Under the pieces are notes generated by a model. The model was given only the letters and a program-made list of their open reading frames with translations, was not told where the DNA came from and made no database searches. Made by a program: the position numbers and the translations under genes. A stretch of 46,614 bases of DNA from assembly GCA_005809105.1 (NCBI GenBank), contig SYLI01000054.1, positions 1 to 46,614 on the forward strand, given 5' to 3'. Below are positions 1 to 46,614 of the stretch, one piece after another. This DNA comes from Verrucomicrobiales bacterium. GTDB lineage: Bacteria > Verrucomicrobiota > Verrucomicrobiia > Limisphaerales > UBA1100. Numbering within the stretch: the first letter of the stretch is position 1; every line of letters begins with the position of its first letter.

Positions 1-1
1 C

Positions 2-403
2 GGGCGGGTGGACGACATCATCATCGTCTCCGGCCACAACCTCGGCACGGCCGAGATCGAAGGCGCCATCGGCCAGCACCCGGCTGTGGCCGAGGCGGCC
101 GTGGCGGCGTACCCTCACGACATCAAGGGCAACGCCGTGTACGCCTTTGTCACCTTGAAGACAGGACAAGCGGCCGGCGAAATCGTGCGCCGCGAAATCC
201 TCCTCAAAGTGCGCGACATCCTGGGGCCTCACGCCGCTCCCGAGAAAATCCAGTTCACCGAGGGACTGCCCAAGACGCGCTCGGGCAAAATCATGCGGCG
301 CATCCTGCGCAAGATTGCCGAGGGCCACGTGGACGACTTGGGCGACATCAGCACGCTCACCGATCCGGCCGTGGTGGAATCGCTCGTGAAGGGCCGCGTG
401 TGA
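2..403 (+). CDS. acs: Acetyl-CoA synthetase, C-terminal part (gene truncated by window edge)
   Basis: AMP-forming acetyl-CoA synthetase activates acetate to acetyl-CoA through acetyl-AMP. Only the last 133 residues are present; the frame is open through the window edge, so the start lies outside. The segment begins with [20 protein letters not shown], the hinge and start of the mobile C-terminal domain of the ANL superfamily, and contains [11 protein letters not shown], where the Lys of SGK is the catalytic lysine that Pat-type acetylases modify in this family. Acs rather than another acyl-CoA ligase is supported by the match of both motifs; an acs-like propionyl-CoA synthetase cannot be excluded from the C-terminus alone. 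Confidence 0.9.
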
Positions 404-459
404 CGCGCTTTGGGCGCCGCTTGCCTGCGCGGTGACGCGTGGTAAATCTGCCTTCCGCC

Positions 460-1503
460 ATGCCACGCAGGAACCCATGCAAGCACCTGGCTGTCGTGCT
501 GGCGCTGGGATTGGCGGGGGTCGCCTGCAAACCGGACCCTGTCGCGACGGCTGCGAAGGCCCAGGCTCGGATGCTCGAAACTCTGCGAACCAAGGCGCTC
601 GCGGGCGACGCCACCTCGCAGTACACGCTGGCTCTGGCCCATCGCATGGGCCAGTTCGGTGCCGACCGCGATGATGCGACGGCCGTCTCGTGGTTCCGCA
701 GGGCGGCCGACCAGAACCACACCGGCGCCCAGTACAGCCTGGGACTCTGCTATGATCTGGGGCGGGGAGTGGCCGCCAATGCGACCGAGTCGGCGTGGTG
801 GTATCACACGGCGGCCACAAATGGACACGCCCAGGCGCAGTACAACTGGGCCGTCAACCTGTTCAACGGACTGGGCGTGCCTAAAGACGAGGCGCAGGCG
901 CAACGCTGGTTTCTGAAGGCTGCTGAAGGAGGCGTGGCGGCCGCCCAGTTCAACGTGGGGGTCAGCTTTGCGATGGGCCGGGGCGTGTCGCAGGATGACA
1001 CCGAGGCGGCGCGCTGGTTTAAGAAGGCCGCTGAACAAAACCACGCGGCGGCCCAGTACAGCATGGGAGTGGCCTTTGCCAACGGTCGGGGCGTGGATCG
1101 CGATGACGCGCAGGCAATCCACTGGTATCGCAAGGCGGCCGACAACCAGGTGGCCCAGGCCCAGTTTAACCTCGGCGTCCGTTATGACCGGGGTGATGGG
1201 GTGGGCGCAGATCCGGCGTTGTCGGTTTACTGGTATCGTAAGGCGGCCGAGCAAAGCCTGGCCACGGCGCAGTATAATCTGGGCATGTGTTACGACACCG
1301 GACACGGGGTGCCGGTGGATCGCGTGGAGGCGCTGGCGTGGTTCACGCTGGCGGGTGCGGACGATCCGGACGCGGCGCGGCGGCGCGATGAACTGGAGCG
1401 GGTGCTGACAGGCGAGGAGGTGGAGTCGGGCAGGGCGCGCTCCAGGGTGCTCGCCGCACTCATCCAGGCGCGTCGCCGGGCGCAGCAGCCTCCACGTCCG
1501 TAG
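460..1503 (+). CDS. Sel1-repeat lipoprotein
   Basis: A 347-residue protein made almost wholly of about seven 36-residue Sel1-like (TPR-related) repeats, each of the form AQYxLGxxYxxGxGVxxDxxxAxxWxxKAA. Such alpha-solenoids bind partner proteins. The ATG at 460 is preferred over the upstream GTG at 439 because it gives a short basic n-region, a hydrophobic stretch and a lipobox ending LAGVAC, followed by KPDP, so it is probably lipidated and anchored in the envelope. It stands alone between acs and the lolCD pair. The partner and precise role cannot be read from the sequence. Confidence 0.85.
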   Translation: MPRRNPCKHLAVVLALGLAGVACKPDPVATAAKAQARMLETLRTKALAGDATSQYTLALAHRMGQFGADRDDATAVSWFRRAADQNHTGAQYSLGLCYDLGRGVAANATESAWWYHTAATNGHAQAQYNWAVNLFNGLGVPKDEAQAQRWFLKAAEGGVAAAQFNVGVSFAMGRGVSQDDTEAARWFKKAAEQNHAAAQYSMGVAFANGRGVDRDDAQAIHWYRKAADNQVAQAQFNLGVRYDRGDGVGADPALSVYWYRKAAEQSLATAQYNLGMCYDTGHGVPVDRVEALAWFTLAGADDPDAARRRDELERVLTGEEVESGRARSRVLAALIQARRRAQQPPRP

Positions 1504-1589
1504 AATGAGCCTTCCTGCCACGCAGTGGGGGCTTGCGGCGAGGGTGCGCTGCCGGTAGCGTTGCGGCGGTGAGGTGGCTGCCCTTCGAG

Positions 1590-2858
1590 ATGGAACTGGC
1601 GCTGAGGTATCTGCGCCCCAAACGCACGTCGGTTTCTTTCATCACGCTCATCTCAGTGCTGGGCGTTCTGCTGGGGGTGGCGGTGCTCATCATCGTCATC
1701 AGCGTGATGACCGGGTTTCACCGCGAGTTGGAGCGCAAGTTGTTCGGTTTTCAATCCCACCTCACGGTTCGGCGTGTGACAGGAAACCTCGAGGATCCCG
1801 CCGCGCTCGCCCTCAAGGTGGCGGCGCATCCGCAGGTGCGCGCGGTGTCGCCGGTGGTCGTGGGCAAGGCGCTGGTCGAGTCAGCCGTCCAGCGCACCGA
1901 GGCGTCGATGGATGGGCTGGTGGTGCTGGGCGTGGAGACCAACACGTTCTTCAAGGTGAACCCCCTTCCCGAGCACATGGTGCGCGGGCGTTTTGATTTG
2001 GGTGAAAATGCAGTGGGCGATCCCCGGATGGTGGCGGGGGTGACGATCGCGGAGCCGGGCAGTCTGGGCGTGCAGACGGGCGATACGCTCAACCTCTATT
2101 CGCCGGGCGAACTCAAGACGATGCGCGAGGCACGCAAGGGCGGCCCTGAAATCGGCATCCTCTCCAGCCAGTTTGAGGTGGGGGGCGTGTTCGATGTGGG
2201 TTTTAAGGATTTCAACGGATTTCTCGTCTGCTCGCTGCCTGCGGCGCAGGCCCTCTTCGCGATGCCCGGCCAGGCCAGCGCGCTCTTCGTGCGGCTGGAT
2301 GACCCGCACCAGGCCGCCGCGGTCGCGCTGCAACTTGAGGAGCGCCTGGGCGGTGGATACATTTGTGTCACGTGGATGCAGAACAACCGCGAACTGCTGG
2401 GCGCGGTGGCGGTGGAGAAAAACGTCATCGAGTTTCTGCTCTTCTTCATCGTGATTGTCGCGGCCTTCGGCATCACCAGCTCGCTCATCATCTTTGGCGT
2501 TCAGAAGACGCGCGACATCGGCCTGCTCAAGGCGCTGGGAGCGAGCAACCAGCAGGTGGGATCGGTGTTCCTGGCGCAGAGCATGGTGGTGGGGGTGGTG
2601 GGCGTGGGACTGGGCACGGGGCTGGGGGTGCTGCTGGTGGCGCAGCGCAATGCCGTGCTGGAGTTTCTCCGTGTGAAGTTGGGCTATCAGCTCTTCCCCG
2701 AAAACATCTATCACTTCCGGGAGTTGCCGGCGGCACTGGTGCCCTCGGATCTTCTCATCATTTGTGGCGGATCGCTTTTGATCAGCCTTGTGGCCGGACT
2801 TTTGCCGGCACTCTCGGCGGCTAGGCTCAAACCCGCGGAGGCGCTGCATCATGAGTGA
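1590..2858 (+). CDS. lolC: LolC/LolE-type lipoprotein-releasing ABC permease
   Basis: Inner-membrane permease of the LolCDE type (FtsX/MacB superfamily), which extracts outer-membrane lipoproteins for handover to LolA. The 422-residue length fits. The N-terminus reads MELALRYLRPKRTSVSFITL, a classic LolC/E start before the first membrane helix; a large periplasmic domain follows, then three C-terminal helices around residues 280-415 with the FtsX-like GLLKALGAS motif. The ATG at 1590 is chosen because the in-frame sequence upstream to 1533 lacks family similarity. It overlaps lolD by 8 bases. Only one permease gene is present, so the complex may use a single LolC/E-type homodimer, as in several phyla. 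LolC and LolE cannot be told apart here. Confidence 0.9.
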   Translation: MELALRYLRPKRTSVSFITLISVLGVLLGVAVLIIVISVMTGFHRELERKLFGFQSHLTVRRVTGNLEDPAALALKVAAHPQVRAVSPVVVGKALVESAVQRTEASMDGLVVLGVETNTFFKVNPLPEHMVRGRFDLGENAVGDPRMVAGVTIAEPGSLGVQTGDTLNLYSPGELKTMREARKGGPEIGILSSQFEVGGVFDVGFKDFNGFLVCSLPAAQALFAMPGQASALFVRLDDPHQAAAVALQLEERLGGGYICVTWMQNNRELLGAVAVEKNVIEFLLFFIVIVAAFGITSSLIIFGVQKTRDIGLLKALGASNQQVGSVFLAQSMVVGVVGVGLGTGLGVLLVAQRNAVLEFLRVKLGYQLFPENIYHFRELPAALVPSDLLIICGGSLLISLVAGLLPALSAARLKPAEALHHE

Positions 2859-3549
2859 GGCCGCTCTCCCGGCGCCGCCCCTTTTGCGGGTGCGGTCTCT
2901 ATCCAAGACCTACCGGATGGGCCAGCGCGCCCTGCCTGTGTTGCGCGAGGTGGATCTGGAGGTGGGCGAGGGCGAATTTGTGGTGCTCTGCGGCGCGTCC
3001 GGATCGGGAAAGTCCACACTGCTGCACCTGCTGGGCGGGCTGGATGCGCCGGATTCAGGCACGGTCGAAATCCACGGGCAGCGGCTGGATGAGATGAACG
3101 ATCCGCAGGCGGCGCGGTTTCGCAACCGGCATATCGGGTTTGTGTTTCAATCCTATCACCTGTTGGAGGAAATGGACGCGCTTGAAAACGTGTGCCTGCC
3201 CGCGCGGATCGGCCGCGGCATGGATGGGCCGCTGGCGGCGCGCGCGCGCGAGCTGCTGGCGCAGGTGGGATTGTCCGAACGAATGGAACACCGGCCCAGC
3301 GAGCTCTCCGGCGGCGAGCAGCAGCGCGTGGCGATTGCCCGGGCGTTGATCAACCAGCCCCGCCTACTGCTGGCCGACGAGCCAACGGGCAATCTCGACT
3401 CGCACACCGGCGGCGAAATCCTGGAGCTGCTCGAGTCGCTTCGCACGCAACACGCGATCACCCTGCTGGTGGCCACCCACGATGAAAAGCTGGCGACCCG
3501 TGCGGGGCGCGTGCTGCATCTGGTTGACGGCCATCTGGGGGACAAGTGA
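2851..3549 (+). CDS. lolD: LolD-type ABC transporter ATPase
   Basis: ATP-binding subunit partnering the permease immediately upstream. The 232-residue protein has a Walker A GASGSGKST, a Q-loop in FVFQSYHLLEEMDALENV, the signature LSGGEQQRVAIARAL, Walker B LLLADEPTGNLD and the switch His in VATHDEK. The FQ-YHLL and LENV-PA pattern is typical of the LolD/MacB branch. The ATG at 2851 lies inside the permease's last codons (ATGAGTGA), which implies translational coupling. A longer in-frame opening from 2788 overlaps the permease and has no similarity. Confidence 0.92.
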   Translation: MSEAALPAPPLLRVRSLSKTYRMGQRALPVLREVDLEVGEGEFVVLCGASGSGKSTLLHLLGGLDAPDSGTVEIHGQRLDEMNDPQAARFRNRHIGFVFQSYHLLEEMDALENVCLPARIGRGMDGPLAARARELLAQVGLSERMEHRPSELSGGEQQRVAIARALINQPRLLLADEPTGNLDSHTGGEILELLESLRTQHAITLLVATHDEKLATRAGRVLHLVDGHLGDK

Positions 3550-3607
3550 GGGTTGCGTCGGGTCATCCGCGCAGACTACTCTCCCCCGCCGCACAGGTGG
3601 TGCACCC

Positions 3608-4474
3608 ATGAAAATCTACATCGACGGCAAGTTTTACGACAAAGCCCGGGCCAAAATCTCGGTGTTCGATCACGGCCTGCTCTACGGGGACGGGGTGTTT
3701 GAAGGCATCCGCGCCTACCACGGGCGCGTTTTCAGACTGAGCGAGCATGTGGATCGTTTGTTCTGCTCGGCCAAGGCCATCCTATTGGACATCCCGATGA
3801 CGCGCGAGCAGGTGGCGCAAGCCGTGTTGGCCACGTGCCGGCGCAACCGCATCCGCGATGGATACGTCCGGCTCGTGGTGACTCGCGGCGTGGGCACGCT
3901 GGGGTTGGACCCCAAGCGTTGCGAGCGTCCCTCCATCATCATCATCGCCGGGACCATCCAGCTTTACCCCCGCGAACTTTACACGAAGGGCATGTCGCTC
4001 GTCACCGTGCCGACGACGCGCAATCTGGCCAACGCGCTCAACCCGGCCATCAAGTCGCTCAACTATCTCAACAACATCCTCGCCAAGATCGAGGCGGGCA
4101 ACGCCGGCTGTCAGGAGGCCGTGATGCTCAATTCCGAGGGCTTCGTGGCCGAGTGCACCGGCGACAACCTTTTCATCGTGCGGGGAAAGCGACTGCTCAC
4201 GCCGCCGCTCTCGGCGGGCGCATTGTACGGCATCACCCGAGGTGTGGTGATGGACCTGGCCGCCGGCCACGATTTGCAAGTCGCCGAGCCCAGCCTCACG
4301 CGTTACGACCTCTACAATGCCGACGAGTGTTTTATCACGGGCACGGCGGCGGAGGTGGTGCCGGTGGTCTCCATCGACGCGCGTGTGATTGGCACGGGCA
4401 AACCCGGCCCGGCGACGATGAAGCTGATAGCCTCCTACCACGCCTTGACGCGTGTGGAAGGCGAGGCGATATAG
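3608..4474 (+). CDS. ilvE: Branched-chain amino acid aminotransferase (PLP fold type IV)
   Basis: Transfers the amino group between glutamate and branched-chain 2-oxo acids, the last step of Leu/Ile/Val synthesis. The 288-residue protein begins MKIYIDGKFYDKARAKISVF and carries DHGLLYGDGVFEGIRAY, typical of class IV aminotransferases. The PLP lysine is K149 in NPAIKSLNYLNNILAK, and ECTGDNLFIV and TGTAAEVVPV contact the cofactor phosphate and substrate in the family. The start at 3608 is fixed by the conserved first strand. D-amino-acid transaminase or aminodeoxychorismate lyase are relatives, but the overall pattern matches archaeal/bacterial short IlvE. It is followed after 19 bases by mcsA. 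Confidence 0.9.
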   Translation: MKIYIDGKFYDKARAKISVFDHGLLYGDGVFEGIRAYHGRVFRLSEHVDRLFCSAKAILLDIPMTREQVAQAVLATCRRNRIRDGYVRLVVTRGVGTLGLDPKRCERPSIIIIAGTIQLYPRELYTKGMSLVTVPTTRNLANALNPAIKSLNYLNNILAKIEAGNAGCQEAVMLNSEGFVAECTGDNLFIVRGKRLLTPPLSAGALYGITRGVVMDLAAGHDLQVAEPSLTRYDLYNADECFITGTAAEVVPVVSIDARVIGTGKPGPATMKLIASYHALTRVEGEAI

Positions 4475-4493
4475 GGAGGCGGAGGAGAAGGCG

Positions 4494-5000
4494 ATGAAAT
4501 GCTGCCAATGTGACAAGGAGGCCACGGTGCATCTCACCGAGATCATTGATGGCCAGATGAAGAAGGTGGATCTCTGCGAGGAATGCGCGAAGGACAAGGG
4601 CGTGACCGACCCGGCGGGCTTTGGACTGGCGGATCTGCTTCTGGGATTGGGTGCCTCAGCGCAGATTGACCAGGCCGCCGGCGGTGGGCAGATCACCTGC
4701 AGCGCCTGCGGTTTCACCCACACTGATTTTAAGAAGTCCGGCCGGCTGGGTTGTCCGGAGTGCTACGAGACCTTTGCCGAGCCCCTGGAAGGCATGATCC
4801 GGCAGATGCATAAGGGCACGCAGCACCAAGGCAAAGTGCCGCGGGCGTTGCGAAAGGCGCAGGATCTGTCCAAGCAGCGGGCCCAGCTGCAGGAACGTCT
4901 GGCCCGCGCCGTGGGCGAGGAGGATTACGAGCTGGCGGCGCAATTGCGCGACCAGATCAAAGGGCTGGGCTGCCATGCCGCCGAGGAACCCGCTGAATAA
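4494..5000 (+). CDS. mcsA: McsA-like zinc-finger activator of protein arginine kinase
   Basis: McsA activates the arginine kinase McsB and links it to ClpC. The 168-residue product starts MKCCQCDKEATVHLTEI and has two pairs of CxxC zinc-binding motifs (CCQC with CEEC near the N-terminus, CSAC with CPEC around residues 69-90). It ends with a UVR motif (residues about 125-160: LQERLARAVGEEDYELAAQL), the coiled segment used for ClpC interaction. The ATG at 4494 is preceded by a GGAGG-rich stretch (4476-4487). mcsB follows after 6 bases. No ctsR repressor gene is present, unlike the Firmicutes operon. Confidence 0.92.
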   Translation: MKCCQCDKEATVHLTEIIDGQMKKVDLCEECAKDKGVTDPAGFGLADLLLGLGASAQIDQAAGGGQITCSACGFTHTDFKKSGRLGCPECYETFAEPLEGMIRQMHKGTQHQGKVPRALRKAQDLSKQRAQLQERLARAVGEEDYELAAQLRDQIKGLGCHAAEEPAE

Positions 5001-5006
5001 CCTCGC

Positions 5007-6080
5007 ATGAACCTCTACGAATTCCTCAGCACCCCGGACGAGATGGCCCGCAAGCGCGGGCTCCACGACCACGTGGTCCTTTCCAGCCGCGTGCGCCTAG
5101 CGCGAAATCTCCAGGGGCGGGCGTTTCCGGGCCGCGCGAAAAAGAACGACCGGGTGGAGACGTGCGAGCTCATCACCGGGCAGGTGGGGTCGCTGGCGAG
5201 CATGCGCGGCGGGTATGTGGAGTCGATGGCCAACCTGCAGGCGCTGGACAAGCAACTGCTCGTGGAGCGCCACTACATCAGCCGCGAGCACGCGGCCAAG
5301 AGCGCGGGGAGCGGGTTGGCGCTGAGCAAGGACGAGTCCATCAGCATCATGATCAACGAGGAGGACCACCTGCGCATGCAGGCGATCCTGCCGGGCCTGC
5401 AGCTCAAGGAGGTGTGGCAGAAGGTGGACCGTGTGGATACGAGCCTGGAACGCAAGGTGCCCTACGCGTTCCACGACCGTCTGGGTTATCTGACGGCCTG
5501 TCCGACCAATCTTGGCACGGGCATTCGCGTGAGTGCGATGCTGCATCTGCCCGGTCTGGTGTTGCAGGAGCAGATCAACCAGATCATCCAGGCCGTCACC
5601 AAGCTGGGCCACACGGTGCGCGGCCTTTACGGCGAGGGGACGGAGGCGCTGGGCCACATTTTCCAGGTTTCAAACCAGATGACCCTGGGCGAGTCCGAGT
5701 CGGACATCGTCGAGCGCATCAGCAAGGTGCTTCTCCAGATCATCGAGCACGAGGAAAACGCGCGCCAGACGCTGCTCAAGGGCAAGACCACCGAATTGCA
5801 CAACTTTCTGGGGCGTGCCTTTGGGGTGCTGGCCCATGCGCGCATCATCAATTCCAAGGAGTCGATGAACCAGCTCTCCATGATGCGCCTGGGCGCGGGA
5901 TTGGGTTTGTTTCCGACCATCCCGATGGCGGCGCTGGATGAGATGTTTCTCGTCTCCCAGCCGGCGCATCTGCAGCACCTGCTTGGTTCCAAGTATTCCG
6001 CCGAGGAGCGTGATGTGCACCGCGCCAACCTGTTGCGCGAACGTCTGTCCCCCGTGGAGGGGTTGAGAATTCCGGAATAA
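5007..6080 (+). CDS. mcsB: Protein arginine kinase McsB
   Basis: Phosphorylates arginine residues of client proteins, marking them for ClpCP in Firmicutes. The 357-residue length is normal. It has the phosphagen-kinase fold: SSRVRLARNL near the N-terminus (nucleotide phosphate contacts), INEEDHLRMQ with the catalytic-base Glu, and CPTNLGTGIRVSAMLHLPGL with the conserved active-site Cys at residue 165. The C-terminal EERDVHRANLLRERL matches the region that forms the allosteric phosphoarginine pocket (Arg-Asp pair) in Bacillus McsB. It lacks the N-terminal domain of eukaryotic arginine/creatine kinases. It sits tightly between mcsA and clpC, so the context agrees with the assignment. Confidence 0.94.
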   Translation: MNLYEFLSTPDEMARKRGLHDHVVLSSRVRLARNLQGRAFPGRAKKNDRVETCELITGQVGSLASMRGGYVESMANLQALDKQLLVERHYISREHAAKSAGSGLALSKDESISIMINEEDHLRMQAILPGLQLKEVWQKVDRVDTSLERKVPYAFHDRLGYLTACPTNLGTGIRVSAMLHLPGLVLQEQINQIIQAVTKLGHTVRGLYGEGTEALGHIFQVSNQMTLGESESDIVERISKVLLQIIEHEENARQTLLKGKTTELHNFLGRAFGVLAHARIINSKESMNQLSMMRLGAGLGLFPTIPMAALDEMFLVSQPAHLQHLLGSKYSAEERDVHRANLLRERLSPVEGLRIPE

Positions 6081-6184
6081 CCCTCGCCAGCAGCCGCGTC
6101 AAAGCGGGGGAGGGGTGCCGTGCCGGACAGGTTGGTACGCTGTGTGCTGGACAAAGGGGATGACTGTGACCACATTTCAATGCC

Positions 6185-8719
6185 ATGAGTGACGAGGGGA
6201 TGAGCAATTTTACGCCGCGCGCCCAGCAGGTGCTGGCCTTGGCGCGCAAGGAAGCCGACCGTTTTAATCACAACTTTGTCGGCACCGAACACCTGCTGCT
6301 GGGGCTCATCAAGCTCGGACAGGGTGTAGCGGTCAATGTGCTCCAGAAAATGGGGCTGGACTTGGACACCGTCCGGCTGGAGGTCGAGAAGCAGGTGGGC
6401 ACCGGGCCTGACCAGAAGCAGGTGGGCAACATTCCCTACACCCCGCGCGTGAAGAAAGTGCTGAGCCTTGCCGCGAAGGAAGCCAAGGCCCTGGCGCACA
6501 CCTACGTGGGCACCGAACACATTCTGCTGGGGCTGCTGCGCGAGGGCGAAGGCGTTGCGGCGCGGGTGCTCAAGAATCTGGACGTGGACATTGAGCTCGC
6601 CCGCGCAGAGATCTTGAAGGAGCTCGACCCCAACTTCAGCGCGCAGGCCGAGGAAGGCGGGGAAGAGGCTGGCGAGGAGCCGCCCCCGGGGCCTGGCGCC
6701 GGACCGGCGAAGGGCGGCAAGAAGACGCAGAGCAAGACGCCGGCCTTGCGGGCTTTCGGGCGCGACCTTACAGAAATCGCGCGCAAGGGAGAGATGGATC
6801 CGGTCATCGGCCGCGCCAACGAAATCGAGCGCGTCATCCAGATTCTCTGCCGCCGCACCAAGAACAACCCCGTGCTCCTTGGAGAGGCGGGGGTGGGCAA
6901 GACGGCGATCGTGGAAGGGCTGGCCCAGGAAATCGCCAAGGGCGACGTACCCGAAATCCTCCGCGACCGGCGCGTGGTGACGCTGGATCTGGCGCTGATG
7001 GTGGCGGGCACCAAGTACCGCGGCCAGTTTGAGGAGCGCATCAAGGCGGTGATGGATGAGATCCGCCGCGCGAAGAACGTCATCCTCTTCATCGACGAGC
7101 TTCATACCATCGTCGGCGCCGGTTCGGCCGAGGGCACGATGGACGCGTCGAACATCATCAAGCCCGCGCTCTCGCGTGGCGAGATGCAGTGCATCGGCGC
7201 CACGACCCCCCACGAATACCGCAAGTACCTCGCGAAGGACGCGGCGCTCGAGCGGCGCGTCCAAACCGTGAAGGTGGAGGCGCCCACGGTGGACGAGGCC
7301 ATCGAAATCCTCAAGGGCCTCCGCTCGAAATACGAGGATCACCACAAGGCGCGGTTTACCGACGCCGCCGTGGAAGCCGCCGTCAAGCTCTCCGACCGCT
7401 ACATCACGGCGCGGTTCCTTCCCGACAAGGCCATCGACGTTTTGGACGAAGCCGGGTCGCGTGGACGCATCAAAGCCATGATGCGGCCGCCGGAAATCAA
7501 GAAGTTTGAGGAGGAGATCGAGGGCTTCAAACGCAAGAAGGAGCAGGCCATCAAGGAGCAGGATTTTGAGGGTGCAGCGGCGATGCGCGACGAGGAGAAG
7601 AAGGCCAAGGACAGGCTGGAGGGCATGATGACCCAGTGGAGGTCGGCGAGCACGGAGCAGAAGATTGTCATCGACGAGGAGGACATGATGCAGGTGGTCT
7701 CCAAATGGACGGGAATCCCCCTGCGCCGGATGGAGAAGGACGAAATCAAGAAACTGCTCGAGATGGAAACGGAGCTGGGGCGCACCATCATCGGCCAGAG
7801 CGAGGCCGTGTCGGCCCTTTGCAAGGCGCTGCGCCGGTCGCGCGCCGACCTCAAGGATCCCAAGCGGCCCATCGGCAGCTTTGCGTTGCTGGGGCCCACG
7901 GGCGTGGGCAAGACGCTGCTGGCAAAAACCATCGCCGGCTCCATGTTCGGCGATGAGAAGGCGCTCATCCAGATCGACATGAGCGAGTACATGGAGAAGT
8001 TTGCCAGCTCGCGGCTGCTGGGGGCGCCCCCGGGCTATGTGGGATTTGAGGATGGCGGCCAGCTCACCGAGCAAGTCCGGCGCAAACCCTACTCTGTCGT
8101 GCTCTTTGACGAGGCGGAGAAGGCGCACCCGGACGTGATGAACATGCTTCTGCAGATCCTGGAGGACGGCAAGCTGACCGACAGCCAGGGCCGCATCGTG
8201 GATTTCCGCAACACGATCATTCTGCTCACCTCCAATCTGGGCGCGGACAAAGCCAAGCCCGGCGCGACCATCGGCTTCACCAACGCCGGCGGCGAAATCC
8301 AATACGAGAAGATGCGCGAGCAGATTCTCGACGAATCCAAGCGCGTGTTCCGCCCGGAATTTCTCAACCGGCTCGACGAGGTCATCGTCTTTAGGCCGCT
8401 CTCGCGGACGGATCTGGTGACCATTCTCGACTTGGAAATCAACAAGGTGCTGCAGCGACTCAAGGACAAGAAGATCACCCTTGAGCTCGACGCCAAGGCA
8501 CGGGACTTCCTGTTGGAAAAGGGGCACAACCCCGAGTATGGCGCCCGCCCGATGCGACGTGCTGTGGAGCGCTTTCTGGAAGACCCACTGGCCGAGGAGA
8601 TACTGCGTGGCACGTTGCACGACGGCGATCCGGTGGAGGTCTCCTCCGACAAGGAGAAGCTCACCTTCTCGCAGAAGGCCTCCGCAGCCGGCGCGCTTTC
8701 CGGGCAGGAGAACCAGTAG
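6185..8719 (+). CDS. clpC: ATP-dependent Clp protease unfoldase ClpC
   Basis: Hexameric AAA+ unfoldase that feeds substrates to ClpP. The 844 residues hold two Clp N repeats ([12 protein letters not shown] and [12 protein letters not shown]), AAA-1 with Walker A GEAGVGKT near residue 233 and Walker B ILFIDELH, a middle UVR-type coiled insert (about residues 440-480) diagnostic of ClpC rather than ClpA or ClpB, AAA-2 with GPTGVGKT near residue 570 and [13 protein letters not shown], and the D2-small domain. The start may be 6185 or the internal ATG at 6200 ([10 protein letters not shown]), which matches other ClpC N-termini. The 104-base gap after mcsB could hold its own promoter, but none is clear. 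Confidence 0.96.
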
Positions 8720-8723
8720 TCCC

Positions 8724-8741
8724 GCGCCCGCGAAGGGGCGC
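8724..8741 (+). terminator. Possible hairpin after clpC
   Basis: Six-base arms GCGCCC and GGGCGC around a 6-base loop, starting 5 bases after the clpC stop. There is no T run, so an intrinsic terminator is doubtful; it may be a transcript-end or pausing structure between the clpC group and mlaE. Confidence 0.3.
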
Positions 8742-8777
8742 TCCAAACAAGGAAGGTTCAGAGTCTAAAAGTCCGTC

Positions 8778-9548
8778 ATGCACGGGGAAGGCACAGGCAT
8801 TCTGACCCAGCTCACGTTGGGGTTGGGGCGGTTCTCACTGATGGGGGCGGAGGTGGTGCGTTCACTTTGCACCGTTCGCCCCAGCCTGCGCGATATCATC
8901 GCGCAGATGTACTTCATCGGCGTCAAGTCACAGGGCGTGGTGGCCATCACCGGGGCCTTCGCAGGCATGGTGCTTTGCGCGCAGACCTACTACCAATTCG
9001 AACGGCTGACGGTCGGCTCCGCCAGTCTGGCGGTGGTCAGTGCCGCCATGTGCAGCGAACTGGGGCCCGTGCTGGCGGGACTCATGGTGGCAGGCCGTGT
9101 GGGGGCGGCCATCACCGCGCAGATTGGAACCATGCGCGTGACGGAACAAATCGACGCGCTTCGCACCATGGCCACGCACCCGGTGGATTACCTCGTGGTG
9201 CCGCGCGTGGTGGCCGGCGTGCTGGTGATGCCCATGCTCACCAGCATGGTGGTGGCCATCGGCATCGCCGCCGCGTACCTGCTGGGCGTGGGGCTGCTGG
9301 GGATGGACAGCGCCTACAGTCTCAAGCACGCCCAGTTTTATTCGGAGCCCTTCGACGTGTTTGCAGGCCTGGTGAAGTCCGTTTTTTTTGGTGGGATCAT
9401 CACCGCCATCGGCTGTTACAAGGGGATCCACTGCCGGGGGGGTGCCGAGGGTGTGGGCCGCGCCACCAACGAGGCGGTGGTGCAATCCTGCGTCACCATC
9501 CTGATCGTGAACTTTTTCCTGACGCTCATCCTGCGCCAGTTCCGATAA
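8778..9548 (+). CDS. mlaE: MlaE-family lipid ABC transporter permease
   Basis: Integral membrane subunit of an Mla/MCE phospholipid transporter that moves lipids between the inner and outer membranes. The 256-residue product is hydrophobic with five to six helices and contains the MlaE hallmarks: MYFIGVKSQGVVAITGAFAGMVL, SELGPVLAGLMVAGRVGAAI, IGTMRVTEQIDALRTMA (the EQIDAL cytoplasmic helix that contacts the ATPase) and PVDYLVVPRVVAGVLVMP. mlaF starts 3 bases after its stop, so the two are co-translated in one operon. Confidence 0.95.
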   Translation: MHGEGTGILTQLTLGLGRFSLMGAEVVRSLCTVRPSLRDIIAQMYFIGVKSQGVVAITGAFAGMVLCAQTYYQFERLTVGSASLAVVSAAMCSELGPVLAGLMVAGRVGAAITAQIGTMRVTEQIDALRTMATHPVDYLVVPRVVAGVLVMPMLTSMVVAIGIAAAYLLGVGLLGMDSAYSLKHAQFYSEPFDVFAGLVKSVFFGGIITAIGCYKGIHCRGGAEGVGRATNEAVVQSCVTILIVNFFLTLILRQFR

Positions 9549-9550
9549 AG

Positions 9551-10300
9551 ATGATTCAAGTCCGCCAAATCACCAAGCGCTTCGGCGATCACCTGGTGCT
9601 GGACGGCGTCTCTTTTGACGTGCCGGCAGGCGAGTCGGTGGCGATCGTCGGGCGCAGCGGCGTGGGGAAAAGCGTCTTGCTCAAGCACCTCATTGGCCTC
9701 GTGCAGCCCGACGAGGGGCAGGTGCTGGTGGGTGGGGAGAACCTGGGCGCGATGTCGGAGAGGCAACTGCTGCGCGTGCGGCGGCGCTTTGGGATGCTCT
9801 TTCAGGGAGGAGCGCTGCTCGACTCCATGACGGTGGCTGAGAACATCGCCTTCCCCCTTCGTGGCCGGGAGGCACACGACGACGCATCGACCCAGCGCCG
9901 CATCGCCGAGGTGTTGGAACTGGTGGAGCTTCCCGGCATCGAGCAGAAGCTGCCCTCGCAACTCTCCGGCGGCATGCAGAAGCGCGTGGCACTGGCGCGG
10001 GCGATCGTCCACCGCCCGGAGATTGTGCTCTACGACGAACCCACGACGGGACTCGACCCCGTGGTGGCCGACAGTATCGACCAGCTCATGATGCGCGTCT
10101 GCGAACGGTTGAATGTCACCAGCATTGTCGTGACGCACGACATGAGGACGGCGCGGCGGCTGGGGCGGCGCATCCTGATGATGAAGGCGGGCCGGATTTA
10201 TCTCGACGATACGGCGGAACATGTTTTTATGTCGCTGGATCCGGTGGTGCGCCGTTTTGTCGACGGCGTGGCGGATTTGAAGGAGGTTGAGTTTCCGTGA
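9551..10300 (+). CDS. mlaF: MlaF-family lipid ABC transporter ATPase
   Basis: ATPase of the MCE transporter. It has 249 residues with Walker A GRSGVGKSVLLK, a Q-loop in FGMLFQGGALLDSMTV (the FQ-GAL-DS-TV pattern is typical of MlaF), signature LSGGMQKRVALARAI, Walker B IVLYDEPTTGLDP and H-loop VVTHDM. The ATG at 9551 directly follows mlaE; the frame is open back to 8867, but that part is antisense-like noise overlapping mlaE. The stop overlaps the GTG start of mlaD (GTGA). Confidence 0.95.
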   Translation: MIQVRQITKRFGDHLVLDGVSFDVPAGESVAIVGRSGVGKSVLLKHLIGLVQPDEGQVLVGGENLGAMSERQLLRVRRRFGMLFQGGALLDSMTVAENIAFPLRGREAHDDASTQRRIAEVLELVELPGIEQKLPSQLSGGMQKRVALARAIVHRPEIVLYDEPTTGLDPVVADSIDQLMMRVCERLNVTSIVVTHDMRTARRLGRRILMMKAGRIYLDDTAEHVFMSLDPVVRRFVDGVADLKEVEFP

Positions 10301-11589
10301 GTGCCCGAGGGCTGGAGCTGAAGGTGGGCCTGTTCATGGTGGCCTGCATCGCTATGGCGGCGGTGCTCTCCATCCGTTTCAGTGAATCAAGCATGGGGCT
10401 GGGCGGCGGCTACGTCGTGTCCATGGAGGTTCCCAACGCCGGCACGCTCGTGCCCGACGCCAACGTGCTCTTCGCGGGTGTGCGCGTGGGACATGTCGAG
10501 CGGATCGAGCTCAGGCCCGACGGCGCGGGCGTGATCGTAAAGCTTCGCATCGCCTCAGAGCGGCGCGTGTATGCCGAGGATTCGTTCAGCATCCAAACCG
10601 TTGGGTTTCTCGGCGATCAGTATGTGTCCATCGTGCCTTCTCCCCTGCGCTCCCGTGTGCTGGAGCCCGGCGCAAAAGTCGCGGGCAACGAGCCCTTCAG
10701 CATGGATCAGACCGCCCGGTCGGTGCAGGGAATTGTGCAGCGCGTCGATTCGCTGGTGGGCCGTGTCGATGGCATGGCGTTCGTGCTTTCCAACATGCTT
10801 GCGCGCGTGGACACCGAGCTTTTGAGCAGTCATACGATGTCCAACCTCACCAGCACACTCTCCAATGCGCAGCAGGCGTCCGACCAGGCTCGCGTCTTTT
10901 CCCAGCGCATGGTCCAGCTCACCGAGCACATGACCAACATCGCCATGCGCGGCACGGCGGTGGTGGATCGGGTGGACCACCTGCTGGCGACCAATTCGAT
11001 CGCGTTCAACCAGGTCATCTCCAATCTGCAGTCGTTCACCCTCCAGTTGCACCACACAGCCGACCGGATCGAGACCATGGTTTCGGCCAGCCAGCCGGCG
11101 GTGGGGGCGACCCTCACCAACATCGCCCGGCTCGCCGGCCAGTTAAACACCACGGCAGGGCAGTTGCAGGGCATCATCGCGACCAATCAGCCGGCCATCT
11201 CCCAAACCATCACCAACGTGGCCGAGCTCACCCGCAAGCTGAGCGTCACGGCGGGGGAAGTGCAGGCGGCGATGAAGGAGAACCGCGGCGATTTGGCGGC
11301 CATCGTGGCCAACATGCGCGATGTCACTGGCAATCTCAAATCCACCACGGGCAACCTCAACAAGGTGATGGCGCTCGTGGAGGCGGGGCAGGGGATCGTG
11401 GGAACCCTTGTGGGCGACCAGCAGGCCAAGCGTGAATTCGCGCAGCTGGTGACCAATCTGAGCGTCGCGGTGGATCGCTTCGGCACCCTCGCCGACAACC
11501 TGAATAAGCACGGGGTGCTTTGGAAGGGGACGAACTCGGCTGCCACCACGCGCCCGCCGCCGAGAAGCAGTCGGCCGGAGGTGCCATGA
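10297..11589 (+). CDS. mlaD: MCE/MlaD-family substrate-binding protein with long C-terminal helical region
   Basis: Periplasmic, membrane-anchored MCE subunit of the lipid transporter. The GTG at 10297 overlaps the mlaF stop. Residues about 6-28 form an N-terminal membrane anchor (KVGLFMVACIAMAAVLSI). The MCE domain spans about residues 38-115 (VSMEVPNAGTLVPDANVLFAGVRVGHVERI), with FLGDQYVSI near its end. Residues about 130-400 are Thr/Asn/Gln-rich amphipathic repeats (TNIARLAGQLNTTAGQLQ-like, TNVAELTRKLSVTAGEVQ-like) expected to form a long helical needle or barrel, as in MCE proteins longer than E. coli MlaD (about 183 aa). At 430 residues it is nearer the LetB/PqiB/Mce type in shape, though with one MCE domain. 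Confidence 0.92.
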   Translation: MSARGLELKVGLFMVACIAMAAVLSIRFSESSMGLGGGYVVSMEVPNAGTLVPDANVLFAGVRVGHVERIELRPDGAGVIVKLRIASERRVYAEDSFSIQTVGFLGDQYVSIVPSPLRSRVLEPGAKVAGNEPFSMDQTARSVQGIVQRVDSLVGRVDGMAFVLSNMLARVDTELLSSHTMSNLTSTLSNAQQASDQARVFSQRMVQLTEHMTNIAMRGTAVVDRVDHLLATNSIAFNQVISNLQSFTLQLHHTADRIETMVSASQPAVGATLTNIARLAGQLNTTAGQLQGIIATNQPAISQTITNVAELTRKLSVTAGEVQAAMKENRGDLAAIVANMRDVTGNLKSTTGNLNKVMALVEAGQGIVGTLVGDQQAKREFAQLVTNLSVAVDRFGTLADNLNKHGVLWKGTNSAATTRPPPRSSRPEVP

Positions 11590-11813
11590 GCGGCCCGGTC
11601 TGCGTGTTTGAGGCGACACGGCTTGTGGACGCGCAACTGGCCTGCGCCAGGCTTTGTGCGGGAGGCTTCCTTGCCGAAGTACTCAACGAAACCACGGCCA
11701 CCAATTTCGGGGGCATCCTGCCGGGCGTCACGAGCATTCGCGTGGTGGTGCCAGAATCCCAGGCACAGGAGGCGCGCGAGTGGCTGGCGGATCTACCTGC
11801 CGAGGAATTGTGA
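11586..11813 (+). CDS. DUF2007-type small protein
   Basis: A 75-residue protein resembling the DUF2007 family (putative signal-transducing or metal-related small domain): VCVFEATRLVDAQLACARLCAGGF, then a short loop and TSIRVVVPESQAQEAREWL. It keeps the alpha/beta pattern of a ferredoxin-like fold with a final helix. The ATG at 11586 overlaps the mlaD stop (ATGA) and its own stop overlaps the next gene's GTG, so it is embedded in the operon. No function is established; the coupling to the lipid transporter is the best clue. Confidence 0.75.
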   Translation: MSGPVCVFEATRLVDAQLACARLCAGGFLAEVLNETTATNFGGILPGVTSIRVVVPESQAQEAREWLADLPAEEL

Positions 11814-13189
11814 ACTCCCCGCTCGCACGGTCCCTGCAGCAGCTCAAGCGGCGGCTTCCCACCGGCGTGCTGCGGCAGGATTCGGGCACTCTGGACGCGC
11901 ACGCGGGCGACAAGTGGTTTGCGGCGCGCACGCCTGATGCCGTTGCGCTCCCCCGCACGACGAAAGAGGTTGTGGCCATTCTCCAGTTCGCCCACCGCCA
12001 TGCGATCCCGGTCACGGCACGAGGTGCCGGCCATGGCTACGTCGGTGGTTGTGTCCCACAGCGTGGCGGCATTGCGCTCAGCCTGGCGCGAATGAACCGG
12101 ATTCTGGAAATCAACCCGCGCGATTTCGTCGCGGTCGTCGAGCCTGGTGTCATCACCGCAACGCTGCAGGCCAAAGTGGAGCGGCTTGGCTTGTTTTATC
12201 CCCCCGACCCCGCCAGCCGCGCCGACTGTTCCATCGGTGGCAACATCGCCACCAATGCCGGGGGGCCCCGCAGTGTGAAGTACGGGGTGACTCGCGACTA
12301 TGTGCTGGGGATTGAGGTGGTGCTTGCCGATGGCACTGTGGCGCGGCTGGGTGGCCGCGTGCACAAGAACAAGACGGGGTTCGACCTTCACCGCCTTTTC
12401 GTGGGGTCAGAGGGGCTGCTGGGCGTGGTCACCGAGGCCACGCTCAAACTGCTGCCCTTGCCGCCTCATCGCGCCATCGCGGCGGTGGGGTTTGACACCA
12501 TGAAGGCGGCCTGCGCCAGTGTGCGGGCGGTGTTTGATGGGGGTTTCCTGCCCTGTGCGGTGGAGTTGGCCGACGAATTCACCCTCAACGCCGCGCGCGA
12601 TCGGACCGGCACGCGCCGCTTCGATGGATGCCGGGCCTACCTCATCGTGGAGCTGGACGGGCAGCGCGCGTCTGTGCGCGCCGAAATGCGCGAGCTGCGC
12701 GCGATCCTGGCGCGGCGGCGTCCGCGCACCGTGCAGGTGGTGGATGGGGCGGTGGCCTGCGAGCAGATCTGGAAGGTGCGCCGTGAATTTTCGTACGCGC
12801 TGCGCGACACGGGCCTCACCAAACTCAACGAGGACGTGGTGGTGCCCAGGGGGGCGGTGGAGAAATTATTTGCGCTGGGCGCGCGCCTTCATCGCCGCCA
12901 TGCAATCCGCGTCGCCTGCTTCGGCCACGCGGGCGACGGCAACATTCATGTCAATCTGATGCTCGACGAATCACAGCCGGGCGTTCGCCGGCGCGCGCAT
13001 GCGGCGCTGGATGAGCTCTTTCGCGGAGTGCTTGCGCTGGGAGGCGCCATCACGGGCGAGCATGGCATCGGCCTGGCCAAGAAACCGTGGTGGAATCTGG
13101 CGGTGCCCGCACCCGTCCGGCGCGCCCATGCGCGGATCAAGCGCGCGCTCGATCCGCGTGGGATCCTCAACCCGGGCAAGTTTGTCTAG
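11810..13189 (+). CDS. FAD-linked oxidase, GlcD/D-lactate dehydrogenase family
   Basis: Oxidises a 2-hydroxy acid (glycolate, D-lactate or similar) with FAD. The 459-residue protein has an N-terminal PCMH-type FAD domain: PVTARGAGHGYVGGCVPQRG is the FAD-pyrophosphate loop, and DCSIGGNIATNAGGPRSVKYG is characteristic of GlcD. The C-terminal FAD-oxidase domain has FGHAGDGNIHVNLM and GEHGIGLAKK. GTG at 11810 is the likely start (GTGA overlap with the preceding stop). No separate glcE/glcF genes follow, so the electron acceptor is unknown. Its stop overlaps that of the convergent RRM gene by the tetranucleotide CTAG. Confidence 0.9.
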   Translation: MNSPLARSLQQLKRRLPTGVLRQDSGTLDAHAGDKWFAARTPDAVALPRTTKEVVAILQFAHRHAIPVTARGAGHGYVGGCVPQRGGIALSLARMNRILEINPRDFVAVVEPGVITATLQAKVERLGLFYPPDPASRADCSIGGNIATNAGGPRSVKYGVTRDYVLGIEVVLADGTVARLGGRVHKNKTGFDLHRLFVGSEGLLGVVTEATLKLLPLPPHRAIAAVGFDTMKAACASVRAVFDGGFLPCAVELADEFTLNAARDRTGTRRFDGCRAYLIVELDGQRASVRAEMRELRAILARRRPRTVQVVDGAVACEQIWKVRREFSYALRDTGLTKLNEDVVVPRGAVEKLFALGARLHRRHAIRVACFGHAGDGNIHVNLMLDESQPGVRRRAHAALDELFRGVLALGGAITGEHGIGLAKKPWWNLAVPAPVRRAHARIKRALDPRGILNPGKFV

Positions 13190-13440
13190 CCATCCAGCGG
13201 GCGCGCCAGTTCCACACGTAGATTGCGCCCGTTAAAGTCGCGCCCATGGAGCGTCGCGGCGGCGTTCTCGGCGCAGGCGCGGTCGGCCATTTCCACAAAG
13301 AGGAACCCGGCCGTGCGCCCGTCGCTGCGGCGCGTGACGCGCGCAAGCTTGAGCACCTGCCCCGCAGTTTCGAAATGCGCCCGCAACTGCTCGTCGCTGG
13401 CTTCGTAGGGAACATTGCCGACGTAAAGTGTGGTGGTCAT
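13186..13440 (-). CDS. RRM RNA-binding protein
   Basis: An 84-residue single RNA-recognition-motif protein of the cyanobacterial Rbp / bacterial RRM class. RNP2 is LYVGNV at residues 5-10 and RNP1 is AGFLFVEM near residue 44, giving the beta-alpha-beta-beta-alpha-beta order that ends RNLRVELARP. Such proteins bind single-stranded RNA, and some are cold-induced. The ATG overlaps the rsmI stop (ATGA), so it is translated with rsmI. Confidence 0.92.
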   Translation of the reverse strand: MTTTLYVGNVPYEASDEQLRAHFETAGQVLKLARVTRRSDGRTAGFLFVEMADRACAENAAATLHGRDFNGRNLRVELARPLDG

Positions 13441-14192
13441 GGATCAATGGAGAGGGGTAGGGGGGGCGTTGGGCCAACCTCGGGGGCGCCGCCGCGCCGC
13501 GATTGGCCCACCAGCACGACACATTCGCCGCGAACCCCACCCTGCGGGAGCTGCGCGAGAATGGCGGCGGGTGTTCCCCGCATGTGTTCTTCGAACTTCT
13601 TGGTGATTTCGCGCGAGAGCACCACCGGCGTATCCGGCCAAAGCCCGGCCAGATCCTCGAGCAGCGCCTTCACGCGATGCGGCGATTCATAGCACACGAG
13701 CGTGCCCGGCACGTCCGCCAGGCGGCCCAGTTCGTTGCGGCGCGCGCCTCGTTTGCGGGGCAGGAACCCGATGAAGTGAAACTCTCCCGTGGGCAGTCCG
13801 CTGGCGGACAAGGCGGCGATGGCGGCGCAAGGGCCGGGCACACTCTCCACGCGCAATCCGGCGGCGAGGATGCGCCGCACCAGGCGCTCTCCAGGATCGC
13901 TGATGCCCGGGGTGCCCGCGTCGGTGACGTAGGCGACGGTGCCCCCGCCGCTGAGGCGCTCAAGCAGATCACCGGAGCGCCGGGCCTCGGAGTGTTGGTG
14001 GCAGCTCATCATCGGCTTTTGCAGGCCCAGATGCCGGAGCAGCAGCCCCGTCCGGCGGGTGTCCTCGGCGGCCACCACGTCGCACTCGCGCAGCGTCCTC
14101 ACCGCGCGCCAGGTGATGTCTTCCAGATTGCCGATGGGAGTCGCCACCAGATACAGCGTTCCGGGTTGGAGGGGTGGGAGCTCAGCTTGCAT
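13437..14192 (-). CDS. rsmI: 16S rRNA (cytidine-1402-2'-O)-methyltransferase RsmI
   Basis: SAM-dependent methyltransferase that 2'-O-methylates C1402 in the 16S decoding centre. The 251-residue product has the tetrapyrrole-methylase fold: LYLVATPIGNLEDITWRAV, AEDTRRTGLLLRHLG, VAYVTDAGTPGISDPGERLV, PGPCAAIAALSASGLP, FIGFLPRK and YESPHRV are all classic RsmI motifs. The ATG at 14192 is chosen because the sequence further upstream to 14303 is unlike the family and overlaps the opposite-strand gene start. It forms a coupled pair with the RRM gene downstream. Confidence 0.95.
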   Translation of the reverse strand: MQAELPPLQPGTLYLVATPIGNLEDITWRAVRTLRECDVVAAEDTRRTGLLLRHLGLQKPMMSCHQHSEARRSGDLLERLSGGGTVAYVTDAGTPGISDPGERLVRRILAAGLRVESVPGPCAAIAALSASGLPTGEFHFIGFLPRKRGARRNELGRLADVPGTLVCYESPHRVKALLEDLAGLWPDTPVVLSREITKKFEEHMRGTPAAILAQLPQGGVRGECVVLVGQSRRGGAPEVGPTPPLPLSIDP

Positions 14193-14290
14193 CCGATGGC
14201 GCGGCCGTTTGTAGCACAAGGGGCCACGGCCGGGAAGGATGGGGCGTTGACGATTGCCTTTTGCATCCGAAAGGCGAGGATGAACCCCGC

Positions 14291-14464
14291 ATGTCGTTGC
14301 CATCGCCGATCCCCGAACGAGCCAACACGCCCAAATGGGTTCGCTATGTGGTGGCGTTTCTGCTGTTGTGGCTGGTGGTTTCGCTCTTCTGGTTCGTGGG
14401 TGCCATCCGCGAAGCCAAGCGCATCAAGCAACACCAGGAACGTCCCGACCGGATCTCAAAATGA
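14291..14464 (+). CDS. Small single-pass membrane protein
   Basis: A 57-residue product. Residues about 16-38 are a strong hydrophobic helix (YVVAFLLLWLVVSLFWFVGAI) followed by a highly charged tail (REAKRIKQHQERPDR), so the orientation is probably N-out/C-in or a tail facing the cytosol. Its stop overlaps an ATG of the formylglycine-enzyme gene (ATGA at 14461), which supports it as real. No family is recognised. Confidence 0.6.
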   Translation: MSLPSPIPERANTPKWVRYVVAFLLLWLVVSLFWFVGAIREAKRIKQHQERPDRISK

Positions 14465-15561
14465 GGGCTTGGATGATGTTCGGCGGGTGTTACCGTGGGG
14501 GCGATCTCATGGCGCACGGTTTCCACTACTACGGAATGTCCATCACAATGGGGCTGCTCTTGGCCTTTGCTGCCGCGGCGGCGGAACCCGCTGCGAAAGC
14601 CCGCCCGTTCTCTGTGGAGGGCATGGTGTGGATCGCACCGGCCACCTTCGACATGGGTTGGAACGATGGGGAGACGGACGAGCGGCCCGTGCACAAGGTG
14701 TCGTTGGATGGGTTCTGGATCGACAAGTTCGAGGTCACCAACGAGCAGTTCGCGCGATTTGTGGAGAAGTCGGGCTACGTGACGATTGCTGAGAAGCCGC
14801 CGGATCCCAAACTCTTTCCGGGTGTGCCCGCGGCGGATTTGAAGGCGGGATCCATCGTCTTCACGCCGCCCAAGGATGCCATCCCCATTGCCGAGCTGCG
14901 GGCGCACAACGCCTTCCTGCAATGGTGGCGCTATGTTGCCGGCGCCAGCTGGCGTCATCCGGAAGGGCCCGGTTCAACCCTGCGCGGCCGCGAGAAACAC
15001 CCGGTCGTTCACATCGCGTGGGATGACGCCGTGGCCTTTTCCAAGTGGGCCGGCAAGTCACTCCCCACCGAGGCGCAGTGGGAGTACGCCGCGCGCGGCG
15101 GCTTGGCTGGAAAGGAGTACGTGTGGGGCGACCAGTTCGAGCCCAAGGGCCGGCCGATGGCGAACCTCTGGCAGGGGCAGTTTCCCGTGGAGAACACCGC
15201 GCGTGATGGCTTCCGCGGCACGGCGCCGGTGGGATCGTTCCAGGCCAACGGCTTTGGGTTGCATGACATGGCTGGCAACGCGTGGGAGTGGTGCCATGAT
15301 TTTTACCTTCCCAATTACTACAAAAACTCACCGGCGAAAAATCCGCCAGGCCCCGACTCCAGCCACGATCCCAACGAGCCGGGCGTGGCCAAGCGCGTCC
15401 AGCGCGGCGGTTCGTTTCTTTGCACAGACCTCTACTGCGGAGCCTTTCGTCCCAGCCGACGCATGAAGACTTCGCCCGATACGGGCCTTTCGCACGCCGG
15501 GTTCCGTTGCGTGGCGGCAGGGTTTGCGCCTGCCGCCGCCACGGATCCAAAGTCGAAATAA
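14461..15561 (+). CDS. Formylglycine-generating enzyme (FGE/SUMF1) family protein, secreted
   Basis: Converts the active-site Cys of type I sulfatases to formylglycine. The FGE-sulfatase fold is clear: MVWIAPATFDMGWNDGETDE, GFWIDKFEVTNEQFARFV, HIAWDDAVAFSKWAGKSLPT, EAQWEYAARGG, DMAGNAWEW and QRGGSFLC. The copper-binding catalytic pair of FGE is retained as C-x4-C (SFLCTDLYC; Cys codons at 15421 and 15436), the same spacing as human C336/C341. This argues for true FGE activity over a mere structural relative. A second start at 14509 (MAHGFHYYGMS) gives a neater signal peptide ending near AAAAAEP, so export is likely. It converges on a sulfatase-like gene with only 8 bases between stops. Confidence 0.88.
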   Translation: MRAWMMFGGCYRGGDLMAHGFHYYGMSITMGLLLAFAAAAAEPAAKARPFSVEGMVWIAPATFDMGWNDGETDERPVHKVSLDGFWIDKFEVTNEQFARFVEKSGYVTIAEKPPDPKLFPGVPAADLKAGSIVFTPPKDAIPIAELRAHNAFLQWWRYVAGASWRHPEGPGSTLRGREKHPVVHIAWDDAVAFSKWAGKSLPTEAQWEYAARGGLAGKEYVWGDQFEPKGRPMANLWQGQFPVENTARDGFRGTAPVGSFQANGFGLHDMAGNAWEWCHDFYLPNYYKNSPAKNPPGPDSSHDPNEPGVAKRVQRGGSFLCTDLYCGAFRPSRRMKTSPDTGLSHAGFRCVAAGFAPAAATDPKSK

Positions 15562-15569
15562 GAGGGCGT

Positions 15570-17042
15570 CTAACGCTGCGCGCTGCGCTTGTCGGGCATG
15601 GTGATGGGCCAGTGCTCGGACTTTGTGCGCGCCGTCAGCAGGAAGTTCTCCAGCTTGACGATGACATCGGGATTGGCGGCCGCGACGTCCTTCGACTCCG
15701 CGGGGTCTGTCTTGAGGTCGTAGAGCTCCAGCGCCTTGCCCGGCTCCGGACGCACGGCCTTCCATGATCCCATCCGCACGGCCTGCTTGGAGCCGCCTTC
15801 GTGGAATTCCCAGTAGAAGTGCTCGTGCCCCTGCTGCTGGGGTGAGTTGATGAGCGTGGGAAGAAACGAGATGCCGTCCGTCTCGCGCGGGGGCGACACG
15901 CGCGCAATCTGGCAGAGGGTGGGCATGAAGTCCCAGTGCGCCACGGGAAGGCTGACCACGGAGTTGGCCTTGGTCTTGCCGGTCCACCGAACCAAAAGCG
16001 GAATGCGGATGCCGCCTTCGTACAGGCTGCGTTTGATGCCCCTGAAAGGCCCGGCACTTTGGAAGAACGCCGGGTCGTTGCCGCCCTCGGCGTGCGGGCC
16101 GTTGTCGCTGGTGAAGATGAGAACGGTCTCCTCCTCAATCTTGTACTCCTGCAACTGCGCCATGATCTTGCCGACGTCGGCGTCCAGACGCGTGATCATC
16201 GCCGCCTTGTTCTTCTCCGGCAGCGGCCAGCGATGAATGTCGTAGGGCAGATTGTTGGGCACCTCCATCCCGTTGCCGGTTTTGCGCTGCAGATCCGCGT
16301 TGGCATGGGGCGTGGTGTATCCCAGATAGAGGAAGAAGGGCTGGTACTTGTTGTCATACGCGGGCCGGTGGATGCGAATGGCATTGAGGGCCGACCGGGT
16401 CAGCAGATCCTGCGCGTACTCCAGCCTGCGGCCTTCGCGGTTCCGGTGGATTTCCACCATGCCCTGATAGGCGTTGATACCCTTGAATCCCGGCTCGAAG
16501 CGCCAGAGAAAGCTGGGATAATAGTTGTCGGCGTGCGCCTGATCGACGAATCCCACCCAGTGTTCAAATCCCTTTTTGAAAGGCTCGCCGGTGGAGTTTT
16601 CCAGCCCCAGCCCCCACTTGCCGACGGCCAGCGTCCGGTATCCGGCCGTGCGCAGCATCTGTCCCACGGTGATGTCCACCGAGCGCAGCGGCACATCCAG
16701 ATCGCCGCGGATGAAAGTGTGCCCCGTATGCAGCCCGGTCATCAGCGCCGCGCGCGACGCGCTGTCCAGGGGCGCGCCCGCGTAAGCGTCGGTAAACCGC
16801 ATGCCCTCGGCGGCCAGCCGGTCCAGGTTGGGCGTTTTGATGAGTTTCTGGCCGTAGGCGCCCAAGTCGCCGTAGCCCAAGTCGTCGGCGATGATGAGGA
16901 TGATGTTGGGTGTGCGCGGCCCTTTGGGGCCCTCCTCGGGTTTCGGGAATGGTCGCGCCTGCGCAAAAAGCGAACTGGGCCCAGCCCATGCAGCGAACAG
17001 CACAGCCACAATCAACAGCGGAAACGCTCTCCTCGTCATCAT
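15570..17042 (-). CDS. Sulfatase-family protein with Asp at the formylglycine position
   Basis: A type I sulfatase-fold protein (arylsulfatase A-like), 490 residues, with a signal peptide ending near SLFAQA. Metal-site motifs are present: NIILIIADDLGYGDLGAYG (D53, D54), GKWGLG and IFTSDNGPHAEGG. The C/S-x-P-S-R signature, however, reads D93-S-A-S-R before AALMTGLHTGHTF, so the residue that should become formylglycine is Asp and the Pro is Ala. The codon is GAC at 16764-16766. Classical sulfatase chemistry is therefore doubtful; it may be a pseudo-enzyme, a binding protein or a different hydrolase. The start at 17042 is set by a strong GGAGG six bases upstream; an ATG 21 bases earlier precedes that site. 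Confidence 0.9.
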   Translation of the reverse strand: MMTRRAFPLLIVAVLFAAWAGPSSLFAQARPFPKPEEGPKGPRTPNIILIIADDLGYGDLGAYGQKLIKTPNLDRLAAEGMRFTDAYAGAPLDSASRAALMTGLHTGHTFIRGDLDVPLRSVDITVGQMLRTAGYRTLAVGKWGLGLENSTGEPFKKGFEHWVGFVDQAHADNYYPSFLWRFEPGFKGINAYQGMVEIHRNREGRRLEYAQDLLTRSALNAIRIHRPAYDNKYQPFFLYLGYTTPHANADLQRKTGNGMEVPNNLPYDIHRWPLPEKNKAAMITRLDADVGKIMAQLQEYKIEEETVLIFTSDNGPHAEGGNDPAFFQSAGPFRGIKRSLYEGGIRIPLLVRWTGKTKANSVVSLPVAHWDFMPTLCQIARVSPPRETDGISFLPTLINSPQQQGHEHFYWEFHEGGSKQAVRMGSWKAVRPEPGKALELYDLKTDPAESKDVAAANPDVIVKLENFLLTARTKSEHWPITMPDKRSAQR

Positions 17043-17056
17043 ACCAGCCTCCTTTA

Positions 17057-17074
17057 CACCCAACGATGTGGGTG
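17057..17074 (-). promoter_or_regulatory. Hairpin upstream of the sulfatase ribosome-binding site
   Basis: Six-base inverted arms (CACCCA / TGGGTG, 6-base loop) lie next to the GGAGG that serves the sulfatase-like gene. It could modulate translation, but there is no second supporting signal. Confidence 0.3.
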
Positions 17075-17116
17075 GTGTTTAATTACGCCGGAAGCGCGCC
17101 CTCTTGAAATCCTAAG

Positions 17117-18394
17117 TTACTCACATTCGCCTTCGATAAAGGGAATGGTGAGTGGTCCCTGCGGCAGCACCGCCACGGTGGCACCCGGCCCCACCGCTGC
17201 CAGTCGTTCGCGCACCGCCGCAGCAATGTCCGCGCAAGGCTTGAGGTGTGCCGCGCGCAATGTGGCGTCGTCAAGGGCGCTATACACGCGCACCTCCGCG
17301 CGTCGCTGCAAGAGCGCCTGAATCTGCGCCTGCCACTGTTCGGGGTGCTCAAAGCCCGGCGTCGCCAGACGTGCCAGAATTTCCTCGGGGCTTGCCGCGC
17401 TGCGCAGCAGCCGGTCCAACGGACTTCCCGCGGGCACGCCTTCGCGACACTCGCAAGCCAAGATGAGCAGGCCTCCGGGCTTGAGGATGCGCGCGCCCGC
17501 GCTCATTCCCTTCACGCCTTGATACAGGTTCTGGTCGAGTGGATAGCCGCTGTTGGTGGTCACCACGACATCGAAGGGTGCGGCAACGCGCTGCATCGCC
17601 GACTCGCGAACAAACGCGCATCCCACCCGGTGCGCCTCGATGAGGTCGCCGGCAAAAACTCCGGTGATGCGGCGCTGCTCATTGAGGGTGACATTGAGCA
17701 GAAAGGAAGGCCCGACGCGCAGGGCAATCTCGCGCATCTCGTCCCAGATGGGATTGCCAAACGTCCGTCCGAAGGTCGCGTGCGGGCTGCTGATGTGGGT
17801 GGCGCCGTGGTTGCTCATCACGGTTTCCAGCCCCGCCACTCCGGGCATGATGCCCTTGGGGCCGCCGCTAAAGCCGGCAAAAAAATGTGGCTCGATGAAG
17901 CCGGTGACGATGCGCACGTCGGCCTCCACCGCGTGGCGGTTGAGCAGGGCAGGGGCACCGCTCCGCGTGTGGCCCAGTTGCACCAAATCCGCGGCCCGCT
18001 CGCACTCGTGGTTGACAACCCGATAACCACGAGCCACGGAGGGGGTGAGCAACCTGTCCAGCTCCTCGGGCGTGTTGGAGCGGTGCGTGCCGGTCTGATT
18101 GAGCAGCGTGATGTTCTCGCGCGGAACGTGGGCCAAGTGTTCAAGGAGCCAAGGAAGGATGCGTTCGTTGGGCGTGGCGCGCGTGATGTCGGTAAAAAGA
18201 ATGCACACGCGCGAGTGGGGGCGCACCCAGTCGCGCAGTGGCCTTGCGGAGTGCGGTCGCTCCAACGCCTCGCGCACGGCGGCCCGCTCATCGGCTAGGC
18301 CCTCTCGCATCGTGGGGGTGATGACCGTGGTGCGACTCCGCGGAAAATCAACGGCCAAGTGTCCTGAGCCGTAGGCTAGTTGAATGGTGGTCAT
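17117..18394 (-). CDS. larA: LarA-family nickel-pincer racemase (DUF2088)
   Basis: Member of the lactate racemase family that uses a nickel-pincer nucleotide cofactor to racemise or epimerise 2-hydroxy acids. From the ATG at 18394 the 425-residue protein has H104 (TGTHRSN), H170 and K180 (EPHFFAGFSGGPKGIMPG) and H196 (SNHGATH), with the same mutual spacing as Lactobacillus LarA H108/H174/K184/H200, K184 being the covalent cofactor lysine. TDITRATP is also typical. larB, larC and larE for cofactor synthesis are not in the window. The substrate need not be lactate, because many LarA homologues act on other hydroxy acids. It is divergent from the M48 protease gene. Confidence 0.9.
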   Translation of the reverse strand: MTTIQLAYGSGHLAVDFPRSRTTVITPTMREGLADERAAVREALERPHSARPLRDWVRPHSRVCILFTDITRATPNERILPWLLEHLAHVPRENITLLNQTGTHRSNTPEELDRLLTPSVARGYRVVNHECERAADLVQLGHTRSGAPALLNRHAVEADVRIVTGFIEPHFFAGFSGGPKGIMPGVAGLETVMSNHGATHISSPHATFGRTFGNPIWDEMREIALRVGPSFLLNVTLNEQRRITGVFAGDLIEAHRVGCAFVRESAMQRVAAPFDVVVTTNSGYPLDQNLYQGVKGMSAGARILKPGGLLILACECREGVPAGSPLDRLLRSAASPEEILARLATPGFEHPEQWQAQIQALLQRRAEVRVYSALDDATLRAAHLKPCADIAAAVRERLAAVGPGATVAVLPQGPLTIPFIEGECE

Positions 18395-18488
18395 CACCGG
18401 CTTGGGTGAGAACGATGCCATCGACCCGGCCGCGCTGCCAAGCGCGAAGGCTCGACGCAAGCCAAGGTTTTTGCTTGAATCCCACTCC

Positions 18489-19283
18489 ATGAGCGGGAGG
18501 GGCATCGGGATTTCTAAGCTGGCTGCGGTGGCGCTCGTGGCAGGAGGGCTGGGTGCCTGCGCCGTCGTGCCGGAGACGGGGCGCACGCAGTTTAATTTAA
18601 TTTCCCCTTCGCAGGAGCGGAGCTTGGGCCAGCAGGCTTTTGTGGATGTGCGGCGCAAGCTCGCCGCCAGCACCGATCGCAACGCCACCGAGATGGTGCG
18701 GCGTGTGGGCCAACGCATCGCCGATGTCGCCAACCTGCCGCAGGCGAAGTGGGATTTTGTGCTGTTCCAAAACGCCGAACCCAATGCCTTCTGTCTTCCC
18801 GGCGGCAAGGTGGGCGTTTACTCCGGCATCCTTCCGATTACCAAGGACGAGGCGGGACTAGCCACCGTCATCGCGCACGAAGTGGCGCATGCCGTGGCGC
18901 ATCACGGCGCCGAGCAGATGAGCGAACAAATGCTCTGGCAGGGCCTCGGCACCGCGGTGTTTTCCAGTCTCTCCCAAATGAGCGAAGGTGCGCGCCAGTT
19001 GTTGTACTCGGCATACGGCCTGGGAACGCTGGTCGGACGCACGCTGCCTCACAGTCGCATGCAGGAAATGGAAGCCGACGGCATTGGGCTTATTTATATG
19101 GCGCGCGCTGGGTACGATCCGGAGGAGGCGGTGCTCTTCTGGCGGCGATTTGCCGAGTACAAGAAAACGAAGGGGGGCGCTTCCAAGGTGGACTTCCTAA
19201 GCACGCACCCGCTTGACGAACAACGCATCGCCAATCTGCAGAAACTGATGCCCAAGGCCCGGCTTCAGTATCGGCCGCGCTAG
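18489..19283 (+). CDS. M48-family metalloprotease lipoprotein
   Basis: Zinc-dependent periplasmic protease of the LoiP/BepA-like M48C group, linked in the family to outer-membrane quality control. From the ATG at 18489 it has 264 residues: a lipobox LGAC (C24), HEVAH at 130-134, and the third zinc ligand in MEADGIGL further on. The lipobox decides the start, as the frame is open 105 bases further upstream without similarity. It lacks the TPR region of BepA. Its stop overlaps the convergent DUF6807 gene's stop by CTAG. Confidence 0.92.
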   Translation: MSGRGIGISKLAAVALVAGGLGACAVVPETGRTQFNLISPSQERSLGQQAFVDVRRKLAASTDRNATEMVRRVGQRIADVANLPQAKWDFVLFQNAEPNAFCLPGGKVGVYSGILPITKDEAGLATVIAHEVAHAVAHHGAEQMSEQMLWQGLGTAVFSSLSQMSEGARQLLYSAYGLGTLVGRTLPHSRMQEMEADGIGLIYMARAGYDPEEAVLFWRRFAEYKKTKGGASKVDFLSTHPLDEQRIANLQKLMPKARLQYRPR

Positions 19284-20512
19284 GGGCTGGGTTGGCCCCT
19301 CAACTCCGCCACGGGCGGCCGGGAGTAGGCATCCCACATCCTCTCCAACTCGGCGGCATCGGGCGCGCCATCGGCAATCACAAAGCGGTAGCGGGAGACA
19401 TAGACCGAACCCGGCGCGATTTCCATGTCTGCAAACTGCTGAGGCGCGAAGTTGAAAAAGGGCTCTGAGGGATGCAGGCGCATGGGCTGCGGCGCCCGGA
19501 AGTTCGTGGGATGACACAGCACAGCCACGCCCGCCAGCGTGCCTTCTACGGCGCCGCCGATATGGCACCAGCGGGCGCGCGTGGCGTGTCCAACGACTCG
19601 GTTGGTTTCGCCCGCGGAGGTGAGGAACCGTGTGGGGTTGTTTGTATCGGTATCCCACGAGGCATGGCCGCGGAACCCCAGGCCGCCGTAGTGGTATTGC
19701 GGCAGTCGCAGTGGCTTGGAGCCGGCGCAACGCTGCGTCGAAACGAGATCAAAAACCCAGCGTTGTTTGGCACCGCCCAAGCGCGCATACACCGTGAGCG
19801 ACCAAGTTTCTTCGAGCACGGGCTTGGGCGGCTTGATCGACAGATCTACAAACCGGTGGGTGGCCCGAAAACCGGCATGCACCGGGCCGCTCCATGTATC
19901 CTGCAAAGCGACAAACTCAACGCGGCCGGTGCCCGCACCCATGTTCCAAAAGTCCGGATGGTGCCCCTCGAATTCGGTTTTGGTCCAAGGAAACCAAATG
20001 CCGTGGTGGTGGGTGTGCTTGGCGGGAAAGTCGTCGGTGACCACGCGGCCCGACGGGGTGAACACCGGATGCAGATAGCCGCCGCGCCGGTATTCGGGCG
20101 CGATGCCCGCGCGTGGCAAGTCGCCCGGTTCCATCTGGTATTCCAAAATGGTTTTGCCAGCGTGCGTGAAACGCAGCTTGCGGCCTTGCTTCGCAGCGAT
20201 CACTTCGGGCGTTGAAGAAGGAGCTGGGGCGACGGTGAAAGTGACGGGCTGATTTGCCGGAACCTTGGGCACGAGGAAAGTAACCAAGCCATCCACGTCG
20301 GCTTGTGCGGCAAGAACCGCGCCATCCGGCCCGCGCAGGCCAAACACCTTTGACTTGTGAGTGGGCATCGTGACGGTAACAAGGGCATCGGTGCGTTCCA
20401 CCTTGCCGGCGGGGACGACGATTTGCGCCGGCTCCGATCGAAGCCAAGCGTGCGCCAGAAGCGACAGCGCAAGCGCCATTCGTGTGAGCATGGGCATGGG
20501 GGACTGTGGCAT
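19280..20512 (-). CDS. DUF6807 (PmoA-like) secreted protein
   Basis: Belongs to the family once named 'methane oxygenase PmoA', now DUF6807, abundant in Verrucomicrobiota and Planctomycetes next to sugar-use genes; no methane chemistry is implied. The 410 residues include a signal peptide (ALALSLLAHAWLRSEP), a short beta domain (about 25-95), then the family core: YRRGGYLHPVFTPSGRVVTDDF, HTHHHGIWFPWTKTEFEG and YHYGGLGFRG. The HHHG cluster suggests a metal or sugar site but no activity is proven. Starts at 20497 or 20491 are alternatives. Confidence 0.85.
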   Translation of the reverse strand: MPQSPMPMLTRMALALSLLAHAWLRSEPAQIVVPAGKVERTDALVTVTMPTHKSKVFGLRGPDGAVLAAQADVDGLVTFLVPKVPANQPVTFTVAPAPSSTPEVIAAKQGRKLRFTHAGKTILEYQMEPGDLPRAGIAPEYRRGGYLHPVFTPSGRVVTDDFPAKHTHHHGIWFPWTKTEFEGHHPDFWNMGAGTGRVEFVALQDTWSGPVHAGFRATHRFVDLSIKPPKPVLEETWSLTVYARLGGAKQRWVFDLVSTQRCAGSKPLRLPQYHYGGLGFRGHASWDTDTNNPTRFLTSAGETNRVVGHATRARWCHIGGAVEGTLAGVAVLCHPTNFRAPQPMRLHPSEPFFNFAPQQFADMEIAPGSVYVSRYRFVIADGAPDAAELERMWDAYSRPPVAELRGQPSP

Positions 20513-20544
20513 GGGGCAGGGGTGCGCTCCAAGGGGAAAAGGGC

Positions 20545-20573
20545 TTGCGCCGCAGACAACCTCGCGCCACGAT
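20545..20573 (+). promoter_or_regulatory. Possible promoter of tRNA-Lys
   Basis: TTGCGC and CACGAT separated by 17 bases, about 13 bases before the tRNA 5' end. The matches to the sigma-70 consensus are 4/6 and 3/6, so support is weak and mainly positional. Confidence 0.3.
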
Positions 20574-20585
20574 GCCCGGCCTTGC

Positions 20586-20660
20586 AGGACGGTAGCTCAA
20601 GGGTAGAGCAGCAGCCTTTTAAGCTGTTGGTTGAGGGTTCGAGCCCCTCCCGTCCTACCA
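20586..20660 (+). tRNA. tRNA-Lys(UUU)
   Basis: Full cloverleaf: acceptor AGGACGG with CCGTCCT, D stem GCTC/GAGC, anticodon stem GCAGC/GCTGT with loop CTTTTAA (anticodon TTT), T stem GAGGG/CCCTC with loop TTCGAGC, discriminator A and an encoded CCA. It is 75 nt long and sits alone between the DUF6807 gene and the LRR-cytochrome gene. Confidence 0.97.
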
Positions 20661-20715
20661 CGCCTGCGGGCTTGAATGACGGGCTGGGCCGGGCTGTCAA
20701 AAAATTGCTGAACCG

Positions 20716-21699
20716 ATGAAGACCACCATGAACACACCACGTTTCATCCTTCTGATGTCGTTTGCGCTCACAGCGTCAGGGGCACTTTGGGCAGACGAAA
20801 AATCCGCCATCGCGAAGGTGGAATCACTGGGAGGCACCGTCCTCTACGTGGCAAAAGATTCCAAAGAGTACAATGTCACGATCGCCCACGATGCGACGGC
20901 CCCCAAGAAAATCTCTGCCGACGACCTCAAGGTGCTCTCCGAGTTGGTCAACGCCAATGAGATCGCCTTCATGCACCCCGAGACATCCGACGCCTGGCTG
21001 GCACCCATCAAGTCTCTGGCGGGGCTTAAGCGGCTGCACTTGGAGAAGACCAAGGTCACCGACGCGGGCTTGGACTCGGTCGCCGGTCTCGCCAACTTGG
21101 AGTACCTCAATCTCTATCAGACGGCCGTCACCGACGCGGGCCTGGACAAGCTCAAGAAGCTGGGAAAACTTAAACACCTCTACCTCTGGGAAACCAAGGT
21201 CAGCGAGGCCAAGGCCAAGACGTTTCAGGATGATCTTGCCAAAGCAGGCAACAAGGATCTCTCGGTGAACCTTGGCGTGGACAAGGATCTGCGAAGCGTC
21301 AACGACATCGCGCGCCTGAAAAAGCAGCGCGAGGATTCCGAGAAGATTTCCGCTGCCTCCACCGCCAAAGCCGCCCAGGCCGAAGCGGAAAAGTATGCGG
21401 CCATCAAGGAGCCCAAGTTCGACAAGGATATCCTGCCGCTCATCAAGGTGTCCTGTGGCGAATGCCACAGTGCCGAGAAACCCAAAGGCAAGCTGCGTCT
21501 GGATACCTTTGAAGAACTCAAGAAGGGTGCGGACGGCAAGGCGGTGGTGGTGGCTCAGAAGCCGGACGAGAGCCTGATCTTGAAGCGCATCTCCCTGCCG
21601 GACAGCAATGACGACCGCATGCCGCCCAAGGGCGATCGCCTTTCAAAGCCTGTGGTCGAACTTTTCAAGCGCTGGATCGAGCAGGGCGCCCAGAAGTAG
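20716..21699 (+). CDS. Secreted LRR protein with C-terminal CxxCH (planctomycete-type cytochrome) domain
   Basis: A 327-residue protein with a signal peptide ending near GALWA. Residues about 90-165 hold three leucine-rich repeats (LKRLHLEKTKVTDAGLDSVAGL, LEYLNLYQTAVTDAGLDKLKKL, LKHLYLWETKV). After a charged Ala/Lys/Glu linker, residues about 230-327 form a PSCyt1-type domain (FDKDILPLIKVSCGECHSAEKPKGKL, C247/C250/H251 heme motif, DDRMPPKGDRLS). Known domain combinations of this kind occur in Planctomycetes and Verrucomicrobia near catabolic genes. The role is unknown: redox sensing, or binding of a partner through the LRR face. It follows tRNA-Lys by 55 bases. Confidence 0.85.
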   Translation: MKTTMNTPRFILLMSFALTASGALWADEKSAIAKVESLGGTVLYVAKDSKEYNVTIAHDATAPKKISADDLKVLSELVNANEIAFMHPETSDAWLAPIKSLAGLKRLHLEKTKVTDAGLDSVAGLANLEYLNLYQTAVTDAGLDKLKKLGKLKHLYLWETKVSEAKAKTFQDDLAKAGNKDLSVNLGVDKDLRSVNDIARLKKQREDSEKISAASTAKAAQAEAEKYAAIKEPKFDKDILPLIKVSCGECHSAEKPKGKLRLDTFEELKKGADGKAVVVAQKPDESLILKRISLPDSNDDRMPPKGDRLSKPVVELFKRWIEQGAQK

Positions 21700-21769
21700 C
21701 GCCTGCCAGCGGCAGGACGCCACCCAAGAAAAGTTTTTTCATCCCGTGCGCGAGGCTCACGCAATTTGT

Positions 21770-21785
21770 GGGCACATTGGCTGCC
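21770..21785 (+). promoter_or_regulatory. Weak sigma-54-like promoter in the intergenic region
   Basis: GGGCAC-N5-CTGCC with the GG and GC pairs spaced as in sigma-54 promoters (consensus TGGCACG-N4-TTGCW). Two or three positions deviate. It stands in the gap after the LRR-cytochrome gene, 147 bases before a good terminator. Matches of this quality occur by chance roughly once in a window this size. Confidence 0.25.
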
Positions 21786-21931
21786 CGCTTGCGCCGAATC
21801 GGTCTAAACCGGTGCGAAGTGCGCATGGCACGCAGCGTGCTTAATCACCATCGTAAGGCGAGATTGCAGCCTCCAAAATAAACGCTAACCAAACTGGCAA
21901 AAACGAAGGCCCTGTAATTTCACTGGAAGAA

Positions 21932-21965
21932 TGAGAGGTCGGCCCCCCGGCCTCTCAATCTTTTT
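21932..21965 (+). terminator. Rho-independent terminator
   Basis: An 11-bp stem (one T-G pair) with a CCCC loop, arms at 21932-21942 and 21947-21957, followed on the + strand by AATCTTTTT. It ends + strand transcripts from the LRR-cytochrome gene, 233 bases upstream, or from the intergenic region. The downstream arm contains the stop codon of the minus-strand TlpA-like gene, so it may serve both directions, though the minus side lacks a clean T run. Confidence 0.75.
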
Positions 21966-22503
21966 CAGCCAACAAGGTTTCGATTGCCCTCTGCAAGGAG
22001 GCGTGCGCGGGGTCGCCCTCGACGTACTGCCCACCGGGGTGGATGTGCCGGATGACTCCTTTGCGATCCAGAAGAAAACTGACGCTGGTCCATGCCTTGT
22101 CGTCGTGGTCAAGCCACCACCGGCGCAAGGTGCGCCAGTCGCGGTCAATCGCCACGGGGAACTTAAATCCAAAGTCGGCCGCCCACTCTTTCACCTGCGC
22201 AGGCTCCAGTCGTGTGTCTGCCTTGTGGTGATAGAATCCCACGACCTGCAGCCCACGTCCTGCGTACTTCTTGTGGAACGCATTGAGCGCGGGCGCAGAG
22301 GCTTTGCAGAAAGGGCAGGTTGGCGCGGTCCACCAGCGGATGAGCACGACCTTGCCGCGCAACCGCGCCACCGAAAGCGGCGGGGAGTTCTGCCAGTCTG
22401 GCTTGGCGATCAGCCAGGCGGGGGCGGGAAGTCCCACTAGCTTCGCCTCGTCAGCGAAGGCCTGTGGCAGGCAGAAGAGCAGGGCGACAGGGAGCAGCCA
22501 CAT
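21955..22503 (-). CDS. TlpA/ResA-like thioredoxin-fold protein
   Basis: Secreted thiol-disulfide oxidoreductase or redoxin. From the ATG at 22503 it has 182 residues with a signal peptide ending AFADEA, the redox motif CPFC (C63, C66) in IRWWTAPTCPFCKAS, and FLLDRKGVIRHIHPGG, matching the cis-Pro region and last strands of the TlpA/AhpC-TSA family. The frame is open to 22662 but that overlaps the prepilin gene without similarity. Substrate and partner are unknown; cytochrome maturation or reduction of exported proteins are common roles in the family. Confidence 0.85.
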   Translation of the reverse strand: MWLLPVALLFCLPQAFADEAKLVGLPAPAWLIAKPDWQNSPPLSVARLRGKVVLIRWWTAPTCPFCKASAPALNAFHKKYAGRGLQVVGFYHHKADTRLEPAQVKEWAADFGFKFPVAIDRDWRTLRRWWLDHDDKAWTSVSFLLDRKGVIRHIHPGGQYVEGDPAHASLQRAIETLLAEKD

Positions 22504-22540
22504 ATGGTCAATCTTGCTGCTCCGGGGGAGAATGCAATCC

Positions 22541-23338
22541 TCAAGGCAGGCCCGGCGCGGGAAGATTGTCGTTGCCCGACCAGCCATCATTCTGGATGAG
22601 CCAGAGATTTTTGCCGCCTTCGGCGATGTGCCACTTGATGCTCTCGGCATGGCCGTCCACAAAACTAACAGAGCAGGTGTCGTTGTTGTAGCTGCCGGGA
22701 AGCGACGCGTTCACCACGTCATTCAAATCCATGGGCACTTGAAAGACCGGGCCCGGACTGGCTTCGGTGTCGGCGTCGATGAACACAAAGGTGCGTGTGG
22801 GATGTTGAATGGCCGCCTCGTGGTAGACGATGCCGCCGCGCGCACCGCCGCGGGAGTACAGCGCGCCATAAAGCGAAGGCGCGCCGCCCAGAATGACGTT
22901 CATGGACACAGTGCGTTGATTGGCTTCGCCGTTCGCATTGAGATACACATCGCCCGGATTGCGGAACATGCTGTCCTCCTGCGAGACATAATTGCCCAAG
23001 CCCGCCTTCATGAACGCCGCCTTGTCTTGCAGGCTGTTTAAGGTGTCATCGTGCGCGCACCAGGTGCGCCAGATGTAGCTGCCATCCGTGGTCCAGCCGT
23101 CGTCCTTGGCCGCCATGGCCTTTCTCCAGTTGTTGCGGATGATCTTTCCGTCGCTGTCATCGGTGAACATCTGCCATGCGTACTGAAGCTGCTTCTTGTT
23201 GCTAACGGCCTTGATGGCGCGTGCGCGTTCCTTGGCCTTGGCAAGTGTGGGCAGCATGATCGAGGCGAGGATGCCGATGATGGCGATGACGACGAGCAGC
23301 TCGATCAAGGTGAATCCGGCGTTGTGGTTTCGTTTCAT
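22541..23338 (-). CDS. Prepilin-like protein with C-terminal DGHA motif (copy 1)
   Basis: A 265-residue type IV pilin-like or pseudopilin protein. The class III-type signal is complete: basic MKRNHNAG, cleavage before F, then FTLIELLVVIAIIGILASIMLP with Glu at +5. The C-terminal part has TFVFIDADTE and CSVSFVDGHAESIKW, matching the verrucomicrobial/planctomycete 'H-X9-DG' class of prepilin-processed proteins. These are numerous in such genomes and their function is largely unknown. It is head-to-head with an LRR membrane-protein gene and homologous to the gene at 45622-46335. Confidence 0.9.
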   Translation of the reverse strand: MKRNHNAGFTLIELLVVIAIIGILASIMLPTLAKAKERARAIKAVSNKKQLQYAWQMFTDDSDGKIIRNNWRKAMAAKDDGWTTDGSYIWRTWCAHDDTLNSLQDKAAFMKAGLGNYVSQEDSMFRNPGDVYLNANGEANQRTVSMNVILGGAPSLYGALYSRGGARGGIVYHEAAIQHPTRTFVFIDADTEASPGPVFQVPMDLNDVVNASLPGSYNNDTCSVSFVDGHAESIKWHIAEGGKNLWLIQNDGWSGNDNLPAPGLP

Positions 23339-23367
23339 CTTGTCCCTACATCGCGCAGCTCCACTGC

Positions 23368-23396
23368 TTTCTTACATTGCGATGTCCTGTAAGAAA
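23368..23396. repeat. Inverted repeat between the divergent prepilin and LRR genes
   Basis: Perfect 9-base arms TTTCTTACA (23368-23376) and TGTAAGAAA (23388-23396) with an 11-base spacer, lying 30 bases from the prepilin start and 44 bases from the LRR start. Its placement suits an operator for a dimeric regulator or a 5' UTR hairpin; there is no T run for termination. Confidence 0.5.
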
Positions 23397-23439
23397 CCGG
23401 CCACGTTCTGCGATGAAGGGGAGGAAGGATACGCTCAAT

Positions 23440-24018
23440 ATGGAACGCATCTTGGCACTAGTGGAACTGGCAAGGCAGGCGGCGGACGCGCTCGCCGACT
23501 GGGTGGTTCAAGGATTCGACAAGGGCGACTACAAAGTCATCGTCACCGTCTTGGGCGCTGTGGTTCTGGCAGGCGGATTGCTATGGATTTCGCTACGCGA
23601 AGAAACCGTCGTCGTCCACCAGATCGCCGTCAGCGAGGAGGACACCGCCGAAGCCGTGCGCCGCATGAAATCAGCCGGGGGGATTTTGGAACAGGACGCC
23701 AATGGCGAAGTGGCCGCCATCACGCTGACCGACCGCGCCATTTCCGATTCGGGATGGGAACTCGTGGGACGCCTTTACAACCTGCGCAAGCTCGTCTTAC
23801 ACAACTGCAAGGTGGACGAGTCACGCCTTTCGAATCTGGCCGCGTTGGGCGAATTGCGGGTGTTGAGCCTCTCTCACAGCTCGGTTACCGATGCCAGTGT
23901 GGACCACATCGCGATGCTCTCCAACCTGCGTGCGCTAGATTTGCAGGGAACCAAAGTCTCCCGCAAAGGAATCTCGCGCCTGCGTGCGTCGCTGCCAGAC
24001 TGCAATATTGCCAATTGA
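23440..24018 (+). CDS. Membrane-anchored short LRR protein
   Basis: A 192-residue protein with an N-terminal cytoplasmic helix, a membrane segment at about residues 33-53 (VIVTVLGAVVLAGGLLWISL), then an outside region. After a cap (GGILEQDANGEVAAITL) come leucine-rich repeats: LRKLVLHNCKVDESRLSNL, LRVLSLSHSSVTDASVDHI and LRALDLQGTKVSRKGISRL, ending LPDCNIAN. The ATG at 23440 is preferred because a GGAGGAAGG tract lies upstream; starts at 23413 or 23377 are possible. It resembles the C-terminal half of the protein at 44587-45525, including the final LPxC motif. Function unknown, probably a protein-binding surface. Confidence 0.8.
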   Translation: MERILALVELARQAADALADWVVQGFDKGDYKVIVTVLGAVVLAGGLLWISLREETVVVHQIAVSEEDTAEAVRRMKSAGGILEQDANGEVAAITLTDRAISDSGWELVGRLYNLRKLVLHNCKVDESRLSNLAALGELRVLSLSHSSVTDASVDHIAMLSNLRALDLQGTKVSRKGISRLRASLPDCNIAN

Positions 24019-24108
24019 ACTAGGGAAGGATTTGCCCCACCTCGTCGTATCGTTCCAAAACAACCCTCGTTCTGATTCGAAAGGCGCCAATTTCCTAGCC
24101 AATCAAGG

Positions 24109-24124
24109 TGGCACGGCCCCTGCT
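24109..24124 (+). promoter_or_regulatory. Sigma-54 promoter (near consensus)
   Basis: TGGCACG-GCCC-CTGCT. It matches TGGCACG-N4-TTGCW at every position but one, with the exact GG-to-GC spacing. The predicted start is 12 bases after the -12 C, about 24135, which is where the foldable sequence of the candidate RNA begins. No gene for an enhancer-binding protein is in the window. Confidence 0.6.
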
Positions 24125-24135
24125 ATGTAGAGGTT

Positions 24136-24243
24136 AGGCAATTAACACAGCCCCGAAATAAGACAAATTGTGTTGAGAAATTAGGACTGTAACTTGCCGA
24201 TTAGATCAAGTGAGGCTTGGGAAACCAAGCCTCACTCTTTTTT
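24136..24243 (+). ncRNA. Candidate sigma-54-dependent small RNA
   Basis: About 108 bases between a near-consensus sigma-54 promoter and a strong terminator, with no credible reading frame. Visible pairings are: GGCAA (24137-24141) with TTGCC (24194-24198); inside it TTAACACA (24142-24149) with TGTGTTGA (24169-24176), one G-T pair, enclosing a 19-base loop that contains CCCC; then the 12-bp terminator stem. The 5' edge of the first helix coincides with the predicted transcription start. The C-rich loop could pair with Shine-Dalgarno sequences; this is inference. It is relatively AT-rich for the window. It could instead be the 3' UTR of the upstream LRR gene, whose stop is 118 bases before. Confidence 0.5.
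24209..24243 (+). terminator. Rho-independent terminator, perfect 12-bp stem
   Basis: Arms AGTGAGGCTTGG (24209-24220) and CCAAGCCTCACT (24225-24236), GAAA tetraloop, then C and six T. The strand is + because the T run follows only in that direction. It ends the candidate small RNA and would also stop read-through from the LRR gene toward the convergent SGNH hydrolase gene. Confidence 0.9.
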
Positions 24244-24297
24244 GCGGGTGCATCCAAGAAATCGCGACATGGGAAACCCCGCGATGCAAGATCCTCC

Positions 24298-25476
24298 TCA
24301 GGGCTTCAACGCCGCGCGCAAAGTCGGCCCGAAGGCATCGGCTTGGCGCATGAAGCCCAAGTCACTCGCATGGCTGGCGTCGGTGGCGCCTTCGGTGTCA
24401 TCGCCATAGAGGCTGTCGCCTTCGATGTAGTGGAGTCGGGCAACTCCGTCCTTGGTCAATCGGGCGAACGCCGCCTTTAGCGCCGCGTGGTTGTCATCGT
24501 GGAATTTCTGTTTTGCCGGCGTGATCCAATCATTGGTGAACCGGCGATCCTCGACGAGCACGATGGGAGTGTTCGGCCGCGCGGCACGCAGCTGTTTGAC
24601 GAGCGGCTCGCATTTGGCAGCGACGTCTGCGGGCTGCATGTTGGGTAGGCAGTCGATCACGTACACTGCGGCGTCAATCTCGGTTAAAAGTTCGCCGACA
24701 GCCAAGTCCATACGGCCATTGCCCGAGAAGCCGAGGTTGATGACGGGGCGATCCAACCGGCGGCCCAGAATGGCCGTATGCACCATTCCGGGACGGGACG
24801 CGCAGGCGCCATGGGTGATGGAGGTGCCATAAAACACAACGGGCTTCTGCTTGCGCGGCGCGAGCCCCTGAAACTGAGCGCCGGAGGGCACGCCAATTTC
24901 CAGCGACTCCACCCCGTTGTAGAGCGGCAGATACGCGGCATACTCGCGGCTGCCGGCCGCCAATCCGGTGATGATGGCCGTCTCAATCTTGGCCGATGAA
25001 GGCCGCGTGACCTGCACCCATTTCCACATTCCCTTCGCATCGCGCGCGTACAAGTCCAGTCCGCTGACGCCCGTGGCTGGCATGTGCGGCATGGCTAGGT
25101 TAGTTTTGGAGAGCGTGTATCGCGCGTAGATCGCGCCCGCATCGGTCGTGAACCGCGCCATCATCCCCGCGCTGTCGCGGCTGAGTCCCCACACGGCCGG
25201 CGTCACCTTGCCTTCGGCCTTTGCCGGCAGGCGGTCAAACCAGCGCTTGCGCTCCTGATCCACCCAAGCGCGGCCTTCGACGCCCCATTGAGTGACATCG
25301 TGCCAGACGACATCCGCGGGAATGCCCGGTGCGGGAGCTTTGATAGCAGGCGATTTCGTTGCCGGTTGTGGAGCGGCCTCCAAGGTGGGCAAGGCAAGGG
25401 CGAGCAGTAATGCGGCGTGGATGCCGGCAGAAAGACGGGGATGCGCCGAAACGAGACGGAGTGGGTTCATGGGCAA
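24298..25476 (-). CDS. Secreted SGNH/GDSL-type hydrolase
   Basis: Serine esterase of the SGNH fold, likely a carbohydrate or acyl esterase. The 392 residues begin with a signal peptide (ALLLALALPTLEAA) and an N-terminal beta domain (about 50-215) of the kind paired with GDSL_3 hydrolases in Verrucomicrobia and Bacteroidetes. The catalytic core has YGTSITHGACASRPG (nucleophile Ser), GFSGNGRMD (block II Gly/Asn) and TDASHASDLGF (Asp and His). The start is 25476 or the ATG two codons later. It is upstream of no obvious partner but shares its strand with the aldo/keto reductase gene 52 bases before it. Confidence 0.88.
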   Translation of the reverse strand: MPMNPLRLVSAHPRLSAGIHAALLLALALPTLEAAPQPATKSPAIKAPAPGIPADVVWHDVTQWGVEGRAWVDQERKRWFDRLPAKAEGKVTPAVWGLSRDSAGMMARFTTDAGAIYARYTLSKTNLAMPHMPATGVSGLDLYARDAKGMWKWVQVTRPSSAKIETAIITGLAAGSREYAAYLPLYNGVESLEIGVPSGAQFQGLAPRKQKPVVFYGTSITHGACASRPGMVHTAILGRRLDRPVINLGFSGNGRMDLAVGELLTEIDAAVYVIDCLPNMQPADVAAKCEPLVKQLRAARPNTPIVLVEDRRFTNDWITPAKQKFHDDNHAALKAAFARLTKDGVARLHYIEGDSLYGDDTEGATDASHASDLGFMRQADAFGPTLRAALKP

Positions 25477-25528
25477 AAGACTGCGCCCGCGAGGGGAGTT
25501 TAGTCAACGCGCCGCAGCCAATCAGTGA

Positions 25529-26470
25529 CTAATTGTTTTCCGGAAGGCCCTCTTGGTGGCCCAAGTTTTTCACCGGGGCAAAGAGAGCCTGCACTTCGGC
25601 GAGCAATTGAACGTCCATCGGCTCGGCAGCCCATCGCGCCCACTTACGAATGTTGTCGGGATTGGCACTGCCGCTCACGGTGGTGGTGATGTCCGGATGC
25701 GCGAGACTAAATTGCAGCGCCAACTGCGCGATGTCCACGCCTCGCTGAGCGCAGTGCGCGGCGGCGTCGCGCGCGGCCTCTTTCACGGCTTCGGGCTCCT
25801 TGAGCCACGCAGGCAGCGGCGCGTTGGTCAGCAGGCGTGCGCTAAAGGGCCCGGCGTTCATGATGCCTACGCCCTTGGCCTTGAGGTAGGGAATGGTCTC
25901 TTCGGAGAATCGGGTGTTTTGCAGCGTGTATTGATTGTAGGAGAGGACGCAGTCCACATCAGCGCGGTCGCAGATAAACCGGAAAACCCGCTGAGGATAA
26001 CCACTAATGCCGATGAACCGTACCTTGCCCGCCTGCTGAACCCTGCGCAATGCCGGCAGGGTTTCATCCACAATCTGCTGCAGGGGCACAAACTCGATGT
26101 CGTGACAAAGAGCGATGTCCAAATGGTCGGTGCCCAGCCGATGCAGGCTCACATCCACGCTCTCGGCCACACGCCGCGCAGAGAAATCAAAGTGGGCTAG
26201 GTCGTAGCGGCCCAGCTTGGTGCAGAGGGTGTAGGACTCGCGGGGAACCCCTCGCAGCGCAAGCCCCAGCAAGACCTCGCTCATGCCGCGACCGTAGAAG
26301 GGCGATGTGTCGATGAAGTTGAGCCCGCACTCTAGTGCTGCACGCACACTTCCAAGCGCTTCGTCCAGATTCACGCGGCGAAACTCCTGGCCGAGCGAAC
26401 TGGCGCCGAAGCTGAGGATGGGCAGATGAAGCCCTGTCTTGCCCAGCGGCCGTGTGGGGAGGTTGGCCAT
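25529..26470 (-). CDS. Aldo/keto reductase, L-galactose/L-fucose dehydrogenase type
   Basis: NAD(P)-dependent sugar dehydrogenase with a TIM barrel. The 313 residues show RPLGKTGLHLPILSFGAS, FIDTSPFYGRGMSEVLLG (Asp and Tyr of the tetrad), TKLGRY (Lys), LDIALCHDIEF (His), GKVRFIGISGYP, VLSYNQYTLQNT and PYLKAKGVGIMNAGPFS. CHDIEF and the LSYNQY region resemble plant L-galactose dehydrogenase and bacterial L-fucose dehydrogenase, so oxidation of a sugar C1 hydroxyl to a lactone is likely. The start at 26470 is set by the conserved N-terminus. It is divergent from the Gfo/Idh/MocA gene. Confidence 0.88.
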   Translation of the reverse strand: MANLPTRPLGKTGLHLPILSFGASSLGQEFRRVNLDEALGSVRAALECGLNFIDTSPFYGRGMSEVLLGLALRGVPRESYTLCTKLGRYDLAHFDFSARRVAESVDVSLHRLGTDHLDIALCHDIEFVPLQQIVDETLPALRRVQQAGKVRFIGISGYPQRVFRFICDRADVDCVLSYNQYTLQNTRFSEETIPYLKAKGVGIMNAGPFSARLLTNAPLPAWLKEPEAVKEAARDAAAHCAQRGVDIAQLALQFSLAHPDITTTVSGSANPDNIRKWARWAAEPMDVQLLAEVQALFAPVKNLGHQEGLPENN

Positions 26471-26567
26471 GCGTTTGCGGGGGCGGTTGTAGCGATTCCA
26501 AAGGCCACGCGCCAGCACAGAGATTGCTTGAGCATTGGCGCGGATACGTCATCCTCCACCAGCACCC

Positions 26568-27947
26568 ATGAAGACCCCGTACTCCAAAAAAACCGCCGCC
26601 GGATTTAACCGTCGGGATTTCCTAGCCACCGGTAGCATCGCCGCCGCGGGCCTTGTTACGCTCAGCCCGTGGGCGCGCGCACAGGTCAATAAAAACAGCA
26701 AGCTGCGCCTCTTTCAGATTGGCGTGGGCGGCATCGGCGGCCTGGAGTATGGCAAGCTCAAGGATCATCTGCGGGTGGAGTACGCCGGGTTCTGTGATGT
26801 GGACTCGCGCGAGCTCGATCGCATCCGGCAGGCGCAACCCAAAGCCTGGGTGGTGAAGGACTACCGCGAGGCATTCGCCTCCCGGCTGGGCGACTTCGAC
26901 GCGGTCATTGTTGAGACGCCCGACTTCAACCACGCGGCGATGATGATCACGGCACTGGCGCACCACAAACATGTCTATGGCCAGAAGCCGCTGGTGCAGC
27001 AGCTTGACGAACTGCGCCTGGTGCGCGAGGCGTTGAAAGCCCGCCCCAAGGCCGTGACGCAGATGGGCAACCAGCGTGCTTGCAACACCGGCCGAATGCA
27101 GGCGGTGGAGATTCTTAAAAACAACCAGCTGGGCCGGCCCGTCGAGGCGTGGGTGTGGACTGGCGGTGTTTCGCGTGGCACCTACTTCACCGAACCGTGG
27201 AACCAATACACTGCCGGCAAGCCTGTTCCGGAGTACCTGGACTGGAATCTGTGGCAGGGGCCGCTCACCGCACCGTTGCCTTACAGCGAAGACTTGGCAC
27301 CGCGGCGTTGGCGCGGGTTTTGGGAGACTGGCGGCGGCCAGCTCGCGGACTGGGGCTGCCACCTTCTCGACTTGCTTTATTTTGCCTACGACCTGCCTTC
27401 GCCCGAGTCGGTGCTGACGCATTCGCCCAAGCCTTCCACCACGGGACACTCCGCGCACAACCAAAGCACGCTGACTTATCCGGGCGGCGGGAAATTCGCG
27501 CGCGACAAGTTTGTGGTGCACTACAACGACGACGCGCTCATGCCCTCGTTCACCTCGCTGGGTCTGCCGCCCACCAAAGTCGGCGCCAACCACACCATGG
27601 TCGTCTGCACCGAGGGCACGCTGATGCTGCAGGCCGACGGCAAGATCACGGTGTTCCGGAAAGGCAAGGTGGTGGCCAATGAGCCGATGCCGCAGGTTGA
27701 ACCACGCCATCACTGGCACGACTGGGCGGACAACTGCCTCGGCGCGAACAAGCCGTTGTGGACGCCCTTCCAAATCGGCTGGCGCATCACCGAGCCGGCG
27801 TTGCTGGCGGTGAAGGCCACACGCTTTCCCGGCCAGGAATTGCAGTGGGACAGTGCGAGCTGCCGGTTCACCAACCACGACGAGGCGAACCAGAAAATCC
27901 TCGCGCGAACCTATCGTGCCGGATTTGCGCCGCCCGCGGTTTCCTAA
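26568..27947 (+). CDS. Tat-exported Gfo/Idh/MocA-family oxidoreductase
   Basis: NAD(P)-dependent oxidoreductase with a Tat signal. The 459 residues start MKTPYSKKTAAGFNRRDFLA (twin-arginine motif), with cleavage near WARAQV. The Rossmann motif is FQIGVGGIGGLEYGKL, followed by DAVIVETPDFNHAAMMITALAHHKHVYGQKPLV (the EKP motif appears as QKP) and, later, WADNCLGANKP. In GH109 and similar exported members NAD is carried through folding and export. The Glu of EKP is Gln here, seen in several exported verrucomicrobial members. It probably acts on sugars or polyols; the neighbours (mutarotase, isomerase, epimerase) support that. Its stop overlaps the stop of the convergent RbsD/FucU gene. Confidence 0.9.
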   Translation: MKTPYSKKTAAGFNRRDFLATGSIAAAGLVTLSPWARAQVNKNSKLRLFQIGVGGIGGLEYGKLKDHLRVEYAGFCDVDSRELDRIRQAQPKAWVVKDYREAFASRLGDFDAVIVETPDFNHAAMMITALAHHKHVYGQKPLVQQLDELRLVREALKARPKAVTQMGNQRACNTGRMQAVEILKNNQLGRPVEAWVWTGGVSRGTYFTEPWNQYTAGKPVPEYLDWNLWQGPLTAPLPYSEDLAPRRWRGFWETGGGQLADWGCHLLDLLYFAYDLPSPESVLTHSPKPSTTGHSAHNQSTLTYPGGGKFARDKFVVHYNDDALMPSFTSLGLPPTKVGANHTMVVCTEGTLMLQADGKITVFRKGKVVANEPMPQVEPRHHWHDWADNCLGANKPLWTPFQIGWRITEPALLAVKATRFPGQELQWDSASCRFTNHDEANQKILARTYRAGFAPPAVS

Positions 27948-28399
27948 TCTGCCTCAGGCGGTCGCGATCCGACGACGAGCAGCACGTTGGCCCACAACGC
28001 GGCGTCGCCGGTTTGAATGGTCAGCACGTGGTCGGGCGACTGCACCGCGGCGTAAAAGTCCCATTTGAGAATGGGCTCGAGTTTGAGCTTGAGGCCCGAT
28101 CGCCGGATAAGCTGCTTAAATTCCCCCCAGGCCGCTGGCTCGCCGTACCGTGCGTAGGGGTCATCGGGCGGGATTCCCATGGTGTGAATCGAATCGAGCG
28201 GGACGGCGCTCAGAAGCGCCTCCAGTGCCTGCGCGCACGTGATAATTCCCGGCGCCAGATTCATGCTCACCACCGTGGCGTGGGGCCCCTTCTTCGTGGA
28301 CGCCGGATAGTTGCCATCCGCAATCAGGATCTTTGCATGGTGGCCGGCGGCCGCGCACACGCGCAGGATTTCTGGGTGGATGAGTTCGCTCTTCAACAT
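27944..28399 (-). CDS. fucU: RbsD/FucU-family sugar mutarotase
   Basis: Interconverts sugar anomers (fucose or ribose in known members). The 151 residues have the family's start MLKSELIHPEILRVCAAAGHHAKILIADGNYP with the catalytic His of AAGHH and the DGNYP motif. The C-terminal part is WDFYAAVQSPDHVLTIQTGDAALWANVLLVVG. It is closer to FucU (about 140 aa, with DDPYAR) than to RbsD, but the sugar cannot be fixed. It is the last gene of the minus-strand operon uxaE - isomerase - fucU, 24 bases after the isomerase gene. Confidence 0.88.
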   Translation of the reverse strand: MLKSELIHPEILRVCAAAGHHAKILIADGNYPASTKKGPHATVVSMNLAPGIITCAQALEALLSAVPLDSIHTMGIPPDDPYARYGEPAAWGEFKQLIRRSGLKLKLEPILKWDFYAAVQSPDHVLTIQTGDAALWANVLLVVGSRPPEAD

Positions 28400-28423
28400 G
28401 GGGAAATCCGGGGTTTGCTTCTT

Positions 28424-29236
28424 CTACTTAAACCAGCGGTGAAAACTCTCCATCGTCTGGCGGGCGGCCGCGTCGCCATCGGGCAGCGGAAATACCTCGG
28501 CCGAAAGATAGCCTGAGTAGCCGCACTCCTTGAGGGCTGCGGCGATGGGCGCGGGATCCGTGTGGCCCATGCCCATCGCGCGCCGGTTGCTATCCGCCCA
28601 GTGCACATGCCCGAGTTGCGGCCCCACCGCGCGCAGGGCGCCGGCCACATCCGTCTCCTCGATGTTCATGTGGAAGAGGTCGCAGAGCAGCTTCACGTTG
28701 GTGATGCCGCGCGACTCAATGAACTGCGCCGCGTCGTGCGTGGTGCAGAGCAGGTTGGTTTCGTAGCGGTTGAGTGGCTCGTACAGGAGCGGCACGCCGT
28801 GCCCGCTGGCGCGTTCGCCCAAGGCGCGCAGCTCCTGCGCCAACCAGTCCAGCGCCTGATCTCGTGACACAGTGCCCTCGTGCCGGCCTTGCATCGAGCC
28901 CAAGATCGCCGGCGCACCCAGGATGCCCGCGAAGTTGATGATGCCAAAGATAAACTCTCGCGCGCGACGGCGAACCGCTGCATCCGGATCGGTCAGGCGC
29001 AGGCGATGCTGCACCCATCCGGCGCCGGTTCCCACGGCCGCCAGTTTGAGCGCGTGTCGATCGCCCAGCTCCTGCACCTTGCTAAGCGGCACCGCGTTGG
29101 AGGAGGGCACGAAGAGTTCCACCGCGTCGAACCCGTGCCGCGCGGCCGAGGCGCACCCCGCCTCCAAGTCGTCCCAAAAGATGAAGGGCCCGCCGCGCGC
29201 CTCCGGAACCAGTGAGAGTGTCACCGCGGACTTCAT
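28424..29236 (-). CDS. TIM-barrel sugar isomerase/epimerase (hydroxypyruvate isomerase-like)
   Basis: A 270-residue xylose-isomerase-like TIM barrel. The metal site is complete: E in LLYEPLNRYETN, D in VKLLCDLFHMNIEE, H in HVHWADSNR and E in YLSAEVFP. GSMQGRHEGTVSRDQA is typical of the Hyi/IolI-type. Its ATG overlaps the uxaE stop (ATGA), so the two are translationally coupled. Substrate could be a keto-sugar or a 3-keto acid; the name hydroxypyruvate isomerase would be only a family label. Confidence 0.88.
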   Translation of the reverse strand: MKSAVTLSLVPEARGGPFIFWDDLEAGCASAARHGFDAVELFVPSSNAVPLSKVQELGDRHALKLAAVGTGAGWVQHRLRLTDPDAAVRRRAREFIFGIINFAGILGAPAILGSMQGRHEGTVSRDQALDWLAQELRALGERASGHGVPLLYEPLNRYETNLLCTTHDAAQFIESRGITNVKLLCDLFHMNIEETDVAGALRAVGPQLGHVHWADSNRRAMGMGHTDPAPIAAALKECGYSGYLSAEVFPLPDGDAAARQTMESFHRWFK

Positions 29237-30486
29237 GGCGCGATGAAGAGCGGGTGGAGGTGGCGCGCGAAGAGGTTCTCCGTCACGTTGCGCGCCACCG
29301 TGTTTTCGCTGGCTTTTAACAAATCGGTGTAGCGCGTGCCCGCACGGGCGGCCAGCTTGAAGGCGACGTGGAGAAGCTGGCGGACGCTGGGGTTAAATTG
29401 TGGATGCGATGGCACATGCCGCAACGCATGGGCAAATTCTTCGCCCGTCCACCGGCCCACCTCCGCGGTGGTGGGCAGCCGGGTGGGATCAATGTCGATG
29501 ACGCTGGCGTAGGGCGCGCAGAGTTCCTCCTGATGGTCGAGGGCGCCGGCGTAAATCTCCTTCGCCAATGCGAGGCCATCGCCGCCGGCCTCGGCCAGAC
29601 CGATGAGTTCCTCAAGCCACGTGGTGCCGGCCGTTTTAAGATGAACGCCCGCACCCGTGCTGCGCAGCGCACGCCTGATGATGGGATAGAGGGTGAACTT
29701 GTCCGAGCCACTGTGCACGCTGAGCTTGAGATTGCCGGGCAGCCCGTAGCGGGCCACGGCATGGGCGATGACGGCGAGGTCGTCGTTGAACTCTCTTTCG
29801 AACTGCGCCGCATCGCCGACATAGTCCACCCCCTTGTTGAATCGGCCCGTGAACTTGGGCGCGATGGTCTGGAGTCGAACCTCCTCGTCGGCCAGCGCAG
29901 CGAGGATGATGAGCAGCTCAGGCGGCGTTTGGGGATCGTCCGTCTCGTCCATCGAGACCTCGGCAATGACATGGCCGGCGCCCTTTTTTGCGGCGATGTG
30001 GCGGTAGATCCGGCCGGCCTCCTGCACGGCGAGCAGGTATTTGCCGGCCACGCGCTCGACTTGTGCGCGCGGGATTTCGAGGGGCGCACCAATGCCCGCG
30101 ACGAGCACCTTGCCGATCAGTTCGGGATGGCGCGCGACGAACGCGGCCACGTCGGCCGCTGGTGCGGGTTTGCCGATGCACTCGGCGACATCAATGGTAA
30201 AGAAGTCCGAGCACGGCAGGAAACGATCGACCGTTTCCATCCGGATGTGGTCGGCATCCACGTGCCAGCCGCCGGGCCAGGAGAGTGCCTGCACCGCAGC
30301 CTGTGCGGCGTCCCACACGGACTGCGGATGCGAGCCTGTGAAAGTGTGTTCGCGGTGGGACTTGTTCCAGACCGGCACCACGCTCACGCCCGCCGCGGCC
30401 GCCAACTCAAAGGCGCGAAGCTGCGCTTTTGCCTGATGCGCAAACCGGTCGCCGACGCCCACCGAGTACTTTTCCAAAGTCAACAT
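29233..30486 (-). CDS. uxaE: Tagaturonate/fructuronate epimerase (UxaE family)
   Basis: UxaE interconverts D-tagaturonate and D-fructuronate, linking galacturonate and glucuronate catabolism. The 417-residue protein carries the family's core: MDETDDPQTPPELLIILAAL, QTIAPKFTGRFNKGVDYVGD, LKLSVHSGSDKFTLYPII and HLKTAGTTWLEELIGLAEAG. Those His, Asp and Lys residues form the metal/sugar site in the family as I know it. Start ATG at 30486. It is the first gene of the operon; no uxaC, uxaB or kdgK is in the window, so uronate use would rely on genes elsewhere. Confidence 0.9.
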   Translation of the reverse strand: MLTLEKYSVGVGDRFAHQAKAQLRAFELAAAAGVSVVPVWNKSHREHTFTGSHPQSVWDAAQAAVQALSWPGGWHVDADHIRMETVDRFLPCSDFFTIDVAECIGKPAPAADVAAFVARHPELIGKVLVAGIGAPLEIPRAQVERVAGKYLLAVQEAGRIYRHIAAKKGAGHVIAEVSMDETDDPQTPPELLIILAALADEEVRLQTIAPKFTGRFNKGVDYVGDAAQFEREFNDDLAVIAHAVARYGLPGNLKLSVHSGSDKFTLYPIIRRALRSTGAGVHLKTAGTTWLEELIGLAEAGGDGLALAKEIYAGALDHQEELCAPYASVIDIDPTRLPTTAEVGRWTGEEFAHALRHVPSHPQFNPSVRQLLHVAFKLAARAGTRYTDLLKASENTVARNVTENLFARHLHPLFIAP

Positions 30487-30597
30487 GGCCGAGGGGCCGT
30501 ACGCTATGCAATGCCGGTGCCCGTTGCAATCTCATTGGCCTGGAATGAAACGGGATGGGGCATTGACAATCTGGCCTGCGAGGTTCAGTTAGAGACC

Positions 30598-31986
30598 ATG
30601 GAATCAGAAAGCTTTCATGGGCCGCGCGGACAGGGCGGGGTACATGCGCTCTTTGCGCCGGCTGCGCCCGATGTCATCCGGATGGGCGACACGCGCCGCG
30701 GGTTTATCCAGACCGGCGTGCGGGGCCTAGCGGGTCTGTCCCTGCCGTTGCTTCTCAAGGTTCAGGCGTCGGCATCGGCGTCGGGCAAATCCACTCGCAA
30801 GACCAGCGTCATCCTTTTCTGGCTCTCGGGCGGCCCCAGCCACATTGACATGTGGGATCCCAAGCCCGACGCGCCGCGGGAAATCCGCGGGCCCTTCGCC
30901 AGCATCCCCACCAAGGTGCCCGGCGTCCATGTGTGCGAGCACCTGCCGCTGACGGCGAAATTGATGGACAAGCTGACCATCGTGCGGTCGGTGGATTGCA
31001 GCGCCAGCAATCACACCCCCATCACCATGCAGGCAGGCAACCCGCTGGCGCGGCGGACCGATAATGGCAGTGACGGTGGTGGTTATCCCTCGATGGGTGC
31101 CGTTGCGGCCAAGCTTCGCGGCGCCAACGCACCGGGGCTTCCCGGATTTGTGGGCCTCGCCGATTCGTGGAAATCCGATGTCTGGGGTGCGGGCCAGATG
31201 GGGCAGGCGTTTGAACCGGTGAACGCGCAGGAACTCTCGCGAGAACTGGCGCCCCCGCCAGAGTGTTCACTCGACCGCCTTCGTGACCGCCACGATTTAA
31301 GGAAGGGATTGGATGGACTGCGCCGCGCCGCCGACCAAAGCCCGGCTCTGGCTGCGGCAGACCGTTACACCCAGCAGGCGTACGATGTTGTGCTCTCGGG
31401 ACGCGCGCAGCGTGCGTTCGACCTCAGCCAGGAAACCCAGGCCATGCGCGATTTCTACGGCCAAACCAGCATGGGCCAGAAGGCGCTCATGGCGCGGCGG
31501 CTGGTCGAGGCTGGCGTCACCTTCGTGCTGGTCAGTGGTGCGTGGGGCTATTTTGACCATCACGGCGACGACGTGCGCTGGGGTGGCATTGAGAAGGGAC
31601 TCAAGCCGCTGTTGCCGCGTGTGGATCAGACGCTTCATGCCATTGTCACCGACCTGGAGCAACGCGGTCTGCTGGAGAGCACGCTCATCCTGATGCTGGG
31701 CGAATTTGGCCGCAGCCCGGTCATCAACAAACAGGCCGGGCGGGACCACTGGACGAGGGTGATGTCGATGGTGATGGCCGGTGGCGGGCTGCGACACGGG
31801 CAGGTCATCGGCAGCACCGACCCGCATGGTTCGGATATCGCCAGCCGCCCGGTGGGTCCGTCAGATTTGGCGGCGACGGTCTTTCAACACCTGGGCATTG
31901 ACTTGAGCGCCCACTGGACCGACCGGCAGGGCCGCCCGGTTCCCGTGGTCACGAGCGGTGGCCGTCCGATCGCCGAGCTGGGCTGA
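30598..31986 (+). CDS. DUF1501 protein with Tat signal
   Basis: A 462-residue member of DUF1501, an alkaline-phosphatase/sulfatase-fold family frequent in Planctomycetes and Verrucomicrobia, usually Tat-exported and often paired with cytochrome DUF1549/DUF1553 proteins. Seen here: the Tat motif TRRGFIQTG, VILFWLSGGPSHIDMWDPKPDAP, RSVDCSASNHTPITMQAG, GEFGRSPVINKQAGRDHW and GSTDPHGSDIASRPVGPSDLAATVFQHLGID. The start is uncertain: 30598, or 30682 (MGDTRRGF), which would put the twin arginines at a normal Tat position. A TTGACA at 30573 would suit a short leader before 30682, but no good -10 is seen. No DUF1549 partner is adjacent. Confidence 0.87.
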   Translation: MESESFHGPRGQGGVHALFAPAAPDVIRMGDTRRGFIQTGVRGLAGLSLPLLLKVQASASASGKSTRKTSVILFWLSGGPSHIDMWDPKPDAPREIRGPFASIPTKVPGVHVCEHLPLTAKLMDKLTIVRSVDCSASNHTPITMQAGNPLARRTDNGSDGGGYPSMGAVAAKLRGANAPGLPGFVGLADSWKSDVWGAGQMGQAFEPVNAQELSRELAPPPECSLDRLRDRHDLRKGLDGLRRAADQSPALAAADRYTQQAYDVVLSGRAQRAFDLSQETQAMRDFYGQTSMGQKALMARRLVEAGVTFVLVSGAWGYFDHHGDDVRWGGIEKGLKPLLPRVDQTLHAIVTDLEQRGLLESTLILMLGEFGRSPVINKQAGRDHWTRVMSMVMAGGGLRHGQVIGSTDPHGSDIASRPVGPSDLAATVFQHLGIDLSAHWTDRQGRPVPVVTSGGRPIAELG

Positions 31987-31997
31987 TTCTGGCTCTC

Positions 31998-33107
31998 TCA
32001 CTCCCGCTTCGGTGGTGGCTTCAATGAGTCTGGCGAGAAGCGTGAGAGCGTGATCGTCTCGTACGCGTCCTTCACACCGCATTCGTAGAGGCACACCGCC
32101 GTGCCGTCTACCAGCATGGCGAGGTTTGAGTAGGCTGCCGGCCCCTCATGGAGCACCCGGAGGGCCGACCAGCTCGCACCGTCGTCATCACTGCGCCGCA
32201 CGGTGAGGCGGTCGCGCCGGGTGCTGGCTGGATTGGAGAAGAGCAGGCGCTTGTCGCCGGGCTGGTGGGGGGCGATGCGGATGAGGCTGGCCTGGCACAC
32301 AGGCTCAACCAAGGTGGGCGCGTCCAAGGCCGCCCCCCATGTCGCGCCGCCATCCTCGCTCAGCGCCACCGCGCGCTGGTTCTTGCCGCGGTAGCTGCGC
32401 ATGTTGAGCATCAACTTGCCGTCAGAACGCTCGGCAATGGCGCACTCATTCATCCCGGCATCGGTGGGCTTGCCCCGTTGCCAGGTTTTTCCGTGGTCGT
32501 CCGAATACAACGTGTGCGAATGGCCGCGCGAGTTGCGCGCGTCGTGCACGCCCACACGGTGGTCGCAGGGCAGCACCAGCCGACCGCGGTGTTTGCCCTG
32601 CAGCATCTGGATGCCATTGCCCGGGCCGGTGGCCACCCAGGTCCATGCAGGATCCATGGCGGATGAAGAAATCTCCGTGGGCCGCGCCCAGGATTTGCCG
32701 TCGTCGTCGCTGTGGGTGAGGAAGACCGCGCGGTTCTCGCGTGTGAACGCCAGCCACACCCGGCCCGTGCTGGAATCCACGACAGGGCAGGCGTTGCCGA
32801 TGGTGACCTTGGCGGCGCCACCCTCCTCATGCACCAGTTGTTGCGGCCCCCATGTGCGCCCGCCGTCGATGGAACGCTTGAGCAAGAGGTCCACGTCGCC
32901 GTGGTCGGCGCGGTCGGTTTTGCGGCCCTCGCAAAACGCAAGCAGCGTGCCGGCCTTGCTGATCACGAGAGCCGGAATGCGGTAGGTGTGGTATCCGTCG
33001 GTACCGCTCACGAACACTCGAACGGCAGGCTCGGCAGCAACCTGGCACGTCCAGAGCGCGGCAATCACCAAGCAGGCGGCGCGGCGCGGGGCAGGATGGA
33101 GTTTCAT
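31998..33107 (-). CDS. Sialidase/exo-alpha-sialidase-like BNR protein (GH33 type)
   Basis: Likely releases sialic acid or a related sugar from glycans. From the ATG at 33107 the 369-residue protein has a signal peptide ending VAAEPA, the YRIPAL motif with one of the three carboxylate-binding arginines, and five Asp boxes: SIDGGRTW, SDDDGKSW, SDDHGKTW, SEDGGATW and SDDDGASW. MLNMRSYRG may hold the second Arg, and AYSNLAMLVDGTAVCLYECG fits the region of the Tyr nucleophile and paired Glu. The upstream open frame to 33542 overlaps the next gene and is spurious. It follows the VPS10-PDZ gene by 8 bases, in one operon. Ligand specificity is not certain. Confidence 0.85.
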   Translation of the reverse strand: MKLHPAPRRAACLVIAALWTCQVAAEPAVRVFVSGTDGYHTYRIPALVISKAGTLLAFCEGRKTDRADHGDVDLLLKRSIDGGRTWGPQQLVHEEGGAAKVTIGNACPVVDSSTGRVWLAFTRENRAVFLTHSDDDGKSWARPTEISSSAMDPAWTWVATGPGNGIQMLQGKHRGRLVLPCDHRVGVHDARNSRGHSHTLYSDDHGKTWQRGKPTDAGMNECAIAERSDGKLMLNMRSYRGKNQRAVALSEDGGATWGAALDAPTLVEPVCQASLIRIAPHQPGDKRLLFSNPASTRRDRLTVRRSDDDGASWSALRVLHEGPAAYSNLAMLVDGTAVCLYECGVKDAYETITLSRFSPDSLKPPPKRE

Positions 33108-33115
33108 GGGGAGCC

Positions 33116-36112
33116 TTACTCGATGACGGGTTGGCGCAGCTTGCGTGTGGATTCTTCCAGTTCCTCCTGGAGCAGCGCTCGTGGAAACTCCGGGTCGGCT
33201 TGAACGGCAAGCTCGCGCAGATGCTCGCGGCCGTCCACCACAAGGCGCACCAGATAAACCCCGGGCTTTACCGGGGCGCCCGGCGCGGGCAGGACGGCTG
33301 CGGGCAGAACGCGCGCCAAGCGCGAGCGGTCGCCGGCGCGCAAATCCCATTGCACGCTGTGCAGGCCCGCCTTCTTTTGCGTCGGGAACTGACGAAGGAT
33401 CTCGCCCCGAGGCGTGCGGATGTCCAGCGACACGGCCTTGGCTTCGGCAGAGAGGCGATACATCAGTGTCACTCCGAAGGAGGGATTCTGTCCCGCGAAG
33501 TGTCGGTTTCCAAAGTGAGACCGGCTCAACCCGCCGGCCCACAGCACGCCCGTCTCCGGTGCGTACAGCCGCGTCTCATCCGTGGAGGGGGACGCCAGCT
33601 GGCGCAGCAGAGTCACGTCAAGCACCCAGACGCCGCGCCCATGCGTGGCGGCGACGATTTCTCCGGCGGTGGGGTGGACGGCAATTTCATGCACCGCGAC
33701 CGTGGGCAGATTGTTATGGATGCGAGTCCAACTACGCCCGCGGTTGGCGCTGGCCCAGATGCCAAACTCCGTGCCGCAGTAGAGCAGGTTTTCATTCGCG
33801 ACATCCTCGCGCAGCACGCGGGTGGAGCCGGCGGGCAGGTTGGCGCGCAAGGGTCGCCACGACTGCCCGTAGTCCTCCGTCACCAGGATGTGGGGCTCGT
33901 CGTTGTTGGAGCGGTGGCCGTCAAAGGCCACGTAGGCGCGCCCGGCGCGGAATCGCGAGGCCTCGATGCTGGCCACGTGGAAGGGCGCGGGCAGGCCCGT
34001 CCTCTCATGCACACTCTTCCAGTTTCGGCCGGCGTCGCGGCTGATCCAGAGCGCGCCGTCATCGGTGCCCACCCAGAGGACACCGGCTTCGCGAGGCGAT
34101 TCCGCCAGCGCCGTGGCGCTGCCCTTGTCGGTGCGCGTGATCTCCGGCGAGAGGCGCTGAAGGTTGGCTCCCCGATTGAGCGAGCCAAAGACGTAATTGG
34201 CCGCGCAGTAGAAGAGGCGCGAGTTGTGTGGCGAGAGCAGCATCGGTGTCTTCCAGTTAAAGCGCAGGCCCTGTCCGGGCGGCTGCAGGCTCGTGCGTTC
34301 GCCCGTCGCCACGTTGACACGGCTCATGCGGCCGTACTGCGTCTCGCAATACACCGTGTGGGGATCCTCCGGGTCCACGCGGCAGACAAACCCGTCGCCG
34401 CCGCCGATGCGCAGCCAGTCGGCATTTTCAGGGCCTGCGGTGCCGCGCTTGCGGCTGGGCGCGCCCCAGCTGCCGTTGTCCTGAAGGCCGCCGTACACCC
34501 AGTACGGGCGGCGGGTGTCCACGCCGATGTCGTAAAACTGGGCGATGTCCATGACGTCATGGAAGTCCCACGTGAGACCGCGGTCGTGGCTGGTGTAAAA
34601 TCCGCCGTCGCAGCCCAGTCGCATGTGCCGCCCGTCGCGCGGGTCGATCCAGAGCGCGTGGTGATCGGCATGAACGCGGCTTGCGGACGTGGATTGGAAG
34701 GACTTGCCGCCGTCGGCCGAGTGATGGAACCCGATGCCCAGGACGTACACGTAGCGCTCATCGCTTGGGTCCACGTGAATCTGGCTGTAATAGAAGGGCC
34801 GCGGGTTGAGGCTGTTGACGCGCTGCCAGCTTTCGCCGCCGTCATCGCTGCGGAACACCCCGCCGGTCTCAAAGCCGTCCTTGCCCTGCTGCTTGTCGGC
34901 GTTCGCGCTCTGGCCGCCCAATTGCGCTCCAAAGGGCTTGCCGCTGGAATCGCGCACTCCCAGCACCAGTTCCAGTTCCTTTGCCACCCCGCCGCGCTGG
35001 ACGACCAGCTTCACCTTCTCGCCCACTTTGTGGTCGCGGATGGCCTGGGTGAACTCCTCGTAGGTTCCCACCGCCTTCCCGCCCAGTCCGGTCACCACGT
35101 CGCCTGCCAGCACGCCCGCCTTCGCGGCTGGTCCATCGGCCACCACTTGTCCAATGCGCGCCTCGCGCACGCCGTTGGCGCCGCTCACGCCTGCATAGGC
35201 CATCGCCGGGCCTTCGCCGATTTTGTCGGTCTCGATGATGGCGAAGACGACCTTCGGATTCTTTCGGTAGTAAGAAATCCCGATGCGGCCCATTGGCCGG
35301 GTGGGCAATCCCCGAGTCAGACGAGTCCACTTGCCGCCGCCGTCGGTAGTTTTGTAAAGACCGCTTCCAGGCCCCCAGCGCTTGGCGGGATCGCCGGCGC
35401 AGTAGATGTCGCGCTGGCGCTCGTACATGCCCACCAGCAATGTTTCGGAATCCGAGGGATTCATCTGCACCTCCACGCATCCGGTCCGCTCATCCACATG
35501 CAGCACCTTTTTCCAGGTCTTGCCGCCGTCGGTGGTCTTGTACAACCCGCGCTCCTCGCTGGGCCCCCACAACCGGCCCAGCGCGCCCACGTACACGATG
35601 TCGGGATTGGTGGGATGGATTGCGATGCGGCCAATCTGGAATGAATGACGCAGGCCCATGTTCTGCCACGACTTGCCCCCATCGGTGCTTTTGTACACTC
35701 CGTCGCCCCACGACACGGAGTTGCGCGCATTATGCTCACCGGTGCCCACCCAGACGACGTCAGGATGGGAGGGCGCCACGGCGACGTCGCCAATGGAAGC
35801 CACCGCCTGCCGTTCGAAGACGGGCGCGAAGGTCGTGCCGGCATTGCTGGTCTTGAAGACTCCGCCCGAAGCCGTGGCGATAAAAAAGGTGACCGGATCG
35901 CGCTCCGAGACCGCCAGGTCCACGATGCGCCCACCGACCGCCGCAGGTCCGATGGCGCGCCAGGGCAGGGCACCCACCCATGCGGAGTCAAACTCGGGCA
36001 ATGTTCCCGTGGCGTTGGCATCCGGGCCGGTCGCGTTGGACTGCCCCTGTGCGGGCACCGGCGCGGCGCATGCCACAATGGCGAGGACAAGAACCCAAGT
36101 TGAGGCGTTCAT
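33116..36112 (-). CDS. Secreted VPS10/BNR beta-propeller protein with an inserted PDZ domain
   Basis: A 998-residue secreted protein. The signal peptide is MNASTWVLVLAIVACAAPVPA, read from the ATG at 36112. Two blocks of sortilin-like propeller repeats with many Asp boxes (KSTDGGKSW, KTTDGGKTW, RSDDGGESW, TSHDRGLTW, ISRDAGRNW) flank a PDZ domain at about residues 305-380, with the core VVADGPAAKAGVLAGDVVTGLGGKAV. The C-terminal part (about 870-985) ends in a beta domain with VQWDLRAGDRSRL and GAPVKPGVYLVRLVVDGREH, a FlgD-like pattern. No catalytic site is recognised. Family members are annotated as glycosyl hydrolase or VPS10-domain proteins without proven activity. It is operonic with the sialidase gene. 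Confidence 0.85.
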   Translation of the reverse strand: MNASTWVLVLAIVACAAPVPAQGQSNATGPDANATGTLPEFDSAWVGALPWRAIGPAAVGGRIVDLAVSERDPVTFFIATASGGVFKTSNAGTTFAPVFERQAVASIGDVAVAPSHPDVVWVGTGEHNARNSVSWGDGVYKSTDGGKSWQNMGLRHSFQIGRIAIHPTNPDIVYVGALGRLWGPSEERGLYKTTDGGKTWKKVLHVDERTGCVEVQMNPSDSETLLVGMYERQRDIYCAGDPAKRWGPGSGLYKTTDGGGKWTRLTRGLPTRPMGRIGISYYRKNPKVVFAIIETDKIGEGPAMAYAGVSGANGVREARIGQVVADGPAAKAGVLAGDVVTGLGGKAVGTYEEFTQAIRDHKVGEKVKLVVQRGGVAKELELVLGVRDSSGKPFGAQLGGQSANADKQQGKDGFETGGVFRSDDGGESWQRVNSLNPRPFYYSQIHVDPSDERYVYVLGIGFHHSADGGKSFQSTSASRVHADHHALWIDPRDGRHMRLGCDGGFYTSHDRGLTWDFHDVMDIAQFYDIGVDTRRPYWVYGGLQDNGSWGAPSRKRGTAGPENADWLRIGGGDGFVCRVDPEDPHTVYCETQYGRMSRVNVATGERTSLQPPGQGLRFNWKTPMLLSPHNSRLFYCAANYVFGSLNRGANLQRLSPEITRTDKGSATALAESPREAGVLWVGTDDGALWISRDAGRNWKSVHERTGLPAPFHVASIEASRFRAGRAYVAFDGHRSNNDEPHILVTEDYGQSWRPLRANLPAGSTRVLREDVANENLLYCGTEFGIWASANRGRSWTRIHNNLPTVAVHEIAVHPTAGEIVAATHGRGVWVLDVTLLRQLASPSTDETRLYAPETGVLWAGGLSRSHFGNRHFAGQNPSFGVTLMYRLSAEAKAVSLDIRTPRGEILRQFPTQKKAGLHSVQWDLRAGDRSRLARVLPAAVLPAPGAPVKPGVYLVRLVVDGREHLRELAVQADPEFPRALLQEELEESTRKLRQPVIE

Positions 36113-36168
36113 ACGGTGTGGGGACGCTAACACACCGAGCCCTGCGCGCAAGCCGTCGGCAAGTGGCC

Positions 36169-38625
36169 CTAGTTGTCGCGGATCACGGCACCCAAGCGAG
36201 TCTTGAGCGAGTCGAGCACTTGGGCGTTGGCCGCGTTCACCTCGGCGTCAGTCAGCGTCTTGTCAGAGGCTCGGTAGGTGAAGGCGTAGGCGACGCTCTT
36301 CTGGCCTTCGGGCACGTTCTTGCCGCGAAACACGTCGAAGAGTTGCACGCTCTCCAGATTCGCTGGCTTCGCCTGCCGCACCGCGGCGAGCACGGACTCA
36401 TGCGTCGTGGCCTCAGGCACGAGCATCGCTACGTCGCGCCCGACCGACGGCTGCTGCGGCAGCGGCTTGAAGGACTTCGCCGCATTTCGCCGCGAGAGCA
36501 ACTGGTCGAGATTCAACTCCGCCAACAGCACGGCGTCGCGCAGGTCGAGGCGTTTTGCCACCACGGGCGAAAGCTGGCCCAGTTCACCGAGGGGGAGCTT
36601 GCCGCCGAGTGCGAGCGTGGCGGACTCGAGGAACAGCTCCGTCGGTTCCGAGCGGTTCGCGCACAACACCGGGCGCACGCCAAACTGGTCGAGGAATTCC
36701 TCAAGAATGCCCTTGAGGTCGTGGATGTCGAACTTTGCGTCGCGCTCCGCTCCGCTCCAAAATGCCGCCGCCCGTGCGCCGGTGACTGCGATGGCGATGC
36801 GACGCTCTTCCCTCAATGTCCCCTCGCTGCGCGTGAACACACGGCCGACCTCGAAGATCGCCACGTCATGGTTCTTGCGCGAGAGGTTGTGGCGTAGAAT
36901 GGCCAGCAATCCCGGCAGCAGACTTGGTCGCAGCACGTCCATGTCCGCGCTCAACGGATTGTCCAGCGCGACACATTGCGCATCCTTCATTGCGCAGTCC
37001 CCATTCCCCACAAGAGTCTGCCCCTGCGCCTCATTCAGCCCAAGCGCGCACAAGATTCGGCGCGCGTCGGCAATCTGGTCATGGATGGCGTCAAACGCAT
37101 TCGCCCCCACCGCACCACGCGGAGTCGTCGCGGGAATCTTGTCCACGCCGTGCAGGCGCGCGATTTCCTCGATCAAGTCCACTTCGCGCTTTAGGTCCAC
37201 GCGAAATGTCGGCACGCGCACCGTGAGGGGTTCGGGCGGGCGCGTGTCGTCCACCGGACGCACCTTGCGCGACACCGACCGAAGCCCGAGCTGGCTTAAG
37301 TAGCATTCGATGTCCTCAGGCTTGAGCGCGAGGCCCAGCAACTCATTGACCTTGGGGTGGCGAAGCGTGATTTCCCGCGGCACAACCGGCGCGGGATGCG
37401 CGTCCACGCAGCCCTCAGCGAGTTGGCCGCCGGCGGTTTGAAGGATGAGTTGCGCCGCGCGCTGGCTTGCCCAGTCGGCGATGCCGATGTCCGCACCGCG
37501 CTCGAAACGATAGCTCGACTCACTACGCAGTCCGAGCTGCTTGCTCGTGCGGCGGATGTTCGTGGGCGCGAAGTAGGCGCTCTCGATGAGCACGTCCTTG
37601 GTGTCATCGCGGATTTCGGTGTTCGCGCCGCCCATGATGCCCGCGAGCGCGATGCCCTTCTGCGCGTCAGCAATGAGCAGCATTTCGGTGGTGAGCGTGC
37701 GCTGCTGGCCATCGAGCGTGGTGAACTTCTCGCTCTCCAATGCGCGGCGAACCACGATCGTGGGCTTGCCATCCGCGCCTTTAGCTATGAGATGATAATC
37801 AAACGCGTGCAGAGGCTGGCCGCATTCGAGCATCACGTAGTTGGTCACATCCACCACGTTGCTGATGCTGCGGATGCCGACCTTCTCCAGCGTGGTGCGA
37901 AGCCAATCGGGACTTGGGCCAACCTTCACGCCGCGAATCACGCGCGCGACGTAGCGTGGGCACAGCTCGGCATCATCAAGGCGAACGGAGACGAGATCTT
38001 CGGCTCGCAATGCGCAGTTTGGATTTCCCAATTCTGGCAGCCGCATCGCATTGCCCGTCACGGCTGCAATCTCCCGCGCGATGCCGATGACGCTATTGAG
38101 GTCGGGGCGGTTGGGCGTGACTTCGAGGTCATACACCACGTCGCTGCCCGCGCGGCCAAGATGCTCAGCGAAGGGCTGGCCGACCTTTGCATCCGGTGGC
38201 AGGATGATGATGCCCTCGCCGTCTTCGCCCAAGCCCAGCTCCTTGTTCGAGCACATCATGCCCTGGCTCACGACGCCGAAGACCTTGCGCTCTTTGATGA
38301 CGAAGGGCTCCTTCTCGCCCGCTTTGAGCGGCAGTGCGAAGTTGGGCAGGATGAGCGCGACCTTGTCGCCGGGCTGATGGTTTTGCGCGCCGCAGATGAT
38401 GGTGCGTTCGCCCGTGCCATCGGCGACACGATTGACGGAAAGCTTGTCCGAGCCGGCGACCTTGTCCTTGGCGAGCACCTGCCCGACGACCACGCCCGCA
38501 AACTCGCCGCCGAGTTTTTGAACGCCCTCGACCTCAAGGCCGAGCATCGTGAGTCGCTCGGCGAGTTCCTCGGGTGACTCGTTGAAATCCACGTATTGCT
38601 TGAGCCAGTTGAGGGTGACTTGCAT
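36169..38625 (-). CDS. pheT: Phenylalanyl-tRNA synthetase beta subunit
   Basis: Beta subunit of the alpha2beta2 PheRS, charging tRNA-Phe. At 818 residues it is full length: an N-terminal MQVTLNWLKQYVDFNESPEELAERLT, an EMAP-II-like tRNA-binding domain (about 40-150), the B3/B4 editing domain with IGIAREIAAVTGN and NVVDVTNYVMLECGQPLHAFDY, B5 (about 400-470), the catalytic-like core with FRVDLKREVDLIEEIARLHG, and a C-terminal FDX-ACB domain ending KTLTDAEVNAANAQVLDSLK. Start ATG at 38625. It is separated from pheS by a phosphatase-like gene, but all three share strand and short gaps. Confidence 0.97.
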   Translation of the reverse strand: MQVTLNWLKQYVDFNESPEELAERLTMLGLEVEGVQKLGGEFAGVVVGQVLAKDKVAGSDKLSVNRVADGTGERTIICGAQNHQPGDKVALILPNFALPLKAGEKEPFVIKERKVFGVVSQGMMCSNKELGLGEDGEGIIILPPDAKVGQPFAEHLGRAGSDVVYDLEVTPNRPDLNSVIGIAREIAAVTGNAMRLPELGNPNCALRAEDLVSVRLDDAELCPRYVARVIRGVKVGPSPDWLRTTLEKVGIRSISNVVDVTNYVMLECGQPLHAFDYHLIAKGADGKPTIVVRRALESEKFTTLDGQQRTLTTEMLLIADAQKGIALAGIMGGANTEIRDDTKDVLIESAYFAPTNIRRTSKQLGLRSESSYRFERGADIGIADWASQRAAQLILQTAGGQLAEGCVDAHPAPVVPREITLRHPKVNELLGLALKPEDIECYLSQLGLRSVSRKVRPVDDTRPPEPLTVRVPTFRVDLKREVDLIEEIARLHGVDKIPATTPRGAVGANAFDAIHDQIADARRILCALGLNEAQGQTLVGNGDCAMKDAQCVALDNPLSADMDVLRPSLLPGLLAILRHNLSRKNHDVAIFEVGRVFTRSEGTLREERRIAIAVTGARAAAFWSGAERDAKFDIHDLKGILEEFLDQFGVRPVLCANRSEPTELFLESATLALGGKLPLGELGQLSPVVAKRLDLRDAVLLAELNLDQLLSRRNAAKSFKPLPQQPSVGRDVAMLVPEATTHESVLAAVRQAKPANLESVQLFDVFRGKNVPEGQKSVAYAFTYRASDKTLTDAEVNAANAQVLDSLKTRLGAVIRDN

Positions 38626-38637
38626 ATCCGTAAAAAC

Positions 38638-39738
38638 TTATGGCCGCTTCGTGCCGACTACTTCAGCAATCGGCGGCGCGCTTTGCGGAAACGAGGCGTG
38701 GAAATTCTGCCCAACGAACGCGCCAACTGTCGCGGCAATCTGCGCCTGACGAATGGGCGGCGTGTTATTGCGATCGCCGAGAGCGGCGGTGTCGGGGCCG
38801 ATCACGGCGAACCAAATATAAGCCGAGTCCACGACCTCCTTGCCGTGATTCTTCCACGCGACCGGCGCCGGGCCGCGACCGTGATCGACGCTGATGACGA
38901 ATGTTGTTGTGCCGCGATACTCGGGCATCGACTGCGTGAGAGCCCACAGCTCGCCGATGAAGCGATCGAACTCGCGCGCGGCGCGAAGATAGCGCTCGTA
39001 ATTGCCTTCGTGGGCCCAGTCGTCTGTCTCACCGAAGGAAACATACATTGCGCGCGGCTTGATGGTGCGCACCGCGTGCTTCGCCGCATAACCGACGAAG
39101 GTGTCGAGCGTCGTGCTCGGCCAGATCGTCTGCCCGCGCTCGACCATTTCGGTCAGCGCAGACGGCACAGCCATGCGCACCGTTCCTTCCGGAGCTTTGA
39201 AGGCGCTCCAAGTCGGGAAGCCGGCGCGCGGGGTGTTGAGAATCCACGGCAACGCATCCCAATTCACCACTGCAGCGACGCGTCCGCGAAACTCGGCCTT
39301 CGTGTGCAGCCATTCGAAGACGTTGGTGTTCGCGTTCAGCATCTTATCGTTGCTGTCGATCTTCGGATCCACGTAGCCGGTAAGAAACTCGTTGTATCCG
39401 GGGTAAGAGAAGTTCCGGCCGTTTGATACGCGCACTTCGCTGCCCTTCTCGCGATTACCCCAGAGCTGTCCCTGCTTCGCGACCGTCCCCCAGAGAAACG
39501 GGAACAAGATTTCACGCCGCGACTCCGGTGTCGCGCGCCAGAAGTCTTTCCGAATTGCGTTGCTGTTGCCGAAGTTCCCGAACTCTTTGTTGAACGGCAT
39601 GTCCTCTGCTCCGCGGAACACCTCCTGCCAGCGCAGACCGTCAGCGGTGATTAGAAAGATGTTTTGGGTCTTCAGGTCGGCAGCGAGAAGATTCAGCGCG
39701 AACGTCAACGTCAGCAAAGTGAGCGGGAGGCGATTCAT
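38638..39738 (-). CDS. Secreted alkaline-phosphatase-superfamily hydrolase between pheS and pheT
   Basis: A 366-residue protein with signal peptide MNRLPLTLLTLTFALNLLAA, then IFLITADGLRWQEVF (first metal Asp), NGRNFSYPGYNEFLTGY (probable nucleophile Ser region), SFGETDDWAHEGNYERY (second metal site) and VISVDHGRGPAP (Asp-His of the superfamily). It is a type I phosphodiesterase/phosphatase-like enzyme; the substrate is unknown. Gaps are 10 bases after pheS and 12 before pheT, so it is co-transcribed with them. By eye it looks less GC-rich than neighbours, not counted. Confidence 0.87.
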   Translation of the reverse strand: MNRLPLTLLTLTFALNLLAADLKTQNIFLITADGLRWQEVFRGAEDMPFNKEFGNFGNSNAIRKDFWRATPESRREILFPFLWGTVAKQGQLWGNREKGSEVRVSNGRNFSYPGYNEFLTGYVDPKIDSNDKMLNANTNVFEWLHTKAEFRGRVAAVVNWDALPWILNTPRAGFPTWSAFKAPEGTVRMAVPSALTEMVERGQTIWPSTTLDTFVGYAAKHAVRTIKPRAMYVSFGETDDWAHEGNYERYLRAAREFDRFIGELWALTQSMPEYRGTTTFVISVDHGRGPAPVAWKNHGKEVVDSAYIWFAVIGPDTAALGDRNNTPPIRQAQIAATVGAFVGQNFHASFPQSAPPIAEVVGTKRP

Positions 39739-39748
39739 GGCCGTTGGT

Positions 39749-40756
39749 CTAGAACTGACGTAGGAACCGCGCGTCGTTCTCGTAGAACAGCCGGATGTCC
39801 GTGATGCCGTAGCGGAGCATGGCGATGCGTTCGATGCCGAAGCCGAACGCCCAGCCGGTCCAGACTTCGGGGTCGTAGCCCACGTTCTCGAAGACTTGCG
39901 GATGCACCATGCCGCAGCCGGCGATTTCCAGCCAGTCCTTGCCGAGCTTCTTCACGAGCGGATTGCTGAAATCAATTTCGAAGCTCGGTTCGGTGTAGCT
40001 GAAGTAGTGCGGGCGGAAGCGAATCTTCGTGTCCGGCCCCATCAGTTCCCTGAAGACAAATTCGACGGTGCCCTTCAAGTCACCCGCAGTGACGCCACGA
40101 TCCACGTAGAGTCCTTCGACCTGCTGGAAAGTGGGGTTGTGCGTGGCATCGGCGTTGTCACGGCGATAGACGCGGCCCGGGACGATGATGCGGATGGGCG
40201 GCGGCTGGCTCTTCATCACGCGGATTTGCACTGAGCTGGTGTGCGTGCGCAGCAGGGGCTGCGGTGCGGCACCGCCAATGTAAAAAGTATCCTGCGCGTC
40301 GCGCGCGGGATGGTCGGCGGGCGTGTTGAGCGCATCGAAGCAGTGATACTCGTCCTCGAGTTCTGGCCCGTCGGCGACGACAAAGCCAATCTTGCGGAAG
40401 CAGCGGACAATATCCTCGGTGACCTGCGTGAGCGGGTGCAGCTTGCCGACAGTCCGACGGCGACCGGGCGCGGTGAAGTCCGTGGGTTCCTTGGGCAACG
40501 CGGACTTGAGTTCGAGCGCTTCGCGCCGGGCGGCAAGCGCGGCTTCAAGTTCTACCTTCGCGGTGTTGATGGCCTTGCCGGCGGCGGGCTTCTCCTCCTT
40601 CGGCAGCGAGCCGAGTTGTTTCATCAGTGCCGTGAACTTGCCGTGCGGCCCAACCCATGCGCCCTTGGCGCGATCCAGCAAAGCCAGATCGGCTGCCGCG
40701 GCGAGATCCTTCAGAGCTTCCTGTCGGAGGGCGTCGAGCTGCGCGGTGAACGACAT
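39749..40756 (-). CDS. pheS: Phenylalanyl-tRNA synthetase alpha subunit
   Basis: Catalytic alpha subunit. From the ATG at 40756 it has 335 residues: an N-terminal coiled-coil arm (FTAQLDALRQEALKDLAAAA), then the class II core with GKLHPLTQVTEDIVRCFRKIGF, DGPELEDEYHCFDALNTPADHPARD (motif 1 region), RTHTSSVQIRVM (motif 2 side), PGRVYRRDNADATHNPTFQQVEGLYVD and GWAFGFGIERIAMLRYGI (motif 3 Arg). The earlier in-frame TTG at 40819 lies in the terminator hairpin and is not used. Confidence 0.96.
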   Translation of the reverse strand: MSFTAQLDALRQEALKDLAAAADLALLDRAKGAWVGPHGKFTALMKQLGSLPKEEKPAAGKAINTAKVELEAALAARREALELKSALPKEPTDFTAPGRRRTVGKLHPLTQVTEDIVRCFRKIGFVVADGPELEDEYHCFDALNTPADHPARDAQDTFYIGGAAPQPLLRTHTSSVQIRVMKSQPPPIRIIVPGRVYRRDNADATHNPTFQQVEGLYVDRGVTAGDLKGTVEFVFRELMGPDTKIRFRPHYFSYTEPSFEIDFSNPLVKKLGKDWLEIAGCGMVHPQVFENVGYDPEVWTGWAFGFGIERIAMLRYGITDIRLFYENDARFLRQF

Positions 40757-40795
40757 GACCGGCGCAGCGTAGGGGAACGCCAAGGCCGCATAAAC

Positions 40796-40828
40796 AAAAA
40801 ACGGGTGCCTTTCAGCCAAGGCACCCGT
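40796..40828 (-). terminator. Terminator/attenuator between rplT and pheS
   Basis: A perfect 11-bp stem with arms at 40801-40811 and 40818-40828, a 6-base loop and a six-T run on the minus strand (40796-40801), 18 bases after the rplT stop and about 40 bases before pheS. It would end rpmI-rplT messages or let a fraction read through to pheST. No antiterminator pairing or Phe-rich leader is evident. Confidence 0.85.
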
Positions 40829-40845
40829 AGGAAATTCAGGCTGGC

Positions 40846-41223
40846 CTAGTTTTGTGCCGCCTTGGCCTTGAGCGCGGCGCGGGCCACCTTGACAAGCTCG
40901 GCGAAGGCGCCGGCATCCTGAGCGGCGATGTCCGCAAGCATCTTGCGGTTGAGCACCACCTGCGCGGCCTTGAGCCCCTCAATCAGGCGGCTAAAGGTGA
41001 TGGATTCTTCGCCGGCGCGGCTGGCGGCATTGATGCGCACGTTCCACAATCCGCGGAACGAACGCTTCTTGTTTTTGCGGTCGCGATAGGCGTACTGGCG
41101 GCCGTGATCCAGCGCGTCCTTCGCATAGCGGTAAAGCTTGCTGCGACGGAGGCGAAAACCTTTGGCGGCCTGCAGCCACTTGCGGCGGCGCTTGCGCGAA
41201 GCGGGGGCGTTAGTAACACGCAT
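40846..41223 (-). CDS. rplT: 50S ribosomal protein L20
   Basis: A basic 125-residue protein: MRVTNAPASRKRRRKWLQAAKGFRLRRSKLY, YRDRKNKKRSFRGLWNVRINAASR and YSRLI-like TFSRLIEGLKAAQVVLNRKMLADIA are L20 hallmarks. It binds 23S rRNA early in 50S assembly. Gap of 24 bases after rpmI. Confidence 0.97.
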   Translation of the reverse strand: MRVTNAPASRKRRRKWLQAAKGFRLRRSKLYRYAKDALDHGRQYAYRDRKNKKRSFRGLWNVRINAASRAGEESITFSRLIEGLKAAQVVLNRKMLADIAAQDAGAFAELVKVARAALKAKAAQN

Positions 41224-41247
41224 GGGAGGGTGTGGGTGGAGATGGAG

Positions 41248-41445
41248 TTAGCGGGTGCTCGGCAGATTGGCCAGCACGCGATACGCGTCGGTCTTGTCGA
41301 TCTCCAATCCCTGACCCAGCCGGCGACGGCGCTTGGCGCTTTTGCCCGCGAGCAGATGACGCATGCCGGCATGGCGCCGCTTGACTTTGCCGGTGCCGGT
41401 TACTTTGAACCGCTTGGCCACGGACTTTCTGGTTTTTTCACTCAT
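41248..41445 (-). CDS. rpmI: 50S ribosomal protein L35
   Basis: A 65-residue basic protein: MSEKTRKSVAKRFKVTGTGK, KRRHAGMRHLLAGKSAKRRRRL and a final DAYRVLANLP match L35. First gene of the rpmI-rplT-pheS-pheT operon. infC, which usually precedes it, is absent. Confidence 0.96.
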   Translation of the reverse strand: MSEKTRKSVAKRFKVTGTGKVKRRHAGMRHLLAGKSAKRRRRLGQGLEIDKTDAYRVLANLPSTR

Positions 41446-41477
41446 GGAGACCCTGAAATTGACCTCAAGGGGGCGGG

Positions 41478-41506
41478 AGCATAGGAATGGCTGCCGACAG
41501 TGGCAA
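41478..41506 (-). promoter_or_regulatory. Sigma-70-type promoter of the rpmI-rplT-pheST operon
   Basis: TTGCCA (41506-41501), a 17-base spacer and TATGCT (41483-41478), matching TTGACA/TATAAT at 5/6 and 4/6. The predicted start lies about 25 bases upstream of the rpmI ATG, and the promoter is just beyond the tRNA-Val 3' end. Confidence 0.55.
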
Positions 41507-41525
41507 GCACATTATTTTGGGTGGG

Positions 41526-41600
41526 TGGTGGGCGATGCAGGATTCGAACCTGCGACCCACAGTGTGTAAGACTGCTGCGCTACCACTGCGCCAATCGCCC
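41526..41600 (-). tRNA. tRNA-Val(UAC)
   Basis: Cloverleaf read on the minus strand: acceptor GGGCGAT with ATCGCCC, D stem GCGC/GCGC, anticodon stem GCAGT/ACTGT with loop CTTACAC (anticodon TAC), variable GGGTC, T stem GCAGG/CCTGC with loop TTCGAAT, discriminator A and encoded CCA. 75 nt. Confidence 0.97.
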
Positions 41601-41609
41601 ATTGCCGCG

Positions 41610-41638
41610 AGAGTAGCTACGGGTGGCACCTGTGGCAA
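41610..41638 (-). promoter_or_regulatory. Promoter of tRNA-Val
   Basis: TTGCCA (41638-41633), a 17-base spacer and TACTCT (41615-41610). The predicted start is a few bases before the tRNA 5' end, with the same -35 hexamer as the rpmI promoter. Confidence 0.45.
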
Positions 41639-41663
41639 GGACGAGGGTTTTTAAAGAAGAGAC

Positions 41664-43259
41664 TTAGCGGGCGAGAACCGAGTCCACCTTGCCGCCCTTG
41701 ATTCCAAAATACACCGTGGTGCAGTTGATGCTCGTGCGCTTGTCGAACACCTTCACCCCGCGATAAACCCAAAACCCCCCCTCCACCAAGTCGGGCCGGC
41801 CAAAAGCCTTCAGAATGATGGATTCAGGCTGCTGCACATAGACACTGTCGATGCGGTAGGGGTACTGGCTGTTGGCGTCGTAGATGGTCCACTGCACACC
41901 GCGGCCGGGGCCCGACGCGGGCACGGTTGAGAAATCAATCGTCGACTCGGGTGGGCGGGTGGCGTTGTTGGAGCCCGTGCTTCTGGGCGCAATGGTGCCG
42001 GAGGTGACCACAGGGCCAGTGCCATTGGCTTCCAGCGCGGCAAAGGCATCCAGGTGCCCCATCACCTTGCGCCGCATGAGGCCCACAAGCTCGTCGGCGT
42101 CGCGCATCTGGCTGATCTCTCCGATGAGCTTGTCCAGATCGTCCAATCCCGCAAGCAACGCGGCCCGGTCGCCCTTGCCCAGAAGGCCCAGCCGCGCTGC
42201 GGTGTCCCGATACTGCTCCATCTGGCGCGCGCGCGCCGCCACTCCGTCCACACTTGAGAGCACCGCGCCAAAGACGATTTCGTCACCGTCCGTCATACTC
42301 CAGCCAGCCTCCGAGCGCTTGAGTGTGTAAGAGCGCTTGCCCTCTGGCAGCCCCAGAAAGGGCAGGGCAGGGTGTTCCACCTCCACCACCGCAGTGTCGC
42401 CTTGTGTGGAAAGAGTTTTGGCCACCACCATTCCCAAGGGCTTCTTAAAACCATCCTTCCACGATTCCGAGCCGGATTGCGCTGGCACCACATCAAGCTT
42501 GCTCATCAGCGCACCGCCTGTGTTCGTCATGAATTGGGCGAGGTCAGGCTTGGCCAGCCACGAGGGGTCGTTGAGTTTGCTCTCCAGAAGGGTTTGCAGG
42601 ATGCTGGCGGTGGCGTCGAGTTTCCAGGCTTCGACCTTGTACTGCGCGATGAGCCCGGCAAAGTGCTGGTCCACCAAGCCTGCGGCAATCTGGGCGGGAT
42701 CAGGCAGCTTGGTGGCGGCGCCCTTCTCACCAGTAAGGCTGCCAATGATCGACCCCAGATTGGTGGCGCTCAATCCCAAGTTCTGCTTGGGCTTGTAATT
42801 CATGAGGTCCAGCAGCAGCGCCTTTTTGGTGTCCACCAAGCCAACGAAGTTTCGCGCCACGCGCACGCCTCTCTTGTAGAGCTCGGCGTCCTGCGCCACG
42901 GTCGCGCCAAACTTTTCAATCTGTCCTGCCGCCCGCTTCTGCATCGCCTCGGGCAGCGCGTTCCAGAGGGTTTCTGGGTGGTTCTGAAGGAGCGCGCCGT
43001 ACCAGCTCTTGACCGCCATTTCGGGCGTCATCTCCTTGACGGCTACTTCACCGGTCTTGGAAGGACGCGAGAAGAACCAGATGCCCAAGCCTGTGAGGAT
43101 TGCCACCGTAAGGACGATGGCGACGCAAATCCAAGCGATGCGCGCTCTGGAGGGAGGGGTGGGCGCGGGCGGCTCCGGCGCGCCGGGAAACTCAATGTGG
43201 ATGTCGTACTTCTTTTCGGCCACTGCCCGAAGGTGCCCTTGCCAAGGCGCCTTGTCCAT
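41664..43259 (-). CDS. Membrane-anchored protein of unknown function, paralogue of the next gene upstream
   Basis: A 531-residue protein: a short cytosolic Pro-rich part (residues 1-37, GAPEPPAPTPP), one membrane helix at about 41-65 (IAWICVAIVLTVAILTGLGIWFF), then a large outside domain. Residues 85-110 (SWYGALLQNHPETLWNALPEAMQKRAA) and the C-terminus (IILKAFGRPDLVEGGFWVYRGVKVFDK) resemble VWNALPDTYRRDLQ and VLLQGFGFPDER..VVWVYKDMKIYN of the protein at 43286-44590. No known family is recognised. It is 26 bases downstream of that gene, in the same operon. Confidence 0.8.
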   Translation of the reverse strand: MDKAPWQGHLRAVAEKKYDIHIEFPGAPEPPAPTPPSRARIAWICVAIVLTVAILTGLGIWFFSRPSKTGEVAVKEMTPEMAVKSWYGALLQNHPETLWNALPEAMQKRAAGQIEKFGATVAQDAELYKRGVRVARNFVGLVDTKKALLLDLMNYKPKQNLGLSATNLGSIIGSLTGEKGAATKLPDPAQIAAGLVDQHFAGLIAQYKVEAWKLDATASILQTLLESKLNDPSWLAKPDLAQFMTNTGGALMSKLDVVPAQSGSESWKDGFKKPLGMVVAKTLSTQGDTAVVEVEHPALPFLGLPEGKRSYTLKRSEAGWSMTDGDEIVFGAVLSSVDGVAARARQMEQYRDTAARLGLLGKGDRAALLAGLDDLDKLIGEISQMRDADELVGLMRRKVMGHLDAFAALEANGTGPVVTSGTIAPRSTGSNNATRPPESTIDFSTVPASGPGRGVQWTIYDANSQYPYRIDSVYVQQPESIILKAFGRPDLVEGGFWVYRGVKVFDKRTSINCTTVYFGIKGGKVDSVLAR

Positions 43260-43285
43260 GGATTTGGCGCGCCGCCTGCGCGGTT

Positions 43286-44590
43286 TTAAGGGGCTACCTG
43301 CACGCTCACCACGATGCCCTGCTTGAGCGCAAACTCCAGGCGGGTGGCCAGCGAGTCACCGTTGGGGCGGTTGTAGATTTTCATGTCCTTGTAAACCCAC
43401 ACCACATCCGCGCGCGGATTGCGCGAAGGCCGGCGCTCATCGGGAAAGCCAAAACCCTGCAGGAGAACTTCCTGTCGCTGGTTGAGGTAGGCGAGGTTGA
43501 TGGAGTCGGCTCGGCCATCGCCATAAATCCACTGGCGTTGGCGCCCGGGATAGGTTCGCACCGTGGGGGTCTGGCTGAGCGCCGCGTCCAGCCCGCCGAT
43601 GGCCAGGGCCACCTGCTGCACCGTCTGTGCATTGTCAATCTGGTCGAGCGCGCTGTTGGCCGAGGCGATGGCGCGCAGCATGGACAGGCGTTGGCGGGCG
43701 AGCTGATCCTTGTTGTCCAGACGCGTGTTTAACGCCGTCCGCCATCCAGCCATGAGTTCATTCCAACGCAATGCCAAGGGGTCCGGAACCCACTTCTGCT
43801 CCACCTGACGAAAGGTCCATAGCTCGCGGTTGGTTCCAAATGAAACCTTGAGCACGGTGTTAGTACTCCGCGGTGGCGGGGGCAGTTCGACACGCAGCGT
43901 TTTGGTGAGCGCTTTGAAGGCGCGAAGCTGCGCTTGATTGGGATCGGTTTTCGCAAGGAGCTGTTCGAGTTGCGGAAGCACTTGTGCAGCGGTCCCGCCC
44001 AGAAACCGTTCCACATCAGGATTGTTGCGCCACGCCGGCGTAGCCAGTTCGCTGTTCGCCACCAACACCGCCAGAGCCACCACCGCATCGGGATGGCGCA
44101 GGCTGCGGGCCGCCGTGCTGTTGAGATCGGCTGCCTGAGGCGATACCGCCCAGCGCTGAATCAAATCGCGCTTGCGCGGCAGCACCGTGGCGGCTTTCTG
44201 CAGGACGCTCACGGCATTTTGATGCGCGGTATCGTCCACAATTTGCAGCGCGAGCTTCGCGACAGTCTGGAGGTCACGGCGATAGGTGTCGGGCAGGGCA
44301 TTCCACACCGGGCCAAAACGGTAGGAACCCACGCCGGCGATCGCCGTGTTGATGACATCGGCGATGATCGATGGATCCACCGGCGAGGGAAGGGCCGGCG
44401 TCACCGTGATGTTGGTGGCAATGGGATTGGGGGGCTCCGGAGTCGTGAGGGAATTGGTGGACTCCTTGGGGAACTTTTTTACAGGCTTCGGAGCGTCGCC
44501 ATCGCAGCCCAACAATCCCAGTGCCAGAATCCCGACCAAAACTTTTAAGACGAAGACCCTCATGAAATCAGGCCCATGCAAGCGATTCAT
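43286..44590 (-). CDS. Lipoprotein of unknown function, coupled to the GYF_2-LRR gene
   Basis: From the ATG at 44590 it has 434 residues, beginning with a hydrophobic stretch and lipobox LGLLGC (Cys about residue 29), then a Pro/Thr-rich linker and an outside domain. The conserved points shared with the 41664-43259 product are RFGPVWNALPDTYRRDL near residue 90 and the C-terminal QEVLLQGFGFPD..VVWVYKDMKIYNR. The start overlaps the upstream stop (ATGA) and has AAGGGGG seven bases before it. A shorter start at 44563 (MRVFVLKVL) would give a more usual lipoprotein signal. Function unknown. Confidence 0.8.
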   Translation of the reverse strand: MNRLHGPDFMRVFVLKVLVGILALGLLGCDGDAPKPVKKFPKESTNSLTTPEPPNPIATNITVTPALPSPVDPSIIADVINTAIAGVGSYRFGPVWNALPDTYRRDLQTVAKLALQIVDDTAHQNAVSVLQKAATVLPRKRDLIQRWAVSPQAADLNSTAARSLRHPDAVVALAVLVANSELATPAWRNNPDVERFLGGTAAQVLPQLEQLLAKTDPNQAQLRAFKALTKTLRVELPPPPRSTNTVLKVSFGTNRELWTFRQVEQKWVPDPLALRWNELMAGWRTALNTRLDNKDQLARQRLSMLRAIASANSALDQIDNAQTVQQVALAIGGLDAALSQTPTVRTYPGRQRQWIYGDGRADSINLAYLNQRQEVLLQGFGFPDERRPSRNPRADVVWVYKDMKIYNRPNGDSLATRLEFALKQGIVVSVQVAP

Positions 44591-45525
44591 GGAGGTGCCC
44601 CCTTGGTGCCGCCGGCGCCCGGAGGCGCAGGCGCCTCGCGCATCACCTCGCATTTGGGCAACGCCTTCTTGATGGCATCCACTTGGTCCTTGGTAATCTT
44701 GGTGTTGCTCAAGTTAAGCTCGGTGAGTTCCGGCAGTTTCTTGAGCACCTCCACCCCTTTGTTGGTGATGGGATTATCGGAAAGATCCAGCACTTTCAAG
44801 TGAATCAATGGTTTGAGATTGGCCAGATCGGCGTCGGTCACGCCGCAGTTGGCCACGCTGAGGCGCTGGAGGTTTTTCAACTCGCTCAAGAGCTTCCAAC
44901 CGTTCGTGCTGATGGGAAGGCTGGGGAAGTGGATGCCGCTGATCTCATTATTCCCATCGCGAGCCATGTGCGCTCCCAGTTCGTTGAGCTTCTTGGCCAC
45001 ATCCAACGTGGTGCCTTTGGCCACGACCTCTTTGGGAAGGGGGCGCTGTTTCTTGCGTAAGGACGAGGTGACTACAAACGCGGCAATGGCGATGACGGCC
45101 ATGAGCAAAACCACCGCCACAATCTGCGTGACGGGGATTCGGGTGCTGGCAGGGGCTGCTTCGGCCTCGGGCTGCTTCGCCGCAGCCTTCGCGGCTGCGG
45201 ATTTGTTTCCCTTCTGCAACCGCCGAACTCGCTCGGCGATCTCCGAGGCGCTCACGGCAGCTCTTGGCGCGGCGGCAGCTGGAGTGGGGTCAGGAGTTGC
45301 AGCTGGTTCCTCAGAAGGCGGATCGGCATCCGCGGTCAAAACTGCGTCATTCGACGGCAAAGCAGTCGAAAAGTCCTCAATTTGGAGGATTTGGACCCAT
45401 TCGGAGAGCCCTTCATACCATACCCAATCGGTGCCTGCCAATGCCCCCTCGCCCAGCATTTGCCGGATTTGCTCAACTGAATAGGGCCCAAATTGTTGGC
45501 CATCCCTATTGACGTGGATTTCCAT
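44587..45525 (-). CDS. GYF_2 domain - transmembrane - LRR protein
   Basis: From the ATG at 45525 it has 312 residues. Residues 1-48 form a GYF_2 domain (MEIHVNRDGQQFGPYSVEQI, then WYEGLSEWVQI). An Ala/Pro/Glu-rich linker with a basic coil (ERVRRLQKGNKSAAAKAAAK) follows, then a membrane helix at about 135-158 (IVAVVLLMAVIAIAAFVVTS) and, outside, leucine-rich repeats: LQRLSVANCGVTDADLANL, LKVLDLSDNPITNKGVEVL and LTELNLSNTKITKDQVDAI, ending LPKCEV. The topology is therefore a cytosolic GYF_2 sensor-like domain and an outside LRR. It is the first gene of a coupled operon with the two unknown proteins, divergent from prepilin copy 2. Confidence 0.85.
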   Translation of the reverse strand: MEIHVNRDGQQFGPYSVEQIRQMLGEGALAGTDWVWYEGLSEWVQILQIEDFSTALPSNDAVLTADADPPSEEPAATPDPTPAAAAPRAAVSASEIAERVRRLQKGNKSAAAKAAAKQPEAEAAPASTRIPVTQIVAVVLLMAVIAIAAFVVTSSLRKKQRPLPKEVVAKGTTLDVAKKLNELGAHMARDGNNEISGIHFPSLPISTNGWKLLSELKNLQRLSVANCGVTDADLANLKPLIHLKVLDLSDNPITNKGVEVLKKLPELTELNLSNTKITKDQVDAIKKALPKCEVMREAPAPPGAGGTKGAPP

Positions 45526-45621
45526 CCCGATTATTTTGGCCGAAAGCTTAACCGCAATTGTGGCACCGGAGCAAGCCCAAGCGGTAGGTGGGTAGATAAC
45601 TGGAAGTACGGACAGGGTGCG

Positions 45622-46335
45622 ATGAGAGTACGAAGCCAAAAAGGCTTTACGCTGATTGAGCTCTTGGTGGTCGTTGCCATCATTGGCGTCTTGGCGTCGT
45701 TGCTTCTGCCCACGCTTGCCAAGGCGAAGATCAAGGCCCGCGCCGTTCGCAGTCTCAGCGACAAGGGCCAGTTGCAGAAGGCCTACAACTCCGCGGTGGA
45801 TGAGAACAACGACAAGCTCATCTCAAACCGTCCTGCCGCTTCCGATGCTTGGTGCCGCCACGACACGCTGGGCACTCCCGGGGTGGACAGCCGTGTGGAC
45901 GACAAGGCCTTCATTAATGGAGTGATGGCCAAGGGCGTCTCGGGCAAGGCGGAGATTTTCAAGAACCCCGGCGACCCCAACGAGTTTAAGGATGCCGGCG
46001 GCAACACCGTGCCTGGGGTGCGCTCCGTCGCCATCAATTGGATGCTCAACGGCACCCATCCCAGGGCCGTGCAGCATGAGATGAAGGTCACGTGGCCGGG
46101 CCAGACGTTTGTGTTCATCGATGTCGCCACCGATGTGAGTGACAACCCCAGCTTTGCCTTTGGGTTTGACGAGCCGGGCGACTTCAACGACGGACGCTGC
46201 ACCTTGAGCTTCTACGATGGTCACGCCGACACGCTGAAATGGGAGCGCGGAGTGAGGCGCATCAGCTTCCAGGGTCAGGGCATCCCGCGTGTCGAAGGCG
46301 TCAAGACTCTCGCCGCGGCAGCCGACGTGAACTAG
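45622..46335 (+). CDS. Prepilin-like protein with C-terminal DGHA motif (copy 2)
   Basis: From the ATG at 45622 it has 237 residues. The prepilin signal is MRVRSQKG, cleavage before FTLIELLVVVAIIGVLASLLLP. The rest follows copy 1 (22541-23338): FKNPGDPNEF, VRSVAINWML, TFVFIDVATD and CTLSFYDGHADTLKW, so the two are paralogues. A GACAGGG lies ahead of the start. Whether it forms part of a pilus, a secretion pseudopilus or something else is unknown. Confidence 0.9.
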   Translation: MRVRSQKGFTLIELLVVVAIIGVLASLLLPTLAKAKIKARAVRSLSDKGQLQKAYNSAVDENNDKLISNRPAASDAWCRHDTLGTPGVDSRVDDKAFINGVMAKGVSGKAEIFKNPGDPNEFKDAGGNTVPGVRSVAINWMLNGTHPRAVQHEMKVTWPGQTFVFIDVATDVSDNPSFAFGFDEPGDFNDGRCTLSFYDGHADTLKWERGVRRISFQGQGIPRVEGVKTLAAAADVN

Positions 46336-46438
46336 CTTCGAGTCTTCGTTTCCTCCCTCGGGTTTTTAAGGATTCAGCCGCTTCCCAAGGTGGCGTAAAG
46401 TCGCTGGAAACCACAACGCACCACAAGTGCCATCCGCC

Positions 46439-46614
46439 ATGAATCACTCCATGCTCAAAAGCCATTCCTCATCCCTGCGTTCCCATTCCATCCGGATGAT
46501 GTCGCTCATGGCGGCGGTGTGGGGTTGTTTGGCGGCGTCCCTTCACGCGGTGCGCGCGGCGGAATTGGTGAAGGTCGGCATTCTCGGCATCGATAACTAC
46601 GGTTCCGTCGCGTA
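46439..46614 (+). CDS. Secreted NAD-dependent oxidoreductase-like protein, N-terminus only (cut by window edge)
   Basis: An open frame from the ATG at 46439 to the window end (58 residues). It has a signal-like N-terminus (RMMSLMAAVWGCLAASLHAVRAA) followed by LVKVGILGIDNYGSVA, which resembles the first Rossmann strand and glycine loop of Gfo/Idh/MocA proteins. The lack of a stop is due to the edge. The family call rests on about 15 residues. Confidence 0.55.
   Translation, partial: MNHSMLKSHSSSLRSHSIRMMSLMAAVWGCLAASLHAVRAAELVKVGILGIDNYGSVA

Follow-up and report, generated by a model that had tools for sequence, protein, structure and literature searches.

The window, by which is meant the whole stretch of 46,614 nucleotides that was analyzed (contig SYLI01000054.1 of a Verrucomicrobiales bacterium), contains an intergenic region flanked on its 5' side by a gene encoding a leucine-rich-repeat (LRR) protein of 191 aa (23443-24018, same strand as the features below) and on its 3' side by an SGNH/GDSL hydrolase gene that is encoded on the opposite strand and is convergent. 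Additional LRR-encoding genes are present in the window: a gene at 20716-21699 (+), 2.4 kb upstream of the RNA described below, fuses leucine-rich repeats to a PSCyt1 domain, an architecture that recurs in the gene immediately 5' of the type II RNA in two relatives (G005 and G009), and a gene at 44644-45114 (-) encodes a second LRR protein with 28% identity to the one adjacent to the RNA. Between the LRR and SGNH genes, the following features are distinguished:

24109-24124, + strand: -24/-12 sigma-54 promoter, TGGCACG-GCCC-CTGCT (TGGCACGGCCCCTGCT), seen in the sequence, its general form TGGCAYG-N4-NTGCT being shared by all 19 family members
24135, + strand: predicted transcription start (+1), placed by promoter geometry, 12 nt past the -12 C
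24135-24243, + strand: predicted small RNA of about 109 nt, type II, supported by matches to models R2 and R3, a kept start-to-3'-motif distance and a fold z of -5.3
24137-24141, + strand: 5' arm of the outer helix P1, GGCAA, paired in the MFE structure with 24194-24198 (p = 0.014 against shuffled 5' arms)
24147-24152, + strand: 5' arm of the inner helix P2, ACAGCC, whose partner is GG-A-CUGU (in 17 members taken together 91% of cells pair, and one double change is compensatory)
24153-24183, + strand: A-rich loop with UUGUGUUGAGAA, which is also found in the type II copy of G002; most type I copies have GUUGAGGA
24184-24190, + strand: 3' arm of P2, GG-A-CUGU with the A bulged, the best-conserved block of the family
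24194-24198, + strand: 3' arm of P1, UUGCC, from the MFE structure and the shuffle test
24209-24236, + strand: intrinsic terminator with a 12-bp stem (AGTGAGGCTTGG/CCAAGCCTCACT) and a GAAA loop, followed by C and six T to 24243, seen in the sequence and matched by terminator hairpins in relatives

An earlier note on this DNA had drawn attention to several of these elements, and most are present as it described them. Specifically, the sigma-54 site, with its -24 GG at 24110-24111 and its -12 GC at 24122-24123, differs from TGGCAC-N5-TTGCW by the single mismatch reported; the terminator stem is a perfect 12 bp closed by a GAAA loop, with a C before the run of six T; and the RNA of roughly 108 bases counted from the predicted start comes to about 109 nt. 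The statement that no reading frame explains the region likewise holds, as no ORF of at least 20 aa lies inside the 109-nt window RNA. The presence of GTTAGGC at 24133 suggested an integron attC site, but inspection by eye showed no suitably oriented R'' box to match it, and this reading was abandoned.

A sigma-54 promoter match taken by itself is weak evidence: 27 sites with two or fewer mismatches occur in the window, compared with 33 expected from shuffled sequence. RpoN is encoded in the window's genome (Sigma54_DBD, E = 3.2e-60), in which TGGCAC-N5-YTGCW occurs 14 times as compared to 7 times for the reversed control, and several of these matches fall in gaps just 5' of genes. As judged by Pfam, the genes behind such matches encode FliO, FliD, glutamine synthetase, and a pilin-like protein; the site upstream of the glutamine synthetase and fliO genes is the exact TGGCACG-N4-CTGCT of the window, and fliD and the pilin gene are preceded by close variants of it. 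Genes of these four kinds are classical sigma-54 clients.

Relatives of the window RNA were not apparent from sequence similarity, as comparison of the intergenic DNA with 58 relatives returned chance-level matches only and a model built from the one sequence (R1) recovered a single relative. Homology first became visible through a structure-aware model and a second copy in the window's own genome (L152, G000:C45:6855-7005, minus strand), which lies 5' of a PSCyt1-PSCyt2-PSD1 gene. This copy was found via a promoter match; it has the 3' motif of the window copy (AAATTAGGTCTGTGACATGCC vs AAATTAGGACTGTAACTTGCC in the window) and a terminator. In the loci of relatives, every motif match is preceded at 74-84 nt by a sigma-54 site. 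A covariance model restricted to the core, with promoter and terminator left out (R2), was searched against 320 genomes of the order, comprising the 20 of the window's own family and 300 others. Within the family, 13 of the 20 genomes gave strong matches (E below 1e-10); among the 300 others, no match was convincing. Weaker R2 matches in G002, G005, G007, and G009, which lack the standard motif, all have a sigma-54 site 24 or 21 nt upstream of the model start (-24/-21), fitting a degenerate promoter pattern with zero mismatches; no such site accompanies the weak matches outside the family. Another weak match, that in G001, corresponds to a type I copy of the long-loop kind whose sigma-54 site is further upstream, and one in G003 falls in unrelated sequence with no sigma-54 site.

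Two further searches bear on the same distribution. Firstly, a composite pattern of promoter and core matched 11 of the 320 genomes, all within the family (reversed control, 1 match). Secondly, an 18-base type I motif identified a single true copy in each of 14 genomes (reversed control, 0 matches). The covariance model and motif searches bring the total to 19 copies, 18 of them beyond the window's, in 15 of the 20 family genomes; the five genomes with no copy include four that are 50-73% complete, the fifth (G013) being 92% complete. At gathering scores, no Rfam model matches the window or five member-bearing loci, and sub-threshold matches to BSnc120, sX12, and FasX were set aside, since the alignments rest for the most part on the terminator hairpin.

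The position of the window copy is not shared by the genome of the same genus. When synteny was followed via the SGNH gene, that genome was found to have a sulfatase gene directly after SGNH and no same-place ortholog of the window copy, and none of the SGNH-bearing loci that were retrieved contains a family copy. The SGNH genes of several other loci (L065, L066, L069, L071 and others) are 77-85% identical to the window's gene, which is of verrucomicrobial type; the records are titled Akkermansia muciniphila, Klebsiella pneumoniae, or Proteobacteria, and these titles look like misassigned metagenome bins.

Across the 19 member loci (51.9 kb, searched on the strand of the RNA), the pattern TGGCAYG-N4-NTGCT, which was defined after the members were known, occurs 19 times, once per member and nowhere else. 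The window and C45 copies were found via their promoters, and the search that found the other 17 excluded the promoter. The distance from predicted start to 3' motif is 49-59 nt in 17 of the 19 copies, the exceptions being the long-loop type I copies of C45 (107 nt) and G001 (81 nt), and in every short member the first position of the R2 core is no more than a few bases away from the predicted start; the DNA surrounding the promoter is otherwise variable. The -24/-12 promoter lies at the right distance from the predicted 5' end of the RNA in 19 of 19 members. At the other end, all 19 copies terminate in a strong hairpin and a T-rich tail. In the 15 members tested, the terminator hairpin past the core (z -3.2 to -6.4) is the strongest structure in every copy, and the stem sequence of the window terminator differs from those of its relatives. 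What raises the individual signals above chance is that related genomes repeat all three elements, promoter, RNA core, and terminator, with a spacing that hardly varies. Their conservation supports the central proposal of the earlier note, that of a stand-alone sRNA gene equipped with a sigma-54 promoter and a terminator of its own.

These data bear directly on whether the region is instead the 3' UTR and terminator of the LRR gene (23443-24018), next to which a promoter-like sequence has arisen by chance. The terminator does sit 190 nt past the LRR stop on the same strand, and, as noted above, promoter matches of this quality are not rare, but the homologous RNAs follow unrelated genes and every one of them has the promoter, making this account highly improbable. 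That most relatives have no LRR gene upstream also agrees with the view, already put forward in the earlier note, that the RNA is separate from the LRR mRNA tail. Equally, it might be supposed that the transcript is a short mRNA for a small protein, since AAGG-N8-ATGCCTCG, which includes an apparent start codon, is present in most type I copies. The frames that follow, however, vary in both length and sequence, that of G001 stops after three codons, and neither the window copy nor any other type II copy has such a frame. With no ORF conserved across the family, a coding function is hardly credible.

The predicted fold of the RNA is organized around the inner helix P2, in which ACAG-CC pairs with GG-N-CUGU, N being bulged. 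Over the family, 91% of P2 cells pair, compared to 24-42% when the pairing is slid 1 to 3 columns toward the 3' end. In G002 a double change converts ACAG/CUGU to ACCG/CGGU, and in the g4 genomes ACAGAC faces GUCUGU with the bulge missing. The covariation called for as a check of the stems is modest, as it comes down to one double change and its score is reached by 28 of 500 shuffles. The outer helix varies by clade (GGCAA/UUGCC in the window, AGGCA/UGCCU in G003, CGAGG/CCUCG in g5, and CAGG(U)/(G)CCUG in type II), giving a combined p of 0.005 over six clade representatives; it is weak and not significant in the g4 genomes or in G002 alone. Taken together, these comparisons lend moderate support to the predicted P1/P2 fold. 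The z of -5.3 for the 109-nt window RNA is mostly owed to the terminator; the core alone gives about -2.0 to -2.2, and in most members the core folds weakly once the terminator is left out (-0.0 to -2.2).

The earlier note had described a GGCAA/TTGCC helix enclosing an 8-bp hairpin with CCCC in its loop. The helix is part of the MFE structure. TTAACACA (24142-24149) is indeed able to pair with TGTGTTGA (24169-24176), giving 8 bp including one G-U, but this hairpin is outside the MFE structure of the 109-nt RNA and is not conserved. Of the four C in CCCC, the conserved helix takes up two as pairing partners, and the suggested role of CCCC as a seed against Shine-Dalgarno sequences finds no support, type I having ACAGAC or ACAGCC and no C run at that place. 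When RNAalifold was applied to the plain alignment, a GAGG/CCUC pairing (GTTGAGGA with GCCTCG), in which the GAGG belongs to the conserved loop, was preferred for type I, with P1/P2 as the alternative; the window copy is unable to form it. GAGG/CCUC may represent one of two alternative states of the type I RNA. The g4 fold was also considered as a kink-turn, an idea given up because the GA pairs are not conserved.

Folding was also compared between strands, and the minus strand of 24135-24206 in the window folds better than the sense strand (z -4.4 vs -2.2), which is not so for most relatives. One could therefore read the minus strand as the functional one, carrying a structured 3' element of the SGNH gene or a DNA hairpin. 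The promoter and U-tract indicate the plus strand, however, the antisense fold is no better in most relatives, and no T tract follows either hairpin on the minus strand, leaving this reading a very slim chance.

The 19 copies fall into two paralogous types, and several species hold two paralogs per genome. Type I comprises 14 copies marked by GGTCTGTGACATGCCTCG and usually lies 170-200 nt past a gene of the enolase superfamily (MR_MLE domains); it is followed by a gene for a small LRR lipoprotein, a PSCyt1-PSCyt2-PSD1 gene, or a convergent gene. Type II comprises five copies (the window, G002, G005, G007, and G009), and in a small tree of the cores the window copy falls among the type II copies (support 0.87 and 0.78). 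The types also differ upstream of the promoter: an exact TTCACGC is found 69-101 nt 5' of the -24 element in 14 of 14 type I copies (for example, about 80 nt in L170), and it is absent upstream of the window copy and of those type II copies with enough upstream sequence. TTCACGC is a possible enhancer-binding-protein site for type I, and its presence in all type I copies and absence from type II suggests that the two types may answer to different signals.

In many type I genomes a same-strand gene starts 90-170 nt past the 3' motif. At such loci cis effects are possible, and the arrangement raises the question of whether the element is a sigma-54 leader whose regulated terminator, acting in the manner of an attenuator or riboswitch, controls the same-strand gene downstream, often that for the small LRR lipoprotein or a PSCyt1/PSCyt2/PSD1 protein. 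A leader of this kind is difficult to reconcile with the window and G003, where the next gene is convergent, with the variation in the downstream gene across genomes, and with the window copy having no conserved antiterminator pairing; we consider it unlikely. For the window RNA in particular, cis control of an adjacent same-strand gene is not expected because the downstream gene is convergent.

The explanation that best accommodates these findings is that the region is very probably a stand-alone gene for a regulatory RNA of about 109 nt, belonging to a previously undescribed family of sigma-54-dependent sRNAs that act in trans. The conservation of promoter, core, terminator, and spacing, and the division into two paralogous types, are features of the aligned genomes; from them we infer that the RNA is transcribed, with RpoN as the driver, and works in trans. 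In the proposed mechanism, sigma-54 RNA polymerase would wait at 24109-24124 for activation by an enhancer-binding protein, whereupon transcription would begin at about 24135. The RNA would then fold into an interrupted stem, composed of P1 (GGCAA/UUGCC) and P2 (ACAG-CC/GG-A-CUGU) and capped by the A-rich loop, and the transcript would end at the terminator at 24209-24243. Most likely the RNA would act in trans, through base pairing with mRNA or through protein binding, by way of the conserved loop and 3' arm. The A-rich loop (UUGUGUUGAGAA; GUUGAGGA in type I) and the 3' arm are the likeliest points of contact with targets or proteins and also the best-conserved unpaired or partly paired stretches.

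No sigma-54-dependent sRNA described in Verrucomicrobiota was found in the open-access literature. A family with a clear promoter, sharp ends, and, in several species, two paralogs in one genome hence offers a concrete entry to RNA regulation, a subject little studied in this phylum, and its discovery illustrates that a promoter-anchored reading of a single window can uncover an RNA family missing from Rfam.

Among sRNAs of other bacteria, GlmY is transcribed with sigma-54 from a promoter whose upstream activating sequences are the binding sites of an enhancer-binding protein (PMC6075780; PMC3162934). GlmY and GlmZ of the Enterobacteriaceae form a homologous sRNA pair, and the two paralogous types and predicted sigma-54 control described here resemble that arrangement. 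In contrast, there is no Rfam match, and so no detected homology in sequence or structure, and the phylum and the neighboring genes are different. By analogy, types I and II could constitute a homologous pair of sigma-54 RNAs that respond to different activators and cooperate, for example with one RNA imitating the other or serving as its decoy in the manner of GlmY/GlmZ, having evolved independently in Verrucomicrobiota; such a pairing is conceivable and rather doubtful. The Qrr sRNAs of the Vibrionaceae are likewise sigma-54-dependent, with NtrC-type activation in which more than one activator is possible (PMC10162802). The new family shares with Qrr the predicted sigma-54-dependent control and differs in having no homology to the Qrr Rfam models. 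CrcZ of Pseudomonas is a protein-sequestering RNA. It belongs, as a carbon-responsive sRNA, to the CbrB/sigma-54 network (PMC6296734, PMC8871633). The family described here is similar to CrcZ in its predicted sigma-54 control, and no sequence match between the two was found.
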